Of a DNA stretch of 64,000 nt, positions 1-64,000 are shown piece by piece (within the stretch, counting starts at the first letter, position 1; every line of letters starts with the position of its first letter). A model generated the notes under the pieces. The model ran no database searches. It had not been told where the DNA came from and saw nothing but the letters and a program-made list of their open reading frames with translations. The position numbers were made by a program, and so were the translations under genes. Source of the stretch: Gigantopelta aegis (taxonomy: Eukaryota; Mollusca; Gastropoda; Neomphalida; Peltospiridae); contig NC_054704.1 of the NCBI RefSeq assembly GCF_016097555.1, positions 80,057,049-80,121,048 on the forward strand, in the 5' to 3' direction.

Positions 1-427
1 CTATATATTTTATCTACATTCCAACATATAACACATGATGATTTTCTCTATTATAGATCTGACAATTGTGGTATTTGGTATAGAAAGGAATATTTGTTTG
101 ACAATACCTCGCCACATTAAATTTGAACTATAGCTATTTGGTGTCGAATGTTTGTACACTTGGCCAAAAGAAGAACGAAACCTGCTTCTGCCACATAAAC
201 TACTATTGAAAAGCAGCAAGGGATCTGATCAATGCATATTTTCAGACATGACAGTACATACCATGATCTTTGCAAAATACTACTTGAAATGGGGAGGGGG
301 TTGAGTTCATAGAGGGTGGTAATCCTGCAACCCATCAGGGATGAAGATAAGGTACACACCTTTACCTAGTCTAAAATAGCTAAGAGATATGTTGCCCGAA
401 TAATTTCCGGACAGCAGAATTCTAAGT
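1..427. other. Upstream sequence, nothing recognised
   Basis: AT-rich sequence with no long reading frame and no repeat that I can match elsewhere in the window. It lies before the palindrome and the putative WDR18 start. The short open frames on the minus strand here have no recognisable motif and are probably chance. Confidence 0.5.
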
Positions 428-545
428 TCGCCGACCTATATCGTGACGTTGCGTCACATGATCGCCCACTCAGTGATTCCGTCTACTAGGCGGAATAGCC
501 CAGTGGGCGATCACGTGATCTACGTCTCGAAATAGGTCGCCGAGC
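428..545. repeat. Imperfect palindrome just upstream of WDR18
   Basis: The two arms are inverted copies of each other: the left begins TCGCCGACCTAT and the right ends ATAGGTCGCCGA. Both carry GATCGCCCACT or its complement, and the right arm contains the E-box-like core ATCACGTGAT. It could be a small MITE or a structured promoter element, since it ends about 120 bases before the proposed start codon. Confidence 0.6.
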
Positions 546-667
546 TTTGTAATTATGGCGACGGAGTGTCACGAAGCGTAGCTGAATGTGGGTGCTGTCG
601 GATTTCTTTCTGTAGTATGTGTATTAGTGATTAATGTGTGGATTTTTTTTTATCAGTTAACTCGAAA
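546..667 (+). promoter_or_regulatory. Putative WDR18 promoter and 5' UTR
   Basis: This stretch lies between the palindrome and the proposed first WDR18 codon. It is richer in GC and CpG at its left side than the surrounding intronic DNA. No TATA box is obvious. The assignment is by position only. Confidence 0.35.
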
Positions 668-682
668 ATGATCGATGTAAAG
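668..682 (+). CDS. WDR18: WDR18 exon 1 (tentative)
   Basis: The exon reads MIDVK and ends AAG before the donor GTATTT, phase 0. It joins in frame to exon 2 and gives the family a start a few residues before the conserved TSD-x5-W segment. The only other in-frame start is the ATG at 4842 inside exon 2, which would lose the first beta strand. Being so short, it rests on phase and position rather than similarity. Confidence 0.5.
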
Positions 683-3600
683 GTATTTGACGTCAAACAT
701 AGGATTGGTGTGGTATTAGAGCGGGAATCTTTGCCAACTTTTTGGTTGTCAGGAATTGCCAAAAAAATACATAGGTTGGTCTCTGACTAATGAGAGCGTA
801 TTTATGTCCAAATGTCCGTCTAGCTCTCTTACAGTCAGAGTACTCGGGCTAAGAGGTGTGCAGCAATACAAAAAAAAAATCTTAGTTTTCTCCAGTCGGA
901 CAAAAATTACACGTTTTAACTAAAAATTGCCTTTTTCTTTCTTTTTAAAAAAAATATTTCTGGGGAACAAATGCTTATCTATACAGAACTATATTGCAGT
1001 ATATATTTTTATTTACAAGACACAATCTCATGGCATTGATAAAACCATGTTGTGGTGGGGGGTTTTCACATTTCATAATGTCAATCTATGTTTAATACAA
1101 TGTTCCATGCAGTTGCTAAAATAATTATCTTAAGCATATCATTTATAAATACATGGGACAATATTTCAAAATATTTGGTAAACAGATGTTAATTCATATG
1201 ATTTTCACGAAGGTAACCAACTGTACTATATATTTTTCATTTGGATGACTATTTCGAGTAGATACTGCAATTAAATTAATTATTTCTCTGATACTTTGTA
1301 AAGTTACTTTCAGAATATGTAAATTGTAATGATTCACCAGATAACCGATTGGCATTTTGTTTGAATTTAAATTTCCATAACCAACACGCGAATATAATAT
1401 AGGTTCTTTAAAATAGTGTGTGTGTATGTGTGTGTGCGTGCGTGTGTGCGCGCTTACAAAACAGACTGCTCTTTTAAGTCCTTTATGTTTTAATTAGAGT
1501 TGCGTCCCTTGTTTTTAAGGTGTCGCGTTTCAAGATGTCTGCGCCTTATGAGGTACACATGCAGTGATAATTAATTGAATATTATTAGATCCGAACAGTG
1601 TATAATAAGTCTATTATATAATGTTAATATTTCCCAATTAAATCTTATCGCTTTAAAAAGTTTCATTTCAATTCATCACATTAAATACAAATGTCACACA
1701 CAAATTCGTCAAGAACTATTATCATGGCTGTCTCACTCTCAGTGGGTCACCCGAAATATGCCAAAAACCGGGTTTTTGGCATATTTACAATCAAAAAAAA
1801 ATTTCGCAATCAAAAAAACTCACAAAAACCATAATTATGCCAAAATCGTATCCAATAAGGGTTTTTTTTATATACTTTATTGATAGTTTATCAATATTAT
1901 ATGATTTACAATTTATATGAAGCACAAATATTGTTGTCAGTCCTAAACATATGCATACGTCCGTTTCCGCCTTGTTTGTAAAATGCGGTTTTTTCTTTGG
2001 GAAGTGGGTTTTTTGAGTGTAAATATTGTAAAGCGGGTTTTTGGTATATTTACACTCAAAAAACCTTTTCCCAAAGAAAAAACGGAAAAATATCCGCCCG
2101 GTCCCCCCTTCCCCTAACCCTAACCCTAACCCTAACCTTAACTCCAACCCTAACCCCAACCATAATCCCAACCCTAACCCTAACCCTAACCCTAACCCTA
2201 ACCCTCAACCCTAACTAAAAATAATAATGGAGGGGACCGGGCGGATATTATACCGAAAAAACGTCACTAAAGCAATAGCTATTGTTCGAAACACACGTGT
2301 TAATTATGATTGGAGCTTCATAAACTCTAAAATCTGTTCGGTCCCGCTTTTGTGAGGTTTTTTGATTGGGGAAATGGGTTTTTTATTGTAAATATTGTAA
2401 AGCGGGTTTTTGGTATATTTACACTCAAAAAACCTTTTCCCAAAGAAAAAAACGTCACTAAAGCAATAGCTATTGTTCGAAACACACGTGTTAATTATTT
2501 CGTATAGTACAATCCCGAAAGCTGCTCATCCAATACGTGTAATAATTGTGATGTCTTGGGTGTATTTTTGGGTATCTTGGGAGTAAATAGTCGGACCCTA
2601 AAATCAGTCCTGTTCCGCATTTTACAAACAAGGCGGAAACGGAGGTATGCATATGTTTAGGTCTGACAACAATATTTGTGCTTCATGTAAATTGTAAATC
2701 ATATAATATTGATAAACTGTCAATAAAGTATATAAAAAACCCTTATTGGATACGATTTTGGCATAATTATGGTTTTTGTGAGGTTTTTTGATTGCGAAAA
2801 GGTTTTTTGATTGTAAATATGCCAAAAACCGGGTTTTTGGCATATTTCGAGTGACCGCTCTCAGTCAGTGTCTGTATAATAATAATGTATTCGATCGTCA
2901 CCTATTTACGAATACACGGAGGAACTAGTCTATAGTCTGTCCCATTGTAAATAATTTCAGTTTGGTTTGATGTAAGAAGAAAAGTAACAGTGTTTTGGAA
3001 ATTATTAAAAAAAACCCAACTTTGTGTGCAATTAAAGAATTTACAAATCATTAATCAATCGGCTCAGAAATAAATAACTTGTAGTTAATTTCATAATATG
3101 AAAAAATGTGATCTATAGTCCAAACCAAATTGTTAACAACTACAATAAATTACTCTTCTACCTTTAATTACCGTTAAGATTTCCCCCAACTTTTGTCCAG
3201 GCACAAATTGTGAAAAATCCATTATACTTACAATGACTCTATCTGAGTTGAATGACACAGACACACACGAGACTGTAACAATGTCACCGATATCGATTTC
3301 GCTGAGATCGCATAGGTAAAAATACATGCAGTTTTTTGCTGTCTGCCATTTTGATTGTTTTTGGAATACTCTTCAAGAGGGGTGGATCAATATGACATAT
3401 GACAACAACGTCATGACATGCGCTAAGGTACAACGCACTCGCCATGACGCAGATTAATTATGTCACATAGATAGGAGGCTTCCACCCCATTTGAAGAATA
3501 TTCCAAAAAAAATTAAAATGGCGGACAGTAAAAAATTGTATGTATTTTGTCCTAAAAGATCTTAACAAAGTCGATATAGCATTATAGGTGATATAGTTTC

Positions 3601-6600
3601 AGTAATATGTGGAATCCATGTCTGTGTAATGATTTTTTGAACGATTTATGTTTGGAAAAAAGTGAAGAAAATCAAACAGTAATTAAAGGTAGGAGATTAA
3701 TTTATCGTAGTTGTTAACAGTTTGCTTCAGACATTAGTGTCCTGTAGTCCCGTCCTCTTTATATATATATATGAAATAGGATTAGAGCATGCTTAAAGCC
3801 CTAACCACATTGTTTACAACTATGATAAATTACCCTCCTACCTGTAATTACTGTTAGATTTCCCCTCACATGTTGTCCAGACAGAGATTGCACAATGTTA
3901 ATATAGATTGTTCTCTGATAGTAAGAGAGCGTGACAACTGTCCAAATGTCTGTCTACCTCTCTTACTGTCAGAGTACTCTGACTATGATTCTACACACTA
4001 GAATATAAGCATGTCACTTAGATGAGATTTTCTAGGGCAAAAAGCATGTATTATCTTTTTATCATCTGCCTTATAATTTTTAATGGAATACTCTTCAAAA
4101 GGGGTGCAAGCCTCCTAAGTATGTGATGTAATTAATATGATGTTATGATCATTGTTTATACCACAATGCATGTCATGACATTGTTAGATTACATTACATC
4201 CCTCTTGGAGAGTGCCATAAAAAAAAAGCAAAATAGCAGCTGGAAACAAATGACATGTTTCTCTAAATAGATCTTAGAAAAGTCGATACAACTGACTATT
4301 ATATGGTATATACTACAATTTATTTATTTCTGAACCGATTGTTTTTCAAATTGCACACAAAATTATTGGGTTTTTTATTATTTCCAAAACACTATTACTT
4401 TTCTTTTTACATCAGATAAAACTGAAATTATTTTCAAAAAACAATGTTCATAGAAGCTGGGAAGGACTATTTTTTGTCTTGTTTTAAATTTATAGTATAG
4501 TTTCGATTATCTCTATGTAACTTAAAATGTATGTTATCAAGACTCCTTAAAACAAATAGTAATTTAAAAAAAATAAAAAAGATTCAAGAATTAAAAACAA
4601 CAGTACCTAGTATTGTCACCTAAAACATTTTTTAAGATCTAAAAATAATTGAATGTTTCTCTAGTGTTTAAAATGAGGTCACACTCACAGGCAATGTGTT
4701 GTAAAAGAATAAAACCAATATATTTCCAGCTGTAAAATGATATTAGTATGTTAGCAAGTCTGTTGTAGAGATAGTGTGTGAAACTGAAAGTACAATGACT
4801 GTAGATTCACTGTTATTATGTTGATCTTGTTTCAGATTTTGATGACTAGTGATGCGTCTGGACACTTGTGGAATGCATGTGTTTGGGACATTCAGACAGG
4901 GGCCAGTCTACTCACCTACAGAGGGGGGAGTACTGGTCCCCGTACTCTGTGTGTTCTCGGAGGGGATTACTTGATTGGAGCAGACAGCAACAAACCACTT
5001 CTACATCTGTGGTCTTTACAGAAAAAGGTCTGATTTCAAAACGAGAAAATGAGTAATTCTTATCTTGATTCATAATTACAACAATGATATGTATGAAAGC
5101 TACATTAGTTACAAACATGTATGTTTTATAAATATTATTGTATTTAAAACAGATACAAATTTAAAAAGTGGTAATGGTATTTCTTACTGAATACCACTAA
5201 CCATGTTTCATTTAGTTTGTCACTTTTATGCTTAAATATCCAGTTAAAATTTAATCATTGGCTATTGGATGTCAAACATTTGGTAATTTTAACATATAGT
5301 CTTAGAGAGAACACCCGCATCATTTTTCCGTTAGTAGCAAGGGATATTTTATTTGCACCATTCAACAGACAGGATAGCACATACCACAGCCTTTCATATA
5401 CCAGTCGTGGAGCACTGGCCGGAATGAGAAATAGCCCAATGGGCCCACCAACAGGGATCGATCCCAGACAGACCGTGCATCAAGCAAGCACTTTACCACT
5501 GGGCTACGTCCCGTACCCTGGTCAGCATTGTGACCTAACACATCCCAACTGAACCAGGTGGGAACTTGTACTGGGATACAAAACTAGGACCTACCAGTTG
5601 CAAGTCTGATGGCCTAACCACTAAGTCTCTGAGATTGGTACTACTAAGCAAGCAATGCTGCCCAGTCTATAAAGTAGCATAATGTCGGTAACCACATCTA
5701 TGTAGTACACACCACACTTCTGAATTGTTCATTCATACGATATACAGTAAAACTCTCTAAACCAGACACTCATGCGACCAAGCAAAAAGTATGGTTTTAC
5801 GGTGTATCTGGGTTTTTTTTTACGGGGGGCATGACATAGCCCAGTGGTAAAGCATTCGCTTGATGCACAGTCAGTCTGGGGTCGATCCCCGTCACTGAGG
5901 CCATTGGGCTATTTCTCGCTCCAGCCAGTGCACCACGACTGGTATATCAAAGGCTGTGGGATGGTGCATATAAAAGATCCCTTGCTGCTAGTCAAAAAAA
6001 GAGTAACCCATGCAGTGGTGACTGGGTTTCCTCTCTCAATATCTGTGTGGTTCATAACCATATGTCTGACGCCATATAACCATAAATAAAATGTGTTGAG
6101 TGTGTCGTTAAATAAAACATTTCCTTCCCTCTTTTTTGTACTGATAAACAGTGATATTTAATAAAAGGTGCCATGACAAATGTTCAATTTCGAGGGAATT
6201 TTTGTTTATTGAAGCTCCATTTTTAGGGGATTTCACTATATATGCCAACTTTATTATTAAGAGTAGGCACACTAGTATAAACCTTGCATTGTGTTCTGTC
6301 TGTATCTGACCTCTTCTTTCTCTGATATATGGACTCAGAGCTTCTAGAATTTTTATAAAATCCACTAGCCATAGGGTCAGTGATTTAAATAATTTACTAG
6401 CCACAATTAAAAATTCACTAGCCCTGCTTCACTTTTAAGTTAATACAAGTTTACTAAATAATAGTAATAATCGGATATGTCACCTAAAGAGGGAGATAGA
6501 GGTTAAAAACACTAACATTGGGGGATGGGGTGGGGGCAGGATATTCATATTTACAAAATAAACTTAACTGCAACATTTGACCGGATAAATTCACTAGCCG

Positions 6601-9600
6601 TTGGGCATGGCAGTAGTAGTTATTTACTAGCCCAACATTGAATATCACTAGCCATGGGAGTGTGGCTACCATAATCTAGAAGCCCTGTCTGGCATGGCAA
6701 TAGTAGTTATTTACTAGCCCAACATTGAATATCACTAGCCATGGGAGTGTGGCTACCATAATCTAGAAGCCCTGTCTGGCATGGCAGTAGTAGTTATTTA
6801 CTAGCCCAACATTGAATATCACTAGCCATGGTAGTGTGGCTACCATAATCTAGAAGCCCTGATGGTTAACTGAATCAAATGATACCTTGTATATTACAGG
6901 ACCAGACCCAGATGAGAATAGTTTGTCCTGGAAGAGTTACCTCCCTTGCTGTCTCACCTGATGGAAGTTACTGTGTTGCGGGGATTGCTGAGAAGTTGCA
7001 TGTCTGGCAGGTACATATACAATGATAATATATTGGTTGAGGTTTAAGACAAATATACAGTGCATGGTCATGATGAATTTGTTCCATCATGACCATAATA
7101 AATACATGTGTATGACAGGAACAAAAAAACTTAATATGAATATTTATTCTCTCATCCTCAGATATATAGGACAGAGCTATCCCATGAAAGAAAGCTATGT
7201 AAAAACTTTCTGTCACACATGGGCTTTCACAGGCTTGTGCTTAATGTGATATTGTTGGTTATGTGACGTCATATTAATGCAAAATGGTGATGTGAGTCAT
7301 CAGAATCAATATTTTGTTATTAAAAACCTTCATTATAAAACCTATCTTGTTAATTTGTAGTGTTAAATTATATTTAACACATAAAACAAGCATGTCAAAT
7401 ACGATAATGTAGTTTATTTATAATAAAATGGTCAACAAAAAAGTGACTTTTTGAGCCATCTTTGTCTATTCGTATAAAATAATAGTTTATTTACTGAATG
7501 GATAAGAGAAAAAGACTCCATCGTATGCGGTCATGGGGAATAGTAAGAAAAAGTACACCCTCAGTGGGGGACATTTTGACTTTGAGACTTGATAAGCCTC
7601 GTCCCAGGTCGAAATTTCCACCATCTCAGGTGTACTTTTTCTATCCCACATGACCACATATGATGAAGTCTTATAATATTGAATAATGACTTAAAATAAC
7701 AAACCACAATTTGTGTAAAGTTAATATGGTTTTGTTTAGAGAATGTTGTTTAATTAAATCATCAGCTACTGTATGTCAAACATTTGCTAATTCTGACACG
7801 GTCTTCAGAGGAATCCTGCTACATTTTTCCAATTGACAGAAAAAGGGATCTTTTATATGCACTTTTCTATAGATATACCAGTCATTGAAAAACCAAGTGG
7901 GTCCTTGTGACTTATTTAAAGCTCTGGGCCCTGTTCCACGAAGCGATCTTAGCCCTAAGATCACCATAAGTGTATAACAACTGAATACACTTAAGGTGAT
8001 CTTAGTGCTAAGATCGCTTCGTGGAACAAGGCCCTGGTGTAATACATGTAGGAAGTGTTTTGGGCCTTACAAACTGTAATAAAAAAGTAATCTGTTATTT
8101 TGTATACCATTATAAGGATACCCAATTATTGTCTTGGGGTTTAAAGCTGAAATTCACCAGATTGTTAACAGAAGGGGAAAAATTCATTGTGTTTGTTTTA
8201 TGTATTGTTGGCGATTTACTTATGGAATTTGTCCTTTTAAACATGTATTTTGCTACACATTTTGTTTCTTTTATTAGGTGTGTTCAGGAAATCTGCTGGC
8301 TGTGGTTAGCAGACACTACCAGAACATCAATGTTATCAAGTTTACAGATGATGGAAGTCACTTTATTTCTGCAGCAGCAGACAACCTGATCATTGTTTGG
8401 TCTTTGACCAGGTATGAGTTGATTATGGCACTACTGAAGTGATTATTGAAAAGACGGTAACCAGTTGAAAATATGTATATCAAAGGCTGGGGTATGTGCT
8501 ATCCTGTCTGTGGGATGGTGCATATAAAAAATCCCTTGCTGTTAATCGAAAAGAGTAGCTCATGAAGTGGCGACAGCGGGTTTCCTTTCTCAATATCTGT
8601 GTTGTCCTTAACCATATGTCTGACACCATATAACAGTAGATAAAATGTGTTGAGTGCGTTGTTAAATAAAACATTTCCTTCCAGTTGAAAATATGTAAAC
8701 ATGTTAATGAAACATCAAGGGCCAGATTTATGAAAGGTGGTTTTATTTATTCTAGGTGCATGCAAGTCTTAAAAGTGGGCTTGTGGTTATGTGTATAATC
8801 TGTCTGTCATGAATTGTTAAAATATATACTGGGAGAAAGAAATAAGGGAACACTTAGTAGTGTAGATCAAATTTAACTTACAAATGTTAATGCTTGTGCC
8901 AGTTTCTGTACTGAAGAGATTATACATGTCGTAGTCTAATGTTGACATTCTTCAGATACACCAGTAAACTGTGCTATTGTTTTTCAAAGTGATGTGTATC
9001 GTGCTGTGATCAGTCGAGCATTGTTAATCCTTGGACACCTTTATTTCAGTAATGCTAGAAAAGACTAATTAATACTTTAATTTTAACATAATGGCACATT
9101 ATCAACTACTTAATAATATCACATTTTTAATGAAACATACAACTGTTTTGTTTAAATTTTATTATTGGAAGTAATATTTTATATCGAAATATTACAATTA
9201 GAAGCCAGTATAAAATTCAGAATTTTTCCAATTGAACACGGAAACTGGTGAAACGTTACAAAATGTACCGATAGATGTTCACTTCGCCTATTTTTATCAA
9301 ACTTCTCCCCTTTCTTCTGGGAAGGAAGAAGTCACTTCTACTTTTTCAGTTCTAGATTTAGGGTCTGTCGTAATATCTGTAATAAAATATAAAGATGTAT
9401 TGTTGGATTGAATGTCAGTAATATGGGATTGACTGCCAATAACACAATTGATTTTCTGACTCATTGGATTACGGTTTTAGTTGGAGTCACTTTTTGTTGT
9501 TAGTGTTGGTATGATCCTTAATGTTTTTTCCATCAGTATACATAGCTAGGGTCGGGATTTAGCTCAGTCAGTAGAGCGTTTGCCTGAGATAAGACCATCT

Positions 9601-12600
9601 ATCACCTCGGAGGAAGGAAGGAAGGAAATATTTTATGTAACAATACACTCAACACATTTTATTTACGGTTATATGGCGTCAGACATATGGTTAAGGACCA
9701 CACAGATATAGAGAGAGAGAGGAAACCCACTGTCGCCACTCCATGAGCTAATCTTTTCGATTAGCAGCAAGGGATCAAGATTATATATGCACCATCCCAC
9801 AGACAGGGTAGTACATATCACGGCCTTTGGTTACATCAGTCGTGGTGAACTGGCTGGAACAAGAAATAGCCCAATGGGGTCACCGACGGGCATCAGTCCT
9901 AAACCGACCACACATCAAGTGAGCGCTCTACCACTGGGCTACGTCCTGCCCCCACTTCAGAGGACCTGGGTTTTTTCCCCATCCCATTTAATGCTCCACA
10001 ACTGATAAATCAAAGATTGTGGTATGCACTGTCCTGAATTCCTGTCTGTGGGAAAATGCTTATAAAAGATCCCTTGCTGCTCAGGAAAAATGTAGCAGTT
10101 CCTAAGAAGATTGTCTCAGATTTACCAAATGTTCGACATCCAGTAGTCGATGATTAATAAAATAATGGATTCTTATGGTATTGTTAAACAAAACAAACTT
10201 TACATACACAGCTGTAATTTTGTAAAAGTGTGAGAATTATAGGATTGATTCTTGTCAATGGACTCAATGGGTTTGTCATGGTCACAACCAGTGCCCTGCG
10301 ACTGGTATACGAAAAACTATTCTATACTGTCTGTGGAAAAATCCATATAAAGCATCCATTACTTCAGTTCAGTTCCCTGTTTAAAGCATATTGGGTTGAT
10401 TGTTATTTCAGTGTTGTTTCTTTGTCTGCCTACTCTACCGGTCAGTCAGACCCAAGACACGTCTGGTCCAGTCACTCACTGCCCATCACAGACCTTCATG
10501 TTGGGGCAGGTGGTGTCAGGGCTAGAGTTATCTCCTCTTCCTTGGATCACACGTGCAAGGTGAGGAGCATTACTGTTTACTGACATGTTGTTTTTCATCA
10601 ATCAAAGTATGTACAACCTTTTAGAGTTCTTTGATCTTTATTATAAAATCAAATACTAATAATAGGCTGCATTTAGTTTTTTATAATCAGATTTTTTATA
10701 TGAGATGCATCTGGTTACTGAAATTGAAGAGAGGATACTTAGATTTTTGGGGTGACTGTCATTTTCTGAAATGGTCAAGTTATGCATTTTTATTTGAAGT
10801 CTATGAACCATTTATTTGGACTACTGGTAAGATCAAAGCATTTTACATATTGTAAAAAATACTGATAAAGACAAATAAGGAATCATTTGATATTATGGAT
10901 AAAATTTAATTTATTACTAATTTTTTTTTTACTAATTGTACATTAAAGTAACATATAATACCAGTAATTTATTGCGAATAGTTAATGGTATTGACACAAA
11001 TAAACATATTATAAAATTACATGTTAATTAATAACTAGTATGGTGATTATACAGTTTTGGGGCCATAGTTGGGATTGGTTTTTAATTTTTAGTGTTATGA
11101 AAAGTACAAATGAAGTAGGGCTAGTGGATTTTTAAGAAATTCTAGAAGCCCCGAGTCTTCGCTGTTACTGTTTATGTAACTTTTATTCCTTTCCATCCTT
11201 ATATTCTGGTGGTTCAATGCTTCTGATATTTTTAATATACTTGAGCCATAATTGAAACAACTTTCAATTTTTATCTAGCTGTGGGACATTGCTTCAGGGA
11301 GTCTCCTGTGTACATTTGTGTTTGATGTCGGTATATCTTCCATCACTATGGATATGGCAGAATTCAGAATATTTGCCGGCGGAACAAATGGCAACATATT
11401 TGCAGTTAATATGTATGGACAGGTTGGTTATTTATCTGTTGTTTATTAATTACAATGGACCGATACAAGTTATATTCAGTTTGTTTTTTGCAGTTATGGA
11501 ATAATTTGATGTTTTTAAAATGGGATTTACAAGATGAAAAATTATAGTAGTAGCAAATGTATTTCCTGGTTTTATCATGCTAAAATATGTGATATTTTGA
11601 TTATTCTTGTTAACATTTGGCAAACATGTTACACATATGAAAGCCTATGTAAACTGATCACAACTGTTAGTGAGACTGCCTGAGATAAACATAATTACAT
11701 GGCAAAGTGATCCCAAAATATGTATTAACGGGAAATAACGGACCTAGAAATAGTAGAACACATACTGTCCTGTCTTTGAAAATGTAATGCATATTAATAT
11801 TGATTTTTTCTTTTAATATTGATTTTCCAGCCAATGAAAACAGAACGACACATTTCTAGTACTGAGTTGGAAGAATCTGGTGTCACATGCTTCAAAGGAC
11901 ACGAGTTAGTAATGTTAACATCAAAGATTGTATTGTGTCGTATAATCATCTCGTCAGCTTTTACTAACACATCTTTCAGTTGGTCACAGAATTTTTAATT
12001 AATTAATTTTTTTGAATGCAAGTAAAGCTAAATAATTTTTATGTTTTTTTGTTGGATAGTACCAGTTTTTAACTACATCACATTAATGTAGTAAATATAA
12101 TTCGCTTTTTTTGCTTAAAATGTTTATAAATAATTCATTAACATTTAAAAAATTTTTAAAGTACACTTTGTTTTGAACTTTTATAAGAACTAAAAGTATA
12201 TTAACCATAATAAAATGTCTATTTTTTTCCCATTATAAATTGCAACAAATTCAAAATTATTGAACAATAATTCCAAAAATATACTGATTTTTATCGTTTT
12301 ATAATAAAACATATTTTAACAGTTTTACTATTTTGATATTGGACATTTTAATTTATTTTTTTATAAAACAGGAAACAAGTTACTCAATTATCAGTTTCAT
12401 TGGATGGAACTAGACTGGTGTCCGGGTCACATGACTGCACCTGTCGTCTGTGGGACATTTTCAGTGGACAGTGTCTGCGAACTCTTGTACATAAAGGTAA
12501 AAGAACACTGTTATATGTGGTTGTTATATTATTTTATAAATATCCACAGTATTTTGAATCTATAAACAGTCTAGTGCTTTCAGTCTGTGTTGTGGTCATT

Positions 12601-15600
12601 TGTGATTTTAATTTTAATTACATTGTGCATAAATTAAAAATTAAATTCTCTTAAAATGCTAATAAAATTTATTTCCATGTTTAGTTGAATATTGTAGTTT
12701 TCTGCAAACATTAACAGCAGGTGAAAAAGTTGGTCTCTAAAATTTTGTACATAAAATTGGGGATGAGTGGATGTAGTTCAGGGGTAGAGTGCTTGCTTGA
12801 GGTGGGGTGGCTTGTTGAATGGATCACCCTCAGTGAACCCCCATCCCAGTGAGTGTCCCATGACTGGTACATCAAAGGTAGAGGTGTGTACTGTCCTGTC
12901 TGAGAAGGTATTCAATCATTGGAAAATTTTAACCCATCCCATTGGCTGTTGGGATGTTTGGACCAGTCTACTATCCTAGGGTTTCCTCTCAAAAGTGTTC
13001 CATGTTCTTTGTCCAAAACGTATATGGTTTTTGCTGATACATTGCATACATTCTGAATTGGGGTCACCTCGGTACCAACCACCAATATTAAAATGTCCTG
13101 ATTTTTTTTCATAATCCACTTTCATCTCTGTAAAATGTGCTTTGTTGTTTAAATAATTATATGAAATAAATAGCTTGAATTTTTTATTTTTTTAAAAATT
13201 TATCAGGAATCGTCACCAATGCATTTTTCATGCTGACACCACAAGGAATTGCTAATCCCGATAAGCCACCCATGTTGCCAATTCAGCAGTTTAAACGGAG
13301 CTTACACATGAGTTCAGAAGCTGACAAGAACACAACAGAAACATTGGATGTGAGGTTACAGGATAACACAAATGTGAGTACCCTGTTAGGACTGGTTCAC
13401 CCTTGAACATCCCTTACTTGAGATGATGATACAAAACAGTTTTGGTTTTAATCCCCTACTGATCTATTCGGAGGGGACTGTAGGTTTCATCTCCGTCATT
13501 TTGTCGGTCTGTCTTTCCCACATTTTGTTTTCTGGATGTTTTTTTTACAATGACATGAGATATAGAGCTGAAATTTTGTGTGTAGCTTTATCATGTACTT
13601 TTACAGATCAAGTTTGTCTTTCATGGTGATTTACCCATTTTTTGACAGTTATAGTTCAACGTAGGACATATGAACGTTTGTTTTCTAGACGTTTTGTTTT
13701 TGCAATGCCTCAATATACTGATCTAAAAATTTATGTACATCTTTATCATGTTCTGATACAGATCAGGTTTGATGTTTATGGCAATTTACCAATTTTTCAC
13801 AGTTATGGTCTTTGAACTTGGAGATATGAAAATTTGTTGGGCTTGGAAGAGGATATATGTTGCTTTATCAGTATTCTCAGAATGCTTGTTTTTATCCATT
13901 ACAAACAAGAATATTGCATTTTGTTGAGTGTCCAGCCATGTTGATATTCAATTCAATCCAGAGTGATTTTAAATATTTTATTATACCACATATGTTTTTT
14001 ACTTAACAAGATGATTAAAAGGTAGTACAAGATGATTAAAAGGTAGTACTAAATTAAATAACTTCCGGCTGGGTCAAAGTTCGAGGTGCACCAAACTTTT
14101 GATAGAGAGGTTAGCACCACAAACAAGTCCTGTGATTGGTGATAAATGTTTGTTGATTGTAAAAACAAAATAGCTTCATTTGGGCAAAAATTGTAGCAAT
14201 TTTATTTCATCTAGTAAAGTAACCTTGTGCTTGAAAGATTTTGGGGTGCTTGTAAAAAGAAGTAGTCAATTTTTGTGTAAAACTAGGGTAGTCATAGATG
14301 CTACCCGTTATCTCTGAAATGAGCAGCTTCACCCCCAATTTTTTTTCTGATTCACTTAAAGGGTGAGGGGGCCTAGCATTTATATCCGTGGTGTTTGTCG
14401 ATTGATATGCTTCAGGTAGGAGTTTTAGCCACACGTTACTATGGTCATCTATACACCCTAAAATGGTATAGTCACACACAATTTTGTTTGATTCTGTCAA
14501 GTCAGTAGTTGAAGTGGGAGTCCTCTTACAAGTGGTGGATGAAGGATAACATGGGACTTGTCATGCACACATTGGTCATACACATTTAACACATTAATTT
14601 ATAATTAAAACACATTAATTTATAATTAAAAAGGATTCTCCACCTCACTGTCAAGTGTGTGAGCACTGCTAATGTATTTTGGTGGTGTGTAATCATCTGA
14701 TGCTAAAAGACCGGTGGCGTAGTGGTTAGGCCATCGGTCTACAAGCTGGTAGGTACTGGGTTCGGATCCCAGTCGAGGCATGGGATTTTTAATCCAGATA
14801 CCGACTCCAAACCCCGAGTGAGTGCTCAGCAAGGCTCAATGGGTAGGTGTAAACCACTTGCACCGACCAGTGATCCATAACTGGTTCAACAAAGGCCATG
14901 GTTTGTGCTATCCTGTCTGTGGGAAGCGTAAATAAAAAATCCCTCAGAGGAAAACAACTACATTTGTAAACTAGCAGCAAGACATGTTTAATATGCATTT
15001 TTCCACAGACAGGATTGCACATGCCATGGCCTTTGATATACTATACCATTCAAAACAATTTAAAGAAACAAAATAACATTTAATATTAAAATTATACCCA
15101 TTCCCTATAAATTTTACTTAATAAATTTTTTGAAAAACCCATGCAACAAATGAAAAGCAAAAAATACTGTGTCTTTTCTGACAGGAATAAATATATTTAT
15201 CATATAATATCTTAGATTTTCAGTGCAATCAAAGTATGTGATATTTTTCAGATCACATACTTTAAGAATTTGATAACTTTGCAAATTAGATGCAAATTAG
15301 TCGAGGTCTCGGCACTAAGTTTATTGACATTTAAGTAAACGTTCTTGGGTGAAACTCCATGATTGACGTATGCATTCATAATCATCAACCTGCCTCGGTG
15401 GCGTCGTGGTAGGCCATCGGTCTACAGGCTGGTAGGTACTGGGTTCGGATCCCAGTCGAGGCATGGGATTTTAAATCCAGATACCGACTCCAAACCCTGA
15501 GTGAGTGCTCCGCAAGGCTCAATGGGTAGGTGTAAACCACTTGCACCGACCAGTGATCCATAAATGGTTCAACAAAGGCCATGATTTGTGCTATCCTGCC

Positions 15601-17178
15601 TGTGGGAAGCGCAAATAAAAGATCCCTTGCTGCTAATCGGAAGAGTAGCCCATATAGTGGTTTCCTCTCAAAATCTGTGTGGTCCTTAACCATATGTCTG
15701 ACGCCATATAACCCGTAAATAAAATGTGTTGAGTGCGCCGTTAAATAAAACATTTCTCTCTTCTTTCTGATGCTAATAATAAAATAAAAAAAATTCCACC
15801 CAGAATTATTTAAAGTGCATTTTAAAATGTGTGTTAATTGTATTATTTACAGCTCTTTACATTGTAGGTGTTTTGGGGGTTTTTTTTTAAATTAAAAAAC
15901 TATAGTTTTTAATTTAATTTCTTACACACCTGTTGGTGAGAACACCATGCGTTATTTTTGGCTAGACATTATTTACAATTTCAAGACATACGACTGGCTG
16001 CTCCTAGGTGATGACCAGGTCACCAATGCCATACATCCAATGAAAAACTATACAATGAAAATCGGTTAGACTGTGATGTATAGTTAACCTGACAATCGTG
16101 TGTCTGATGCATAAGTCAGCTACAAGTGCAACGACTGTAAATAACTTAGTAAACAAAGATGCTAAAATTTGCTTAAAACCTGGTTTTGAGGATATGTAAG
16201 AAATAGAATAATACATTTGTGTCCGTTAGATACCATTTATCTCACAACTCAATGTATGAAACTCACTTTTGCTTGTTAGATACATTTAAAAACAACTCGT
16301 GAGATAAATAGTATCTAACGGCTACTCATGTATTATTCTCTATGGAAATATTGTTTTCCATGTCGTTACCTCTGTTTGACATGCAACAGCTGATGTATTA
16401 TGCTGAGATGATAAACATTCTTTCATTTCAGTGGTTTACATAAATACTTAAAATTTGTGATGCAATATAAAACCTTACTCCCTCTAGAACATATTACATA
16501 ATGATTGAATGACAATGTTTTCCCAGTTTAAATAACCTTGTAATGTTTTACAGGGTGCTGACAAGTTATACAGGAAGCCAAGGGACAACAGTGTCACGGA
16601 TATTCTGGTAGGTTAGATTTTGTTTATCCAAAACCAGACTTGGTAGTTATGGTTTGTCCTCTCATTCTCTGGAACAATTATTGTAATTATTTGACCATTC
16701 ATCCTCTGTCTCTGTCTCTCTCTCCATGCCGGTTTCTTTCCATCTCTCACATATTTTATGGAGTCATGTTTTGTTAGTAATGAAATTTAGGAAAATGTTA
16801 TAATATGAATATGTATAATATATTAATAAATACTAAAAATCTTTTAAAAACTACCCTTCTAACACTTTGCAACTTCTGATAAGCAATGTTCTGGGTTTAT
16901 TAAACAAGCATTCCTTTCTTTTTTAACTGCTCATATCAAATGACAGAAAACATTTGTATTTTTTAAAATCTTCTCAACAGCAGTTGTGTACTATTTGCTG
17001 ATTTTATTATTTTTTCCAGCATGATTTTATTAATTTTTTCCAGCAAGAAGAAGCACGTTTGGATCTTTTGCAACAAAATACAAAGACTTTATCAAATGAG
17101 GTAGCAATGCTGAAAGCCAAAAATAAGCAAATGTACGAGTTTTGTGTTGAACACATATTGAACAGTAAAGTGAAATAA
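668..17178 (+). CDS. WDR18: WDR18, WD repeat-containing protein 18 (whole gene, 11 exons)
   Basis: Joined exons: 668-682, 4836-5027, 6900-7010, 8278-8411, 10412-10559, 11279-11422, 11831-11904, 12372-12496, 13207-13373, 16554-16607, 17044-17178. All junctions are GT-AG and phases agree, giving 432 residues, the same length as I recall for human WDR18. WD40 blades are visible, for example [10 protein letters not shown] (201-210) and [12 protein letters not shown] in exon 8. A family-specific segment [15 protein letters not shown] lies in exon 5, and the C-terminus is a Glu/Gln/Leu-rich coiled coil. In the family this protein is the Ipi3 homologue. It works with PELP1 and TEX10 (Rix1 complex) in nucleolar and nucleoplasmic 60S pre-ribosome maturation. 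Only the 5-codon first exon is tentative. OvoA converges on this gene from the other strand. Confidence 0.93.
777..856. repeat. Short hairpin MITE, copy 1
   Basis: Inverted arms CTCTGACT and AGTCAGAG enclose a variable centre with TGTCCAAATGTC. A second copy with the same arms and centre lies at 3907-3985, so this is a small mobile hairpin rather than a chance palindrome. Confidence 0.6.
1415..1453. repeat. (TG)n microsatellite with CG interruptions
   Basis: An alternating TG run with GCGTGCG interruptions inside WDR18 intron 1. Confidence 0.85.
2084..2254. mobile_element. MITE carrying telomere-type repeats, nested in the fold-back element
   Basis: The terminal inverted repeats are about 23 bp: GG then an A/T stretch then TATCCGCCCGGTCCCC, with the complement at the right end. 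The direct repeat GAAAAAAC flanks it at 2076-2083 and 2255-2262. The duplicated block near 2440-2460 has the same flanking sequence without the insert, an empty site. The interior is almost entirely CCCTAA repeats. Confidence 0.8.
2113..2217. repeat. Interstitial (CCCTAA)n telomere-type array
   Basis: About 17 units of CCCTAA and close variants such as CCTTAA and CCCCAA, the complement of the animal telomere repeat TTAGGG. Because it sits within the inverted repeats of a MITE, it was carried here by transposition. It is not a chromosome-fusion scar. Confidence 0.9.
3112..3725. repeat. Fold-back repeat family F2, copy 1
   Basis: The left arm starts TAACAACTACAATAAATTAC and the right arm ends with its complement near 3717. 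Both arms hold the motif GGAATACTCTTCAAGAGGGGTG or its complement near the centre. Other copies are at 3783-4310 and 39934-40850. No coding sequence is seen. Confidence 0.7.
3783..4310. repeat. Fold-back repeat family F2, copy 2
   Basis: A more diverged copy of the F2 palindrome. Its centre again has GGAATACTCTTCAAAAGGGGTG. A short hairpin MITE (copy 2, 3907-3985) lies in its left arm. Confidence 0.6.
3907..3985. repeat. Short hairpin MITE, copy 2
   Basis: It has the same inverted arms (CTCTGA / AGTCAGAG) and core TGTCCAAATGTC as the copy at 777-856. Here it is inserted in fold-back family F2. Confidence 0.6.
4836..5027 (+). CDS. WDR18: WDR18 exon 2
   Basis: Residues 6-69. Acceptor TTTCAG and donor AAG/GTCTGA, phase 0 at both ends. 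It encodes the N-terminal half-blade, including [20 protein letters not shown], which matches the conserved first WD repeat of the family (LLTYRGG is a family hallmark). Confidence 0.93.
5230..5520 (-). repeat. tRNA-headed SINE (family B tail), minus strand
   Basis: Read on the minus strand, the right end is the head (GTAGCCCAGTGGTAAAG with a GGATCGATCCC B-box-like core). The left end is the family B tail, whose plus-strand copy includes GGATGTCAAACATTTGGTAA. It lies in WDR18 intron 2. Confidence 0.7.
5751..5823. repeat. Pogo-type MITE fragment
   Basis: It starts TACAGTAAAACTCTCTAAAC, like the ends of pogo/Tigger-derived MITEs (compare 28804-29435). It is cut off by the SINE that follows, so only one end is present. 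Confidence 0.45.
5825..6129 (+). repeat. tRNA-headed SINE family A, full length
   Basis: The head has the A-box-like TAGCCCAGTGGTAAAGC and the B-box-like GGTCGATCCCC. The body contains CATATAAAAGATCCCTTGCT. The tail ends GTTAAATAAAACATTTCCTT. It is the reference copy for the many fragments in this window. Confidence 0.8.
6340..6872. repeat. Interspersed repeat with CACTAGCC motifs, copy 1
   Basis: Built of short CACTAGCCAT / TTTACTAGCC motifs and ending in TCTAGAAGCCCTG. Its right part (6604-6860) is three tandem copies of an 87-bp unit. The same repeat, with a different segment amplified, is at 23683-26228. Confidence 0.7.
6604..6860. repeat. Tandem repeat, 3 x 87 bp
   Basis: Three near-identical units, each starting GGCATGGCA and ending CTAGAAGCCCTG, immediately before WDR18 exon 3. 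Confidence 0.85.
6900..7010 (+). CDS. WDR18: WDR18 exon 3
   Basis: Residues 70-106. Acceptor ATTACAG, donor CAG/GTACAT, phase 0 on both sides. It encodes [21 protein letters not shown] followed by HVWQ, a complete WD blade core with the SPDG turn. Confidence 0.93.
7514..7671. repeat. Hairpin MITE-like inverted repeat
   Basis: The arms GACTCCATCGTATGCGGTCA (left) and TGACCACATATGATGAAGTC (right) are inverted copies. Inside them AAAAAGTACACC and GGTGTACTTTTT also pair. It lies in WDR18 intron 3. Confidence 0.65.
7735..7890 (-). repeat. SINE family B tail fragment, minus strand
   Basis: It carries the family B tail motifs CATCAGCTACTGTATGTCAA and GGGATCTTTTATATGCAC. No tRNA-like head remains. 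Confidence 0.55.
7926..8034. repeat. Hairpin MITE, 109 bp
   Basis: A nearly perfect palindrome. The arms contain TTCCACGAAGCGATCTTAG and its complement, with a short AT-rich centre. It resembles the compact hairpin MITEs common in marine invertebrate introns. Confidence 0.75.
8278..8411 (+). CDS. WDR18: WDR18 exon 4
   Basis: Residues 107-151. Acceptor TTATTAG, donor ACCAG/GTATGA, ending in phase 2. It encodes [20 protein letters not shown] and [16 protein letters not shown]. The SRHYQ segment followed by a WD-type LIIVWSL strand matches the family. Confidence 0.93.
8478..8680 (+). repeat. 5'-truncated SINE with 17-bp target duplication
   Basis: It holds only the 3' two thirds of SINE family A, from TATCAAAGGC to ATTTCCTT. 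It is flanked by the direct repeat CCAGTTGAAAATATGTA at 8461-8477 and 8681-8697. A 5' truncation and a 17-bp duplication are the marks of LINE-driven target-primed insertion. Confidence 0.85.
8700..9540. other. WDR18 intron 4, unassigned part
   Basis: AT-rich sequence with no open frame of note and no repeat recognised elsewhere in the window. Confidence 0.5.
9612..9953 (-). repeat. SINE family A, full length, minus strand
   Basis: It starts with the complement of the tail (GGAAGGAAGGAAATATTTTA) and ends with the complement of the head (CCACTGGGCTACGTC). It lies in WDR18 intron 4. Confidence 0.75.
9990..10200 (+). repeat. SINE family B, 5'-truncated
   Basis: The body motif TATAAAAGATCCCTTGCTGC is followed by the family B tail (AATGTTCGACATCCAGTAG, then a TTGTTAAACAAAAC end). 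Confidence 0.6.
10412..10559 (+). CDS. WDR18: WDR18 exon 5
   Basis: Residues 151-200. Acceptor TTATTTCAG, donor AAG/GTGAGG. It starts by completing the split Ser codon and ends in phase 0. It encodes [15 protein letters not shown] and [11 protein letters not shown], a segment diagnostic for WDR18 among WD40 proteins. Confidence 0.95.
11279..11422 (+). CDS. WDR18: WDR18 exon 6
   Basis: Residues 201-248. Acceptor TATCTAG, donor CAG/GTTGGT, phase 0 both ends. It begins [20 protein letters not shown] and ends [10 protein letters not shown], the WD blade that follows the exon 5 SSLDHT strand. Confidence 0.94.
11831..11904 (+). CDS. WDR18: WDR18 exon 7
   Basis: Residues 249-273. Acceptor TTTCCAG, donor CACGA/GTTAGT, phase 2. 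It encodes the inter-blade loop and the start of the KGH element (TCFKGHE), which pairs with the WD of exon 8. Confidence 0.9.
12372..12496 (+). CDS. WDR18: WDR18 exon 8
   Basis: Residues 273-315. Acceptor AAAACAG, donor AAAG/GTAAAA, phase 1. It encodes a textbook WD repeat: [17 protein letters not shown] then CTCRLWD, with the structural GH supplied by exon 7. Confidence 0.94.
12760..13000 (+). repeat. Diverged SINE
   Basis: A head-like GATGTAGTTCAGGGGTAGAG is followed by a body with TGACTGGTACATCAAAGGT and TACTGTCCTGTCTGAGAA. This is an older copy of the tRNA-headed SINEs in WDR18 intron 8. Confidence 0.5.
13207..13373 (+). CDS. WDR18: WDR18 exon 9
   Basis: Residues 315-370. Acceptor TTATCAG, donor AAT/GTGAGT. 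It encodes [11 protein letters not shown], matching the family IVTNA segment, then a polar linker with [14 protein letters not shown] second GTGAGG lies inside the exon after TTGGAT and would shorten it by 21 nt (7 codons) in frame. Confidence 0.9.
14709..14948 (+). repeat. tRNA-headed SINE family C, partial
   Basis: The head has GTGGCGTAGTGGTTAGGCC and the B-box-like GGGTTCGGATCCCAG. The body has GACCAGTGATCCATAACTGG. It runs directly into the repeat block at 14949. Confidence 0.75.
14949..15385. repeat. Repeat block R1, copy 1
   Basis: About 430 bases that recur with scattered differences and the same orientation at 21747-22202. Both contain TTCAAAACAATTTAAAGAAA and TTAGTCGAGGTCTCG. No protein-coding content is seen. 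Confidence 0.85.
15390..15764 (+). repeat. tRNA-headed SINE family C, full length
   Basis: The tRNA-like head (15390-15462) can form an acceptor stem GCCTCGG / TCGAGGC and a T-arm CTGGG TTCGGAT CCCAG. The middle is unique to family C. The tail (ATGTGTTGAG to GTTAAATAAAACATTT) is the same as in SINE family A. Confidence 0.85.
16554..16607 (+). CDS. WDR18: WDR18 exon 10
   Basis: Residues 371-388. Acceptor TTTACAG, donor CTG/GTAGGT, phase 0 both ends. It encodes the linker [18 protein letters not shown], which leads into the C-terminal coiled coil. Confidence 0.82.
17020..17043 (+). promoter_or_regulatory. Tandem-duplicated 3' splice site of WDR18 exon 11
   Basis: The sequence GATTTTATTA-T6-CCAGCA is present twice in a row, giving two strong acceptors 24 nt apart. 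Use of the first adds eight in-frame residues, HDFINFFQ, before the coiled coil. Confidence 0.7.
17044..17178 (+). CDS. WDR18: WDR18 exon 11 and stop
   Basis: Residues 389-432. The acceptor is TTTTTCCAG. It encodes a coiled coil with leucine-spaced heptads ([19 protein letters not shown]) and ends HILNSKVK. The TAA stop lies inside an AATAAA hexamer at 17174-17179, so a functional poly(A) signal may lie further on. An in-frame alternative acceptor lies 24 nt upstream, at 17019/17020. Confidence 0.92.
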   Translation, partial: QEEARLDLLQQNTKTLSNEVAMLKAKNKQMYEFCVEHILNSKVK

Positions 17179-17210
17179 AGTGATACTGTACTTTTTATCT
17201 TGCTTTGAGA

Positions 17211-17559
17211 AAGGAAGGAAATGTTTTATTTAAGGATGCACTCAACACATTTTATTTATGATTATATGGTGTCTTATTTATGATTATATGGTGTCAGACA
17301 TATATGGTTAAGGACCACACAGATATTTAGGAAGGAAACCCGGTTGCCACTTCATGGGCTACTCTTTCGATTAGCAGCAAGGGATATTTTATATGCACCA
17401 TCCCACAGACAGGATAGCACATACTATGGCCTTTGATGTACCAGTTGTGGTGCACTGGATGGAGCGAAAAATAGCCCAATGGGCCCAGTGACGGGGATCG
17501 ATCCTAAACTGACCGTGCATCAAGCGAGCACTTTACCACTGGGCTACGTCTCACCCCCT
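17211..17559 (-). repeat. SINE family A, full length, minus strand
   Basis: Complement of tail to head (ends CCACTGGGCTACGTC). A segment with TTTATGATTATATGGTGTC is tandemly doubled near its left end. It begins 30 bases after the WDR18 stop codon and may lie in its 3' UTR. Confidence 0.75.
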
Positions 17560-17592
17560 GCTTTGATGAAGTCAGAATGTGTTATACAGGTA

Positions 17593-17750
17593 TTGCTATT
17601 AGTGGTACAGCGCTCGCATGATGCACGATCAGTCTGTGATCGATCACCGTCGGTGGGCCCATTGGGCTATTTCTTATTCCAGCCAGTGCACGACAACTTG
17701 TATATCAAAGGACATGGCATGTGCTATTCTGTCTGGAATAATGCATAAAA
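17593..17750 (+). repeat. SINE family A, 3'-truncated
   Basis: The head and body (GGTACAGCGCTCGCATGATG, TGGGCTATTTCTTATTCCAG) are present, but it stops after TGTCTGG without a tail. Confidence 0.6.
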
Positions 17751-17759
17751 ACAATTTTA

Positions 17760-18930
17760 TTTAACAAGTGAAACAAACATGGCAAATATGATAGTGTAGT
17801 TTATTTAAGATAAAATGGTCAAATAAAAAAAGTTATAGGATAAATATTTTTATTATATATAACCATTTAGAATAGGCCATCCCATTCTTCTCATGACATT
17901 TTATTATTTAGCTATTTGATACAAATAAAAACAAAAAACAAATACATGCATATAGAGACTATACAAGCTTGGGCAATACAAAAATCCTGACACTCGTTTG
18001 GTAAAATCAGTATGATTCACACAAGTGTAATAATTTCTTTATTATCTATATTATTATTTTTATGAATAGCAAGCTGGGATCATGTCAAACCTAGAACGAG
18101 ATGAGAAAACCACGTAATTTTCCAAAATGCCATTTTGATAAATGATTATACAGAGCTTTGACTGGGGAAGCCGATGTTATGACGTTGCTCCCCAAAATTA
18201 CGTCATTCATTGTGCATGTGAAATCATTATGACACGTGTCATACTGGTTATATTTCCCTGTATATCTTGAACTATGGATAATAAACCAAATTATTAGATA
18301 ATCACTAAGCTTTAGCTATTGGATTAAACACCAGCAATATGCTAGATTATTTAATCTGTAGTAAATATTTCCCCATAACCATTTTATTCCCCATTATATC
18401 CCCATTATATATCAAAAACATTCTGCAATAATATAGTAAACTTGAAAAGTTAACAAGTTATTGACTTATTTCAAGGCATGCATGGTTTACTGTACATTAC
18501 AGTGTGTAACGGAAAAACATTAATTGTAATGTTCACATAGTTATAGAATATTACATTAAAACTGTAATAAATGTAACAACTAATAAATGATGTGTAATAT
18601 TAACATACTGTATTCTACTTCCACACAAAAAACTAATGTATTAAGTATAATGTCTTCCGTACATATTTTATTTTTATAATACATTAAAACTGCACATAAT
18701 ATGGGAAGAAAGAAGGGATCACACCAACACTAACAGGAAAGAGTGACTAAACCCTCATCCAGTGTCCAGTATATTAAGAATAGGTAATTCCCATTATTAC
18801 TTTCTTCCTGTGATACGCCACAATCAATATCCTGTACATACAATCTAGGCCATACATTTTTTTATAACTGGTCATAAAGGATCAATTTGTGGAACACTAT
18901 CTTCTGTTCGTGGTAACAAGGTAGAAAATT
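17760..18930. other. Intergenic region between the convergent gene ends
   Basis: AT-rich and without open frames. A short match to WDR18 intron 3 (TAGTTTATTTA and AAAATGGTCAA, near 7410) marks another old repeat. No gene is seen. Confidence 0.5.
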
Positions 18931-18934
18931 TAAA

Positions 18935-19195
18935 AGTGAAACGTTTTGTTTAATGACACCACTATTCAATTCAATTCTTTATTCAAACTTTGAGCAGTAA
19001 CTGAGCACATTAATTAATTAATAATTGACTATTGAATGTCAAACATTTGGTAATTTTTATATACAAGTCTTAGAGAGGAAGCCTGCTACATTTTCCCATT
19101 AATAACAAGGGATTTGTTTTATGCACCATCCCTCGGACAGGATAGCACATACCATGGCCGTTGATATACCAGTCATGGTGCACAGGCTAGAAAGA
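18935..19195 (-). repeat. SINE family B, minus strand
   Basis: It has the tail motif GAATGTCAAACATTTGGTAA and then body motifs (AACAAGGGATTTGTTTTATG, CACATACCATGGCC). It lies just beyond the OvoA stop codon. A minus-strand AATAAA hexamer at 18978-18983, within it, is a candidate OvoA poly(A) signal. Confidence 0.6.
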
Positions 19196-19290
19196 GAACA
19201 TTATTTAAAATAGGGACTTGAAAAAAATATCAAGGCTGTGGTAAAATGTGTAAAATATTTATGATTCCACTGTAAATGGGTGTGTTGGTC

Positions 19291-19378
19291 TCAGATCCGT
19301 TTCCAGACTGTAACCATGGCAACCTTCTCCCCAGCTGGTCCCTGGAATGGAACTTCCTGAGTGCTCATGCACTTGAGT
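19291..19378 (-). CDS. OVOA: OvoA exon 19 and stop
   Basis: Residues 781-809. The acceptor is CCCTTTAG, and the exon ends VTVWKRI then TGA. The closing strand VAMVTVWKR matches the C-terminal beta strand (LTVWRR type) of OvoA methyltransferase domains. Confidence 0.9.
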
Positions 19379-22300
19379 CTAAAGGGGGAAAAGAAAGGAA
19401 TGTTTACCAGCTAATCACATTTTACACAGGTTATTTGGAAAGAAAGAAATGTTTTATTCAATGACGCACTCAACACATTTTATTTACAGTTATATGGTGA
19501 CAGACATGGTTATGGACCTAGTTATTTGGTGTCAAACGTATCATTGTTTTGAACTTAGGAGGGTTGAGTGAGATAGATGTAGAGGGGATGATAGGGAGTG
19601 AGTGAGAGAAAAAGAGGTGGGGATAGGGTGAGAGAGAAGGGGAAGAAAGAGGAAGGGAAAAAGAGGGAGAGTGGCAAGAAAAAGAGACCGGAAGAATCAG
19701 TTGCTATCAACCAGATTACTCCTATTGAAAAAGCAGCAAGGGACTTTGTCTCATTAAAATTAATGCATGGAACTCGCTCCAAGTATGGATCTTATCATGC
19801 AGTTATAATTATGTTACCGACATTTTTTAACTTGTGGATGGGACCATAGTTTTAATTTTTTTTTTTTTTTTTTTTTTATCCAGAGCAATAAATATGCTTA
19901 CCTGTTGCTCAAAATAGGTTGTAGTTTCTGACAATGCCAAGTGCAGTCGTCACTGGCAACAACTGCAATCCCATCAGGTTGTGTGATTTCCCACAAGCGC
20001 AAAAGCCAAGCTGAAAAATAAATTGTATCAGACAGGTTCAACTGTTTTATTTAAATGCTGCTAATAGGTATCTAACAAGGATGAACTGTGACTTTTACTC
20101 TAGAAATGCTACTTGTACATGGGTACATGTATGTCATTAGTAGATAGCAATCATAATATATTTCCTACTGTCATTTGATATACCATCTGTGAAACACTTG
20201 CAGGAATGAGGGAGGATCCAATGATTAAATATCTTTCTTAATTGATATAAAAACTATTCTAGACAGGAAAAAAGGTAATGTTTAACACCACAAAAAGATA
20301 AAAAGTTTGTTTTGTTTAATGACACCACTAGAGTGCATTGATTTATTAATTATCAGCTATTGGATGTCAAACATTTGGTAATTCTGACATTTAATCTTGG
20401 AGAGGAAAAAGTTTGTTTGTTTTGGTTAACAACACCACTAGAGCACATTTGTTTATTTATTTATTAGTTTTATCAGCTATTAGATGTAAAACATTTTCCA
20501 TCAGTAGTAAGGGTCATTTATATGCACTATCCCAGACAGGATTGCACATACCATGGCAGATGGAAATGAGAGAATTCTTCACAACTAATCGAGACAGAAT
20601 TTCGATTCATCTACTGACTTCAGAAGTTGACCAATCGAGTTGGAGTTTTAATTTACCTGCAGAACTCGGAAGTTGACCAATCAAGATGGAGTTTTGATTT
20701 ATTTACCTGTAGGATTGAGAAGTCGATTCATGTTGGTAATTAGTGTCAGGTCATGGGAAGCGACTTCATTCGGAATCCAAGTCAGCTAAAAAACCAACAA
20801 AAAACAACAACTTTATTTTATATTCCAAAAACTGATAAACAAAACAGTTGATGTATTTAAAAACTATTCATTCATTAGATTTTTTAAATACCTGGTGCTA
20901 ATAAAAATACATTACTGTAGATTATAACAGATTCCACAGAAATTCAAAGAGCAGGGATGTGAGTTGTGTCAGTTTTATCCAATTTTAACTTTTATGAATA
21001 ATATACTATTCACCAAGTACGCCTGAACTAGATTTGATTTCAAATGAAAAATTACCTTTAATAAGCCTATAGTTTTGAACGTTTTAAAGGATCATTTCAG
21101 ATTTTTATTTTTAAATGAATATCACATCTATGAAATAAGTCTTCATGAAAACAAAGTTGTACCTGTTTAAATACAATGCTCTCAGGGTTGCAGCTGTCAT
21201 CCAGAGTAATCTCCCTTGATTCTCCATTATCACAAACAAATGAAAGACTGCGTTTTTTCTGAATCTTGAGTGCAGTGTCAACAAATCGTCCACTATACTC
21301 CACACCCAAAACCTGTGATTAAATTATCACAGATTACATCTTTATTTACCGGTACTAAAGATAGTTTGTTTTGTTGTTAACACAGGGGCGAGATGTAGCT
21401 TGATGCGCAGTCGGTTTGGGATCAATCCCCGTCAGTGAGCCCATTGGACTATTTCTCACTCCAGCCAGTGCACCACGACTGGTACATCAAAGGCTGTGGT
21501 ATGTATTATCCTGTCTATGGGATGGTGAATATAAAAGATCCCTTGCTGCTAATCGAAAAGAGTAGCCCATAAAGTGGCGACAGTGGGTTTCCTCCCTTAA
21601 TATCTGTGTGGTCCTTAACCATATGTCTGATGCCATATAATTGTTAATAAAATGTGTTGAGTACGTTGTTAAATAAAACATTTCCTTCCACTATAGCACA
21701 CTGATTTATTACTCTTGGTTACATTTAATAATTCTGAGTCTCAGATGAAAACAACTACATTTGTAAACTAGCAGCAAGTCATGTTTAATATGCACTTTTT
21801 CACAGACAGGATAGCACATGCCATGGCCTTTGATATACTATACTATTCAAAACAATTTAAAGAAACAAAATAACATTTAATATTAAAATTATACCCATTC
21901 CCTATAAATTTTACGTAATATAATTTTTGAAAAACCCATGCAACAAATGAAAAGCAAAAAATACTGTGTGTCTTTTTCTGACCGGAATAAATATATTTAT
22001 ATAAATATATTTATCATATAATATCTTAGATTTTCAGTGCAATCAAAGTATGTGATATTTTTCAGATCACATACTTTAAGAATTTGATAACTTTGCAAAT
22101 TAGATGCAAATTAGTCGAGGTCTCGACACTAGGTTTATTGACATTTAAGCAAACGTACTTGAGTGACACTCCATGATTGACGTATGCATTCATAGTCATC
22201 AAATAAAAACATTTCAATGGCAATTTAACACTGAAAGCTGTCCAGCATTCAGAAAACAAAAAACGTTAGGCATAACTTTATTTTGATGTAAGGACGTCAA

Positions 22301-25300
22301 AAATGACGTCATTAGAGTTTGACGTCATTTCCATTCAAAAATACACCGCGCCACATATTCTTACGTCATTTGAATATCTAGTAATGGCGGACTGGAATTA
22401 AAGTTGCATGTACAGTTTACAAAAACACGTATTAAGCTTGAGCTTATATGATAAAAAGATTATTACCCTCGTGTATTTTGGTATCATCAATATCATATAT
22501 TAGGAATAAAAGTAATGTATTATGCTCACCAAAGGCTCGCATAATACAATTTTTATTCCTAATATATAATATTGACGATACTGAAAAACACTCTGGTAAT
22601 AACCTCTATGTATTTTTTTGTACTGTATTAATTACCAAATTTTAATTAAAAGTCAATATTTATAAAAACGTATTGAAAACCATAAATATTATGTAATTAG
22701 CCTACTTTACTGAAAACTTTGCTCAGCTCAAAGGCTGCCCGTCCGGTTCCTGATCCAAGGTGTACCACAGACGAGGTGCCAGTCTTGAAGAACCGGGTGT
22801 ACGAGTTGCACAAATTAACAACTACATTAGCAAACCCATCCCGATATCCAAACTCCAGATCAAGGATCCCCTCCAACGCTGTGCGTATGTCGTAGGCAAA
22901 CTGTGTGTTGGTTGACGGAACTCGAATCAGGTCACACTTGTTCTCATCTATGAACTCTGGCACATCTGTAAGTATATCAGAATCTTTCTTTCACACACAC
23001 TTTAGAACATACATTATTATATACCATCGACCCTGCTCATGCAATTGGTCAATATTTTCTTAAAGCAATCTTTCTTTCTTGACCTATATGATGTTCTGTA
23101 TTTGCATTTTAGAGCCAAGTTTTACAAAGTTTAATTATACATATATAAGTTCAGTTAGCATGAGGACCAGGATTTAAGCATAAAGACCAGGGACCCACAC
23201 TAATTATTGAGAATTTGGTGAAATGTAGTAAGGAAATATGAAAAGAATAAGAAAATATGTAGCCAAACTGAAATTTGAGTTACAAATGTCATGTGATATA
23301 ATCAAGCTGATAATGAAGCTCAAGGAAGACAACCACTAATATCAACCAATCAAGAACAATCTCTCAAACACATGTAACTGGGTTATCAACACAACAAATT
23401 AGATTGAAAAAATATCAGCATCTGGTATGGAAACGTTCTTTTTAAAATTCTGTTAATGATAAAAAATCAGTCTCACCCTGGACTCCAAAGCCAACAACAA
23501 AAACTTCTGAAATGATTAGCCTGATGGGTAGTTTGGTGGGTTCATTGTCTGCCAGACTTCGAGCCACACGGAAGCCACAGTGTTGGAGAAAATGACGTCT
23601 GAATGCAAATCGAACAAAACGAGAAGCTACGTCACCATTTGAAATCCAAGATCCACCCTAAAAAAACAACACAATACCAGGGCTTCTAGAAATTGTTTTA
23701 AATTCACTAGCCATGGGATCAGTGATTAAAAAAAATCAACTAACCACAATTAAAAATTTAGTAGCCCTACTTTACTTTAAAGTGCTGTTCCAGATGTATG
23801 ATGTATTGAGCTATATCAATCAACATATTATTTAATATGATTAGAAAAATAATTTTAAAAATTAACAAAAATTATATACCGGTATATTTTCCATTTAAAA
23901 ATATTCCCCTGAAAAACAGAAACAGCTGAATTCGTTTCGGGAATTTCGTAAAATTTTATCCGCGACATCACGAAGGGAACTCCTTTCGATAGTCAGCGCC
24001 ATGTTCACTGCTTCTGTTGTGTTTATTATGGTTAAACGGCGTGTTGTTGGTGGCTGTAGCAATACAAAAGCCGATAAATTTAGTCTTCATGCATTTCCTA
24101 GTAATATTGCTGTGAGAAAGCTGTGTGTGAATTTGATTAAAACAACGTGAAAAGACTGGACAGGAAGAAAATGCTGGAGACTGTTGCGACTTTAGTTTCG
24201 ATTCGCGATTCGTCCGAACTGGCTTGTCGGCTTCAACGACATATGGGAATACCATGTGTTATGCACGTGACAGTTCATGCAATCAACATCCAATTTGTTG
24301 TCGTTTGCATCTCGTTCATTTGTGAAGTTTTTCTTTACAGTTCGAGAACATTTTCGTTAACAATAAAGTTCAGAAAAGTAAGTATCTATAGCCTAGTCCG
24401 TCCCATTCTACAAAAATGTTGTTGTTGTTGTTTGTTTTTTTGTGGTGGGTTTTTTTGGGGGGGGGTTGTAAATAATTTCAGTTTGGTTTCACGAAAAGTA
24501 AGTGTTTTAGAAATAACAACAAAAAAGAAGAAGCTATTTTTGTATGCAACTTAGAAAACAATGGGCTCAGAAATAAATAACTTGTAAATTCCATAGTATG
24601 AAAAACAAAGGCGTTCGCTGTGAGACTGACATTAAATTAATTTTACTATACCTTTCCACAGAACACCTTTTTAATACTATGGAATTTACTACAAGTTATT
24701 TATTTCTGAGCCGATTGTTTTTAAAATTGCACATGTTTTGTTATTTCCAAAACACTTTTACTGTTTTTCTTACATCAAACCAAACTGAAATTATTCACAA
24801 AAACATCTTTATAGGAGAATGGGATGGACTATTAAGTCATTTCTTAAAATTACCGATATCGGGTCCACGTCGACTAATAGAATTCAAGTGTCTTTTCTAC
24901 TACATCCCAAGTAACATATAGTGTAGCAAAATAATTCGCACAAAAAGCTAAAGAACAAAACAAGAATAAAACTTGCAATTCAGTGGTCAGCTTTCTCCCA
25001 CGAACATTTTCATCGTCATCTGTCGGGCCGGCGGTTCTGCGGAAGACGTTCCAGGTTCAAACTTATAAGGCCAGAGGCGGATCTAGTTTTAGGGGGGTGG
25101 GGGCAGGGCCCCGGGCCCCCCTAAATTTTGCGACAGTTATAATTTATTATATATTAATTTTCACCCCCCCCTCCAAACCTCCCTTGACATTCCGCCTTAT
25201 GTCATCCCCCCCCCAATGAATTTTCTGGATCCGCCACTGAAGGCATTATTTGTTGTGTTGCCAAATATTAATCCAGTTGTCATCACTACACTATTCATCA

Positions 25301-28300
25301 TAAAAAGAAGAATCGCATGATAATTGAGCCTGTTAGTCGCTGTAGGTCCCACTTTAGCTTGCACTGGAAGTCATCTTGTGGTAGGCTTTAGTGAAGCGAG
25401 TTCCCTTCATGACGTCACGTCTATTTACAGGCAAATGTTTTTACCAAGAATTTTACTCAGTCATTTCCGGCAGTGTTCTACGGGAGTGATGTTTTAATAC
25501 TTTTATGGGGCATTTTCGTAATTACTGATTTACATATCGGTGTAAAATATTATTGCAATGAATTAAGAAGGCATTTAATTATGGAATTTGAAAAGCCCTT
25601 TAAGTTAGTACACTTTTACTAAATAATAGTAATAATCAGATATGTCACCTTAAGAGGGAGACAGAGCTTAAAAACATTAACATTGGGGTTTTGGGTGGGG
25701 TCAGGATATTCATATTTACAAAATAATAGTAATAATCAGATATGTCACCTTACGAGGGAGATAGAGCTTAAAAACACTAACATTGGGGGTTTGGGTGGGG
25801 TCAGGATATTCATATTTACAAAATAATAGTAATAATCAGATATGTCACCTTACGAGGGAGATAGAGCTTAAAAACACTAACATTGGGGGTTTGGGTGGGG
25901 TCAGGATATTCATATTTACAAAATAATAGTAATAATCAGATATGTCACCTTAAGAGGGAGATAGAGCTTAAAAACACTAACATTGGGGGTTTGGGTGGGG
26001 TCAGGATATTTATATTTACAAAATAATAGTAATAATCAGATATGTCACCTTAAGAGGGAGATAGAGCTTAAAAAGACTAACATTGGGGGTTTGGGTGGGG
26101 TCAGGATATTCATATTTACAAAACAGACCTAACTGCAACATTTGACCAAAAAATATTTTTCACTAGCAGTCAGGCATTGCAATAGTAGTTATTTACTAGA
26201 CCAACATTGAATACCACTAGAAGCCCTGTAATACTCACATAACCTATACACTGCAGTTTTTAAAGATCTAACTGCAGCATGTATGTAATTAGATATTATT
26301 AATAGCAAGTACTTATTATGAAATAAATACAATTTTCTCTCCAAGATCCACTCTATAAAACCAAACACTGAATTCCAAAATTCAGTTCTCCTTTCTCTTA
26401 AAAGGACTAGTTTGTAAGGCAATAAATAATGAATTAATTTACATCTGTGATCTATTTGACCCAGTTATTTCAAGATTTGTCCTTTGGTGGTTTCGTTAAA
26501 TGAACCTTTTTTTCCCCAGAGCACATTAATTTATTAATCATCGGCTACTGGATGTCAAACGTGATAATTCTGATAAATAGTCTTAGAGGAAACTTGCAAC
26601 ATTTGCTCATTAACAGCAATGGATCTTTTATATGCACTGTTCCACAGACAGGACAGCACATACCAGTTGTGGGGAGTGAAAAAAAAACAATCCGAGAATT
26701 TTATCCTAAATTCCAAGCACTTCAACTTTACCAACTGAGCTAGATCCCGATCTTGATTATGCTCGAATCAAAACTAGCATAAATATTATGATAACCAGAG
26801 ATGTACTGATATACATATATTTATATATTCTAAGCAAGATTTTAATAATTTTAAAAAGTCAATATGCCTATATTTCTTTCCGGGATTAAGTATATATTAT
26901 ACCAGAATAATATTGTGTTGTCCATCAAAACTGGGGGTTGAGTAATCATCGTAAAACCTGTTAGATCTGAAACCAGGCAGCCCATTGAAGTGATCTTCTA
27001 CCCACTCCCAGACGTTGCCGAACACGTCGCAAAAACCAGCCTCTGTTGCTGGGTACATGTTAACAGGCTGAAATACACAACATGTTAAGAGGCTGAAATA
27101 CACAACATGTTAACAGGCTGAAATGTACATGTTAACAGGCTGAAATATACATGTTAACAGACTGAAATACACATGTTAACAGGCTGAAATACACATGTTA
27201 ACAGACTGAAATATACAACATGTTAAAGGTAGGGTCAACTCAAACAAGAGCCTTATGTGTTGGAAAGATGCATACCCGGACCACCAACACATACTGACAC
27301 TTTAACAAATGAAAAACACGTAATTTTAGAGTTAATAAAAAAACATGATTATTCCTGCTAACTGGGGGCAGCCATTTTGTTTAGTTTTTGTGATGTCCGG
27401 TGGGATAGCTTGGGGCGAAGTGACGTCAGCTCCTGACCATCTTCTGTATGTACAGTGTAAACAAAAGCAGTAATTTTCGACAAGGCGCTTCTCTTTGATC
27501 AACCTGACTTGTAAAACAGCATAAATGATGTAATAATATAAGAAACCATTAACCTAAATATATTTCAAGTTGCATTAACGGAACAAAATGGGGTTATAGT
27601 ATTTTTCTCTGCTAAATAATCCAAAGGAAAAATGTACACTATTAGGCCTATTGATATGCTACATTGGAGCAAACACGACAACCCACGATACCCAAGTGAT
27701 AATTTTCTTTTCTTTGGGACTACGTAATTGGAAAAGTCTACTTAATCAATAGTTTTACAGAACTATTTACAGTAATAAACCATGTCCATTACCATTTTAG
27801 GGGTGACAGGTAATATTACACAATACCAGTATGTATTTTTGTGTCTAGACAGCCTCAATTAATTGGCTCGTCTGGTTACCAATCAAATACACACCTGCCA
27901 ATCAAGAATCACAGGTAGAAGCAACTAACAGCATAGACCAATTAACTAAGAAAACACTCCGTGTATCATTTCAGTACGTAGGTTAATGCATGGACAAAAC
28001 ATTGTTAATTATTTCGACTTGTTGTGTAGCCACTTTGACAATGGAATTTTATTTTGTATTGAAAAATAATATATATAGTGCTGGATATACTTACTGCTGG
28101 CTTACTGGGATGTGTATTATTACAGAACACTGCAATGTATGACTATTTATCATCCCGCAAAAACCAGGTAGATTGTGTTTCTCTAGTTCTAAGGCTCATT
28201 CCTGACGTTACGCGTTAAGTATTACTCATCCTTCGTTGAATAAACTATTATTTACACGAACAGACATAGATGATGGACCTATTTTATTACACCACTTTAT

Positions 28301-31300
28301 CATAAATACTCTATACTATCATTATTTGCCATATTTGTTTCATATGTTAAATACAATTTAACACCACAAATTAACAAATTAACAATAATGCAGGTTTTAA
28401 TTTGTTTTAATCAATGTAAACCTGTTGTCTGGTGACTTCACTCCACCAACTTGGATTTTGAAATAGGGGTTCCCATATTTTGGTTAGTGGAGCAAACAAA
28501 AACACTATTTTGCTGTTGGCCTCTAAGATGGTCATATCTGACACTTCTGTAGTATTAGGTGTATTATTAGGAGTTATTTCACATTTAGGTGCAGTTGGAA
28601 GGGTATGTGCTTTAAAACTTAAGATGGAAGAAATTTATATGATTCTGATAAAAAAAAAACAACCTCATCCTACACACCTGAGGATTGTTCTCTAGATTGT
28701 TTGTATCAAATATGAACAGTATCAAAATATAGGAACACATTTGGTTTTCCCCAACTCTTCTTGTTGGATTGTGGAATAAAAATATAATAAATACCACTTA
28801 TTACAGTGAAACCCCTCAAAACTGGACAGCCATGGGACCAAGGAAAAAGTCCAGTTGTGAGGGGTATCCGGTTTACATAGGTTTCAGTATTGAGGTAAAG
28901 CGTTTGTTGGTTAGTGTTCTCTACTGATATAGTAACTAATAAAACTGTCCAAAGAACAGGTACACGTTTGAACTTTCGAATTATTTTAAGTTTATCATCA
29001 AGCAATAATTCAACATGGCGGTGTTTCATGTCCAAACTAAATACTAAAATGAAACACTGTTGACAAAGTTTCCACCAAATCAAGCTAAACAATTTTATTC
29101 TTGGTTACTCTTTATTTTGTTAAATAAACTTGCAAAGATAAAAAACAAAACAACAACAATAAAAAAGGGTTCAAACAATTAATTAAATTCCTAGTTGCTT
29201 TGCCGTTCATTGCGGTAATCGTGAGACGTACATGTAGGGCTATGAAAAGGAGCTCAATCAAATTCGTAAGTTAATCTAACCGAGCTCAGAATAATTTCGT
29301 CTGGTTTAGAGGGGTTTCCGGTTTAGAGGGGTAAATTTTAGTGTTAAAAGATACGCAAATCACGGGACCATGTAAAACGTCCGGTTTTGAGGGAATTCCG
29401 GTTTACCGAGGGTCCGGTTTTAAGGGGTTTCACTGTATATGAATGTTTAAAAACAGAATTATTGGCTACTAGTTAACAGTATATATTAATACATGTATAT
29501 ATTATTTACTATCTGGATGTTTCCATAACTAAACATTTTAATTTTATTTGTTTCAATAACATGTGTATAACTTACAGTTGAGGAGCCATATTGGAAGTTC
29601 AAGCTGGCTTCAATCTTGTCGTTATAGATGATGTCACTGCTGGTTTCTAGTCTTTCTGAATCCTAATAAATACAAAGAAAACATACTTTAAGTTATTTTT
29701 TAAACACAAAATAAATAATGCACAACAGAAAATACTAACACCATAAAATAATTCACTCAGTATAGTCATTGATATTTCATCCTACTTTAACAGTAGTCTA
29801 GTTTTTAGAGAAAATAAACATAAAAAGCCACTACAGTAACTACAGTTTTCAAAAAAATATTGTACTCTTTTATAACAAAAAACCTATTAATTTCAACCAA
29901 AAAAAAGGTACACAAAATGTTTTACAGTTTCAAGATAGTAGCTGAATTCTATGAAAAGTTCAGCTAATTCCTTGGGGGACACATTCTTTGATAACATTTT
30001 TTCCTGTCCCAGCCAGTGCCCCACAATTTGTATATCAAAGGCTGTGGCAAGGGCTGTCCTGTCTGTGGGAAAGTGTATTTAAAAGATCTCTTACTGCTAA
30101 TGGAAAAAATGTGTATGGTGACCAGCCTCGGTGGCGCAGTGGTTAACCCATCGGACAACTGGCTGGTAGGTACAGGGTTTGCAGTCCGCTACCGGCTCCA
30201 ACCCAGAGCGAGTTCTTAAGGGCTCAGTGGGTAGGTGTAAGGCCACTACACTCTCTTCTCTCTCACTAACCACCAACCAACTAACAACTAACCCACTGTC
30301 CTTGACAGACAGCCCAGATAGCTGAGGTGTGTGCCCAGGACAGCGTGCTTGAACCTTAATTGGATATAAGCACGAAAATAAGTTGAAATGAAATGAAATG
30401 TGTAGGGTTTCCTCTAAGACAAAATGAGAAAAATTACCAAAATGTTTGACATGCAATACCCCATACAGTCGACCTGCAATAACTCAAACTTCGATCTTTC
30501 GTAAACGTCGATCTCTCGAAGTGAAACGGCAGTCCCGGCCGAACTGCTATACAAACTAGTAATAACAGACTTCGAACATTCAAACTTCGAACATTCGAAA
30601 AACTCTATCTCTCAAAGTAATTTTGTGGTCCCACCATAAAAAAATAAGGGATATTGCACTTCCAAAACTCGAAGTTTGTGGAGTGACTGAGCCTTTTAAC
30701 TGTACCAGTAATACTTTAAAGAAAAATGAATTGTCACCCAAGCCAAGTGTGAGTGTCCCGACTGGTCTCGGCTATCGATGATACACGCGGTAATTACAGA
30801 ATAATAGATCGCCGACTATGCGGAACATGCCTGCATTGGGTTGTCGGTGTTTGTACACGGCAGCGGGCCTCATTACACAAAGTACGGATAGTCTTGTAAT
30901 CTTCAAAGAACTGTTGTAATAACAATTAACGCTGTTTGTTTTTTCTCTTAAACGAGTGCATCATGTCAAATTCGTTATTTGCTATCTAAGTGTGAAATTA
31001 AAATGATTCATTACTAGTCATTTAGTTACTAGTATGTTAGAAACTGATACATCAGAGATCGAGCAATCTGGAGAAGGACCCGGTAACGGAGGGATAGCCA
31101 GATCGGTCAATAGTCACGCTTTCTTGTCATCCAAGCAATCTGACGAAGGGCCCAGAAATGGGGGGATAGCCAGATTGAAGACAGAAAGAAAGGGTGTGAA
31201 GAGAAAATTAACGGTGAAAGACATCGAGACGAAGTACAAAGCGGTAATGGAGGTAGAGGCAGGTAAAAAGACAAAAAAACTAATTGCTATTGACTTTAGT

Positions 31301-34300
31301 ATCCCCCAAAGTACACTTTCAACCTGGGTTCAAAAACAAAATTTCTATTCAAGAGGGTTATTTAAAGTTTGGGCCAAAACGTAAGAACATGAGATCAGGA
31401 ATGTTTGAAGATGTAGAGGCCGCAACTTTGAAATGGCTTAAAAATGCTAGAGATAAAAATCTTCCCATTTCTGGCCCTGTATTACTTACAAAAGCGGAAG
31501 AATTTGCAAAAATGTTTGACTGTGTAAATTTTAAGCCTTTCAACAGGGTGGCTTGATAAATTTAAAGAAAGAAATGGGATAACATTTAAAAAGGTGTGTG
31601 GGGAGGAAAAAGCTGTGGACACACAATCAACAGAAATGTTAGAATGGCATGAGAGATTACAGCTAATTCTCAGGAAATATGATACCGACGATATATACAA
31701 CGCAGATGAAACTGGGATATTTTTTCGCCTTCTGCCAGACAAAACCCTTGAATTTAAAGATGTAGATTGTCATGGGGGGGAAAAAGAGTAAAGAACCACT
31801 TACTGCCCTAGTTTCTGCCAACATGTCATAGGGAAGTCAGTAAAACCACGTTGTTTTAAAAATATCAAAACACTACCAACTGAATACCTAGCTAACAAAA
31901 AGCCTGGATGACTTCAGATATTTTCACTAAGTAAAAAAAAAAGGACAAACAAATGTCCCGCAAAAAGAGAAAAATCGCCCTTGTAGTGGATAACTGCCCT
32001 GCCCATCCCAAAATAGCGGGTCTAAAATCAGTTGAACTTGTGTTTTTGCCACCGAACACCACATCAAAAACACAACCTATGGACCAGGGAATAATCCATT
32101 ATTTAAAAGTCTTTTACAGAAAAAGTTTATTCTCCGTTATATATCGGCTGTTGATGTGGAAACCGAGTTAAAACTAAATGTTTTAGATGCATTAAATCTC
32201 ATGCAGCAAGCTTGGTGCAATGTGAGGTCAACTACGATAAAGAACTGTTTCCGCCATGCTGGGTTTGACGTTAAAAACACAGTTGACACACGATGACGAC
32301 GACGATGTTGACCCCGATGACAACATCCCACTCTCTACACTGCTGCAACACGGACTGACACGTGACACTATGACTCGCTACATCAATCTTGATAATGACA
32401 TACCAATCTGCACGGAAATGACCGACGTCGACGAAATTAAAAATGCCAAACGGACAACAAGGATGAAGAAAGTACAGAAACGAGACCCTGCAACAGCGAA
32501 CAGGCCATGGAAGCGTGTGCTAACCTTAGGTGCTACCTGCAGAACCGTGAACATTTGGAAGAAATGCTGCTCAATCTGTGCAAGATTACAGACACAGTAA
32601 TGAAAGACGATTTTTTAAGCAAGTGTGCCAAACAATCTCTAATTACAAAAAATTTCGGATAGTTCTGCTCTTTGTACTTTGTGATTTGAGAGCTATAAAT
32701 TATTTTGTACTGTTGTGAATGTTTTATATGTGAAAAAAAGTACATAACCTAGTGCTATTTGGCATATAGCGTTTTGATTTGTTATGTTATGTCTCGCTAT
32801 GTTAGTGAGGGTTTTTAAAATGATTTTTGTGATTTACAATAATTTTGGTATTTATATTGTGTATTTTTTATTTGGTAAACAAACGTACTTAGTGCTAATC
32901 GACATTCAGTATTTTAATTTATTACAACGTTACGTTCCGCCTTGTTTTGACATTTGAAAAATATATCAACTTTAATTTATCGCTTACTTCTGGTTATATG
33001 TAAGTACGTGCTTTCAGGTTTTTTTTTTTTTTTTTTTTTTTTACTTTACTGTCAATTAATACAATAAAAGTACATAGAGATGTACATCAAATTGATCGGA
33101 TTTATCTCCTTTCTGTTAATATTTGCTTAGTTTTATCATATACACAGAAGAAATGTGCTAACATCCGATATCAACAAAATGATAATACTGCAATGCAGTT
33201 TCACTTTGAGGTCTGCTGTACGAATTTCGAACACTCGAACTCCCTGAAACTCGAACTATTTCGTCGTCCCCTTCAACTTCGAGTTAACGAAGTTTGACTG
33301 TATTTAATTTATCAATGTTAAACAAAACTTTAATTGAATGAATATTACTGAAAAAAAAAAATCTATTATTGTAATAGTCACTTGCCTGAAGACCTCTCAT
33401 CACATGGTGCTCTGCCTCTCCCGGCAGTCGGTAGTCTGCTCCCAGCCAGCAGCAGAACGCCTTGGCTTCATGGTAATTGCATTCTACCGGCCAGTTCATG
33501 GGCAGGGCAATAACATCAAACATTGCTCGGTACCTGTTTAAAAGACATAAATTATATAAAGGGTCACCCAAAACCACTGCAGCCGTCCACATTCTGTAAA
33601 TCATTTTAGGTTATTATTAAAGTGGAATCATAAGACACTTAAAATTACTCACAGCTATGGCATATTCGTGAGGCCAAGCGCCTGTGAACAGCTGACTGGT
33701 GCTGTCGTCTTCTATCACATCAAATTCATGAACCATAAAAACTGGTGTAAAAACCAGTTCTCGAACTGAACATGCTTCAGATGTAAGAGGGAGTAAAAAC
33801 TGTAGTTAAAATTAGCAGGATCCCAATGGGCATAATTTCCCAGTTATCTCCCCTATGAAGCTCTTCTGCTTGTGAGAATGACATCAGGTCCACCTGTCAC
33901 ATTTTAAGCTTTTTATAGTATTGCATATGCCTGAATATTACACCTTGAAAGGCAATTTGTTTTGGTGTATCATACTTCTTCCACATGTAGTGTTCGGTGA
34001 CAATAATACGAAAATCCTTTATTAGGACCTGATCTTCTTTCCTCCAGGGGGAGATAAATCTTAAAAATGATGCCCATTGCCTGAGCAACCTTTATTAACT
34101 ATGAGTTTTGGGTTATCATCAAATTTAGAGAGAAAACTAATTTCATCTTTCCAACATGAAAAATGTGATACATGAAAAAGATCAGTGCACTACATCGAGT
34201 GCAGCGTTATGCTGTGTGAAAATTAAAAAAGGTGGGACACCCCCACCGTACCCCCAAAATCAATGTAAAAACACATTTGAAAGCTTAGTTACCCAAGTAA

Positions 34301-36714
34301 AAATGCAACTGGGATCCTGGTGGGATCCCACTGGGAAATAGGCAGGATCCTCCCAGGATATAGCAGGATACTGCCAGGATAAAATTATGGGATTCCTAGT
34401 TGTCCTGATAGGACCCAGATCATATCATATGTCGAGGGGTTATAGTGCCAGAACCACTTATCTCCTTTCCACTTCAATCTGAGAAAACTGCACTGAAAAC
34501 TTTGGAATGCACTTAAAAATAGGAAACTTAACTTTTACTAAATATTTTTCTTTTAGATGCTAGCAGTTATTTGTTTTAGTATAAACCTTAAAAGTTTTGT
34601 CTGCTAATAATAATAAATCATGATGTAATTTGATGAAGAACTATTTAATTTATTCTGGCTCCCGGAACTTGAACACAAACTGCTCCAACCAGCATGCCAG
34701 AGCAAGCTATTTTATAAACAGTTTTTCTTACAGTCCAGCATATGTGACAAACTGTGTGAAATCTAAGTCAAGAATAATGTTATCTTGCAGTGAGTCCACG
34801 TGGCATACAGTAAACATTTAATTTCGCAGCAGCTCTGAGACACCTAATTGGGCCTGTGTTGTTAATACTTTGAAAATGTACTGGCAGCAGGAAGTAATTG
34901 TAAACAATAACAAATTATCTTTGGATGGCAGACACTAGAAATGGTCATGGGTGTTTCCAGCTGTGTGCACAGTAACCTTATCCTACACTGAGATGGTGAA
35001 TTGGGCTCCCTGGTATTGTAGCAGGTTGCTAGAAGCTCTTAACAACTTTAGAAAAACAATTTGTCAAACAAAGCAAAGCCTTAAAACCAGTTATAACAGA
35101 TACATTTGTTATACTAATTATTACATGAAATGTAAGCTATCATACCAGTTATAACAGATATATTTATTACACTAATTAAACATGAAATGTAAGCTATCAG
35201 AGTAAACTGCTCCATCTGTAGTGTTGAGCTACTGACTGAATTAATAATCAACCGTTAAGATAAGTTAATACGTTTAATGATTTTTAATACGCAGGAATTT
35301 AACAAAACAAAATGAATACAGGGCCAGTAACTATATTCGGCATTTTTCCTTAAAAGTTTTCACTCATTCTAAAGTGTCTACGTTTTGACATGTTAATGAT
35401 ATATATTTACAATCAACGTGTAATGATTCCTAGCAGAATGCACATTTTCGTAGGTTTTACAAAAATGCACAAAAATCTCATCGTGTGTAAGATGTTTGCA
35501 TGTAACATAGGTCAGATGTTACTGAAACAATGTTTAGAAGTTATATGTGATAAAAACTTACTTTTGTTGAGTACATTTTAAATATGCAAGTAATACTACT
35601 AAAGGTACCAGTGTTGAAACCAAAATCTATTGATTGATATACTTTAAATTGCACATATATGCACTGGCGTATTCGGGAAGCCAGGGATTGGGCACAAGAG
35701 GACCATGCCTTCTCGAATATACCTCTTTTTTTCACAATACCAACTTTTATAATGCATGTCACCCCATAACATGTGTAAAAGCAGTGCCCTCTATCTCCAC
35801 TCCACCCCCAATAAACAATCCTGGCTACCCTAATATATATATACTAATATAATATATATATATATGCCCCGTTAGGGTTTATTGACTAGTTGGATATTGG
35901 CATGGATGGGAAAAAATATTTAATGGCACGTCAGCACATGAAATTTTTAATGCTTTCTAGCCTATACTTGAACAGACAAAAATGATTCCTAATAAAACTC
36001 ACCATTTTATTGACACTGGTACTCAAACATGTGTTATTCTTAGTAATACACTGTAGGCGAAATGCAAATGGTCAACAGTCAAATTCACAAAATTAGATTT
36101 CATTGTTGATAATGTAAATATTTTGTAATAAAACATTTATCTGATAAAAACAATGTATCGATTTACTCAGGCAACACATATAACGTGTGGTACCTTGCAT
36201 TTGATTTTACCAGCAAGACGTAGGGTGTCTCGTGGCATTTGAGATAAAATAAATGTGTTAATTAGAAACCCCCAATTTTGTAGAAAGTAAAGTTTGTATT
36301 TTTAAATTTTGTCTTAAACAAATGTCAACATCAGGTGAACTGTAGATGCATTGCAATTGTACATTAAATGGAATTAATTTACTGGGATAGTTTTAACATG
36401 GTATGTGCACAAATATTTCACAAATTGCGTGCTAATTATTAGAGTGATTATAAAAGTGTTTTGGTCATGTTGGATTCTGGTTTTATGTTCTACTTGTAGT
36501 ATTATTAGCACCAGTGTACAGTACACACAGGAAAAGGGCTGGTAGGTGTTTTACTATGGCTAATGAATTGTTAAAATCACCTATTCCATGTTCAGTGCAT
36601 TGGGTTTTTTTCAAATCCTCAAACTCTAAGCGTTTGGTCCTTTGTGGGTAGTTGTGTATCAAGTTTTAACTGTTATTTTTGTTCCCCTAAGAATTCAATG
36701 TGGTGAAGGTGGGA

Positions 36715-36763
<49 letters not shown>

Positions 36764-39700
36764 CCGTGATCGTGACTATGTGGATCTACAAAACAAAGCT
36801 GGCTATGACTCAGCACAACTTGAAACGATATCTTGAAATCTGAGCTGGATTATTATCACATCCTAAGCCAGTGTCTTTCCGCAACGTTAATTTTTAATCC
36901 AGACCACGGCAACCTGATCTGGAAGTTGTTTAAACCATAGTTATCACAATCTTTAATGTACCAGTCCTGGGCACTGGTTGAAGTAAGATAAAAGGTGATG
37001 GGTCCACTAAGGGCAATCAATCATATATCCCATCGCATCTACCTATACCACTGAACTACCGGGTATGCTGACATGGGTGATATATTGCATGCATGTACAG
37101 GAATGAACTACTCTACTAGTCTTATCATATATAAATTGCAAATACATTGCGGTAACTGTAGATTAAAAATAAGACATTTTCAGGTATAGTTTCATGTTTT
37201 GATTGTCAATGTTTTGAAAACATTTTAATTTGTTAATTGAATAAAGACTGTTGATTAAAATATTTAATAAATTGATGTTATAATAATGAAAACAGTGAAT
37301 GCCATTAAGTACAATAAGACCAGGTGTAAAAAATATCTAAATACAGTTTAATGCATTCGTCATCAGCATTGAGCTGGTGCGTGATTAAGTATAATGTTTG
37401 TCTAATGCGCTCGTAGAATGATATACATGTACACACACACATTTTATTTAAATAGCAGTAACCACTTTGTTATAATGACCAGAGATCACTCATCATTGGA
37501 ACATCTGAAATGTTACAATTATTCCAGTTAATGTAGTAATATCTAGATATTTTAGCCCAGAAAATATGAATGTGCATACATTTCAACTACTACAATGAAC
37601 AATATTTATTATTAGTATGCATATTTATTTTATGCCATTTATATAAAGGGGTCGCTTCTTCTAACCAATTAGTTATAATATGAACTACTATGAACGGACT
37701 CTGATTTAAAGAAAAAAATACTTGACCTTTACCTACTAATTCATGTTCAACTATATGTCAAATATTATATAATGTCTATAAAATATACAATGACTAGAAA
37801 AGTTACAATAATGTGATGATGCCTTTGAAATAATATAAACTAATTTCCCTCTATGCTAAGTAAATTAAAATATTTTATTGTGTATGGTCATAAAACATTT
37901 ATCATCTTTGGGCCGGCATCCTTTTTACAATAAACAATTCCCAGGCATTTTCATTTTAAATTGGAACTTAAATTTATTTTTTATATAATATTCAAATTGT
38001 CTACAAAATACAGACATAGCTAGACCATAATTTTTAACTAAGGTTGTTGCATATGGGAGCCATGTTTAAAAAAAAGAAAGAAACAAACAAACAAAGGAAT
38101 TTTATATTTAATGACACACTCAACACAGCTACAGGTATGTGGTGTCAGACATGTAGTTAATGACCACAAATATATTTTAGAGAGGAAACTATGGGCAACT
38201 ATTTTTTTATTAGCACCAAGGGGTCTTTAATATATGCATCATCCCCCAGACAGGATAGTACATATTATGGTCTGTAACACCAGTTGTGAAGCACTCGCTG
38301 GAACGAGAAATAGTCCAATGATTCCACTAACAGGAATCGATCCTAGACTGACCGTACACCAGGCCAGCACTTTACTACTGGGCTACGTCATGCCCCCGGC
38401 AAATTAATTTAATTATATTATTTTTTCTCTGATACACATAGTAATTATTCAGACTAAAATAAGGGAAAACAACTTTCCTGTTTAACTACTTTCTCTATGT
38501 CTCTGTTCAGTTAATATTTTCTCAACTGCGTGATTCTTCTGTAGAACTAAATGAACTCTGCAATCACTTCTGATTAAACTATTTACATAACCGGCATTTA
38601 TTCAGCAACTAGTTAACAACACACACACATTCCAAATGTCTAAGCAGTACACACTTCCCTTAGATCGATTGTTACTTACATGTACTGCATCTGGCTGGAA
38701 CTGCCGTTTTGGAATCCAGATTCTTCTTGTTTTCCCACTATGTCATGGGAAGGAAGCTGGCAATGAGAATATGTGGAAAGATCGTATCCACAGCCTGACT
38801 TGCAACCTAAAAGCCCAAAAGAAACCAGCATTCTGAGAATACTGCTAAAACACATTTCCATATCTCCTAAATTCAAGGGCCATTACTTTGAGAAAATTGG
38901 TACATCACCAAGAACGTTAAACTTGACCTGTAACAGAACAAGATAAAGCTGTACACACAATTTCATCTCATTATTTTCAGGCATTGCAAAAAGTAATCAC
39001 AACAAAAAATCTGGAAAATAAAGTTCAATTTAAGGGTCATAACTACCGAACATGGGTAAATCTTCATGAAAGTAAAACTTCATCTGTAAAAATACACAAA
39101 ATTTCAACTCAATATCTTCAAGGGCCATAACTGTGTCAAAAATGAGTAAATTGTCATGAAAGTCAAACTTTCTGTAACTGTGAATAAAACATGTGGGAAG
39201 GACGGATGGATGGACAAAGAAAATGACAGAGATGAACCTATAGACCCCTCCGGGTAGACCAGTAGGGGATTAATCTTATATTTAAAAAAAAAGCTCTCTA
39301 AAATAACTAATATTGGAAGTTACTAGTGGGTTGGTTCAAAGAATTTGATATTTTCTGAATAAATGTAATAATACAAAAAGTCATACCACCATAAATATTG
39401 TCTGCTAGTGTCTATCTGAAATTTTTTAGAATATGTCTAACAGTGAATGCATTCATGTTTTCAGTCGTACTTTGTTGGAATCTCCTTAAACATTGGCCTC
39501 ATAGTTTTATGAAGAGATATATTATATATTATTATAAGCATTAGATGAAAGGTCACCATATTTTAAAGCTGAATAACTGTTAGATGAAAGGTTGCCATAC
39601 ATACTTTAAAGCTGTATAACTCCTATACTGTTAGATGAAAGGTCACCATACATATTTTAAAGCTGTATAACTCCTATACTGTTAGATGAAAGGTCGCGAT

Positions 39701-42700
39701 ACATACTTTAAAGCTGTATAACTCCTATACTGTTATTTGAAAAGTCACCATACATATTTTACAGCTGTATAACTCCTATACTGTTAGTTGAAAGGTCACC
39801 ATAAAATAATTAAATCTGTATTATTCTCACACTGTTAGTTGACAGGTTTCTATATAAAACAAGAGTACCAGTGACGTACATGATAGGCCATATTTATAAT
39901 GATGAATATGTTACGGGTATGATTCAATTCTAAAGTCCAAACCAAATTGTTAACAACTACAATAAATTACTCTCCTACCTTTAATTACCATTACATTTCC
40001 CCCAAATTTTGTCCAGACACAAGTTGTGAAAAAACCATTACAGTGACACAGATTCCACATATGAGACTGTAACGATGTCGCCAGTAGCGAATGAATGAAT
40101 GAATGAATGTTTAATGACACCCCAGCACGAAAAATACATTGGCTATTGGGTGCAAACAAATAAAGTGATGATCAACATCAATATAAAAATTCAAGATTTA
40201 AATAAAAACAGTGTAAAGAACTGTGCAAAAATACAAATATCACAGATAGATACGGACTTTTACTCAAAATTTCAATTTGTGCTGTATTGGCCATTCTCAA
40301 AGAGAATATTACACCCCTGCACCACGGTGAGGTTACAGCACGCACAGGGGTCACCAGTATTGACTTCGCTGAGATAGCATAGGGCAAAATACATGCCGTT
40401 TTCTGCCGTCTGCCATTTTGTTTTTTTATGGAATACTCTTCAAGAGGGGTGATAGCCTCCAAAGTATGTAACATAATTAATATAAAATCAATGAACTCTA
40501 GTGGTATCATTAAACATTTTTTTTTAAATAATAATAATAATAAAATTAATATGACGTCATCACGTTTGCTTTTATATCAAAACATGTTATGACGTTGTTA
40601 GATTAAGTCATATCCTTTCACCCCTCTTGGAGAATATTCCATAAAAAGTCAAAATGGCAGCCGGCACAAAATTACATGCTTTTTGCCCTATGCAATCTCA
40701 GCGAAGTCGATATAAGTGATATGGTTATCATCTAGTATGTGGAATCTGTGTCATTTTAATGTTTTTTTCAAGATTTCTGTCTGGACAAAATGTGGGTAAA
40801 ATCTAACGAGAGCAATTTTTCGTAGTTGTTAACATTTTGGTTCGGATAGTAATTATGTGAAATGTTTGCAATGGGATGGATGAACAGTTTGTTTTGGACC
40901 AAGCACCATCGCAAGTTGTTCCTACATGTGAGGTTTTATGGTCCTGTATGCATCTGTATGCAAGATATGATCCGGACAAGGAACTACTGTTATGTGCAGT
41001 AGACCATGAACAGTAGGTCACAGTGACCTAGTAATTGAAAGTGACACACCCCAATCCCAAGTTGTTCCTACATGTGAGGTTTGATGGTCTTGTAAGAATC
41101 TGTATGCAATATATGGTCCGGACAAGGATTTACTGTTAGGTGCAGTAGACCGTGGAAAGTAGGTCACAGTGACCTAGTAATAGTACGCAACACACCACCA
41201 TCCCAAGTTGTTCCTACATCTGTATGCAAGATATGGTCCAGACAAAAAAAGTTAACAAACAGACGCAAGTATGGACGGACGGACGTACGGACAATGCCAT
41301 ACCATAATACGACCCATAGATGCAACACCGTACCATAATATGACACATAGATGGGCATATAAAAAATAAGTTGTACTATGATACTTACCTATTGATTATA
41401 AAACATTATATTCACCTCCTTATAACACATATTCTAACAAATGTAACAAAATATATCTATTATAAATATAGTTATATAAAAAGAACTAAAAATCCCCAAA
41501 ATTATTCAATCAGTTACCTTCAAAGCATATCCAGAAAGTTGGATGCTTTGCTTGTCTTAACTGGAGCCATTGCCAACCTTCCTTGGACCAGAATTCCTTC
41601 TTCAAGTAGCCACCATCTTTAACAAACTTGAGAAACTGATGATTCGTCACTAGGTATTTGGAGGCCTCAAAGGGTGGAACACTAAAATTAGAAGTTTAAA
41701 ATACAATCCGAGTGTTAATTAGGGATGTGTAGTATTTAAAGGATATTAAAATGAGCTTCCATTTCATATTATGTTTATGTCCTGAGTGACTTATATTTCA
41801 GTTGTCATGAGCTTTAGCGCGTCACGTTCCACTTGGCATTATTTTACGAGGGACATAAACATGATACGAAATGGTAGCTTGTTTAATATTCTATTTATTA
41901 CCCATTATCGATCTTAATTTATATCACCCAACTCGTTTTGTTGATGTTCCTGTAACGTTGTAGTGCACCAATCAATGATGTCATCGTGTGATGTCGAAGT
42001 GTTACGTTCCACTTGGCATTCTAGTGGAACGTATCACTTAGATATGTATCAAGATATTTTTAACCATATGGGCAATAATACTGGTATTCCGATATATTAT
42101 GATTCAAAGGGTAACTAATACATACTATGATACGTCCTACCTGTCACACAGAATATATTCGGACTGAAATAGTACTGAAATGCACGCAAAAGTTATTGCT
42201 GGTGTGCAACCTTAATGTATGAAATTGTGTGACAATTTGTAAAGGCATAAAGCAGCTCTGATAGATGTCCCAGAGTTTTATTTCTAAAATTTGACTTGAT
42301 ACCCATATGGCTGTTACTTTGGGAATTTTGTGTTTCATTTCAAAATCATCTTGTTATCTAAGTTCGAATTTAAAAGAATAATACAATACAACATGGGCGG
42401 ATCCAGGAAATATTTTTAGGGGGGGACCAAAAAAGAAGGGCACATTGACTCGTCAAAAGGGCACCTTACTACAAGTTTTGATATTTACAATTAATATGAA
42501 TTCCTACAGTTCTACGTCATAATATACTAGCAATAATGAAGTAAATTGGCGTCACTCGCGTTAGAACCTCAATGGGGCCCCATTGAGACTCAATAACACA
42601 GACACATATCTGCAAGCTTGCGCATGTACACGAAAATCTTGATTTCATTTATCTACAATATAATTATTGTTTACTTAAAAAAAAAAAAATTCTACAAACA

Positions 42701-45700
42701 AAAAGGGCACTTGGACATTTTGAGGGCACTTGAACAATTTTTGGGGGGGACGTGTCCCCCTGGTCCCCCCCCTTGGATCCGCCCATGTACAATGTCATGT
42801 AAATGTATTTATTCAAATTAATATATCTATTTTGCATTAAGAAATGTTATGGGGGGAGGGAAAGGATGTTTGTCAAGTGTTGTCAAAATCTATCTTCACA
42901 CAATAATAAAAAAGGAATTCAGATTGAGAATTTTTTTTTTACTTCAAATTTGGAAATAAAAAATAACAATGCTTTGGAATGGTGCCGATTATCGGAGTCT
43001 AGAAACCATGTGACCTGCTTGAACCTCAAATGGATATAGACTTAAATATAATAACACAAACTACTCACACACATTTCAGTTCTCCATACTCATTGTCCCA
43101 CCCGTATGAAGGAAAACTGTCTGGTTTGCCAATTGTCACCTCCTGACCTTTGACCCTCACTAAAGGGTTGTCTTTCACAGGTTCACCTGGCACAAGTTTT
43201 CATCATTAAGTTACAAAGTTTCTTTAAAATAACCACATTTAAAAATATTCTACATACCATATATTTAAGCCCATTTAATAATGACCATACTTATCGTAAC
43301 ATAACATTTTACAATTGTGTATCCCTTATATTTTGTAATGCTAATCCCTTTAAAATTATATTCTCTTGAAAATATTCAATTATTGTGATGTAATTTTATC
43401 AACATTACTACATTACCAAGAAAAGTAATTACTTTTCGTTAACTAATTCCAATTAAAACAAACAAATATATTTCATTTTATTTAGAAATTATTAGAAGGT
43501 GACCATCACTTTAAGCGTGTGTGATGCAATTGTTTCCCACACATATAATTCTTTTAAGAAGAGAAAGAACATTTGCTTTACACTAATGATAATACATTAC
43601 AAATTCATAAAAAATAAAACAATATGACACTCGCAACTAAGATAATGCACCTTTAAGGTTAGTCTATTCTGAAAAAACTATTGTAATACATTTGTTAATT
43701 TTCATGTTTAATCAAAAGATTTATGTATTTTGTCATGGGCAACCAGGATATAACATGACGACAATTATTATCCCCTAATTTGTATACCACACTTGACTGG
43801 GCCATAAACCCATCCATCTGGCTTGGTTACCATGTCAACTGGAAGCTGACGAATGAGAACAGAGGATGTTTCAAGATGGATCCTCTCATGCTCCATTCCC
43901 ATCAGAAGAGCCCACTGAAAAATATTCAATATCAATCAGAGTTATCTCCCCATCATACTCCAAAAATATAAATATACTCTTCAAAAGAAGAAACGCAAAA
44001 CCACATTGTCGTAACATTTGGAGAATTGATTTAATTATTGAATGGTGAGTCCATTAATTACCAAATGTTGCAGGATTGTTCACAATTCACTCTAGTCCAT
44101 TGTGATTAAGTGACAGGACACACCACCAAGTTCAAGGTCATCTGGAGTCAATACCGGGTGTGGCCTCCGCGTGTGTTGACAACTGCCTGGCACCGCCTGC
44201 CCATTGAAGCAACCAGAGTACGGATGACGTCCCGGGGGATGGTGGCCCACTCGGCCTGCAAGGCTGCTGCCAGCTCGGGCAGGGTCTGGGGCTGTGGTTG
44301 TCGCTGTCGGAGGCGTCGGTCCAACTCGTCCCATAGATTCTCAATTGGGTTCAAATCCGGTGATATCGATGGCCAAGGAAGGACATTAATGTTGTTGTTC
44401 TGTAGGAAAGCCGTTGTGAGACGTGCTGTGTGAGGCCTGGCATTGTCATGTTGGAACACTGCGTTGGCGTTGGCCATAACTGGAACGATGTGTGGCCGGA
44501 GGATCTGGTCAATGTAGCCCTGTGCATTCAGGTTGCCCTGCACGTGGACCAGGTCAGTTCTGCCAGTGTGTGAGATAGCTGCCCACACCATGACACTACC
44601 CCCGCCGAATCTGTCCACTTCCTGCACGCAGTTTGCCGCATAACGTTCACCACGACGCCTATACACGCGACATCTTCCATCATGACGTCGGAGCAGAAAT
44701 CGGGACTCGTCACTGAACCACACCTGTCTCCATCGCAGTTGAGGCCATTGTCGATGAATCTGGCACCACTGCAGTCGGAGTCGACGGTGTTGTGGTGTTA
44801 AGATGACACCTCGAACTGGACGTCTGGCACGAATTCCTACCTCACGTAGGCGGTTCCGTACGGTCTGGTCGGATATCCTGCGCAAACCTGGTATTGCTGC
44901 GGCTGTGGAGGTGGCAGTAGTCAATCGTTCCCGAAGGTGGCGTACCCAGATGTAGCGGTCCTGCCCGGGGGTAGTGACCCGTGGTCGACCGGATCTAGGG
45001 AGGTCACGTGTTGATCCATGTTGCTGGTAACGGTCCCACAGTCTGGAGATGGTGCTTGGGGACACATGGAATGCCCTGGCAACGGCCGTTCTGGATTCGC
45101 CTCCGTCTAGTCGGCCGATGGCATTGTTTCTCTGCGGTTCACTGAGACGTGGCATGTCCTGGATTGTCAACTGTCGGCCAGATACAGAGGCCAGGCAAGC
45201 GAACACCCTGCACTTTTATACTGTCGGTGTTCATGTTGCACGTGCAGACAACGCACGTGCAGTGGTGACATGGTTTGCACGTGGCTGCGTTTTTGTGAAT
45301 ATTCACATTTTGGAACTTTATTGTACAGTAGCTGCGTTTTATCGAATGTAACCGTGGGAATGTGTTTGGGACATGCAATGACCTTATATTCACAAAGCAT
45401 GAACCGGTAGGAAACATAAAATCGGAGTTATAACCCATTTGTACCCTTTTGCGTTTCTTTTTTTGAAGAGTATATTTTATTCATTTCAACTTCAGCCGAT
45501 TTTCAGGGCTAGCTCTGGCACTCACCAAATTTGAATTTTATCTTAATTTGGTGAAATAATTTCATGTAATAGTTGACATTTTGTTACAAAATAACTGTTT
45601 CTGCAATTTCTTAAAGTTCAATAGATAATTTGACGACATCTGCTCACCCAGAGCTAGCCCTGGATTTTAATGCATTATATCCAATTAAGGTTCAAGCACA

Positions 45701-48700
45701 CTTTCCTGGGCACACAACTCAGGTATCTGGACTGCTTGCATGATCAGGACAACGGGTGAATGGAGTTGGTGTAATGGCCTTAAAACTCACTCTAGCTTGT
45801 AGATGATACTAGGATGCAAACTCAGAAGATATAACTGGTACTCTCCAGCCATAATGCTGATAGCTTAACCACTACACCATCAGGGCTAGAAATAAAACTA
45901 AATATCCACTTAGCTTTGTCACAACCACTGCATTTAAAAAATCACTTAACAAAACACACACACATACATATGCATACACATGCTCACATACACAAACCAT
46001 ACACACACACACACATATGCAAGTACACACCCACAAAACTATGACAAAGTCATGTGATCCATGGGACTTTGCCTTAAAGGGACTGTCCTGAGTTTGCAGC
46101 CATTGTAAAATGTTTGCGAGAACATAGCCTTGTTGGCAACTGCTATTTCATACCAAATATTTTTCTTGTTTAGAATACAAGTGTCTGTATATCAAATATG
46201 TTTGCGGTTGTATACTAATGTTTTTAGCACTTAGTTTTTACTTTAATTCGTGATATATATTTTTTCATATGTACGAAATTATTGAGAGGTAAAATCCAGT
46301 TTAGGCTACTACAAACATTAGGACAATAACAAACACCTTATAAATACAGACACTTATATTCTAAATAAGAAAATGTATTTAATTTATATGTTACGTCATC
46401 GAAAAGGCTCTATTGGTCGGAAATATTTTATGATGGTTATAAACTCAGGACTGCCTTTAATTAGCAGGTCAACTGTCATGGCATACTGCTTGTCACGGGG
46501 ATCCTATAATACCCGTAACTGAATGAAACACGATTGTCCAAATATCTCTCCTAACTGTATATCTATTAGATCTCTCTATAATAGGCAGTTATACCCGCTG
46601 TGGCTCGTCTAGGTATGATCAGAGATACGATCTTATATAAAGTATATGTAATATAGCACGTTTAGTTCACTAGAAAACACAACAAAAACACAATACACTT
46701 TGGAATCTGTATTAACCTACGCAGACCAATGTACTGCCGCAGTAGTTAATTAACAACAACAAATAATAACAACCCAGAACTGATCACTTAATTAGTTAAT
46801 CTCTAGGTGTCTAGTTTACACAATATGCTAATCACTTCACCGTGACACAACACCCACACGTGTGATAATTGAGAAACGCTTCCAGGAGAACTTAATTAAT
46901 AAAGGAATTACAACTCTATTCCTAACTGGTTAATTTTTAATTAACCCTTACTACTCGTTCAGTAAAGTGTAATAATGGAGAAACGCTGCCAGGGGAACTT
47001 AATTAATAAATGAATTACAACTCTATTCCTAACTGGTTAATTTTTAATTAACCCTTACTACTCATTCAGTAACCTTGTAACACAGAATTAATACTGGTAC
47101 CTATCACAATAAAGACAATAACCTACAGTTTACCTAGGTCCTCTAGGATGACTGGTTAAGCTTTTTATAATTATTTAGGACAGTGAGCCTACAGATTACT
47201 ACGCCAGATGACCGGCAGCATCGTCTAAATAATATTGGTATAATACAGCATTAAAATATTTAAAGTCACATCAATCACATCAAGATTATACACATAGCAG
47301 AAAATATATATTTACCAAAGTCCCGTCTGAACTAATATAGATCGTTCAGTGGATGGACAGCGATCCCCTGGAGCCTTCCTATGTTTCTCCCCGATATCTC
47401 TAAAACCCAAGCTATTTATTCAAAACTCTCAGAGACAGCGAATATCGCCTGGGGGCACAACGCGGTACCTCACCTATCATCTGATATTTCCACCTCTCCC
47501 AGAGTCGGTATATTTTCTTAGATCGTCAGACTGGCTGTCGCCATTCCGCGAGCAATCCCCTGGTCATAAACAGCACTAGCGGAGTTATTACGTAACTACT
47601 GGCCACCTGGCCTCCACATCTGCGCTGGGTGTGTATTAGACGCTCGACGACCGTCACACAAAGGTATCACGTAACAAGTTGACCATCTGGGCTTAAGTGC
47701 AATTTGGAACTGTACACGGCCCTCTAATAAAACAATTAATATCGCCACAGGCGAAAACAAAATTAAGAGCATGTTCCGTCACACTGCTTTTAACAAAATA
47801 AAAAATAAAATAAATTCAGGATTATAAATGATCAAGTTTTGAAAATTGGGTTTCAGTATAAATGATCCAGAGACAGTTACAGTGAACACATTTTTGACAT
47901 TACATACCCATGAACTCTCCATGGTAACAGGCAGATCCAATGGTGTGTCCTTAATGACCTTGAGAATCATGTTGCGAACACTGTAGCGATAAGCAACAAC
48001 ATCATCGACAGATGGCCACTTGTACGACCCACCCATACGGTAGTTCTCCTAAATCATTCACAAATAAACTGTAATATAATTTAAAACATTACATACACCA
48101 TTTTTTAAATTAAGTTTCAGTGGGTTTATATATACATGTGTATATATAAAAATGAGCATGATGGGAATGCTGCTAAAGCAATATACATCCCCTACAAGTT
48201 AGAACTGCTTGTAAGTTCAAGGGCCATAACTATCAAGAAATGAATCAAATCCATTTCTATCAGAATTATAGCCATTGAATAAAATCCTATGAAGGTCAAA
48301 CTTGATTTGGTCATGAATGGGTCAATCCTAGAGTGGGGCAATATAAACTGTATATACTGTTCGGTATCGGTATCATGTCAATACCGCTTTACTGCACCAA
48401 GCAAATTTCAAAATACTGAAATTTTGGTATTGGAAAATGTTTCCTGCCATTTAGTAAAGCACTAATACTATATCTGACAAACACAAAGTGGGTTGGGTAT
48501 AAATCAGACGAGAACCTTGTATACAGAATTTTATTTCATTTAGATGAAATCAGAAGGCGAACCTTAACTCATGCATGCACTTATCAGTATATGTATTAGT
48601 ATTGTGGCAATACTGATGACCGTACCAATACAGACGTAAATCACCCCAAAAATACCAATATCGATTGCAAATGTCAAATTTCAATACCACCCATCTCTAG

Positions 48701-49355
48701 TAAGTCAAACCTGATCTGTAACTTTACATAATAAAGCTATTTATCCTGCAACTACTGTTTCTGCTGGCCGATTATGATGACCAATTAAAGCAAAGTCATA
48801 AACATATACTAGAAGATTATGACTTTTGAGGTCATACATCTGATGTCACATGCATAAATACATTACAAAATTGCTCATTTGACTTCTTGGTCTGCATATA
48901 ACGTAGCTGAAATAACAGATATAATAACTAGTTAATGATGTTGGATATTGGCTCTATCCTGTTCAGGCCGAATGGGTAATTCTCATTCTTACCTTCATAG
49001 GATAATGCAGATATCCTATGTCATTAACTATACTATATCTTATGTCATTAACTAGTTATTTTCTATCTATAATTTTTTTTTAGATCCATATCTTGAGGCA
49101 TTAATTGTCCAAAAAAAATTCAGAAAAACTATATGTGGGACAGACGGATGGCCAGACAGACAGAAAGATGGAGACCGAGACTATAGTCCCCTCTGGTTGA
49201 GCCAGTAGGGGACTAATAATATATATTTGTATTTGTATAATAAAGTATATTTGTTAGTTTAAGGAGGGTTGTTATCAAGGAAGGCCAGAGTCAAGATTGC
49301 ACAGTATATATATTCCAGCATCATACTAAATACCATTATCAATATATATAAATAT

Positions 49356-49454
<99 letters not shown>

Positions 49455-50516
49455 TTACTGTAAATCAAGAAATTAATGCGAGCAAGTAATTAATGCGAAA
49501 AATGCGGCGAACACATCGACGCAATAATAACGTGACGCATTTTGTTTAGACTCATTCCCAATACAAAAAATGTGCAGGATTTTACTATAATACTTCTCAA
49601 TAAAATAAAACTTTTATAATATAAAGATGAAACAAAATACAAAAACGATTTTTCTTAAATGTCTTTTTGTGAATACTTCAAGAATCTTTCTTTCGTTTCG
49701 ATGTTGCCATTCTATTTTCACTTTCCTGGAATATCATAGCGGTTATATAACACAGTGATGTTCCAAATGTTTTGTTTTTAAAAAGCTCATTTTGCGATGT
49801 GAGTATTTTTCAAATTTTCTTACACTTCTGGATTACTGTATACATTTAAACTGTTTTGAACATTTGTAAAATTATAATCAACAACTTTTATTACTAAATA
49901 TATTCCTGTAAAAATGAAACAGTAGAAAATTATATAACCGTAACCAACAATCCGTGCGTATTTCTTCAAATCATTTGGCTCGACTCTATACATGGCATTT
50001 AAATTTAGACTGGTCGCAAGTTGTCACTGTTGCAATATATCGCATTTGTTAACGTCTATTCATGTGCTGCGCATCAAGTGTATAAAATCAGTCTAAAACA
50101 TTTGTTAGAATAATACGTCTGCGTTCGCGTGAAATATTGTGCCCTGCAATAGCGACCCGATTACCTTTTATTCCTACTGGTGGATTAATTAGAAGCAATC
50201 ACCACACAGAAGTGCGAGGCATACCCTTAACAATAAGGTGTAGTTATACTAATTACCGGTACACTACTTTAAGTAATTAGGGGGTCTTGATCGACCCACC
50301 ACGCGATTAGCTTCAGCAGTTCAGGTTATGTAGTAGCTGTGAAAACAACTACTGACTTCTTTTAACATGAAAGATGAAGTCCAAATAATATAATAACAAC
50401 ACAACTGGGTTTTTTATGTGATGTGGACTTTTAACCGATGCATTACTAAAAATACGCATTTTTGTTCACTCATGTACGGACGCAATAATATCATGACATT
50501 AATTACATGATTTACA

Positions 50517-50576
<60 letters not shown>

Positions 50577-53500
50577 ATAATGGTATTTAGTATGATGCTG
50601 GAATGCAGTGTAACTGTAACGATACATTGTAATGTGCACAAAAATAATTCTTACTTTAAAAAAAAAAAATATATATTTTTCATTCATTCAAAAAGTGTTC
50701 CATAAACAAGATGGTGTGACTGTTTTTAAATTTCCCCAATTTAAAATATTATAGTTTTCAAGTTAGGATGGTGTTTGGGAACTAGCTATACCTAGAGAAC
50801 TAGCATCAGTAAATTAAATATCCTAGTTTTTCCTTAAAAATAGGAAATGTTGGAATGTTGGAATGAATGAATGAATGAATGAATTTTTAATGACACTCCA
50901 GCACTAAAATAAAGATCTGCTATTAGGTGCCAAACAATATCAATATAATTAATTCCATTCAAGGAATGTTGAAAGACAGCATTTAAAAACAAAATATTTA
51001 AAACGTACTGTGTCATCCCAAGACATTTCGTCCACTCCTGTCTCAAACATGGTCTCAAACTGCAGATTTATTCTCTCCTGAAATTGCAAGAATCAATTTA
51101 CAATCTAGACGGAGATGAAACCGCCGGTCGGACAGGTAAAGGACTAATAATAATTGAAAGTTTGTTTGTTTTGTTTAAGGACTAGAGCACATTAATTTAT
51201 TAATCATCAGCTATTGGATGTCATACATTTGGTAATTCTGACATATAGTCTTAGACAGGAAACCCGCTACATTTTTTCCATTATTAGCAAGGAATCTTTT
51301 ATATGTACAATCCCACAGACAGGATAGCACATACAACGGCCTTTGATATACCAGTTGTGGTGCACTGGCTGGAATGAGAAATAGCCCAACGCCCACCAAT
51401 GGGGATCGATACCATATTGACCATGCATCAAGCTTTACCACTGGTCTATGTCCTGCCCCTAATAATTAATTATGAACTTCATGGCCAATCTATGAATTGA
51501 TGCAGTACCTTCAACATTCCAGCCAGCATCAACTTGTTGACATAGACAGCGGCGGTGTGAGCGAAGTAAAAAATCAAAGAGAGGCGCAGTCGATTAGGAC
51601 ACTTGTAGAAGGCCGTTTCATCTGAAAATTAAATTTTGTTTTGTTTAATGATACTACTAGAGCACATTGATTTATTAATCATCAGTTGTTGAATGTCAAA
51701 CATTTGGTTATTCTGACACATAGTCTTCAGAGGAAATCTGCAACATTTTTCCATTACCAACAAGGGATCGTTTACATGCACTTTCCCACAGACAGGACAG
51801 CACCTATCTACAACGATTTTGGATATACCAGTCATTGGTTGGAACAGGGAAAACTACTGGGGTGGGGATTTGATCATATTATTCAAGCACCTCAGGCTGG
51901 GTCTCAACCCAATCATCTAAAATTTAAGAAACATTTAGCTAAGCAGAATTTTGTTTTAAAATACACATACAAATGACACACGGTTTCGAAAAAGCTTTTG
52001 AATTGTTAATGACATTATATACACTAAATTCAATTTAAAATAGCATTTCTCGATTTGGCAAATGGCAGTTTAAACCCTGGCAATAGATAACTTGAGCCTT
52101 AAATTTTTATATATTTTTTTGGTGTTAATTACTTAAAATGACATTAGTGGTATGTTTGAATTTCTACTGACGACTTTGGCTGCATTTTTCCCACAGATGG
52201 TCACACATATGGTTATTGCAACAGAGGTCCAAACAGTAACAGGAAACCAACTGCTGCCACAGTGGTTACTAACACTAAATAGCAACTAAACAGACAGCAA
52301 ATATATACAACAGCCTTTTAAGAATGTAGTGTCCTGGGAAGTGGCAGTCTTCCATGCCAAAAATACTATTCTTTCAACTCTGCCATGAGCAGAGATACAA
52401 TTTTAATCACGAAAATGGTTTTGTTTTGATTTAATACACAGGTTAGAATGAGGAAACCTTTGGTCTAAAGTTAAAAGTTTGTTTTGTTTAACGACACCAC
52501 TAGAGCATATTTTGTTATTGGTATTTTTTACATTATAGTGTTAGAGATAAAAGCTGCTACATTTTTCTTTCAGTAGCAACTGCCAAATATAAGGGATGTT
52601 TTATATGCACCATCCAACAGACAGGATAGCACATACCATGGCCTTTAATATGCTAGTAAAGACCAACCGCACATTATGTGAGCACTTTACCACCTGGGGA
52701 CAAGACGTAGCCCAGTGGTAAAGCGTTCGCTTGATGCGTGGTCGGTCTAGGATCGATTCCCGTTGGTGGGACCATTGGGCTATTTCTCGCTCCAGTCAGT
52801 GCACCACGACTGGTATATCAAAGGCCATGGTATGTGTTATCCTGTCTGTGGGATGGTGCATATAAAAGATCCCTTGCTGCTAACTGAAAAGAGTAGCCCA
52901 TGAAGTGGTGACAGCAGGTTTCCTCTCTCAATATCTGTATGGTCCCCAACCATATGTCCAATGCTATATAACCATAAATAAAATGTGTTGAGTGCGTTGT
53001 TAAATAAAACATTTCCTTTTTACCACACGATGCCCATTGCACCTAAGGCGAGTTCTCTACCAACTGAGCTACTACATCCTGTCCCTAAAAATTTGAAAAG
53101 CAGTCTACACGACTACATGCCATTGTTTGAGGTCAGGTTTAATAGAATAGAAATTCTTTTCTCATTATGATGATAGAATTTCGTTCAATTCGTTGAAAGC
53201 CCACCTGAGATGCTTTCATAGCAGAATGGAAGCTCCTCAGTGGACCCATTTCTCACTGGGTTTCCCCTTATGGTATCTCAGTGCCCTATTGTTGGTACAT
53301 ATATATCAATGACCATGGTATCCCAGATAGCACAATTACGTTGGCCCAACGTCGCCATGGTCGGCAATATCACCGTCGCCAGTCTAACGTTGCTACGACA
53401 TTGGCAAATGGTTGGTTCGGGCCGATCTCGCCCCACCTTGCGACCGCGTGAGGAAAACTCTGACCTTCACCTTTAGCAGCCGTCATTTGTATTTGAAAAA

Positions 53501-56500
53501 AAAAAAATTCCAGCATTGATTTCGGGAATTTCATCAGTCACGTAATGAATAGGAGTATGTTCTGCTTTAGAAAATGTATGGATTTAAATGTGAAAATACT
53601 AAGGTTTTGTGTAAATTGTCAAAAATAAATTACTGCATTCAAGCATTTGTGCCAAATTTACTTCTGCTTCAAGGCGTCGGCTCGACGTTGGTAAGAAAAA
53701 TACTTTAAGTTAGAAAAATATATACCACTCATACATATGTGTCATTCTGCCTGTGACTGGCCTCGGTGGCGTCGTGCTTAGGCCATCGGTCTACAGGCTG
53801 GTAGGTACTGGGTTCGGATCCCAGTCGAGGCATGGGATTTTTAATCATTCTGCCTGTGACTGGCCTCGGTGGTGTCGTGGTTAGGCCATCGGTCTACAGG
53901 CTGGTAGGTACTGGGTTCGGATCCCAGTCGAGGCATGGGATTTTTAATCATTCTGCCTGTGACTGGCCTCGGTGGTGTCGTGGTTAGGCCATCGGTCTAC
54001 AGGCTGGTAGGTACTGGGTTCGGATCCCAGTCGAGGCATGGGATTTTTAATCATTCTGCCTGTGATTGGCCTCGGTGGTGTCGTGGTTAGGCCATCGGTC
54101 TACAGGCTGGTAGGTACTGGGTTCGGATCCCAGTCGAGGCATGGGATTTTTAATCATTCTGCCTGTGGGCAAGTGCATGATCCTTAGCTGCTAATGGTAA
54201 AGTTAAGCAGGTTTCACCTAGAATACTATATATTGTCAGAATTATCAAATGTTTGATATCCAATGATTAATAAATCAATGTGCTTTAGTGGTGTCATCAG
54301 AACAAAACTTTAAAACTATTTTTCTCAATATCTAAAAATATGTGAAATACTAAACAGCCATGGATAAAAACAAGGCTTTAGATCTTACTTAGTTTAGTAC
54401 AACAGGTAAGGTGGATATTCGTTTTTTTTATTCTGAGATCTGGAACAGGGTCCTTTAGTTGCAAAAAAGTTATTAACAACTGCTGAAAAGTTATGGACAT
54501 TCAAATATTCATTTCAACTTATATTCATTTAATTGATGCTTAACATTCCAATGATTTAAGCTGAAATGTTTGTGATTATTTTGGGCATACCTATTTTGCA
54601 CCTTGACTTTTGTGCAATTTAAAGCCCTGAATTTTTTTTATTGATATTCTAACACCAACACAGCTTTTCTTTCAACAATCAAGCCTACCTTTCAGTGACG
54701 TGAACAGACTCTCATACAAATCATAGGTGTTTATAAAGTAGTCTTGAAGCTGTCTGAAAACAAAAGAAAATAACAGATACAAGTCTTAATAAAATTCACA
54801 ATGTTTGGGGGTTTTATTTTAAGATTACGACAAATATGTAACCTGTTACTACATGTATTTCATGTGCAAAAAAACAACAAATGGGTTAAGCAAAACCCTA
54901 GACTTGCACATATTGTCTAGTGGAAACAAAACTTGGTCTACCAATTTTCAGAGGTTTGAGAACAGGTACAAACATAGATTTGCTTCCCTTCTCAAATGAC
55001 CTTCAAATTTATAAATATACCCACGAAACAGAAATTTACAGTTCACCTTCCAAAACCTAAAAAGCAATTTTCTATAATTAGTGTTTGGCCAAGTGGGTAG
55101 GGGAGGTGCAGGAGAAATTTTCATAATCAATGTGGAAAATTTTAATTTTAAAGGGACAGACCTTAATTTTTTAAACACTACGACATATTTTTCACTAAGA
55201 AAGCCGTTTTGAATCATTTAAATTAGGAGTACTTACATTTTATTATTTAGAATATTCAGTTTCTACACTTGATGTGGTTCTAGTCATCCAGGTTTTTGTA
55301 ATAACCCAAAATGCATTTTTCGTAATTCTAAAAACGCACGTTTATCTCAGAACTAAGGGTTATCGAGACTGGCTCTAGTCTATTTTTAGACAATATTTTC
55401 AGGTTTAAACATTACAATCTTCAGCTTTTCTCTGTTATAACCGTATCCAAATGTTTCGCAAATGTAGATTAACTAAACTTACTGTCCATTTTCACAGGTT
55501 AAAACTAGGGTCTGCGCCTTTAAAAGTAGGACGAAAAATGTAAAAAAAAATTAAAACTTTATTTTTGTCTTTAAACATTAATGTATAGCAAGTGTAGCAT
55601 TATGTTGTTTAAAATTTCTTTTCAAAGATAAATTTACATGACCATCAATCAATTATTGATAAAATGACAATATTGCATGTACTTACTGCTTGGTATACCT
55701 GGACAGGTCCAGTGGTTTGAGTGATGATGTCAAAGTGACACAATATTGCATGTACTTACTGCTTGGTACAACATCTGGACAGGTCCAGTGGTTTGAGTGA
55801 TGTAAAAGTCACACAATATTGCATGTACTTACTGCTTGGTACATCTGGACAGGTCCAGTGGTTTGAGTGATGATGTAAAAGTGACACAATATTGCATACA
55901 TGTACTTACTGCTTGGTACATCTGGACAGGTCCAGTGGTTTGAGTGATGATGTCAAAGTGACACAATATTGCATGTACTTACTGCTTGGTACATCTGGAC
56001 AGGTCCAGTGGTTTGAGTGATGTAAATGTTAGCTGACCGGTGAGAACTTTGGTCAACATGTTGCAATTTTTTTTTTTAAATGACAGCAAAAAACTGAAAA
56101 CAAGAAGAAAATGTATGTATTACATTCAATACTTTCTAGAGGTCATGTGTGTGTGTGCATGTGTGTGTTTGTGTTCATGTGTGTGTGTGTGTGTGCATGT
56201 GTGTGTGCATGCATGTGTGTGTATACGTGCATGTATATAAACGATAGGTGCAAATATAAAAGCACCTTGAAAAGCATAACTTGTATCAGAGAAACAACTG
56301 TGCAATTTATATATGAATTCAGTGGCTAGCATGTAGAAGTATCTATAAATGTCTGCATCAGGAAGTAGATTTAAGTCTCTACCATAACACTTTACGAAAC
56401 TCATCATGAGGCCTTGATTTAATAACCCTGATGAAACTACTAACATCCCTTGTTGTAGAGTGGCAGTCCTCCTATAACAAAACTCACGTCGCTGTTTTCG

Positions 56501-56676
56501 CCTGAACTCGGAATACTTCTGCTGATCGTTTCGGCCAATAACCTTTGGTTCGGTCGATCTGCCGGAAGATTACGACTGAATACGTACATTTCCGTATCAA
56601 GCGAGCAGCAACGGGAAAGCCCGATAGTAAGGATTTCCCAATGCGACAATTTACAACTAGTTTGACACCGTAACAT
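19291..56676 (-). CDS. OVOA: OvoA, 5-histidylcysteine sulfoxide synthase / methyltransferase (whole gene, 19 exons)
   Basis: Exons in transcript order: 56676-56488, 56032-55983, 54753-54689, 51621-51509, 51077-51009, 48048-47908, 43914-43788, 43186-43069, 41681-41518, 38806-38680, 33533-33386, 29662-29576, 27067-26903, 23657-23477, 22965-22706, 21312-21163, 20785-20707, 20010-19902, 19378-19291. All phases agree, giving 809 residues. Domains: DinB-like four-helix bundle (about 75-240), FGE-sulfatase-like catalytic domain (about 265-560), SAM methyltransferase (about 620-809). The HX3HXE iron motif is HERIHLE (H218, H222, E224). The SAM loop is HLGSGTGRA (650-658). The family joins Cys and His oxidatively through an Fe(II) centre, and the methyltransferase half methylates the imidazole to give ovothiol A, a marine antioxidant. 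Exon 1 is the least certain part. Confidence 0.93.
19440..19520 (-). repeat. SINE family A tail fragment, minus strand
   Basis: It contains AATGTTTTATTCAATGACGC and CAACACATTTTATTTACAG only. It lies in OvoA intron 18. Confidence 0.55.
19902..20010 (-). CDS. OVOA: OvoA exon 18
   Basis: Residues 745-781. Acceptor TTTTTCAG, donor AACAG/GTAAGC. It encodes AWLLRLWEITQPDGIAVVAS then DDCTWHCQ, corresponding to the methyltransferase strand after the NPGG-like turn. Confidence 0.88.
20310..20560 (-). repeat. Two overlapping SINE family B fragments, minus strand
   Basis: The tail start (TTTTGTTTAATGACACCACT) occurs twice, at about 20308 and 20422, so one copy has landed in or next to another. The second runs on to CACAGGATTGCACATACCATGG-type body sequence. 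Confidence 0.6.
20707..20785 (-). CDS. OVOA: OvoA exon 17
   Basis: Residues 719-745. Acceptor TTTTTTAG, donor ACAG/GTAAAT. It encodes ASHDLTLITNMNRLLNPT, equivalent to the YDLVFAGNLIDRLY stretch of bacterial OvoA. Confidence 0.9.
21163..21312 (-). CDS. OVOA: OvoA exon 16
   Basis: Residues 669-718, phase 0 at both ends. It begins VLGVEYSGRFVDTALKIQ, the strand and acidic residue (E673) that follow the SAM glycine loop in class I methyltransferases. Confidence 0.93.
21386..21689 (+). repeat. SINE family A, A-box deleted
   Basis: It is close to the full-length copy at 5825 but lacks the CCCAGTGGTAAAG part of the head (reads GATGTAGCTTGATGCGCAG). It lies in OvoA intron 15, opposite to the gene. 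Confidence 0.75.
21747..22202. repeat. Repeat block R1, copy 2
   Basis: It matches 14949-15385 in the same orientation, with a short internal duplication of ATAAATATATTTATATA. It lies next to a SINE here, as it does at the other site. Confidence 0.85.
22462..22603. repeat. Inverted repeat with arms of about 65 bases
   Basis: Left TATTACCCTCGTGTATTTTG pairs with right CACTCTGGTAATA, and TATTAGGAATAAAAGTAAT pairs with its complement around TTTTTATTCCTAATA. It is hairpin MITE-like and lies in OvoA intron 15, close to exon 15. Confidence 0.65.
22706..22965 (-). CDS. OVOA: OvoA exon 15
   Basis: Residues 582-668. Acceptor TTACAG, donor AGTAAA/GTAGGC. It links the FGE domain to the methyltransferase. 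The exon ends with SVVHLGSGTGRAAFELSKVF, the SAM-binding motif I with GxGxG spacing. Confidence 0.95.
23477..23657 (-). CDS. OVOA: OvoA exon 14
   Basis: Residues 522-582. Acceptor TTTTTTAG, donor CAGG/GTGAGA. It starts GGSWISNGDVASRFVRFAFR then RHFLQHCGFRVARS, the closing motif of the FGE-sulfatase fold (GGSW...RR...GFR). Confidence 0.95.
24028..24150 (+). pseudogene. THAP-like zinc finger fragment
   Basis: Forty codons starting MVKRRVVGGCSNTKADKF, followed by LHAFPSN and KLCVNLIKTT. The C-x(n)-F-x-F-P layout fits the first half of a THAP domain. A TGA stop replaces the expected Arg before KDW. It lies inside the TTAA-flanked element. Confidence 0.5.
24388..24838. repeat. Fold-back repeat family F1, copy 2
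   Basis: The left arm has TCAGTTTGGTTTCACG and CAGAAATAAATAACTTGTA. The right arm carries the complements TTACAAGTTATTTATTTCTG-like and CAAACTGAAATTATT. It is shorter than the copy at 2927-4475 and has no F2 insertions. Confidence 0.7.
25072..25239. mobile_element. 168-bp MITE, 5-bp target duplication
   Basis: Inverted ends CAGAGGCGGATCTAG and CTGGATCCGCCACTG. The direct repeat AAGGC lies at 25067-25071 and 25240-25244. It is related at the ends to the CATGGGCGGATCC MITEs at 42392 and 57810, and is nested in the THAP-bearing element. Confidence 0.75.
25621..26120. repeat. Tandem repeat, 5 x 100 bp
   Basis: Five units of exactly 100 bases, each starting AAATAATAGTAATAATCAGA, with only a few substitutions between them. 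The same segment is single-copy at 6450-6560. Confidence 0.9.
26503..26745 (-). repeat. SINE family B, diverged, minus strand
   Basis: It contains GAGCACATTAATTTATTAATC, CTACTGGATGTCAAACGTG and body sequence TTTTATATGCACTGTTCCAC. It lies in OvoA intron 13. Confidence 0.55.
26903..27067 (-). CDS. OVOA: OvoA exon 13
   Basis: Residues 467-521, phase 0 on both sides. It encodes PVNMYP then GFCDVFGNVWEWVEDHFNG and FYDDYSTPSFDG, the signature FGE-sulfatase motif (DVFGNVWEW). Its acceptor ATTTCAG/CCTGTT is copied in tandem upstream. Confidence 0.96.
27068..27232 (-). repeat. Tandem decoy acceptors before OvoA exon 13
   Basis: Seven units of 22-25 bases. On the minus strand each reads (C/T)CTGTTAACATGT then ATTTCAG, a copy of the real 3' splice site plus the first four codons of exon 13 (PVNM). 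The array lies directly upstream of the true acceptor. Confidence 0.85.
27440..27975. repeat. Interspersed repeat R2, copy 1
   Basis: It matches 59155-59735 in the opposite orientation. Shared landmarks are GACAAGGCGCTTC, CCAAGTGATAATTTTCTTTT and ACACCTGCCAATCA. The other copy lies inside a TTAA-type element. The limits of this one are unclear, though TTAA followed by AGGTAGGG at 27226 may be its left end. Confidence 0.65.
28804..29435. mobile_element. Pogo-type MITE in OvoA intron 12
   Basis: Ends CAGTGAAACCCCTCAAAACT and complement CAGTGAAACCCCTTAAAACC, flanked by TA at 28802-28803 and 29436-29437. Subterminal copies of the same GGTTT/GAGGGG motif lie near 28850-28870 and 29305-29400. There is no transposase. 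Confidence 0.8.
29576..29662 (-). CDS. OVOA: OvoA exon 12
   Basis: Residues 438-466, phase 0. Acceptor TTATTAG, donor ACT/GTAAGT. It encodes ASLNFQYGSST, matching the N-L-x-x-G-S-S-x-P-V stretch that precedes the DVFGNVWEW motif. Confidence 0.9.
30008..30115 (+). repeat. SINE fragment
   Basis: Body motifs CCAGCCAGTGCCCCACAATT and GGGAAAGTGTATTTAAAAGA only. It adjoins a family C SINE. Confidence 0.55.
30121..30400 (+). repeat. tRNA-headed SINE family C, diverged subfamily
   Basis: The head is CCAGCCTCGGTGGCGCAGTG with the B-box region GGTACAGGGTTTGCAGTCC. The body has GGCTCAGTGGGTAGGTGTAA. The 3' part differs from the copy at 15390 (ends TTGAAATGAAATGAAATG). A minus-strand relative is at 45650-45890. 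Confidence 0.65.
30466..33300 (+). mobile_element. Pogo/Tigger-type DNA transposon, degraded
   Basis: Ends CAGTCGACCTGCAATAACTC and complement CAGTCAAACTTCGTTAACTC. TA lies on both sides (30464-30465 and 33301-33302). Subterminal copies of the AACTTCGA/TCGAA motif occur at both ends. It carries a broken transposase (31034-32600) and sits in OvoA intron 11 in reverse orientation. Confidence 0.88.
31034..32600 (+). pseudogene. Tigger-like transposase (CENP-B helix-turn-helix plus DDE domain), broken
   Basis: Pieces in order: a pogo-type helix-turn-helix (KRKLTVKDIETKYKAVMEVE then QSTLSTWVQK), a CENP-B-like second helix region (MRSGMFEDVEAATLKWLKNA), then DDE motifs YNADETGIFF, LVVDNCPAHPK and PMDQGII, and an acidic tail. 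Frameshifts occur near 31330-31370, 31540-31560 and 32160-32290. Stops fall between 31790 and 31950, where the region between the first and second catalytic Asp is decayed. It cannot be active. Confidence 0.88.
33386..33533 (-). CDS. OVOA: OvoA exon 11
   Basis: Residues 388-437. The acceptor is TTTAAACAG. The donor is CAG/GCAAGT, a GC-type 5' splice site. It encodes YRAMFDVIALPMNWPVECNY then HEAKAFCCWLG and YRLPGEAEHHVMR, the EAKAFCxWxG...RLPxEAE core of the FGE-sulfatase fold. Confidence 0.96.
33653..33799 (-). other. Unexplained 147-nt open segment with exon-like borders
   Basis: On the minus strand it lies between CTACAG and GCT/GTGAGT and is open for exactly 49 codons, including VFMVHEFDVIEDDSTSQLF and GAWPHEYAIA. 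It does not match any OvoA region I know. In the reading phase of intron 10 it would bring a stop. It could be a poison exon, an exonised repeat or chance. Confidence 0.3.
34100..38080. other. OvoA intron 10, mostly unassigned
   Basis: About 4 kb with no gene. Recognisable pieces are a cluster of GGATCC/CAGGAT motifs at 34310-34420, a (TA)n run near 35835-35866, a (GT)n run at 36718-36760 and a diverged SINE at 36945-37070. The rest is AT-rich and unmatched. Confidence 0.5.
36718..36760. repeat. (GT)n microsatellite
   Basis: About 21 uninterrupted GT units inside OvoA intron 10. Confidence 0.95.
38095..38398 (-). repeat. SINE family A, diverged, minus strand
   Basis: Complement of tail (AATGACACACTCAACACAGC) to head (CTACTGGGCTACGTCATGCC). 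It lies about 280 bases downstream of OvoA exon 10 in transcript terms. Confidence 0.7.
38680..38806 (-). CDS. OVOA: OvoA exon 10 (Cys- and Ser-rich insert)
   Basis: Residues 346-388. Acceptor GGCTTTTAG, donor ACAT/GTAAGT, phase 2. It encodes CKSGCGYDLSTYSHCQLP and a polar QEESGFQNGSSSQMQYM tail. It is needed to bridge the phase between exons 9 and 11. It lengthens the loop between FWICFE and YRAMF relative to the bacterial enzyme. Confidence 0.85.
38860..39270. repeat. 3' tail of an old retroposon-like repeat
   Basis: Typical degenerate phrases AAGGGCCATAACTGTG and GTCATGAAAGTCAAACTT end in GGACGGATGGATGGAC, then AGACCAGTAGGGGATTAAT. Similar tails are at 41250-41290 and 48200-49220. No reverse transcriptase is present. 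Confidence 0.5.
39536..39850. repeat. Tandem repeat, about 6 x 53 bp
   Basis: Units read AAAGCTGTATAACTCCTATA then CTGTTAGATGAAAGGTC, with decay towards the right end. Confidence 0.8.
39934..40850. repeat. Fold-back repeat family F2, copy 3, split
   Basis: The left arm 39934-40080 and right part 40380-40850 match the palindrome at 3112-3725 (TTAACAACTACAATAAATTAC to TCGTAGTTGTTAACA). The interruption (40085-40370) begins with (GAAT)n and a fragment like that at 50860-50950. Confidence 0.65.
40850..41360. repeat. Repeated retroposon-like tail with internal duplication
   Basis: Three staggered copies of CCCAAGTTGTTCCTACATGT and GTAGGTCACAGTGACCTAGT, ending in ACGGACGGACGTACGGAC. This looks like duplicated 3' ends of a LINE-type element. 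No coding sequence is left. Confidence 0.5.
41518..41681 (-). CDS. OVOA: OvoA exon 9
   Basis: Residues 291-346. Acceptor AATTTTAG, donor GAAG/GTAACT. It encodes VPPFEASKYLVTNHQFLKFV, then GGYLKKEFWSKEGWQWLQ and KHPTFWICFE, the first conserved block of the FGE-like domain. Confidence 0.96.
42392..42787. mobile_element. MITE with CATGGGCGGATCC ends, copy 1
   Basis: Perfect 13-bp inverted ends CATGGGCGGATCC / GGATCCGCCCATG with the direct repeat TACAA at both sides (42387-42391 and 42788-42792). It is nearly identical, in reverse orientation, to the copy at 57810-58209. It lies in OvoA intron 8. There is no transposase. Confidence 0.9.
43069..43186 (-). CDS. OVOA: OvoA exon 8
   Basis: Residues 252-291. 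Acceptor GTGCCAG, donor TGTGT/GTGAGT, phase 2. It encodes VRVKGQEVTIGKPD and SYGWDNEYGELKCV, the entry strand of the FGE-sulfatase-like domain (YGWDNEYG is conserved). Confidence 0.95.
43788..43914 (-). CDS. OVOA: OvoA exon 7 (iron-binding motif)
   Basis: Residues 210-252. Acceptor ATTTTTCAG, donor TGTG/GTATAC, phase 1. It encodes LLMGMEHERIHLETSSVLIR with the HX3HXE triad H218, H222, E224, which binds the mononuclear iron in this family. A Tc1-type transposon ends 61 bases upstream of the acceptor. Confidence 0.97.
43975..45472 (-). mobile_element. Tc1-type DNA transposon, apparently intact
   Basis: The ends are inverted repeats of about 26 bp (TACTCTTCAAAAGAAGAAAC left, TACTCTTCAAAAAAAGAAAC on the other strand at the right). 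TA lies on both sides (43973-43974 and 45473-45474). It carries one full-length transposase. It sits in OvoA intron 6, in the same orientation as OvoA. Confidence 0.93.
44148..45155 (-). CDS. Tc1-family transposase (DD34E), full length
   Basis: 335 residues from the ATG at 45155 (MPRLSEPQRNNAIGRLDGG), with no stop or frameshift. The N-terminal half has two helix-turn-helix motifs (AVARAFHVSPSTISRLWDRY; RISDQTVRNRLREVGI) separated by an AT-hook-like SGRPR. Catalytic motifs: FSDESRF (first D), FQHDNARPHTA (second D), SPDLNPIENLWDELD (E, about 34 residues on). It cuts and pastes at TA. The open frame continues upstream without another ATG. GC content is clearly higher than the flanking intron, which suggests a fairly recent arrival. 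Confidence 0.95.
   Translation of the reverse strand: MPRLSEPQRNNAIGRLDGGESRTAVARAFHVSPSTISRLWDRYQQHGSTRDLPRSGRPRVTTPGQDRYIWVRHLRERLTTATSTAAAIPGLRRISDQTVRNRLREVGIRARRPVRGVILTPQHRRLRLQWCQIHRQWPQLRWRQVWFSDESRFLLRRHDGRCRVYRRRGERYAANCVQEVDRFGGGSVMVWAAISHTGRTDLVHVQGNLNAQGYIDQILRPHIVPVMANANAVFQHDNARPHTARLTTAFLQNNNINVLPWPSISPDLNPIENLWDELDRRLRQRQPQPQTLPELAAALQAEWATIPRDVIRTLVASMGRRCQAVVNTRGGHTRY
45650..45890 (-). repeat. SINE family C relative, minus strand
   Basis: It contains CCAATTAAGGTTCAAGCACA and GGGCACACAACTCAGGTATC, complements of the family C subtype at 30121-30400. The head region TAACCACTACACCATCAGGG is at the right. Confidence 0.55.
46078..46456. mobile_element. TTAA-flanked MITE, 379 bp
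   Basis: Ends AGGGACTGTCCTGAGTTT and complement AAGGCAGTCCTGAGTTT. TTAA lies at 46074-46077 and 46457-46460. TTAA targets are used by piggyBac and Kolobok transposases. No coding sequence is present. Confidence 0.75.
46491..47783. mobile_element. Solo LTR (Gypsy-like by target size)
   Basis: It starts TGTCACGG and ends CCGTCACA, with a 5-bp direct repeat CTGCT on both sides (46486-46490 and 47784-47788). An internal block of about 105 bases is doubled (46865-47071). No internal retroviral-type region is seen, so this is the remnant of LTR-LTR recombination. The intact flanking repeat suggests a moderate age. It lies 124 bases from OvoA exon 6. Confidence 0.7.
47908..48048 (-). CDS. OVOA: OvoA exon 6
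   Basis: Residues 163-209, phase 0 at both ends. Acceptor GATTTAG, donor TGG/GTATGT. It encodes YKWPSVDDVVAYRYSVRNMI then LKVIKDTPLDLPVTMESSW, the third helix of the DinB-like domain. Confidence 0.95.
48160..49230. repeat. Old retroposon-like tails in OvoA intron 5
   Basis: Degenerate phrases such as AAGGGCCATAACTATCAAG and GACAGACGGATGGCCAGACA, then GAGCCAGTAGGGGACTAATA, as at 38860-39270. The middle has an unrelated stretch rich in GGTATCGGTATC and CAATACTGATG. No open frame is seen. Confidence 0.4.
49359..49453. repeat. (AT)n microsatellite, left arm
   Basis: About 47 uninterrupted AT units. Confidence 0.95.
50518..50574. repeat. (AT)n microsatellite, right arm
   Basis: About 28 AT units at the mirror position of the left-arm run. 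Confidence 0.95.
51009..51077 (-). CDS. OVOA: OvoA exon 5
   Basis: Residues 140-162, phase 0. Acceptor AATTTCAG, donor ACA/GTACGT. It encodes ERINLQFETMFETGVDEMSW followed by DDT. The F-E-x-G-V-D-E-M-S-W-D-D segment is a strong OvoA signature. Confidence 0.97.
51163..51460 (-). repeat. SINE family B, nearly full length, minus strand
   Basis: From the tail complement (TTTGTTTTGTTTAAGGACTA) to the head complement (GCTTTACCACTGGTCTATGT). It lies in OvoA intron 4. Confidence 0.7.
51509..51621 (-). CDS. OVOA: OvoA exon 4
   Basis: Residues 102-139. Acceptor AATTTTCAG, donor AAG/GTACTG. It encodes AFYKCPNRLRLSLIFYFAHT then AAVYVNKLMLAG, the second helix of the DinB-like domain (family pattern LIFYxxHTAxxxxNKL). 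Confidence 0.96.
51641..51840 (-). repeat. SINE family B fragment, minus strand
   Basis: Tail and body motifs (TTTTGTTTAATGATACTACT, GTTGAATGTCAAACATTTGG, CACTTTCCCACAGACAGGAC) without a recognisable head. It starts 20 bases upstream of the OvoA exon 4 acceptor. Confidence 0.6.
52474..52694 (-). repeat. SINE family B, diverged, minus strand
   Basis: It starts GTTTTGTTTAACGACACCAC and includes GGGATGTTTTATATGCACCA. It ends at a head-like CACTTTACCACCTGGGG, directly against the full-length SINE that follows in the opposite orientation. Confidence 0.6.
52697..53018 (+). repeat. tRNA-headed SINE family A, full length
   Basis: The head ACGTAGCCCAGTGGTAAAGC and B-box-like GGATCGATTCCC are well preserved. 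The body and tail match the copy at 5825. It lies in OvoA intron 3. Confidence 0.8.
53758..54305 (+). repeat. Tandem array of four SINE family C heads plus tail remnant
   Basis: Four tRNA-like heads start at 53760, 53863, 53966 and 54069, a strict 103-bp period. Each keeps the acceptor-stem complement, A-box (GTCGTGGTTAGG; CTTAGG in the first) and B-box GGGTTCGGATCCC. A linker TTTTTAATCATTCTGCCTGT follows each. Only the last is followed by a family B-like body and tail. Confidence 0.85.
54689..54753 (-). CDS. OVOA: OvoA exon 3
   Basis: Residues 80-101. Acceptor TGTTTTCAG, donor AAAG/GTAGGC, phase 1. It encodes LQDYFINTYDLYESLFTSLK, the first helix of the DinB-like domain (YFxxTxxxYExLF). Confidence 0.95.
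55152..55519. mobile_element. TTAA-flanked MITE, 368 bp
   Basis: Ends AGGGACAGACCTTAATTTTT and complement AGGCGCAGACCCTAGTTTTA. TTAA lies at 55148-55151 and 55520-55523. Not coding. It lies in OvoA intron 2. Confidence 0.7.
55681..55976 (-). repeat. Four tandem partial copies of OvoA exon 2 with its donor
   Basis: Donors (plus-strand ACTTAC) recur at 55681, 55754, 55827 and 55904, and the true one is at 55977. Each copy repeats about 33 coding bases (KPLDLSRCTKQ) and the GTAAGT donor. In place of the acceptor they have TGTCACTTTGAC-like sequence without a usable AG. Copies differ by only a few bases. Confidence 0.88.
55983..56032 (-). CDS. OVOA: OvoA exon 2
   Basis: Residues 64-80 (LTFTSLKPLDLSRCTKQ). 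Acceptor CGGTCAG, donor AAGCA/GTAAGT, phase 2. This most upstream copy of the tandem array is chosen because only it has an acceptor AG. It matches the short conserved stretch before the first OvoA helix in position and phase. Confidence 0.78.
56140..56236. repeat. (TG)n-rich microsatellite
   Basis: TGTGTG runs broken by CATG units, in OvoA intron 1. Confidence 0.9.
56488..56676 (-). CDS. OVOA: OvoA exon 1 (N-terminus, tentative)
   Basis: 63 codons from an ATG at 56676 to GAC/GTGAGT, phase 0, in frame with exon 2. The N-terminal part (MLRCQTSCKLSHWEILTIGL) has few acidic residues and could be a targeting sequence, but I recognise no conserved motif. An internal ATG at residue 30 is an alternative start. 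Support comes from donor quality, phase and position. Confidence 0.55.
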
Positions 56677-57002
56677 CTGTGTGCTAAAAATAAAAATTAA
56701 AAAATGACCAAGAAGAACATTATGCTAATAAATGTCGTTGTTTATATAATCATTTAGGTCTATTAACTTTGATCCAAGAAAAACACGTGCAACGAGTATT
56801 TAGTAACTGACCATCAAAGAAACACCGACGTGTTTGATGTTTAATTGTTTTTGATAATGCGTTTGATGTTTATGATCTGAAATTCAGCCATCTTTAATTT
56901 TTTGCCGACATTAAGTCTTTGCCGATCGGTTCTTACATCAGTTGCATTTGTTACTGAGATGTGTTCGTGACAGGTTGTGCCGGTCAGGACAGATAACAAA
57001 TA
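56677..57002. promoter_or_regulatory. 326-bp divergent intergenic region: OvoA and hAT gene
   Basis: It lies between the proposed OvoA start codon (minus) and the hAT transposase start codon (plus). No TATA box is placed with confidence. AT-rich stretches and a GATGTTTA-type repeat (GTTTGATGTTTA twice, near 56830-56870) are present. Confidence 0.4.
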
Positions 57003-57809
57003 ATGGAATTTGAATTAATTTCAAACAAAAAGGCAAAAAGTGGCGTTTGGGAAAATTTTCAACTGAAGAAACGAAAAGACACGGGCGAAATTCAGGAGGG
57101 GTTGGCAGTTTGTAAAAGATGTAAAATGGACGTTCGATTTAGTGGTGGAACTACTAATCTTAGCACACACTTGAATCGTCATCACAAAATTAATACAAAA
57201 AGTGGTACAGCTTCGACTACTTCATCTACACAGAAGAACGTATCAATGGCTGCAATGCTCCCACAAACCATACCGAGCATTTTCTTACAGACAACGAAAT
57301 ATAAAACTACCGGCGAAAGACATAAAACTGTCACTAAAGCTATCGGAAGATTTATAGTTAAAGATCTCCGACCGTTCAGCATTGTGTCAAACGAAGGTTT
57401 CAAAGATATGGTTGAACAACTTGATCCGAGGTACCACTTACCATCACGCACTTATTTCGCTGAAACTGTCATACCTAACATGTACCAGGAATGTCGCGCT
57501 GACGTTATTTCCAGTCTCAAGGATGTCCCAGTAGCACTCACGACTGATGGATGGACAAGTAGAGCAACCCAGTCTCATGTTACTATAACAACTTCTCACA
57601 TCACTGAAGACTGGAACCTGAAGTCATTCGTACTTCAAACAAGAGAATTGCCAGAGAGCCATACAGGTGTAAACATTGCCCAAGTTTTAACTGACGCAAT
57701 TTCTGATGGGGGCCTTAACAAGAACCCTCCTTTGGTCACTGATAATGCGGCAAATATGGAAGTTGCAGCGAGAGAGGCAGGTTGTATTCCTCATATTGGA
57801 TGCTACGCT

Positions 57810-58209
57810 CATGGGCGGATCCAAGGGGGGGGGGGGACCAGGGGGACGCGTCCCCCCCAAAAATTGTTCAAGTGCCCTCAAAATGTCCAAGTGCCCTTTT
57901 TGTTTGTAGAATTTTTTTTTTTTTAAGTAAACAATAATTATATTGTAGATAAATGAAATCAAGATTTTCGTGTACATGCGCAAGCTTGCAGATATGTGTC
58001 TGTGTTATTGAGTCTCAATGGGGCCCCATTGAGGTTCTAACGCGAGTGACGCCAATTTACTTCATTATTGCTAGTATATTATGACGTAGAGCTGTAGGAA
58101 TTCATATTAATTGTAAATATCAAAACTTGTAGTAAGGTGCCCTTTTGACGAGTCAATGTGCCCTTCTTTTTTGGTCCCCCCCTAAAAATATTTCCTGGAT
58201 CCGCCCATG
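57810..58209. mobile_element. MITE with CATGGGCGGATCC ends, copy 2, inside the hAT gene
   Basis: Ends CATGGGCGGATCC / GGATCCGCCCATG and target duplication ACGCT (57805-57809 and 58210-58214). Removing it restores the hAT reading CYAHTLNLA, which proves the borders. It differs from the copy at 42392-42787 only at a handful of bases and in G-run length. Confidence 0.93.
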
Positions 58210-58490
58210 ACGCTCATACACTCAACTTGGCAGCGCAGAGGGGCCTTAAAGGAAACATGACACGAGACCATATTATAGCTCATTTTAAAAGAAAAATGAT
58301 ATAAAAATAATATACAAATAACTTAAAATGAAGAAATTGCGCTAACCAGTATCAAAGTACGATTTATGCATATTTCTTCGTGAGCGTTCGGAAAAAAAGG
58401 GAAGTGACGTCAGAGCCGCTGTACTCTTCCATTGTTGTTAACTGTTTATATATGGAGTAAGGGGCTTACGATCTTTTCAGTCCAACAGTG

Positions 58491-58652
58491 CCGTACTGCG
58501 CGGCCTTCGGGTGTAAAAATAAACAGTTTAAACGATCGGGATTGTCTTTTTATGGTTTTCCAAAGGATTGTATCCGAAGAAAGACGCGTGTATTGTATCG
58601 CAAAAGAAAAGATTGGACACCAACACCGCATAGTACTTTGGTGTCCGCCTAA
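58491..58652 (+). pseudogene. THAP-like zinc finger segment
   Basis: 53 codons: PYCAAFGCKNKQFKRSGLSF, YGFPKD, then RKRKDWTPTPHSTLVSA and stop. The C-x4-C, F-x-F-P and W-x-P positions follow the THAP consensus, but the final C-x2-H pair is absent. It is preceded by a CTTTTCAG acceptor-like site. It lies in the TTAA-type element. Confidence 0.65.
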
Positions 58653-59154
58653 TTACAGCCCGGAGCCCGAACGTTACCCGGAGACAAAAACAGTACTCGG
58701 TTGCGAATGCCGAGGTGTACATTGTACATATTTGGCACAAAGATACACCTCAGCATGATGTATTTATATATGTTAAAACAAAAATGTAGAATTTTTTATT
58801 TATTTATTTTTTTGAAAAAAAAAGATTTTTCATGTTAGGGCTGTAGGCCTACATAACAAAATCTGTATTCACCGTCCGAAGAAGGAAACGTCAATAAGTA
58901 ATTAAATATGGCATATACAAACATGGGATTTGGCATGAGGATACATCTCAGTACGATGTATTTAAATATGTTTTTAAAAAACGTGTAGAAAACAATAATA
59001 ATTTTAAATAATGTTTTTAATCTTCGGGCGGAATACGTTACAAAAACGTTCCTCATCGCCCGAAGCCCCAAAGCAACACGAAGTTCAATACAAAAAACCC
59101 CACTACTGTCGGTGTCGAAATAACTATTATGTTTCATCCACGGGCTGACTTGAG

Positions 59155-59735
59155 AATCGGAGTGTTGTTTTAGTTAATTGGTCCTTTCTTTCCGTGGCCT
59201 GCACATGTGATTCCTGATTGGCAGGTGTATATTGCAGGGTATCGACCAGGTAAGTGATTACCACGGTCTAGACATGCGTACAAAATACGTGCCAGTTTTT
59301 TTAAGATTACAGGGTATTGTGGCGTAACCTGTCGCGACTATAGTACAATGTTAATGGACATTATTAGCCGCCCTGCTTCATTACTGTAAATAATGCTGTA
59401 AAACCCTTGATTAAGTAGACTTTCCCATCTAAAATTACAAAACTGACCAATTACGTAGTACCAAAGAAAAGAAAATTATCACTTGGGTATCGTGAGTGGT
59501 CGTTTTCACTCTAACGCACCCTACCAATAAGCCTAATAATATGCTACTTTTTTTTATGAGAGAAAAATACTATAACCCCATTTCGTTCTATTGATGCAAA
59601 TAGAAATATATTTAGTTTAAAAGTTGATTATACTCTCAAGTCATTTATGTTGTTTTACAAGCCAGGTTAATGAAAGTGAAGCGCCTTGTCGTAAATTAGA
59701 GCGTTTGTTTACACTGTGCATACAGATTTCATCAT
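59155..59735. repeat. Interspersed repeat R2, copy 2 (reverse)
   Basis: Complementary match to 27440-27975 along most of its length (GATTGGCAGGTGT, AAAAGAAAATTATCACTTGG, GAAGCGCCTTGTC). It forms the middle of the THAP-bearing element. Confidence 0.7.
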
Positions 59736-62574
59736 GTACAGCCCGAACATAAAAAATGCGATATTTTCTAAAAAAAAAAAAATGTTTGTCCTACATTTAT
59801 ATTTTTTACATATTTAAATACATCATATCGAGGTGTATCTTCATGCTAAATATGAACAGTATACACCTCGGCATTAGCATCAGAGTTTTGGTTTTGTCTC
59901 CGGGTTACTTTCGGGCTCCGGGCTGTAAATTGGTCGACCGGTCTGGTCTGGCACCATCAGTTTCTCCACCCTCCGACTCGCTATCCGTTTTTTCTTCAGT
60001 ATCACTGTTGTAAGTAAATGTGTGTCTTTCTTCATTTACTAACAGCTCATATTGATACGGCAAAACGTTTTGCGAACGAACACTCATTGTTTTGGTAAGC
60101 TGTGCAAGTCTTAGATTCTTTATGAGTGGTACGGACTAATGCTTTTAAGTGTAAGGCTTCAGATCAAGCGACGCGTCTCTGACGTCAGGGACCTCGTGAT
60201 TGCCCTGCTCATTAAAGATCGGCAATTTCCGCTAAGAGCTCGTATCTGGGGTTCTTTTATGGAGATATTTTAAGTAATTAATTTTTTATATATTTTTTTT
60301 TTAGGTGATTCAATTTATAATTAATTGTACATGGTTGGTGCCAAATATGGTTTACGTGACATGAATTCTGTGTCACGAATTCTTGCTCGTGTACGGCGCG
60401 TCGTATCCTTTTTTCACCGGAGTACGACTGCTGCAGCTTTGCTTAAAGAGAAAACCAAACAGCAAGGATTTAAAAATGTTAAGTTACTTCAAGATGTACC
60501 TACACGTTGGAATTCTGCATGTGATATGCTGGAGAGGTTTCTTGAACTGCAGCCCGCAATCTATGCCGCACTAGTGGCTAAAGAAATCCGTAGCAATGTG
60601 AATGACATATCAACATTATCTGAGGCAGATATCACGATAGCAGAGGACATTGTGTCGTGCCTTCTTCCACTGAAAGCAATTACTACTGTATTGTGCACAG
60701 AGAAGATGCCTACTGTATCAATCATTCTTCCACTCCAGAGGAAATTGTTGACAAGTGTCTTGGTGTCTACAGAGATGGATTCTGATGTTATTAAACAGAT
60801 GAAGAAGGCCATGGCTTCTGATTTGGAAAGCAGGTAAGACTGTTTTAACTTTTAATGAATATAATCTTGGAGTGTATTGCACAATCATAATATTTAAATG
60901 TAAGGCTCCTGTCCAAATGATTGCTCATTGACTAATGACAAGTATATCAAAAGCTGTGGTATGTGTGTGTTGTCCTGTCTGTTGGAAAATGAAAATAAAA
61001 TGTCCTTTCCTGTAAATGAAATACATACTGTATACTGTTACATTTTACAAAGGGTATGTTACTGAATTTAAATGTTGCTCCAAATATTGAATACTCAATA
61101 TTACTCAATATATTCATTACATTATCTGTATATTACGTACCAAAGCGGGTGGGGTGGGGGTCTGGGTGTTACACCAACAATACATATTGAATAGTGAATA
61201 CAACCACTAAATGTCACTGATGTTGGTTTCACAAATAATATGCACGCCCTTACTTCCAGGTATAGCAATAAGCAGGAGTTTCTGCAAGAGTGTACTGCAC
61301 TGGATCCCCGCTTTAAAGTGTCATGTGTGAATGCAGAGCAGCAACATGAGGTGTACCACCGACTTGCAGTTGAAGCAGCTAATATGAAACCACGACTTGT
61401 GTCTGTGAAGGTGGAACCAACCACATCAACCACAACAGTTGCTGATGACCTACCTGCATTGCCAGTCATGCTACCAGATATGGAATCAGCTGGTAACTTT
61501 TGTCTTTCATTCAATTACCTTTTTCCAAAAATGTTTGTTTGTAAGTATAAGTGTGACAAAACGTTATGACATGTGTAGACACTTGAAAAACTGTCAGGTT
61601 GGAATAAATAATGGATACTTTAATACTTTTAAATTTTTTAATGTTACCCTGTACCCACAAAATAATTACTGGTTTTAAATTATTTTTTAACAAATAAAAA
61701 CAAGGCAAATGAACATATTATTTTTTATTAAAACAATTCAAAATTCAAATTACCGCTAAAGTAACTTTTTTATGTCTACTATCATTCAGTCACAATATGA
61801 GACTGGGGGCCAATTGTAAAGTTATGTATTGTATAAAGTATGAGAAATATATTCACTGTTTACTGTTATTTATTTCTTGGAAATTTAATCTTCTTGATAT
61901 TTAATTGTATTCATATTAAAAAATATATCAGAAGAAATTGGCTCCTTATTTACTCCTGTTGAGTCAGTGTTTACTTTTTAAAATGTTGTTCTAGCAACAA
62001 ATCATTTATACTATAGCAATATACAGGGCTGTTCTAATACCATATTTCAGATGCACAGTCTGATGTCAAACCAGTTGATGTCACTACAACCTCGACAAAG
62101 ATCACAAGTGACCTCACTACTCAGTCTAGTTGTGCCAGTGGTGGTTTAGCCTCCATTTTAGGTGATGTTGTTTTCATAAAGGAGGAGATGTTACCCAAGA
62201 AATCCAACTTGGAACAGGCAATATTCGAAATTGATGTCTTCAAAGGTCACGCGCTTATACCGATGTCAGAAGACCCATTGGTATGGTGGATATAACACCA
62301 CTGGCAGTTTCCTCTTCTCTCACAGTTAGCCAGGAAACGGTTGTGTATTCCAGCCACATCAGTACCATCAGAACGCGTGTTCAGTACAGCTGGGGACATT
62401 GTCACAGCACAGAGGGCCGCACTCAATCCTGAAGTTGTGGACATGCTCATATTCTTGAAGAAAAATATGGCCTAAAACATTTAACCTGACACCTGAAACT
62501 AATAAAGATCATTAAAAAATGCATGCCTCCTTATTTTATTAAAAAAACAACCCATAAATATTAAATATAAATAA

Positions 62575-62664
62575 TATCAACTATATCGCAATACATATCG
62601 CAATACGGTTTCTTATATTGCAATATATCGCAATACGGTTTCGACCGTATCGTTGCACCCCTAT
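62575..62664. repeat. hAT-type right terminal region
   Basis: It ends CGTATCGTTGCACCCCTA, whose complement TAGGGGTGCAACGATACG is a typical hAT terminus. It is preceded by repeated ATATCGCAATACGG motifs. I find no matching left end upstream of 57003. Confidence 0.6.
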
Positions 62665-62669
62665 CCTCT

Positions 62670-63340
62670 AGTGGTGTCATTAAACAAAACAAACATTATA
62701 ACTATTTACATATCTTCTGTGATAATATTTACTTGTTAATATTTGACTTCAATAATTAAATTGGCAAACAAATGGTTGCGGTCTGTTTTTGTGGTATTCC
62801 GCACAAATTGTGCCTTAGCATGACCCTCGCTGATCTGTTTATAGCATTTCATTTCATTTCAACTTATTCCCAGACCGGTTGTTTATAAACCCTCTGGCGA
62901 CCATATTAAATGTTTTTACTTTTAGTAGCCAAATGAAAACAACAATAGGGGAGGGGATAACACACATACCGTTTCGACTCGATCTCTCCACGTGACAGTA
63001 AGAATAAGGACTGCGAAACGCAAGTCACCAAACACCTCCCGACTCTTCTACTCCCATTTTCAACAGGGATAACAGCCATCACATCACTTCCGTGTTTTAT
63101 CGGCAAAAACAAAACCCCCAGATCACGTGACTGTACGTGTATTTTGCACATGCCTAAATGCAAGTTTTCGTACGAGGCGATTTTAAGTTATGAGTTCCTA
63201 CGATGGTATTATTATGAAACACATTTATTCTTTCAGGAATCCTTTAAAGATGTCGACTTATTATAGAGTTTAAGATTTCTCTACGTGATCTCCTGCAAAA
63301 TGCACTCTCGACTTCTTGGATAGGCGTGGTCGCATTTGGC
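62670..63340. other. Right-hand flank, nothing assigned
   Basis: Mixed sequence with a SINE-like end (GTGGTGTCATTAAACAAAAC) at 62670. From about 62940 to 63140 it is less AT-rich, with a CACGTG core near 62989. It could be regulatory DNA of a neighbouring gene outside the window, but no exon is supported. Confidence 0.35.
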
Positions 63341-63352
63341 GATGTCGAAATG

Positions 63353-63465
63353 AAGGAAATGTGTTTTATTTAACGACGCACTCAACACATTTTATTTACG
63401 GTTATATGGCGTTAGACATATGGTTAAGGTCCACACAGATATTGAGAGAGGAAACCCTCTGTCGT
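63353..63465 (-). repeat. SINE family A tail fragment, minus strand
   Basis: GAAGGAAATGTGTTTTATTT, then CTCAACACATTTTATTTACG and GTTAAGGTCCACACAGATAT. It is cut off where the tandem repeat begins. Confidence 0.65.
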
Positions 63466-63470
63466 GGACT

Positions 63471-63850
63471 CAATCTAATTAAAATTAGCTCCACTATTAC
63501 ACGTGGATCTAACAGCAGCCCGTTGGAGCTCATGTCCAGTTGACCTTTTATTCGACCAATCAAAACCTTACTTACAAAATCATGCCAGTGATCAATCTAA
63601 TTAAAATTATCTCCACTATTACATGTGGATATAACAGCAGCCCGTTTGAGCTCATGTCCACCAATCAACAATCTAATTAAAATTAGCTCCACTATTACAT
63701 GTGGATATAACAGCAGCCCGTTTGAGCTCATGTCCACCAATCAACAATCTAATTAAAATTAGCTCCACTATTACATGTAGATCTAAAGACAGCCAGTTGG
63801 AGCTCATGTCCACCAATCAAAACCTTACTTGCAGAATCCTGCCAGTGATT
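63471..63850. repeat. Tandem repeat, 4 units of about 76-122 bp
   Basis: Each unit starts CAATCTAATTAAAATTAGCT and contains GAGCTCATGTCCA. Starts are at 63471, 63593, 63668 and 63745. A segment AAAACCTTACTT...TGCCAGTGAT follows the first and last units only. Confidence 0.8.
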
Positions 63851-64000
63851 TAAAAATAATTTGAAAACATTCCGAATTATCCTGAGGGTATACATGTTTT
63901 GTGTGAATTACGAATGCCTTAAAACATGTTTTATTTTATAAAATAAATAATTTGTAATGTAAAACTTAAGACTGATTTAGTTTTTTTTTAATTTTATAAA

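Follow-up and report, generated by a model that had tools for sequence, protein, structure and literature searches.

The window, by which is meant the whole stretch of 64,000 nucleotides of Gigantopelta aegis DNA that was analysed, holds a short element with inverted ends and a telomere-type interior, and the features of the locus are as follows, in window positions.

1744..2857, no strand assigned: older host repeat that has long inverted ends, contains internal repeats and is flanked by the 8-bp duplication CTCTCAGT at 1736-1743 and 2858-2865
1984..2307, no strand assigned: host block split by the MITE
2076..2083, no strand assigned: left copy of the 8-bp target duplication GAAAAAAC
2084..2254, plus strand: telomere-repeat MITE of 171 bp, a family A copy, with the CCCTAA strand forward
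2084..2106, plus strand: left terminal inverted repeat of 23 bp, starting with GG
2112..2215, plus strand: degenerate (CCCTAA)n array of 17.2 units with 83% matches
2216..2231, plus strand: 3' subterminal tail, common to family A, which indicates the orientation of the array
2232..2254, minus strand: right terminal inverted repeat of 23 bp, terminating in CC and equal to the left one at 21 of 23 positions
2255..2262, no strand assigned: right copy of the target duplication GAAAAAAC, exact
2353..2498, no strand assigned: paralogous host block without the insert, giving a view of the empty site, with GAAAAAAAC at 2445-2453

An earlier sequence-only reading had placed a MITE with 23-bp inverted ends, an 8-bp duplication and a CCCTAA interior at 2084..2254, and all of this was confirmed with the coordinates exact. 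Extended by one base at either end, the strand from 2084 to 2254 folds end to end (z = -6.76). The 16-mer end occurs at only two places in the window, both within the element, with one further match at 3 mismatches, and the 63.8 kb of the window outside the MITE contain 12 CCCTAA and 9 TTAGGG units. The two host blocks correspond over 1984-2082 and 2353-2451 (90%) and over 2256-2307 and 2447-2498 (52 of 52 positions). The same reading had held that the insertion could be read exactly from an insert-free duplicate of the host block; the duplicate is present, but the junction homopolymer has seven A in the insert-free GAAAAAAAC and six at the filled site, and the event is therefore readable to within one base. 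A 252-bp probe from the left end of the 1744-2857 repeat found at least 84 matches in the genome, at least 45 of them long, at 91-100% identity, both counts being lower bounds with the best 40 of 138 candidates scored. The 45 long matches include the window's own two arms; most span 215-255 bases, the shortest pair of partial ones exceeds 140 bases, and 36 of the 45 start at window position 1743-1746. Because the host block lies inside 1744-2857, a repeat with many matches in the genome, the MITE is nested inside an older dispersed repeat. Elsewhere in the window are an open 352-aa Tc1/mariner-type transposase (44148-45206, minus strand; Pfam DDE_3 and HTH_Tnp_Tc3_2), a piece of a hAT-type transposase (57003-57926, plus strand; BED finger and Hermes DNA-binding domain in Pfam) and an open frame resembling a further hAT transposase piece (60325-60837, plus strand), for which a Pfam search returned no match. 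Four near-identical 103-bp units occupy 53742-54167, and their 76-81-bp stretches are dispersed in other fetched loci.

A search of the genome (1.149 Gb in 5216 contigs) with the exact 16-bp end found 848 places, 428 forward and 420 reverse, against 0 + 0 for the reversed control. The regions fetched for inspection numbered 60 and took in every place listed for contigs C1 and C2, in total 90 of the 100 listed and 90 of the 848 overall. With up to four substitutions permitted per end, 49 of the 60 regions contained a copy with both full ends; extra single ends in L186 and L202 were left out of the counts. At least two CCCTAA units were present in all 49 of these copies and at least three in 44, the range being 2-18. 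Telomere-type repeats adjoin the end in 56 of the 60 regions, including seven in which one of the ends is damaged or absent (L176, L179, L180, L213, L216, L218 and L219), and were absent from the end in the other four (L189, L197, L204 and L226). It had been anticipated that a lack of other copies, or copies without CCCTAA, would reduce the window element to a one-off insertion; with 848 ends genome-wide and none in the control, and with CCCTAA in 49 of 49, that reading is ruled out. Both-ended copies are 90-391 bp long (median 159), one of them, L188, being a 391-bp relative with only two CCCTAA units. GG and CC are both found at the extreme ends of 42 copies, the other seven deviating at one end by one or two bases. 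The end followed by CCCTAACC within 30 bp gave 189 forward matches and none in the control; since nested matches swell the reverse count, 486, and each listed forward match has its own start, about 380 such elements are estimated genome-wide from the forward count by strand symmetry. Family A thus has the attributes of a MITE family: a length below ~500 bp, no coding capacity, inverted ends, target site duplications (TSDs), many copies and ends shared with a transposase-coding relative.

Evidence for movement comes from the flanks. An exact 8-bp flanking duplication was found in 21 of the 49 copies; in a further copy the duplication is broken by one mismatch within a G run. When the left flank of one copy was paired with the right flank of another, none of 2352 combinations matched at 8/8, and shifts of the right flank from -12 to +39 yielded no exact 8-bp matches in the 49 copies. 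A recognisable TSD is absent from 27 of the 49, in which the ends are mostly well conserved. L169 and L208 have flanks in common (94% over 1584 columns, element included) and elements that differ in length by 24 bp; because the flanks are shared and the array length is different, the two are probably a single insertion duplicated along with its surroundings. L173 sits in a copy of the 1744-2857-type host repeat from which, judging by alignment positions, tens of host bases are missing on each side. Recombination, including through the arrays, or deletion of the target at the site is possible for the remaining copies without a TSD. A reading with a TA-type target at the inner TATCC was weighed and rejected, as the insert-free copy and the 21 exact TSDs place the ends at GG...CC. 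Elements of the hAT and P groups also produce 8-bp duplications. These two identities were dropped because Merlin genes with matching ends were found in the genome.

The genome contains 53 matches to the Merlin transposase family PF12762. One element of 2452 bp (L268 with L272) has ATCCACCCGGTCCCC at both ends and GG...CC termini; its open first exon matches PF12762 (E 9.2e-11) and its second exon contains LIENRWW, while neither a TSD nor CCCTAA was found in it. Relatives of this first exon in protein databases number 1044 at E <=0.001, and among the 120 listed five are named to species, from Aplysia, Elysia and Mytilus, in keeping with a molluscan host. At L229 broken transposase pieces lie beside a family A end, of which only one was found; the PF12762 match falls exactly there (E 3.7e-6), and short transposase pieces by themselves gave no PF12762 match. 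A sister family, B, also bears on this. Its first 86 bp align to the 5' end of L268 in 71 of 89 columns and, in 71 of 87, to L281, the 5' end that precedes the array-bearing gene L277; the telomere array of family B starts directly after these 86 bp. Merlin elements are characterised, in the available text of a study of the superfamily, by terminal GG, terminal inverted repeats (TIRs) of 24-462 bp, TSDs of 8 or 9 bp and a DDE_Tnp_IS1595 domain (PMC8101967). The window copy has GG...CC termini and a TIR of 23 bp, one below the published range; the duplication is exactly 8 bp in 21 of 49 copies, and the domain (PF12762) is present in the relatives L268 and L229, the MITE itself being too short to code. 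As family A matches Merlin elements that code for a transposase in the same genome in its ends, 8-bp duplications and subterminal sequence, it most likely consists of Merlin-derived MITEs.

All 48 copies in which the 3' tail was found have their array oriented alike with respect to it; L188 showed no such tail. Degenerate units recur, with CCTTAACTCCAACC in 18 of the 49 copies and CCCTCAACCCTAACTA in 26. Given this single orientation and the recurrence of degenerate units, the array looks to have been inherited with the element and not freshly added at each site, and the recurrent units argue against site-by-site addition by telomerase or break repair. The longest perfect CCCTAA run varies from 1 to 16 units across the 49 copies, a spread that points to later expansion and contraction of the array.

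Arrays of the same kind also occur within Merlin genes. A non-random set of 14 of the 53 PF12762 loci was examined, comprising L229, chosen by its end, five loci with long open frames and eight whose matches stop near profile position 106. An intron after NHSENFVG or a variant of it was present in 12 of the 14 and was not seen in L267 and L269. CCCTAA units lie on the gene-sense strand of this intron in 4 of the 12 intron-bearing copies, numbering 13 in L270, 7 in L274, 2 in L275 and 19 in L277, with longest perfect runs of 5, 2, 1 and 5 units respectively, and TTAGGG was not found on that strand in these four introns. Against the window background of 12 CCCTAA and 9 TTAGGG in 63.8 kb, intron counts from 7 to 19 are greatly elevated. 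The intron of L280 contains one unit, and those of L229, L268, L271, L273, L276, L278 and L279 contain none. The second exon reads LIENTWW in L270, L274, L275, L277 and L280, LIENRWW in L229, L268, L273 and L276, and LIENSWW in L279. The intron arrays run CCCTAA from 5' toward 3', as the MITE cores do. This is most simply explained if the MITEs retained the intron array upon loss of the exons, and family B fits this at its 5' end; the core may long have belonged to the transposon instead of having been picked up at a chromosome end. For family A the step from intron to MITE is hypothetical, because the Merlins with matching ends (L229 and L268) have no intron array and the arrays belong to another group of Merlin genes.

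Two other origins of the core have to be weighed. It could have been captured from a chromosome end, or as filler of a double-strand break inside a Merlin copy, and then amplified by transposition, which is unlikely although not far-fetched: telomeric repeats inserted during break repair are described for primates and rodents in the available texts of two studies (PMC7215372, PMC8537989), and in family B the array begins abruptly ~86 bp from the 5' end, at an internal-deletion junction. Against this, arrays in the same orientation already lie in the intron of 4 of the 12 related Merlin genes, so that a separate capture is unnecessary, and the one orientation in 48 of 48 tailed copies fits a single ancestor. 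An improbable origin is expansion, through slippage, of a short seed of the kind seen in the 391-bp L188/L236 relative, with its two CCCTAA units near the 3' end. L188/L236 and L284 do have, close to a Merlin-type end, short runs with the same orientation to that end, the number of units varies from 2 to 18 among copies, and L169 and L208 differ by 24 bp within common flanks, but slippage alone does not explain the arrays in the transposase intron. L284 (281-380) has the Merlin-type end GGCAAAAGTACCG with three TTAGGG units ~60 bp inward and resembles L188/L236; together they possibly represent a third telomere-bearing family.

A broader proposal, to be taken as tentative and falling somewhat short of an even chance, is that telomere repeats are an inherited working part of a Merlin transposon lineage, found in the transposase intron, as the MITE core and as the main source of interstitial arrays. 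The sequence CTAAC is branch-point-like in splicing, and the repeat may have been retained for the CTAAC present once per CCCTAAC unit, or for the docking of a telomere-binding protein.

Interstitial telomere repeats are commonly taken as marks left by chromosome fusion or break repair, and karyotype history is inferred from them. Exact matches to (CCCTAA)4 number 1000 genome-wide (501 + 499, overlaps counted apart), compared with 2 + 0 for the reversed control. The first 100 listed of these places, covering C1 and the first 29.9 Mb of C2 (~77 Mb), fall by our own grouping into 34 clusters. Fifteen of the 34 lie in or adjoin family A copies already fetched, and the other 19 were fetched in turn. 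Among the 19, four have family A-like ends (L250, L257 with one end, L258, and L260 with a single weak end) and three belong to family B, with ends like GGAAAGTGTACCGCCCGTTCCCC (L249, L251 and L261); the family B TSD is exact in L251, has one mismatch in L249 and is missing in L261. Merlin-type ends of either family thus accompany 22 of the 34 clusters (21 excluding L260), and neither kind was found in 12. The proposal of the sequence-only reading that DNA transposition spreads CCCTAA repeats in this genome is well supported within the ~77 Mb sample, in which about a third of the arrays are left to other routes.

The 12 arrays without such ends are varied. Their matches to the Merlin-bearing loci fall outside the Merlin exons, in repeats present at many loci, and a link to Merlin was set aside for them. 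L264 (196-475) is an inverted-repeat element with hAT-like ends CAG(G/T)GTTTCTGC, no TSD and a telomere array inside; a relative ~20 bp shorter, in L235, aligns across most of it. The array in L262 sits amid inverted copies of another repeat, and L252 and L265 have in common a minisatellite whose unit, like GAGGGAACATAGAGCTGAGGAA, alternates with short CCCTAA runs. In L255 (reverse complement) the array lies between two copies of the 17-bp direct repeat TGATAAAGCAACTTCTA, which was spotted by eye, a scripted direct-repeat filter having returned none there, and this is possibly a break-repair insertion.

That interstitial arrays chiefly mark chromosome fusions or break repair, with the MITE a minor passenger, is very unlikely. 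The 12 clusters lacking Merlin-type ends and the direct repeat around the L255 array, of a kind that a break-repair insertion could leave, speak for such a history, but 22 clusters carry MITE ends, and by our own arithmetic from 848 ends in 1149 Mb well under 1 of 34 arrays would by chance have an end within ~300 bp. An array without transposon ends or a fixed-length TSD, as expected from break repair, is also not what family A presents. The notion that no transposon is involved, and that the inverted ends form a palindrome by chance on either side of a telomere-like array, can be discarded with near certainty, for although 27 of 49 copies have no TSD, both the flank-pairing control (21 of 49 against 0 of 2352) and the reversed-end control (848 against 0) reject it.

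Taken together, it is very probable that most interstitial telomere arrays in this genome were put in place by the transposition of a multi-copy family of short inverted-repeat elements with a (CCCTAA)n core, likely Merlin transposons with internal deletions. A Merlin transposase would cut at the GG...CC ends, and the element, array included, would be pasted into a new site with duplication of 8 bp, a putative mobilisation in trans; the array would afterward lengthen and shorten through slippage. The core itself would descend, less certainly, from the intron CCCTAA array of some Merlin genes, having survived deletion of the exons. A long telomere array was not found in 11 contig-end stretches, one of them mostly N, and TTAGGG is presumed to be the telomere motif of the species.

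In the available text of a 2019 review, transposition of mobile elements is only a possible route for interstitial telomere repeats (PMC6410037). In the present genome the ends, the duplications and a paralogous insert-free site let this route be followed in individual copies. A mussel shows dispersed interstitial FISH signals and yet no arrays of substantial length in its assembly, according to the accessible part of that study (PMC12818792), and short telomere-bearing MITEs are a candidate explanation for patterns of this type. Before internal telomere signals are interpreted as fusions, they should be examined for transposon ends.

Among known systems the Merlin superfamily is the closest, with its 5' GG, 8-bp TSDs and, in the same genome, PF12762-coding relatives with matching ends. 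Some described Merlins contain tandem repeats, and the word stem 'telomer' is absent from the main text of the Merlin paper as far as it was available (PMC8101967); the window copy differs from described Merlins in being non-autonomous with a telomere-type core. MITEs with tandem repeats are known from the GTCY MITEs of insects and a MITE of Xenopus, in the available text of PMC6947457, and these likewise are short inverted-repeat elements that carry and disperse a tandem repeat, whereas here the repeat is the telomere motif and is present also in the transposase intron of relatives of the likely parent. The telomere-bearing elements (TBEs) of Oxytricha are, in the portion of PMC12242761 that was available, Tc1/mariner elements of the ciliate germline with (G4T4)4 repeats in their terminal inverted repeats, and Herrick 1985 appears by its title on Oxytricha TBEs in the references of PMC9942856. 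They are similar in being DNA transposons tied to telomere-like repeats at very high copy number and, as described there, different in that family A ends GG...TATCCGCCCGGTCCCC, has its array internally and has a relative with a PF12762 transposase. Membership of the TBEs was ruled out, since the relative has PF12762 and not a Tc1/mariner transposase and the repeats lie outside the terminal inverted repeats. The satellite-like repeats of the Pacific oyster resemble the present case as mollusc tandem repeats on non-autonomous elements, but are borne by Helentrons and not by inverted-repeat transposons, and no telomere motif is named in the accessible text (PMC7492417).

Matches to a 15-mer of the end in viral contigs and prokaryote genomes (at least 159 loci) had, among the matches listed, neither an inverted pair within 600 bp nor two consecutive CCCTAA or TTAGGG units, and were set aside as chance matches for lack of both. 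No report of a Merlin or a MITE with a telomere core was found among the listed titles and abstract openings of the openly licensed literature, and a Merlin MITE as the main carrier of interstitial telomere arrays appears to be new. The arrays resemble the interstitial telomeric sequences attributed to break repair in being short and interstitial; as described in the available texts, those are tied to break sites (PMC7215372, PMC8537989), whereas here 22 of 34 clusters are found with transposon ends.
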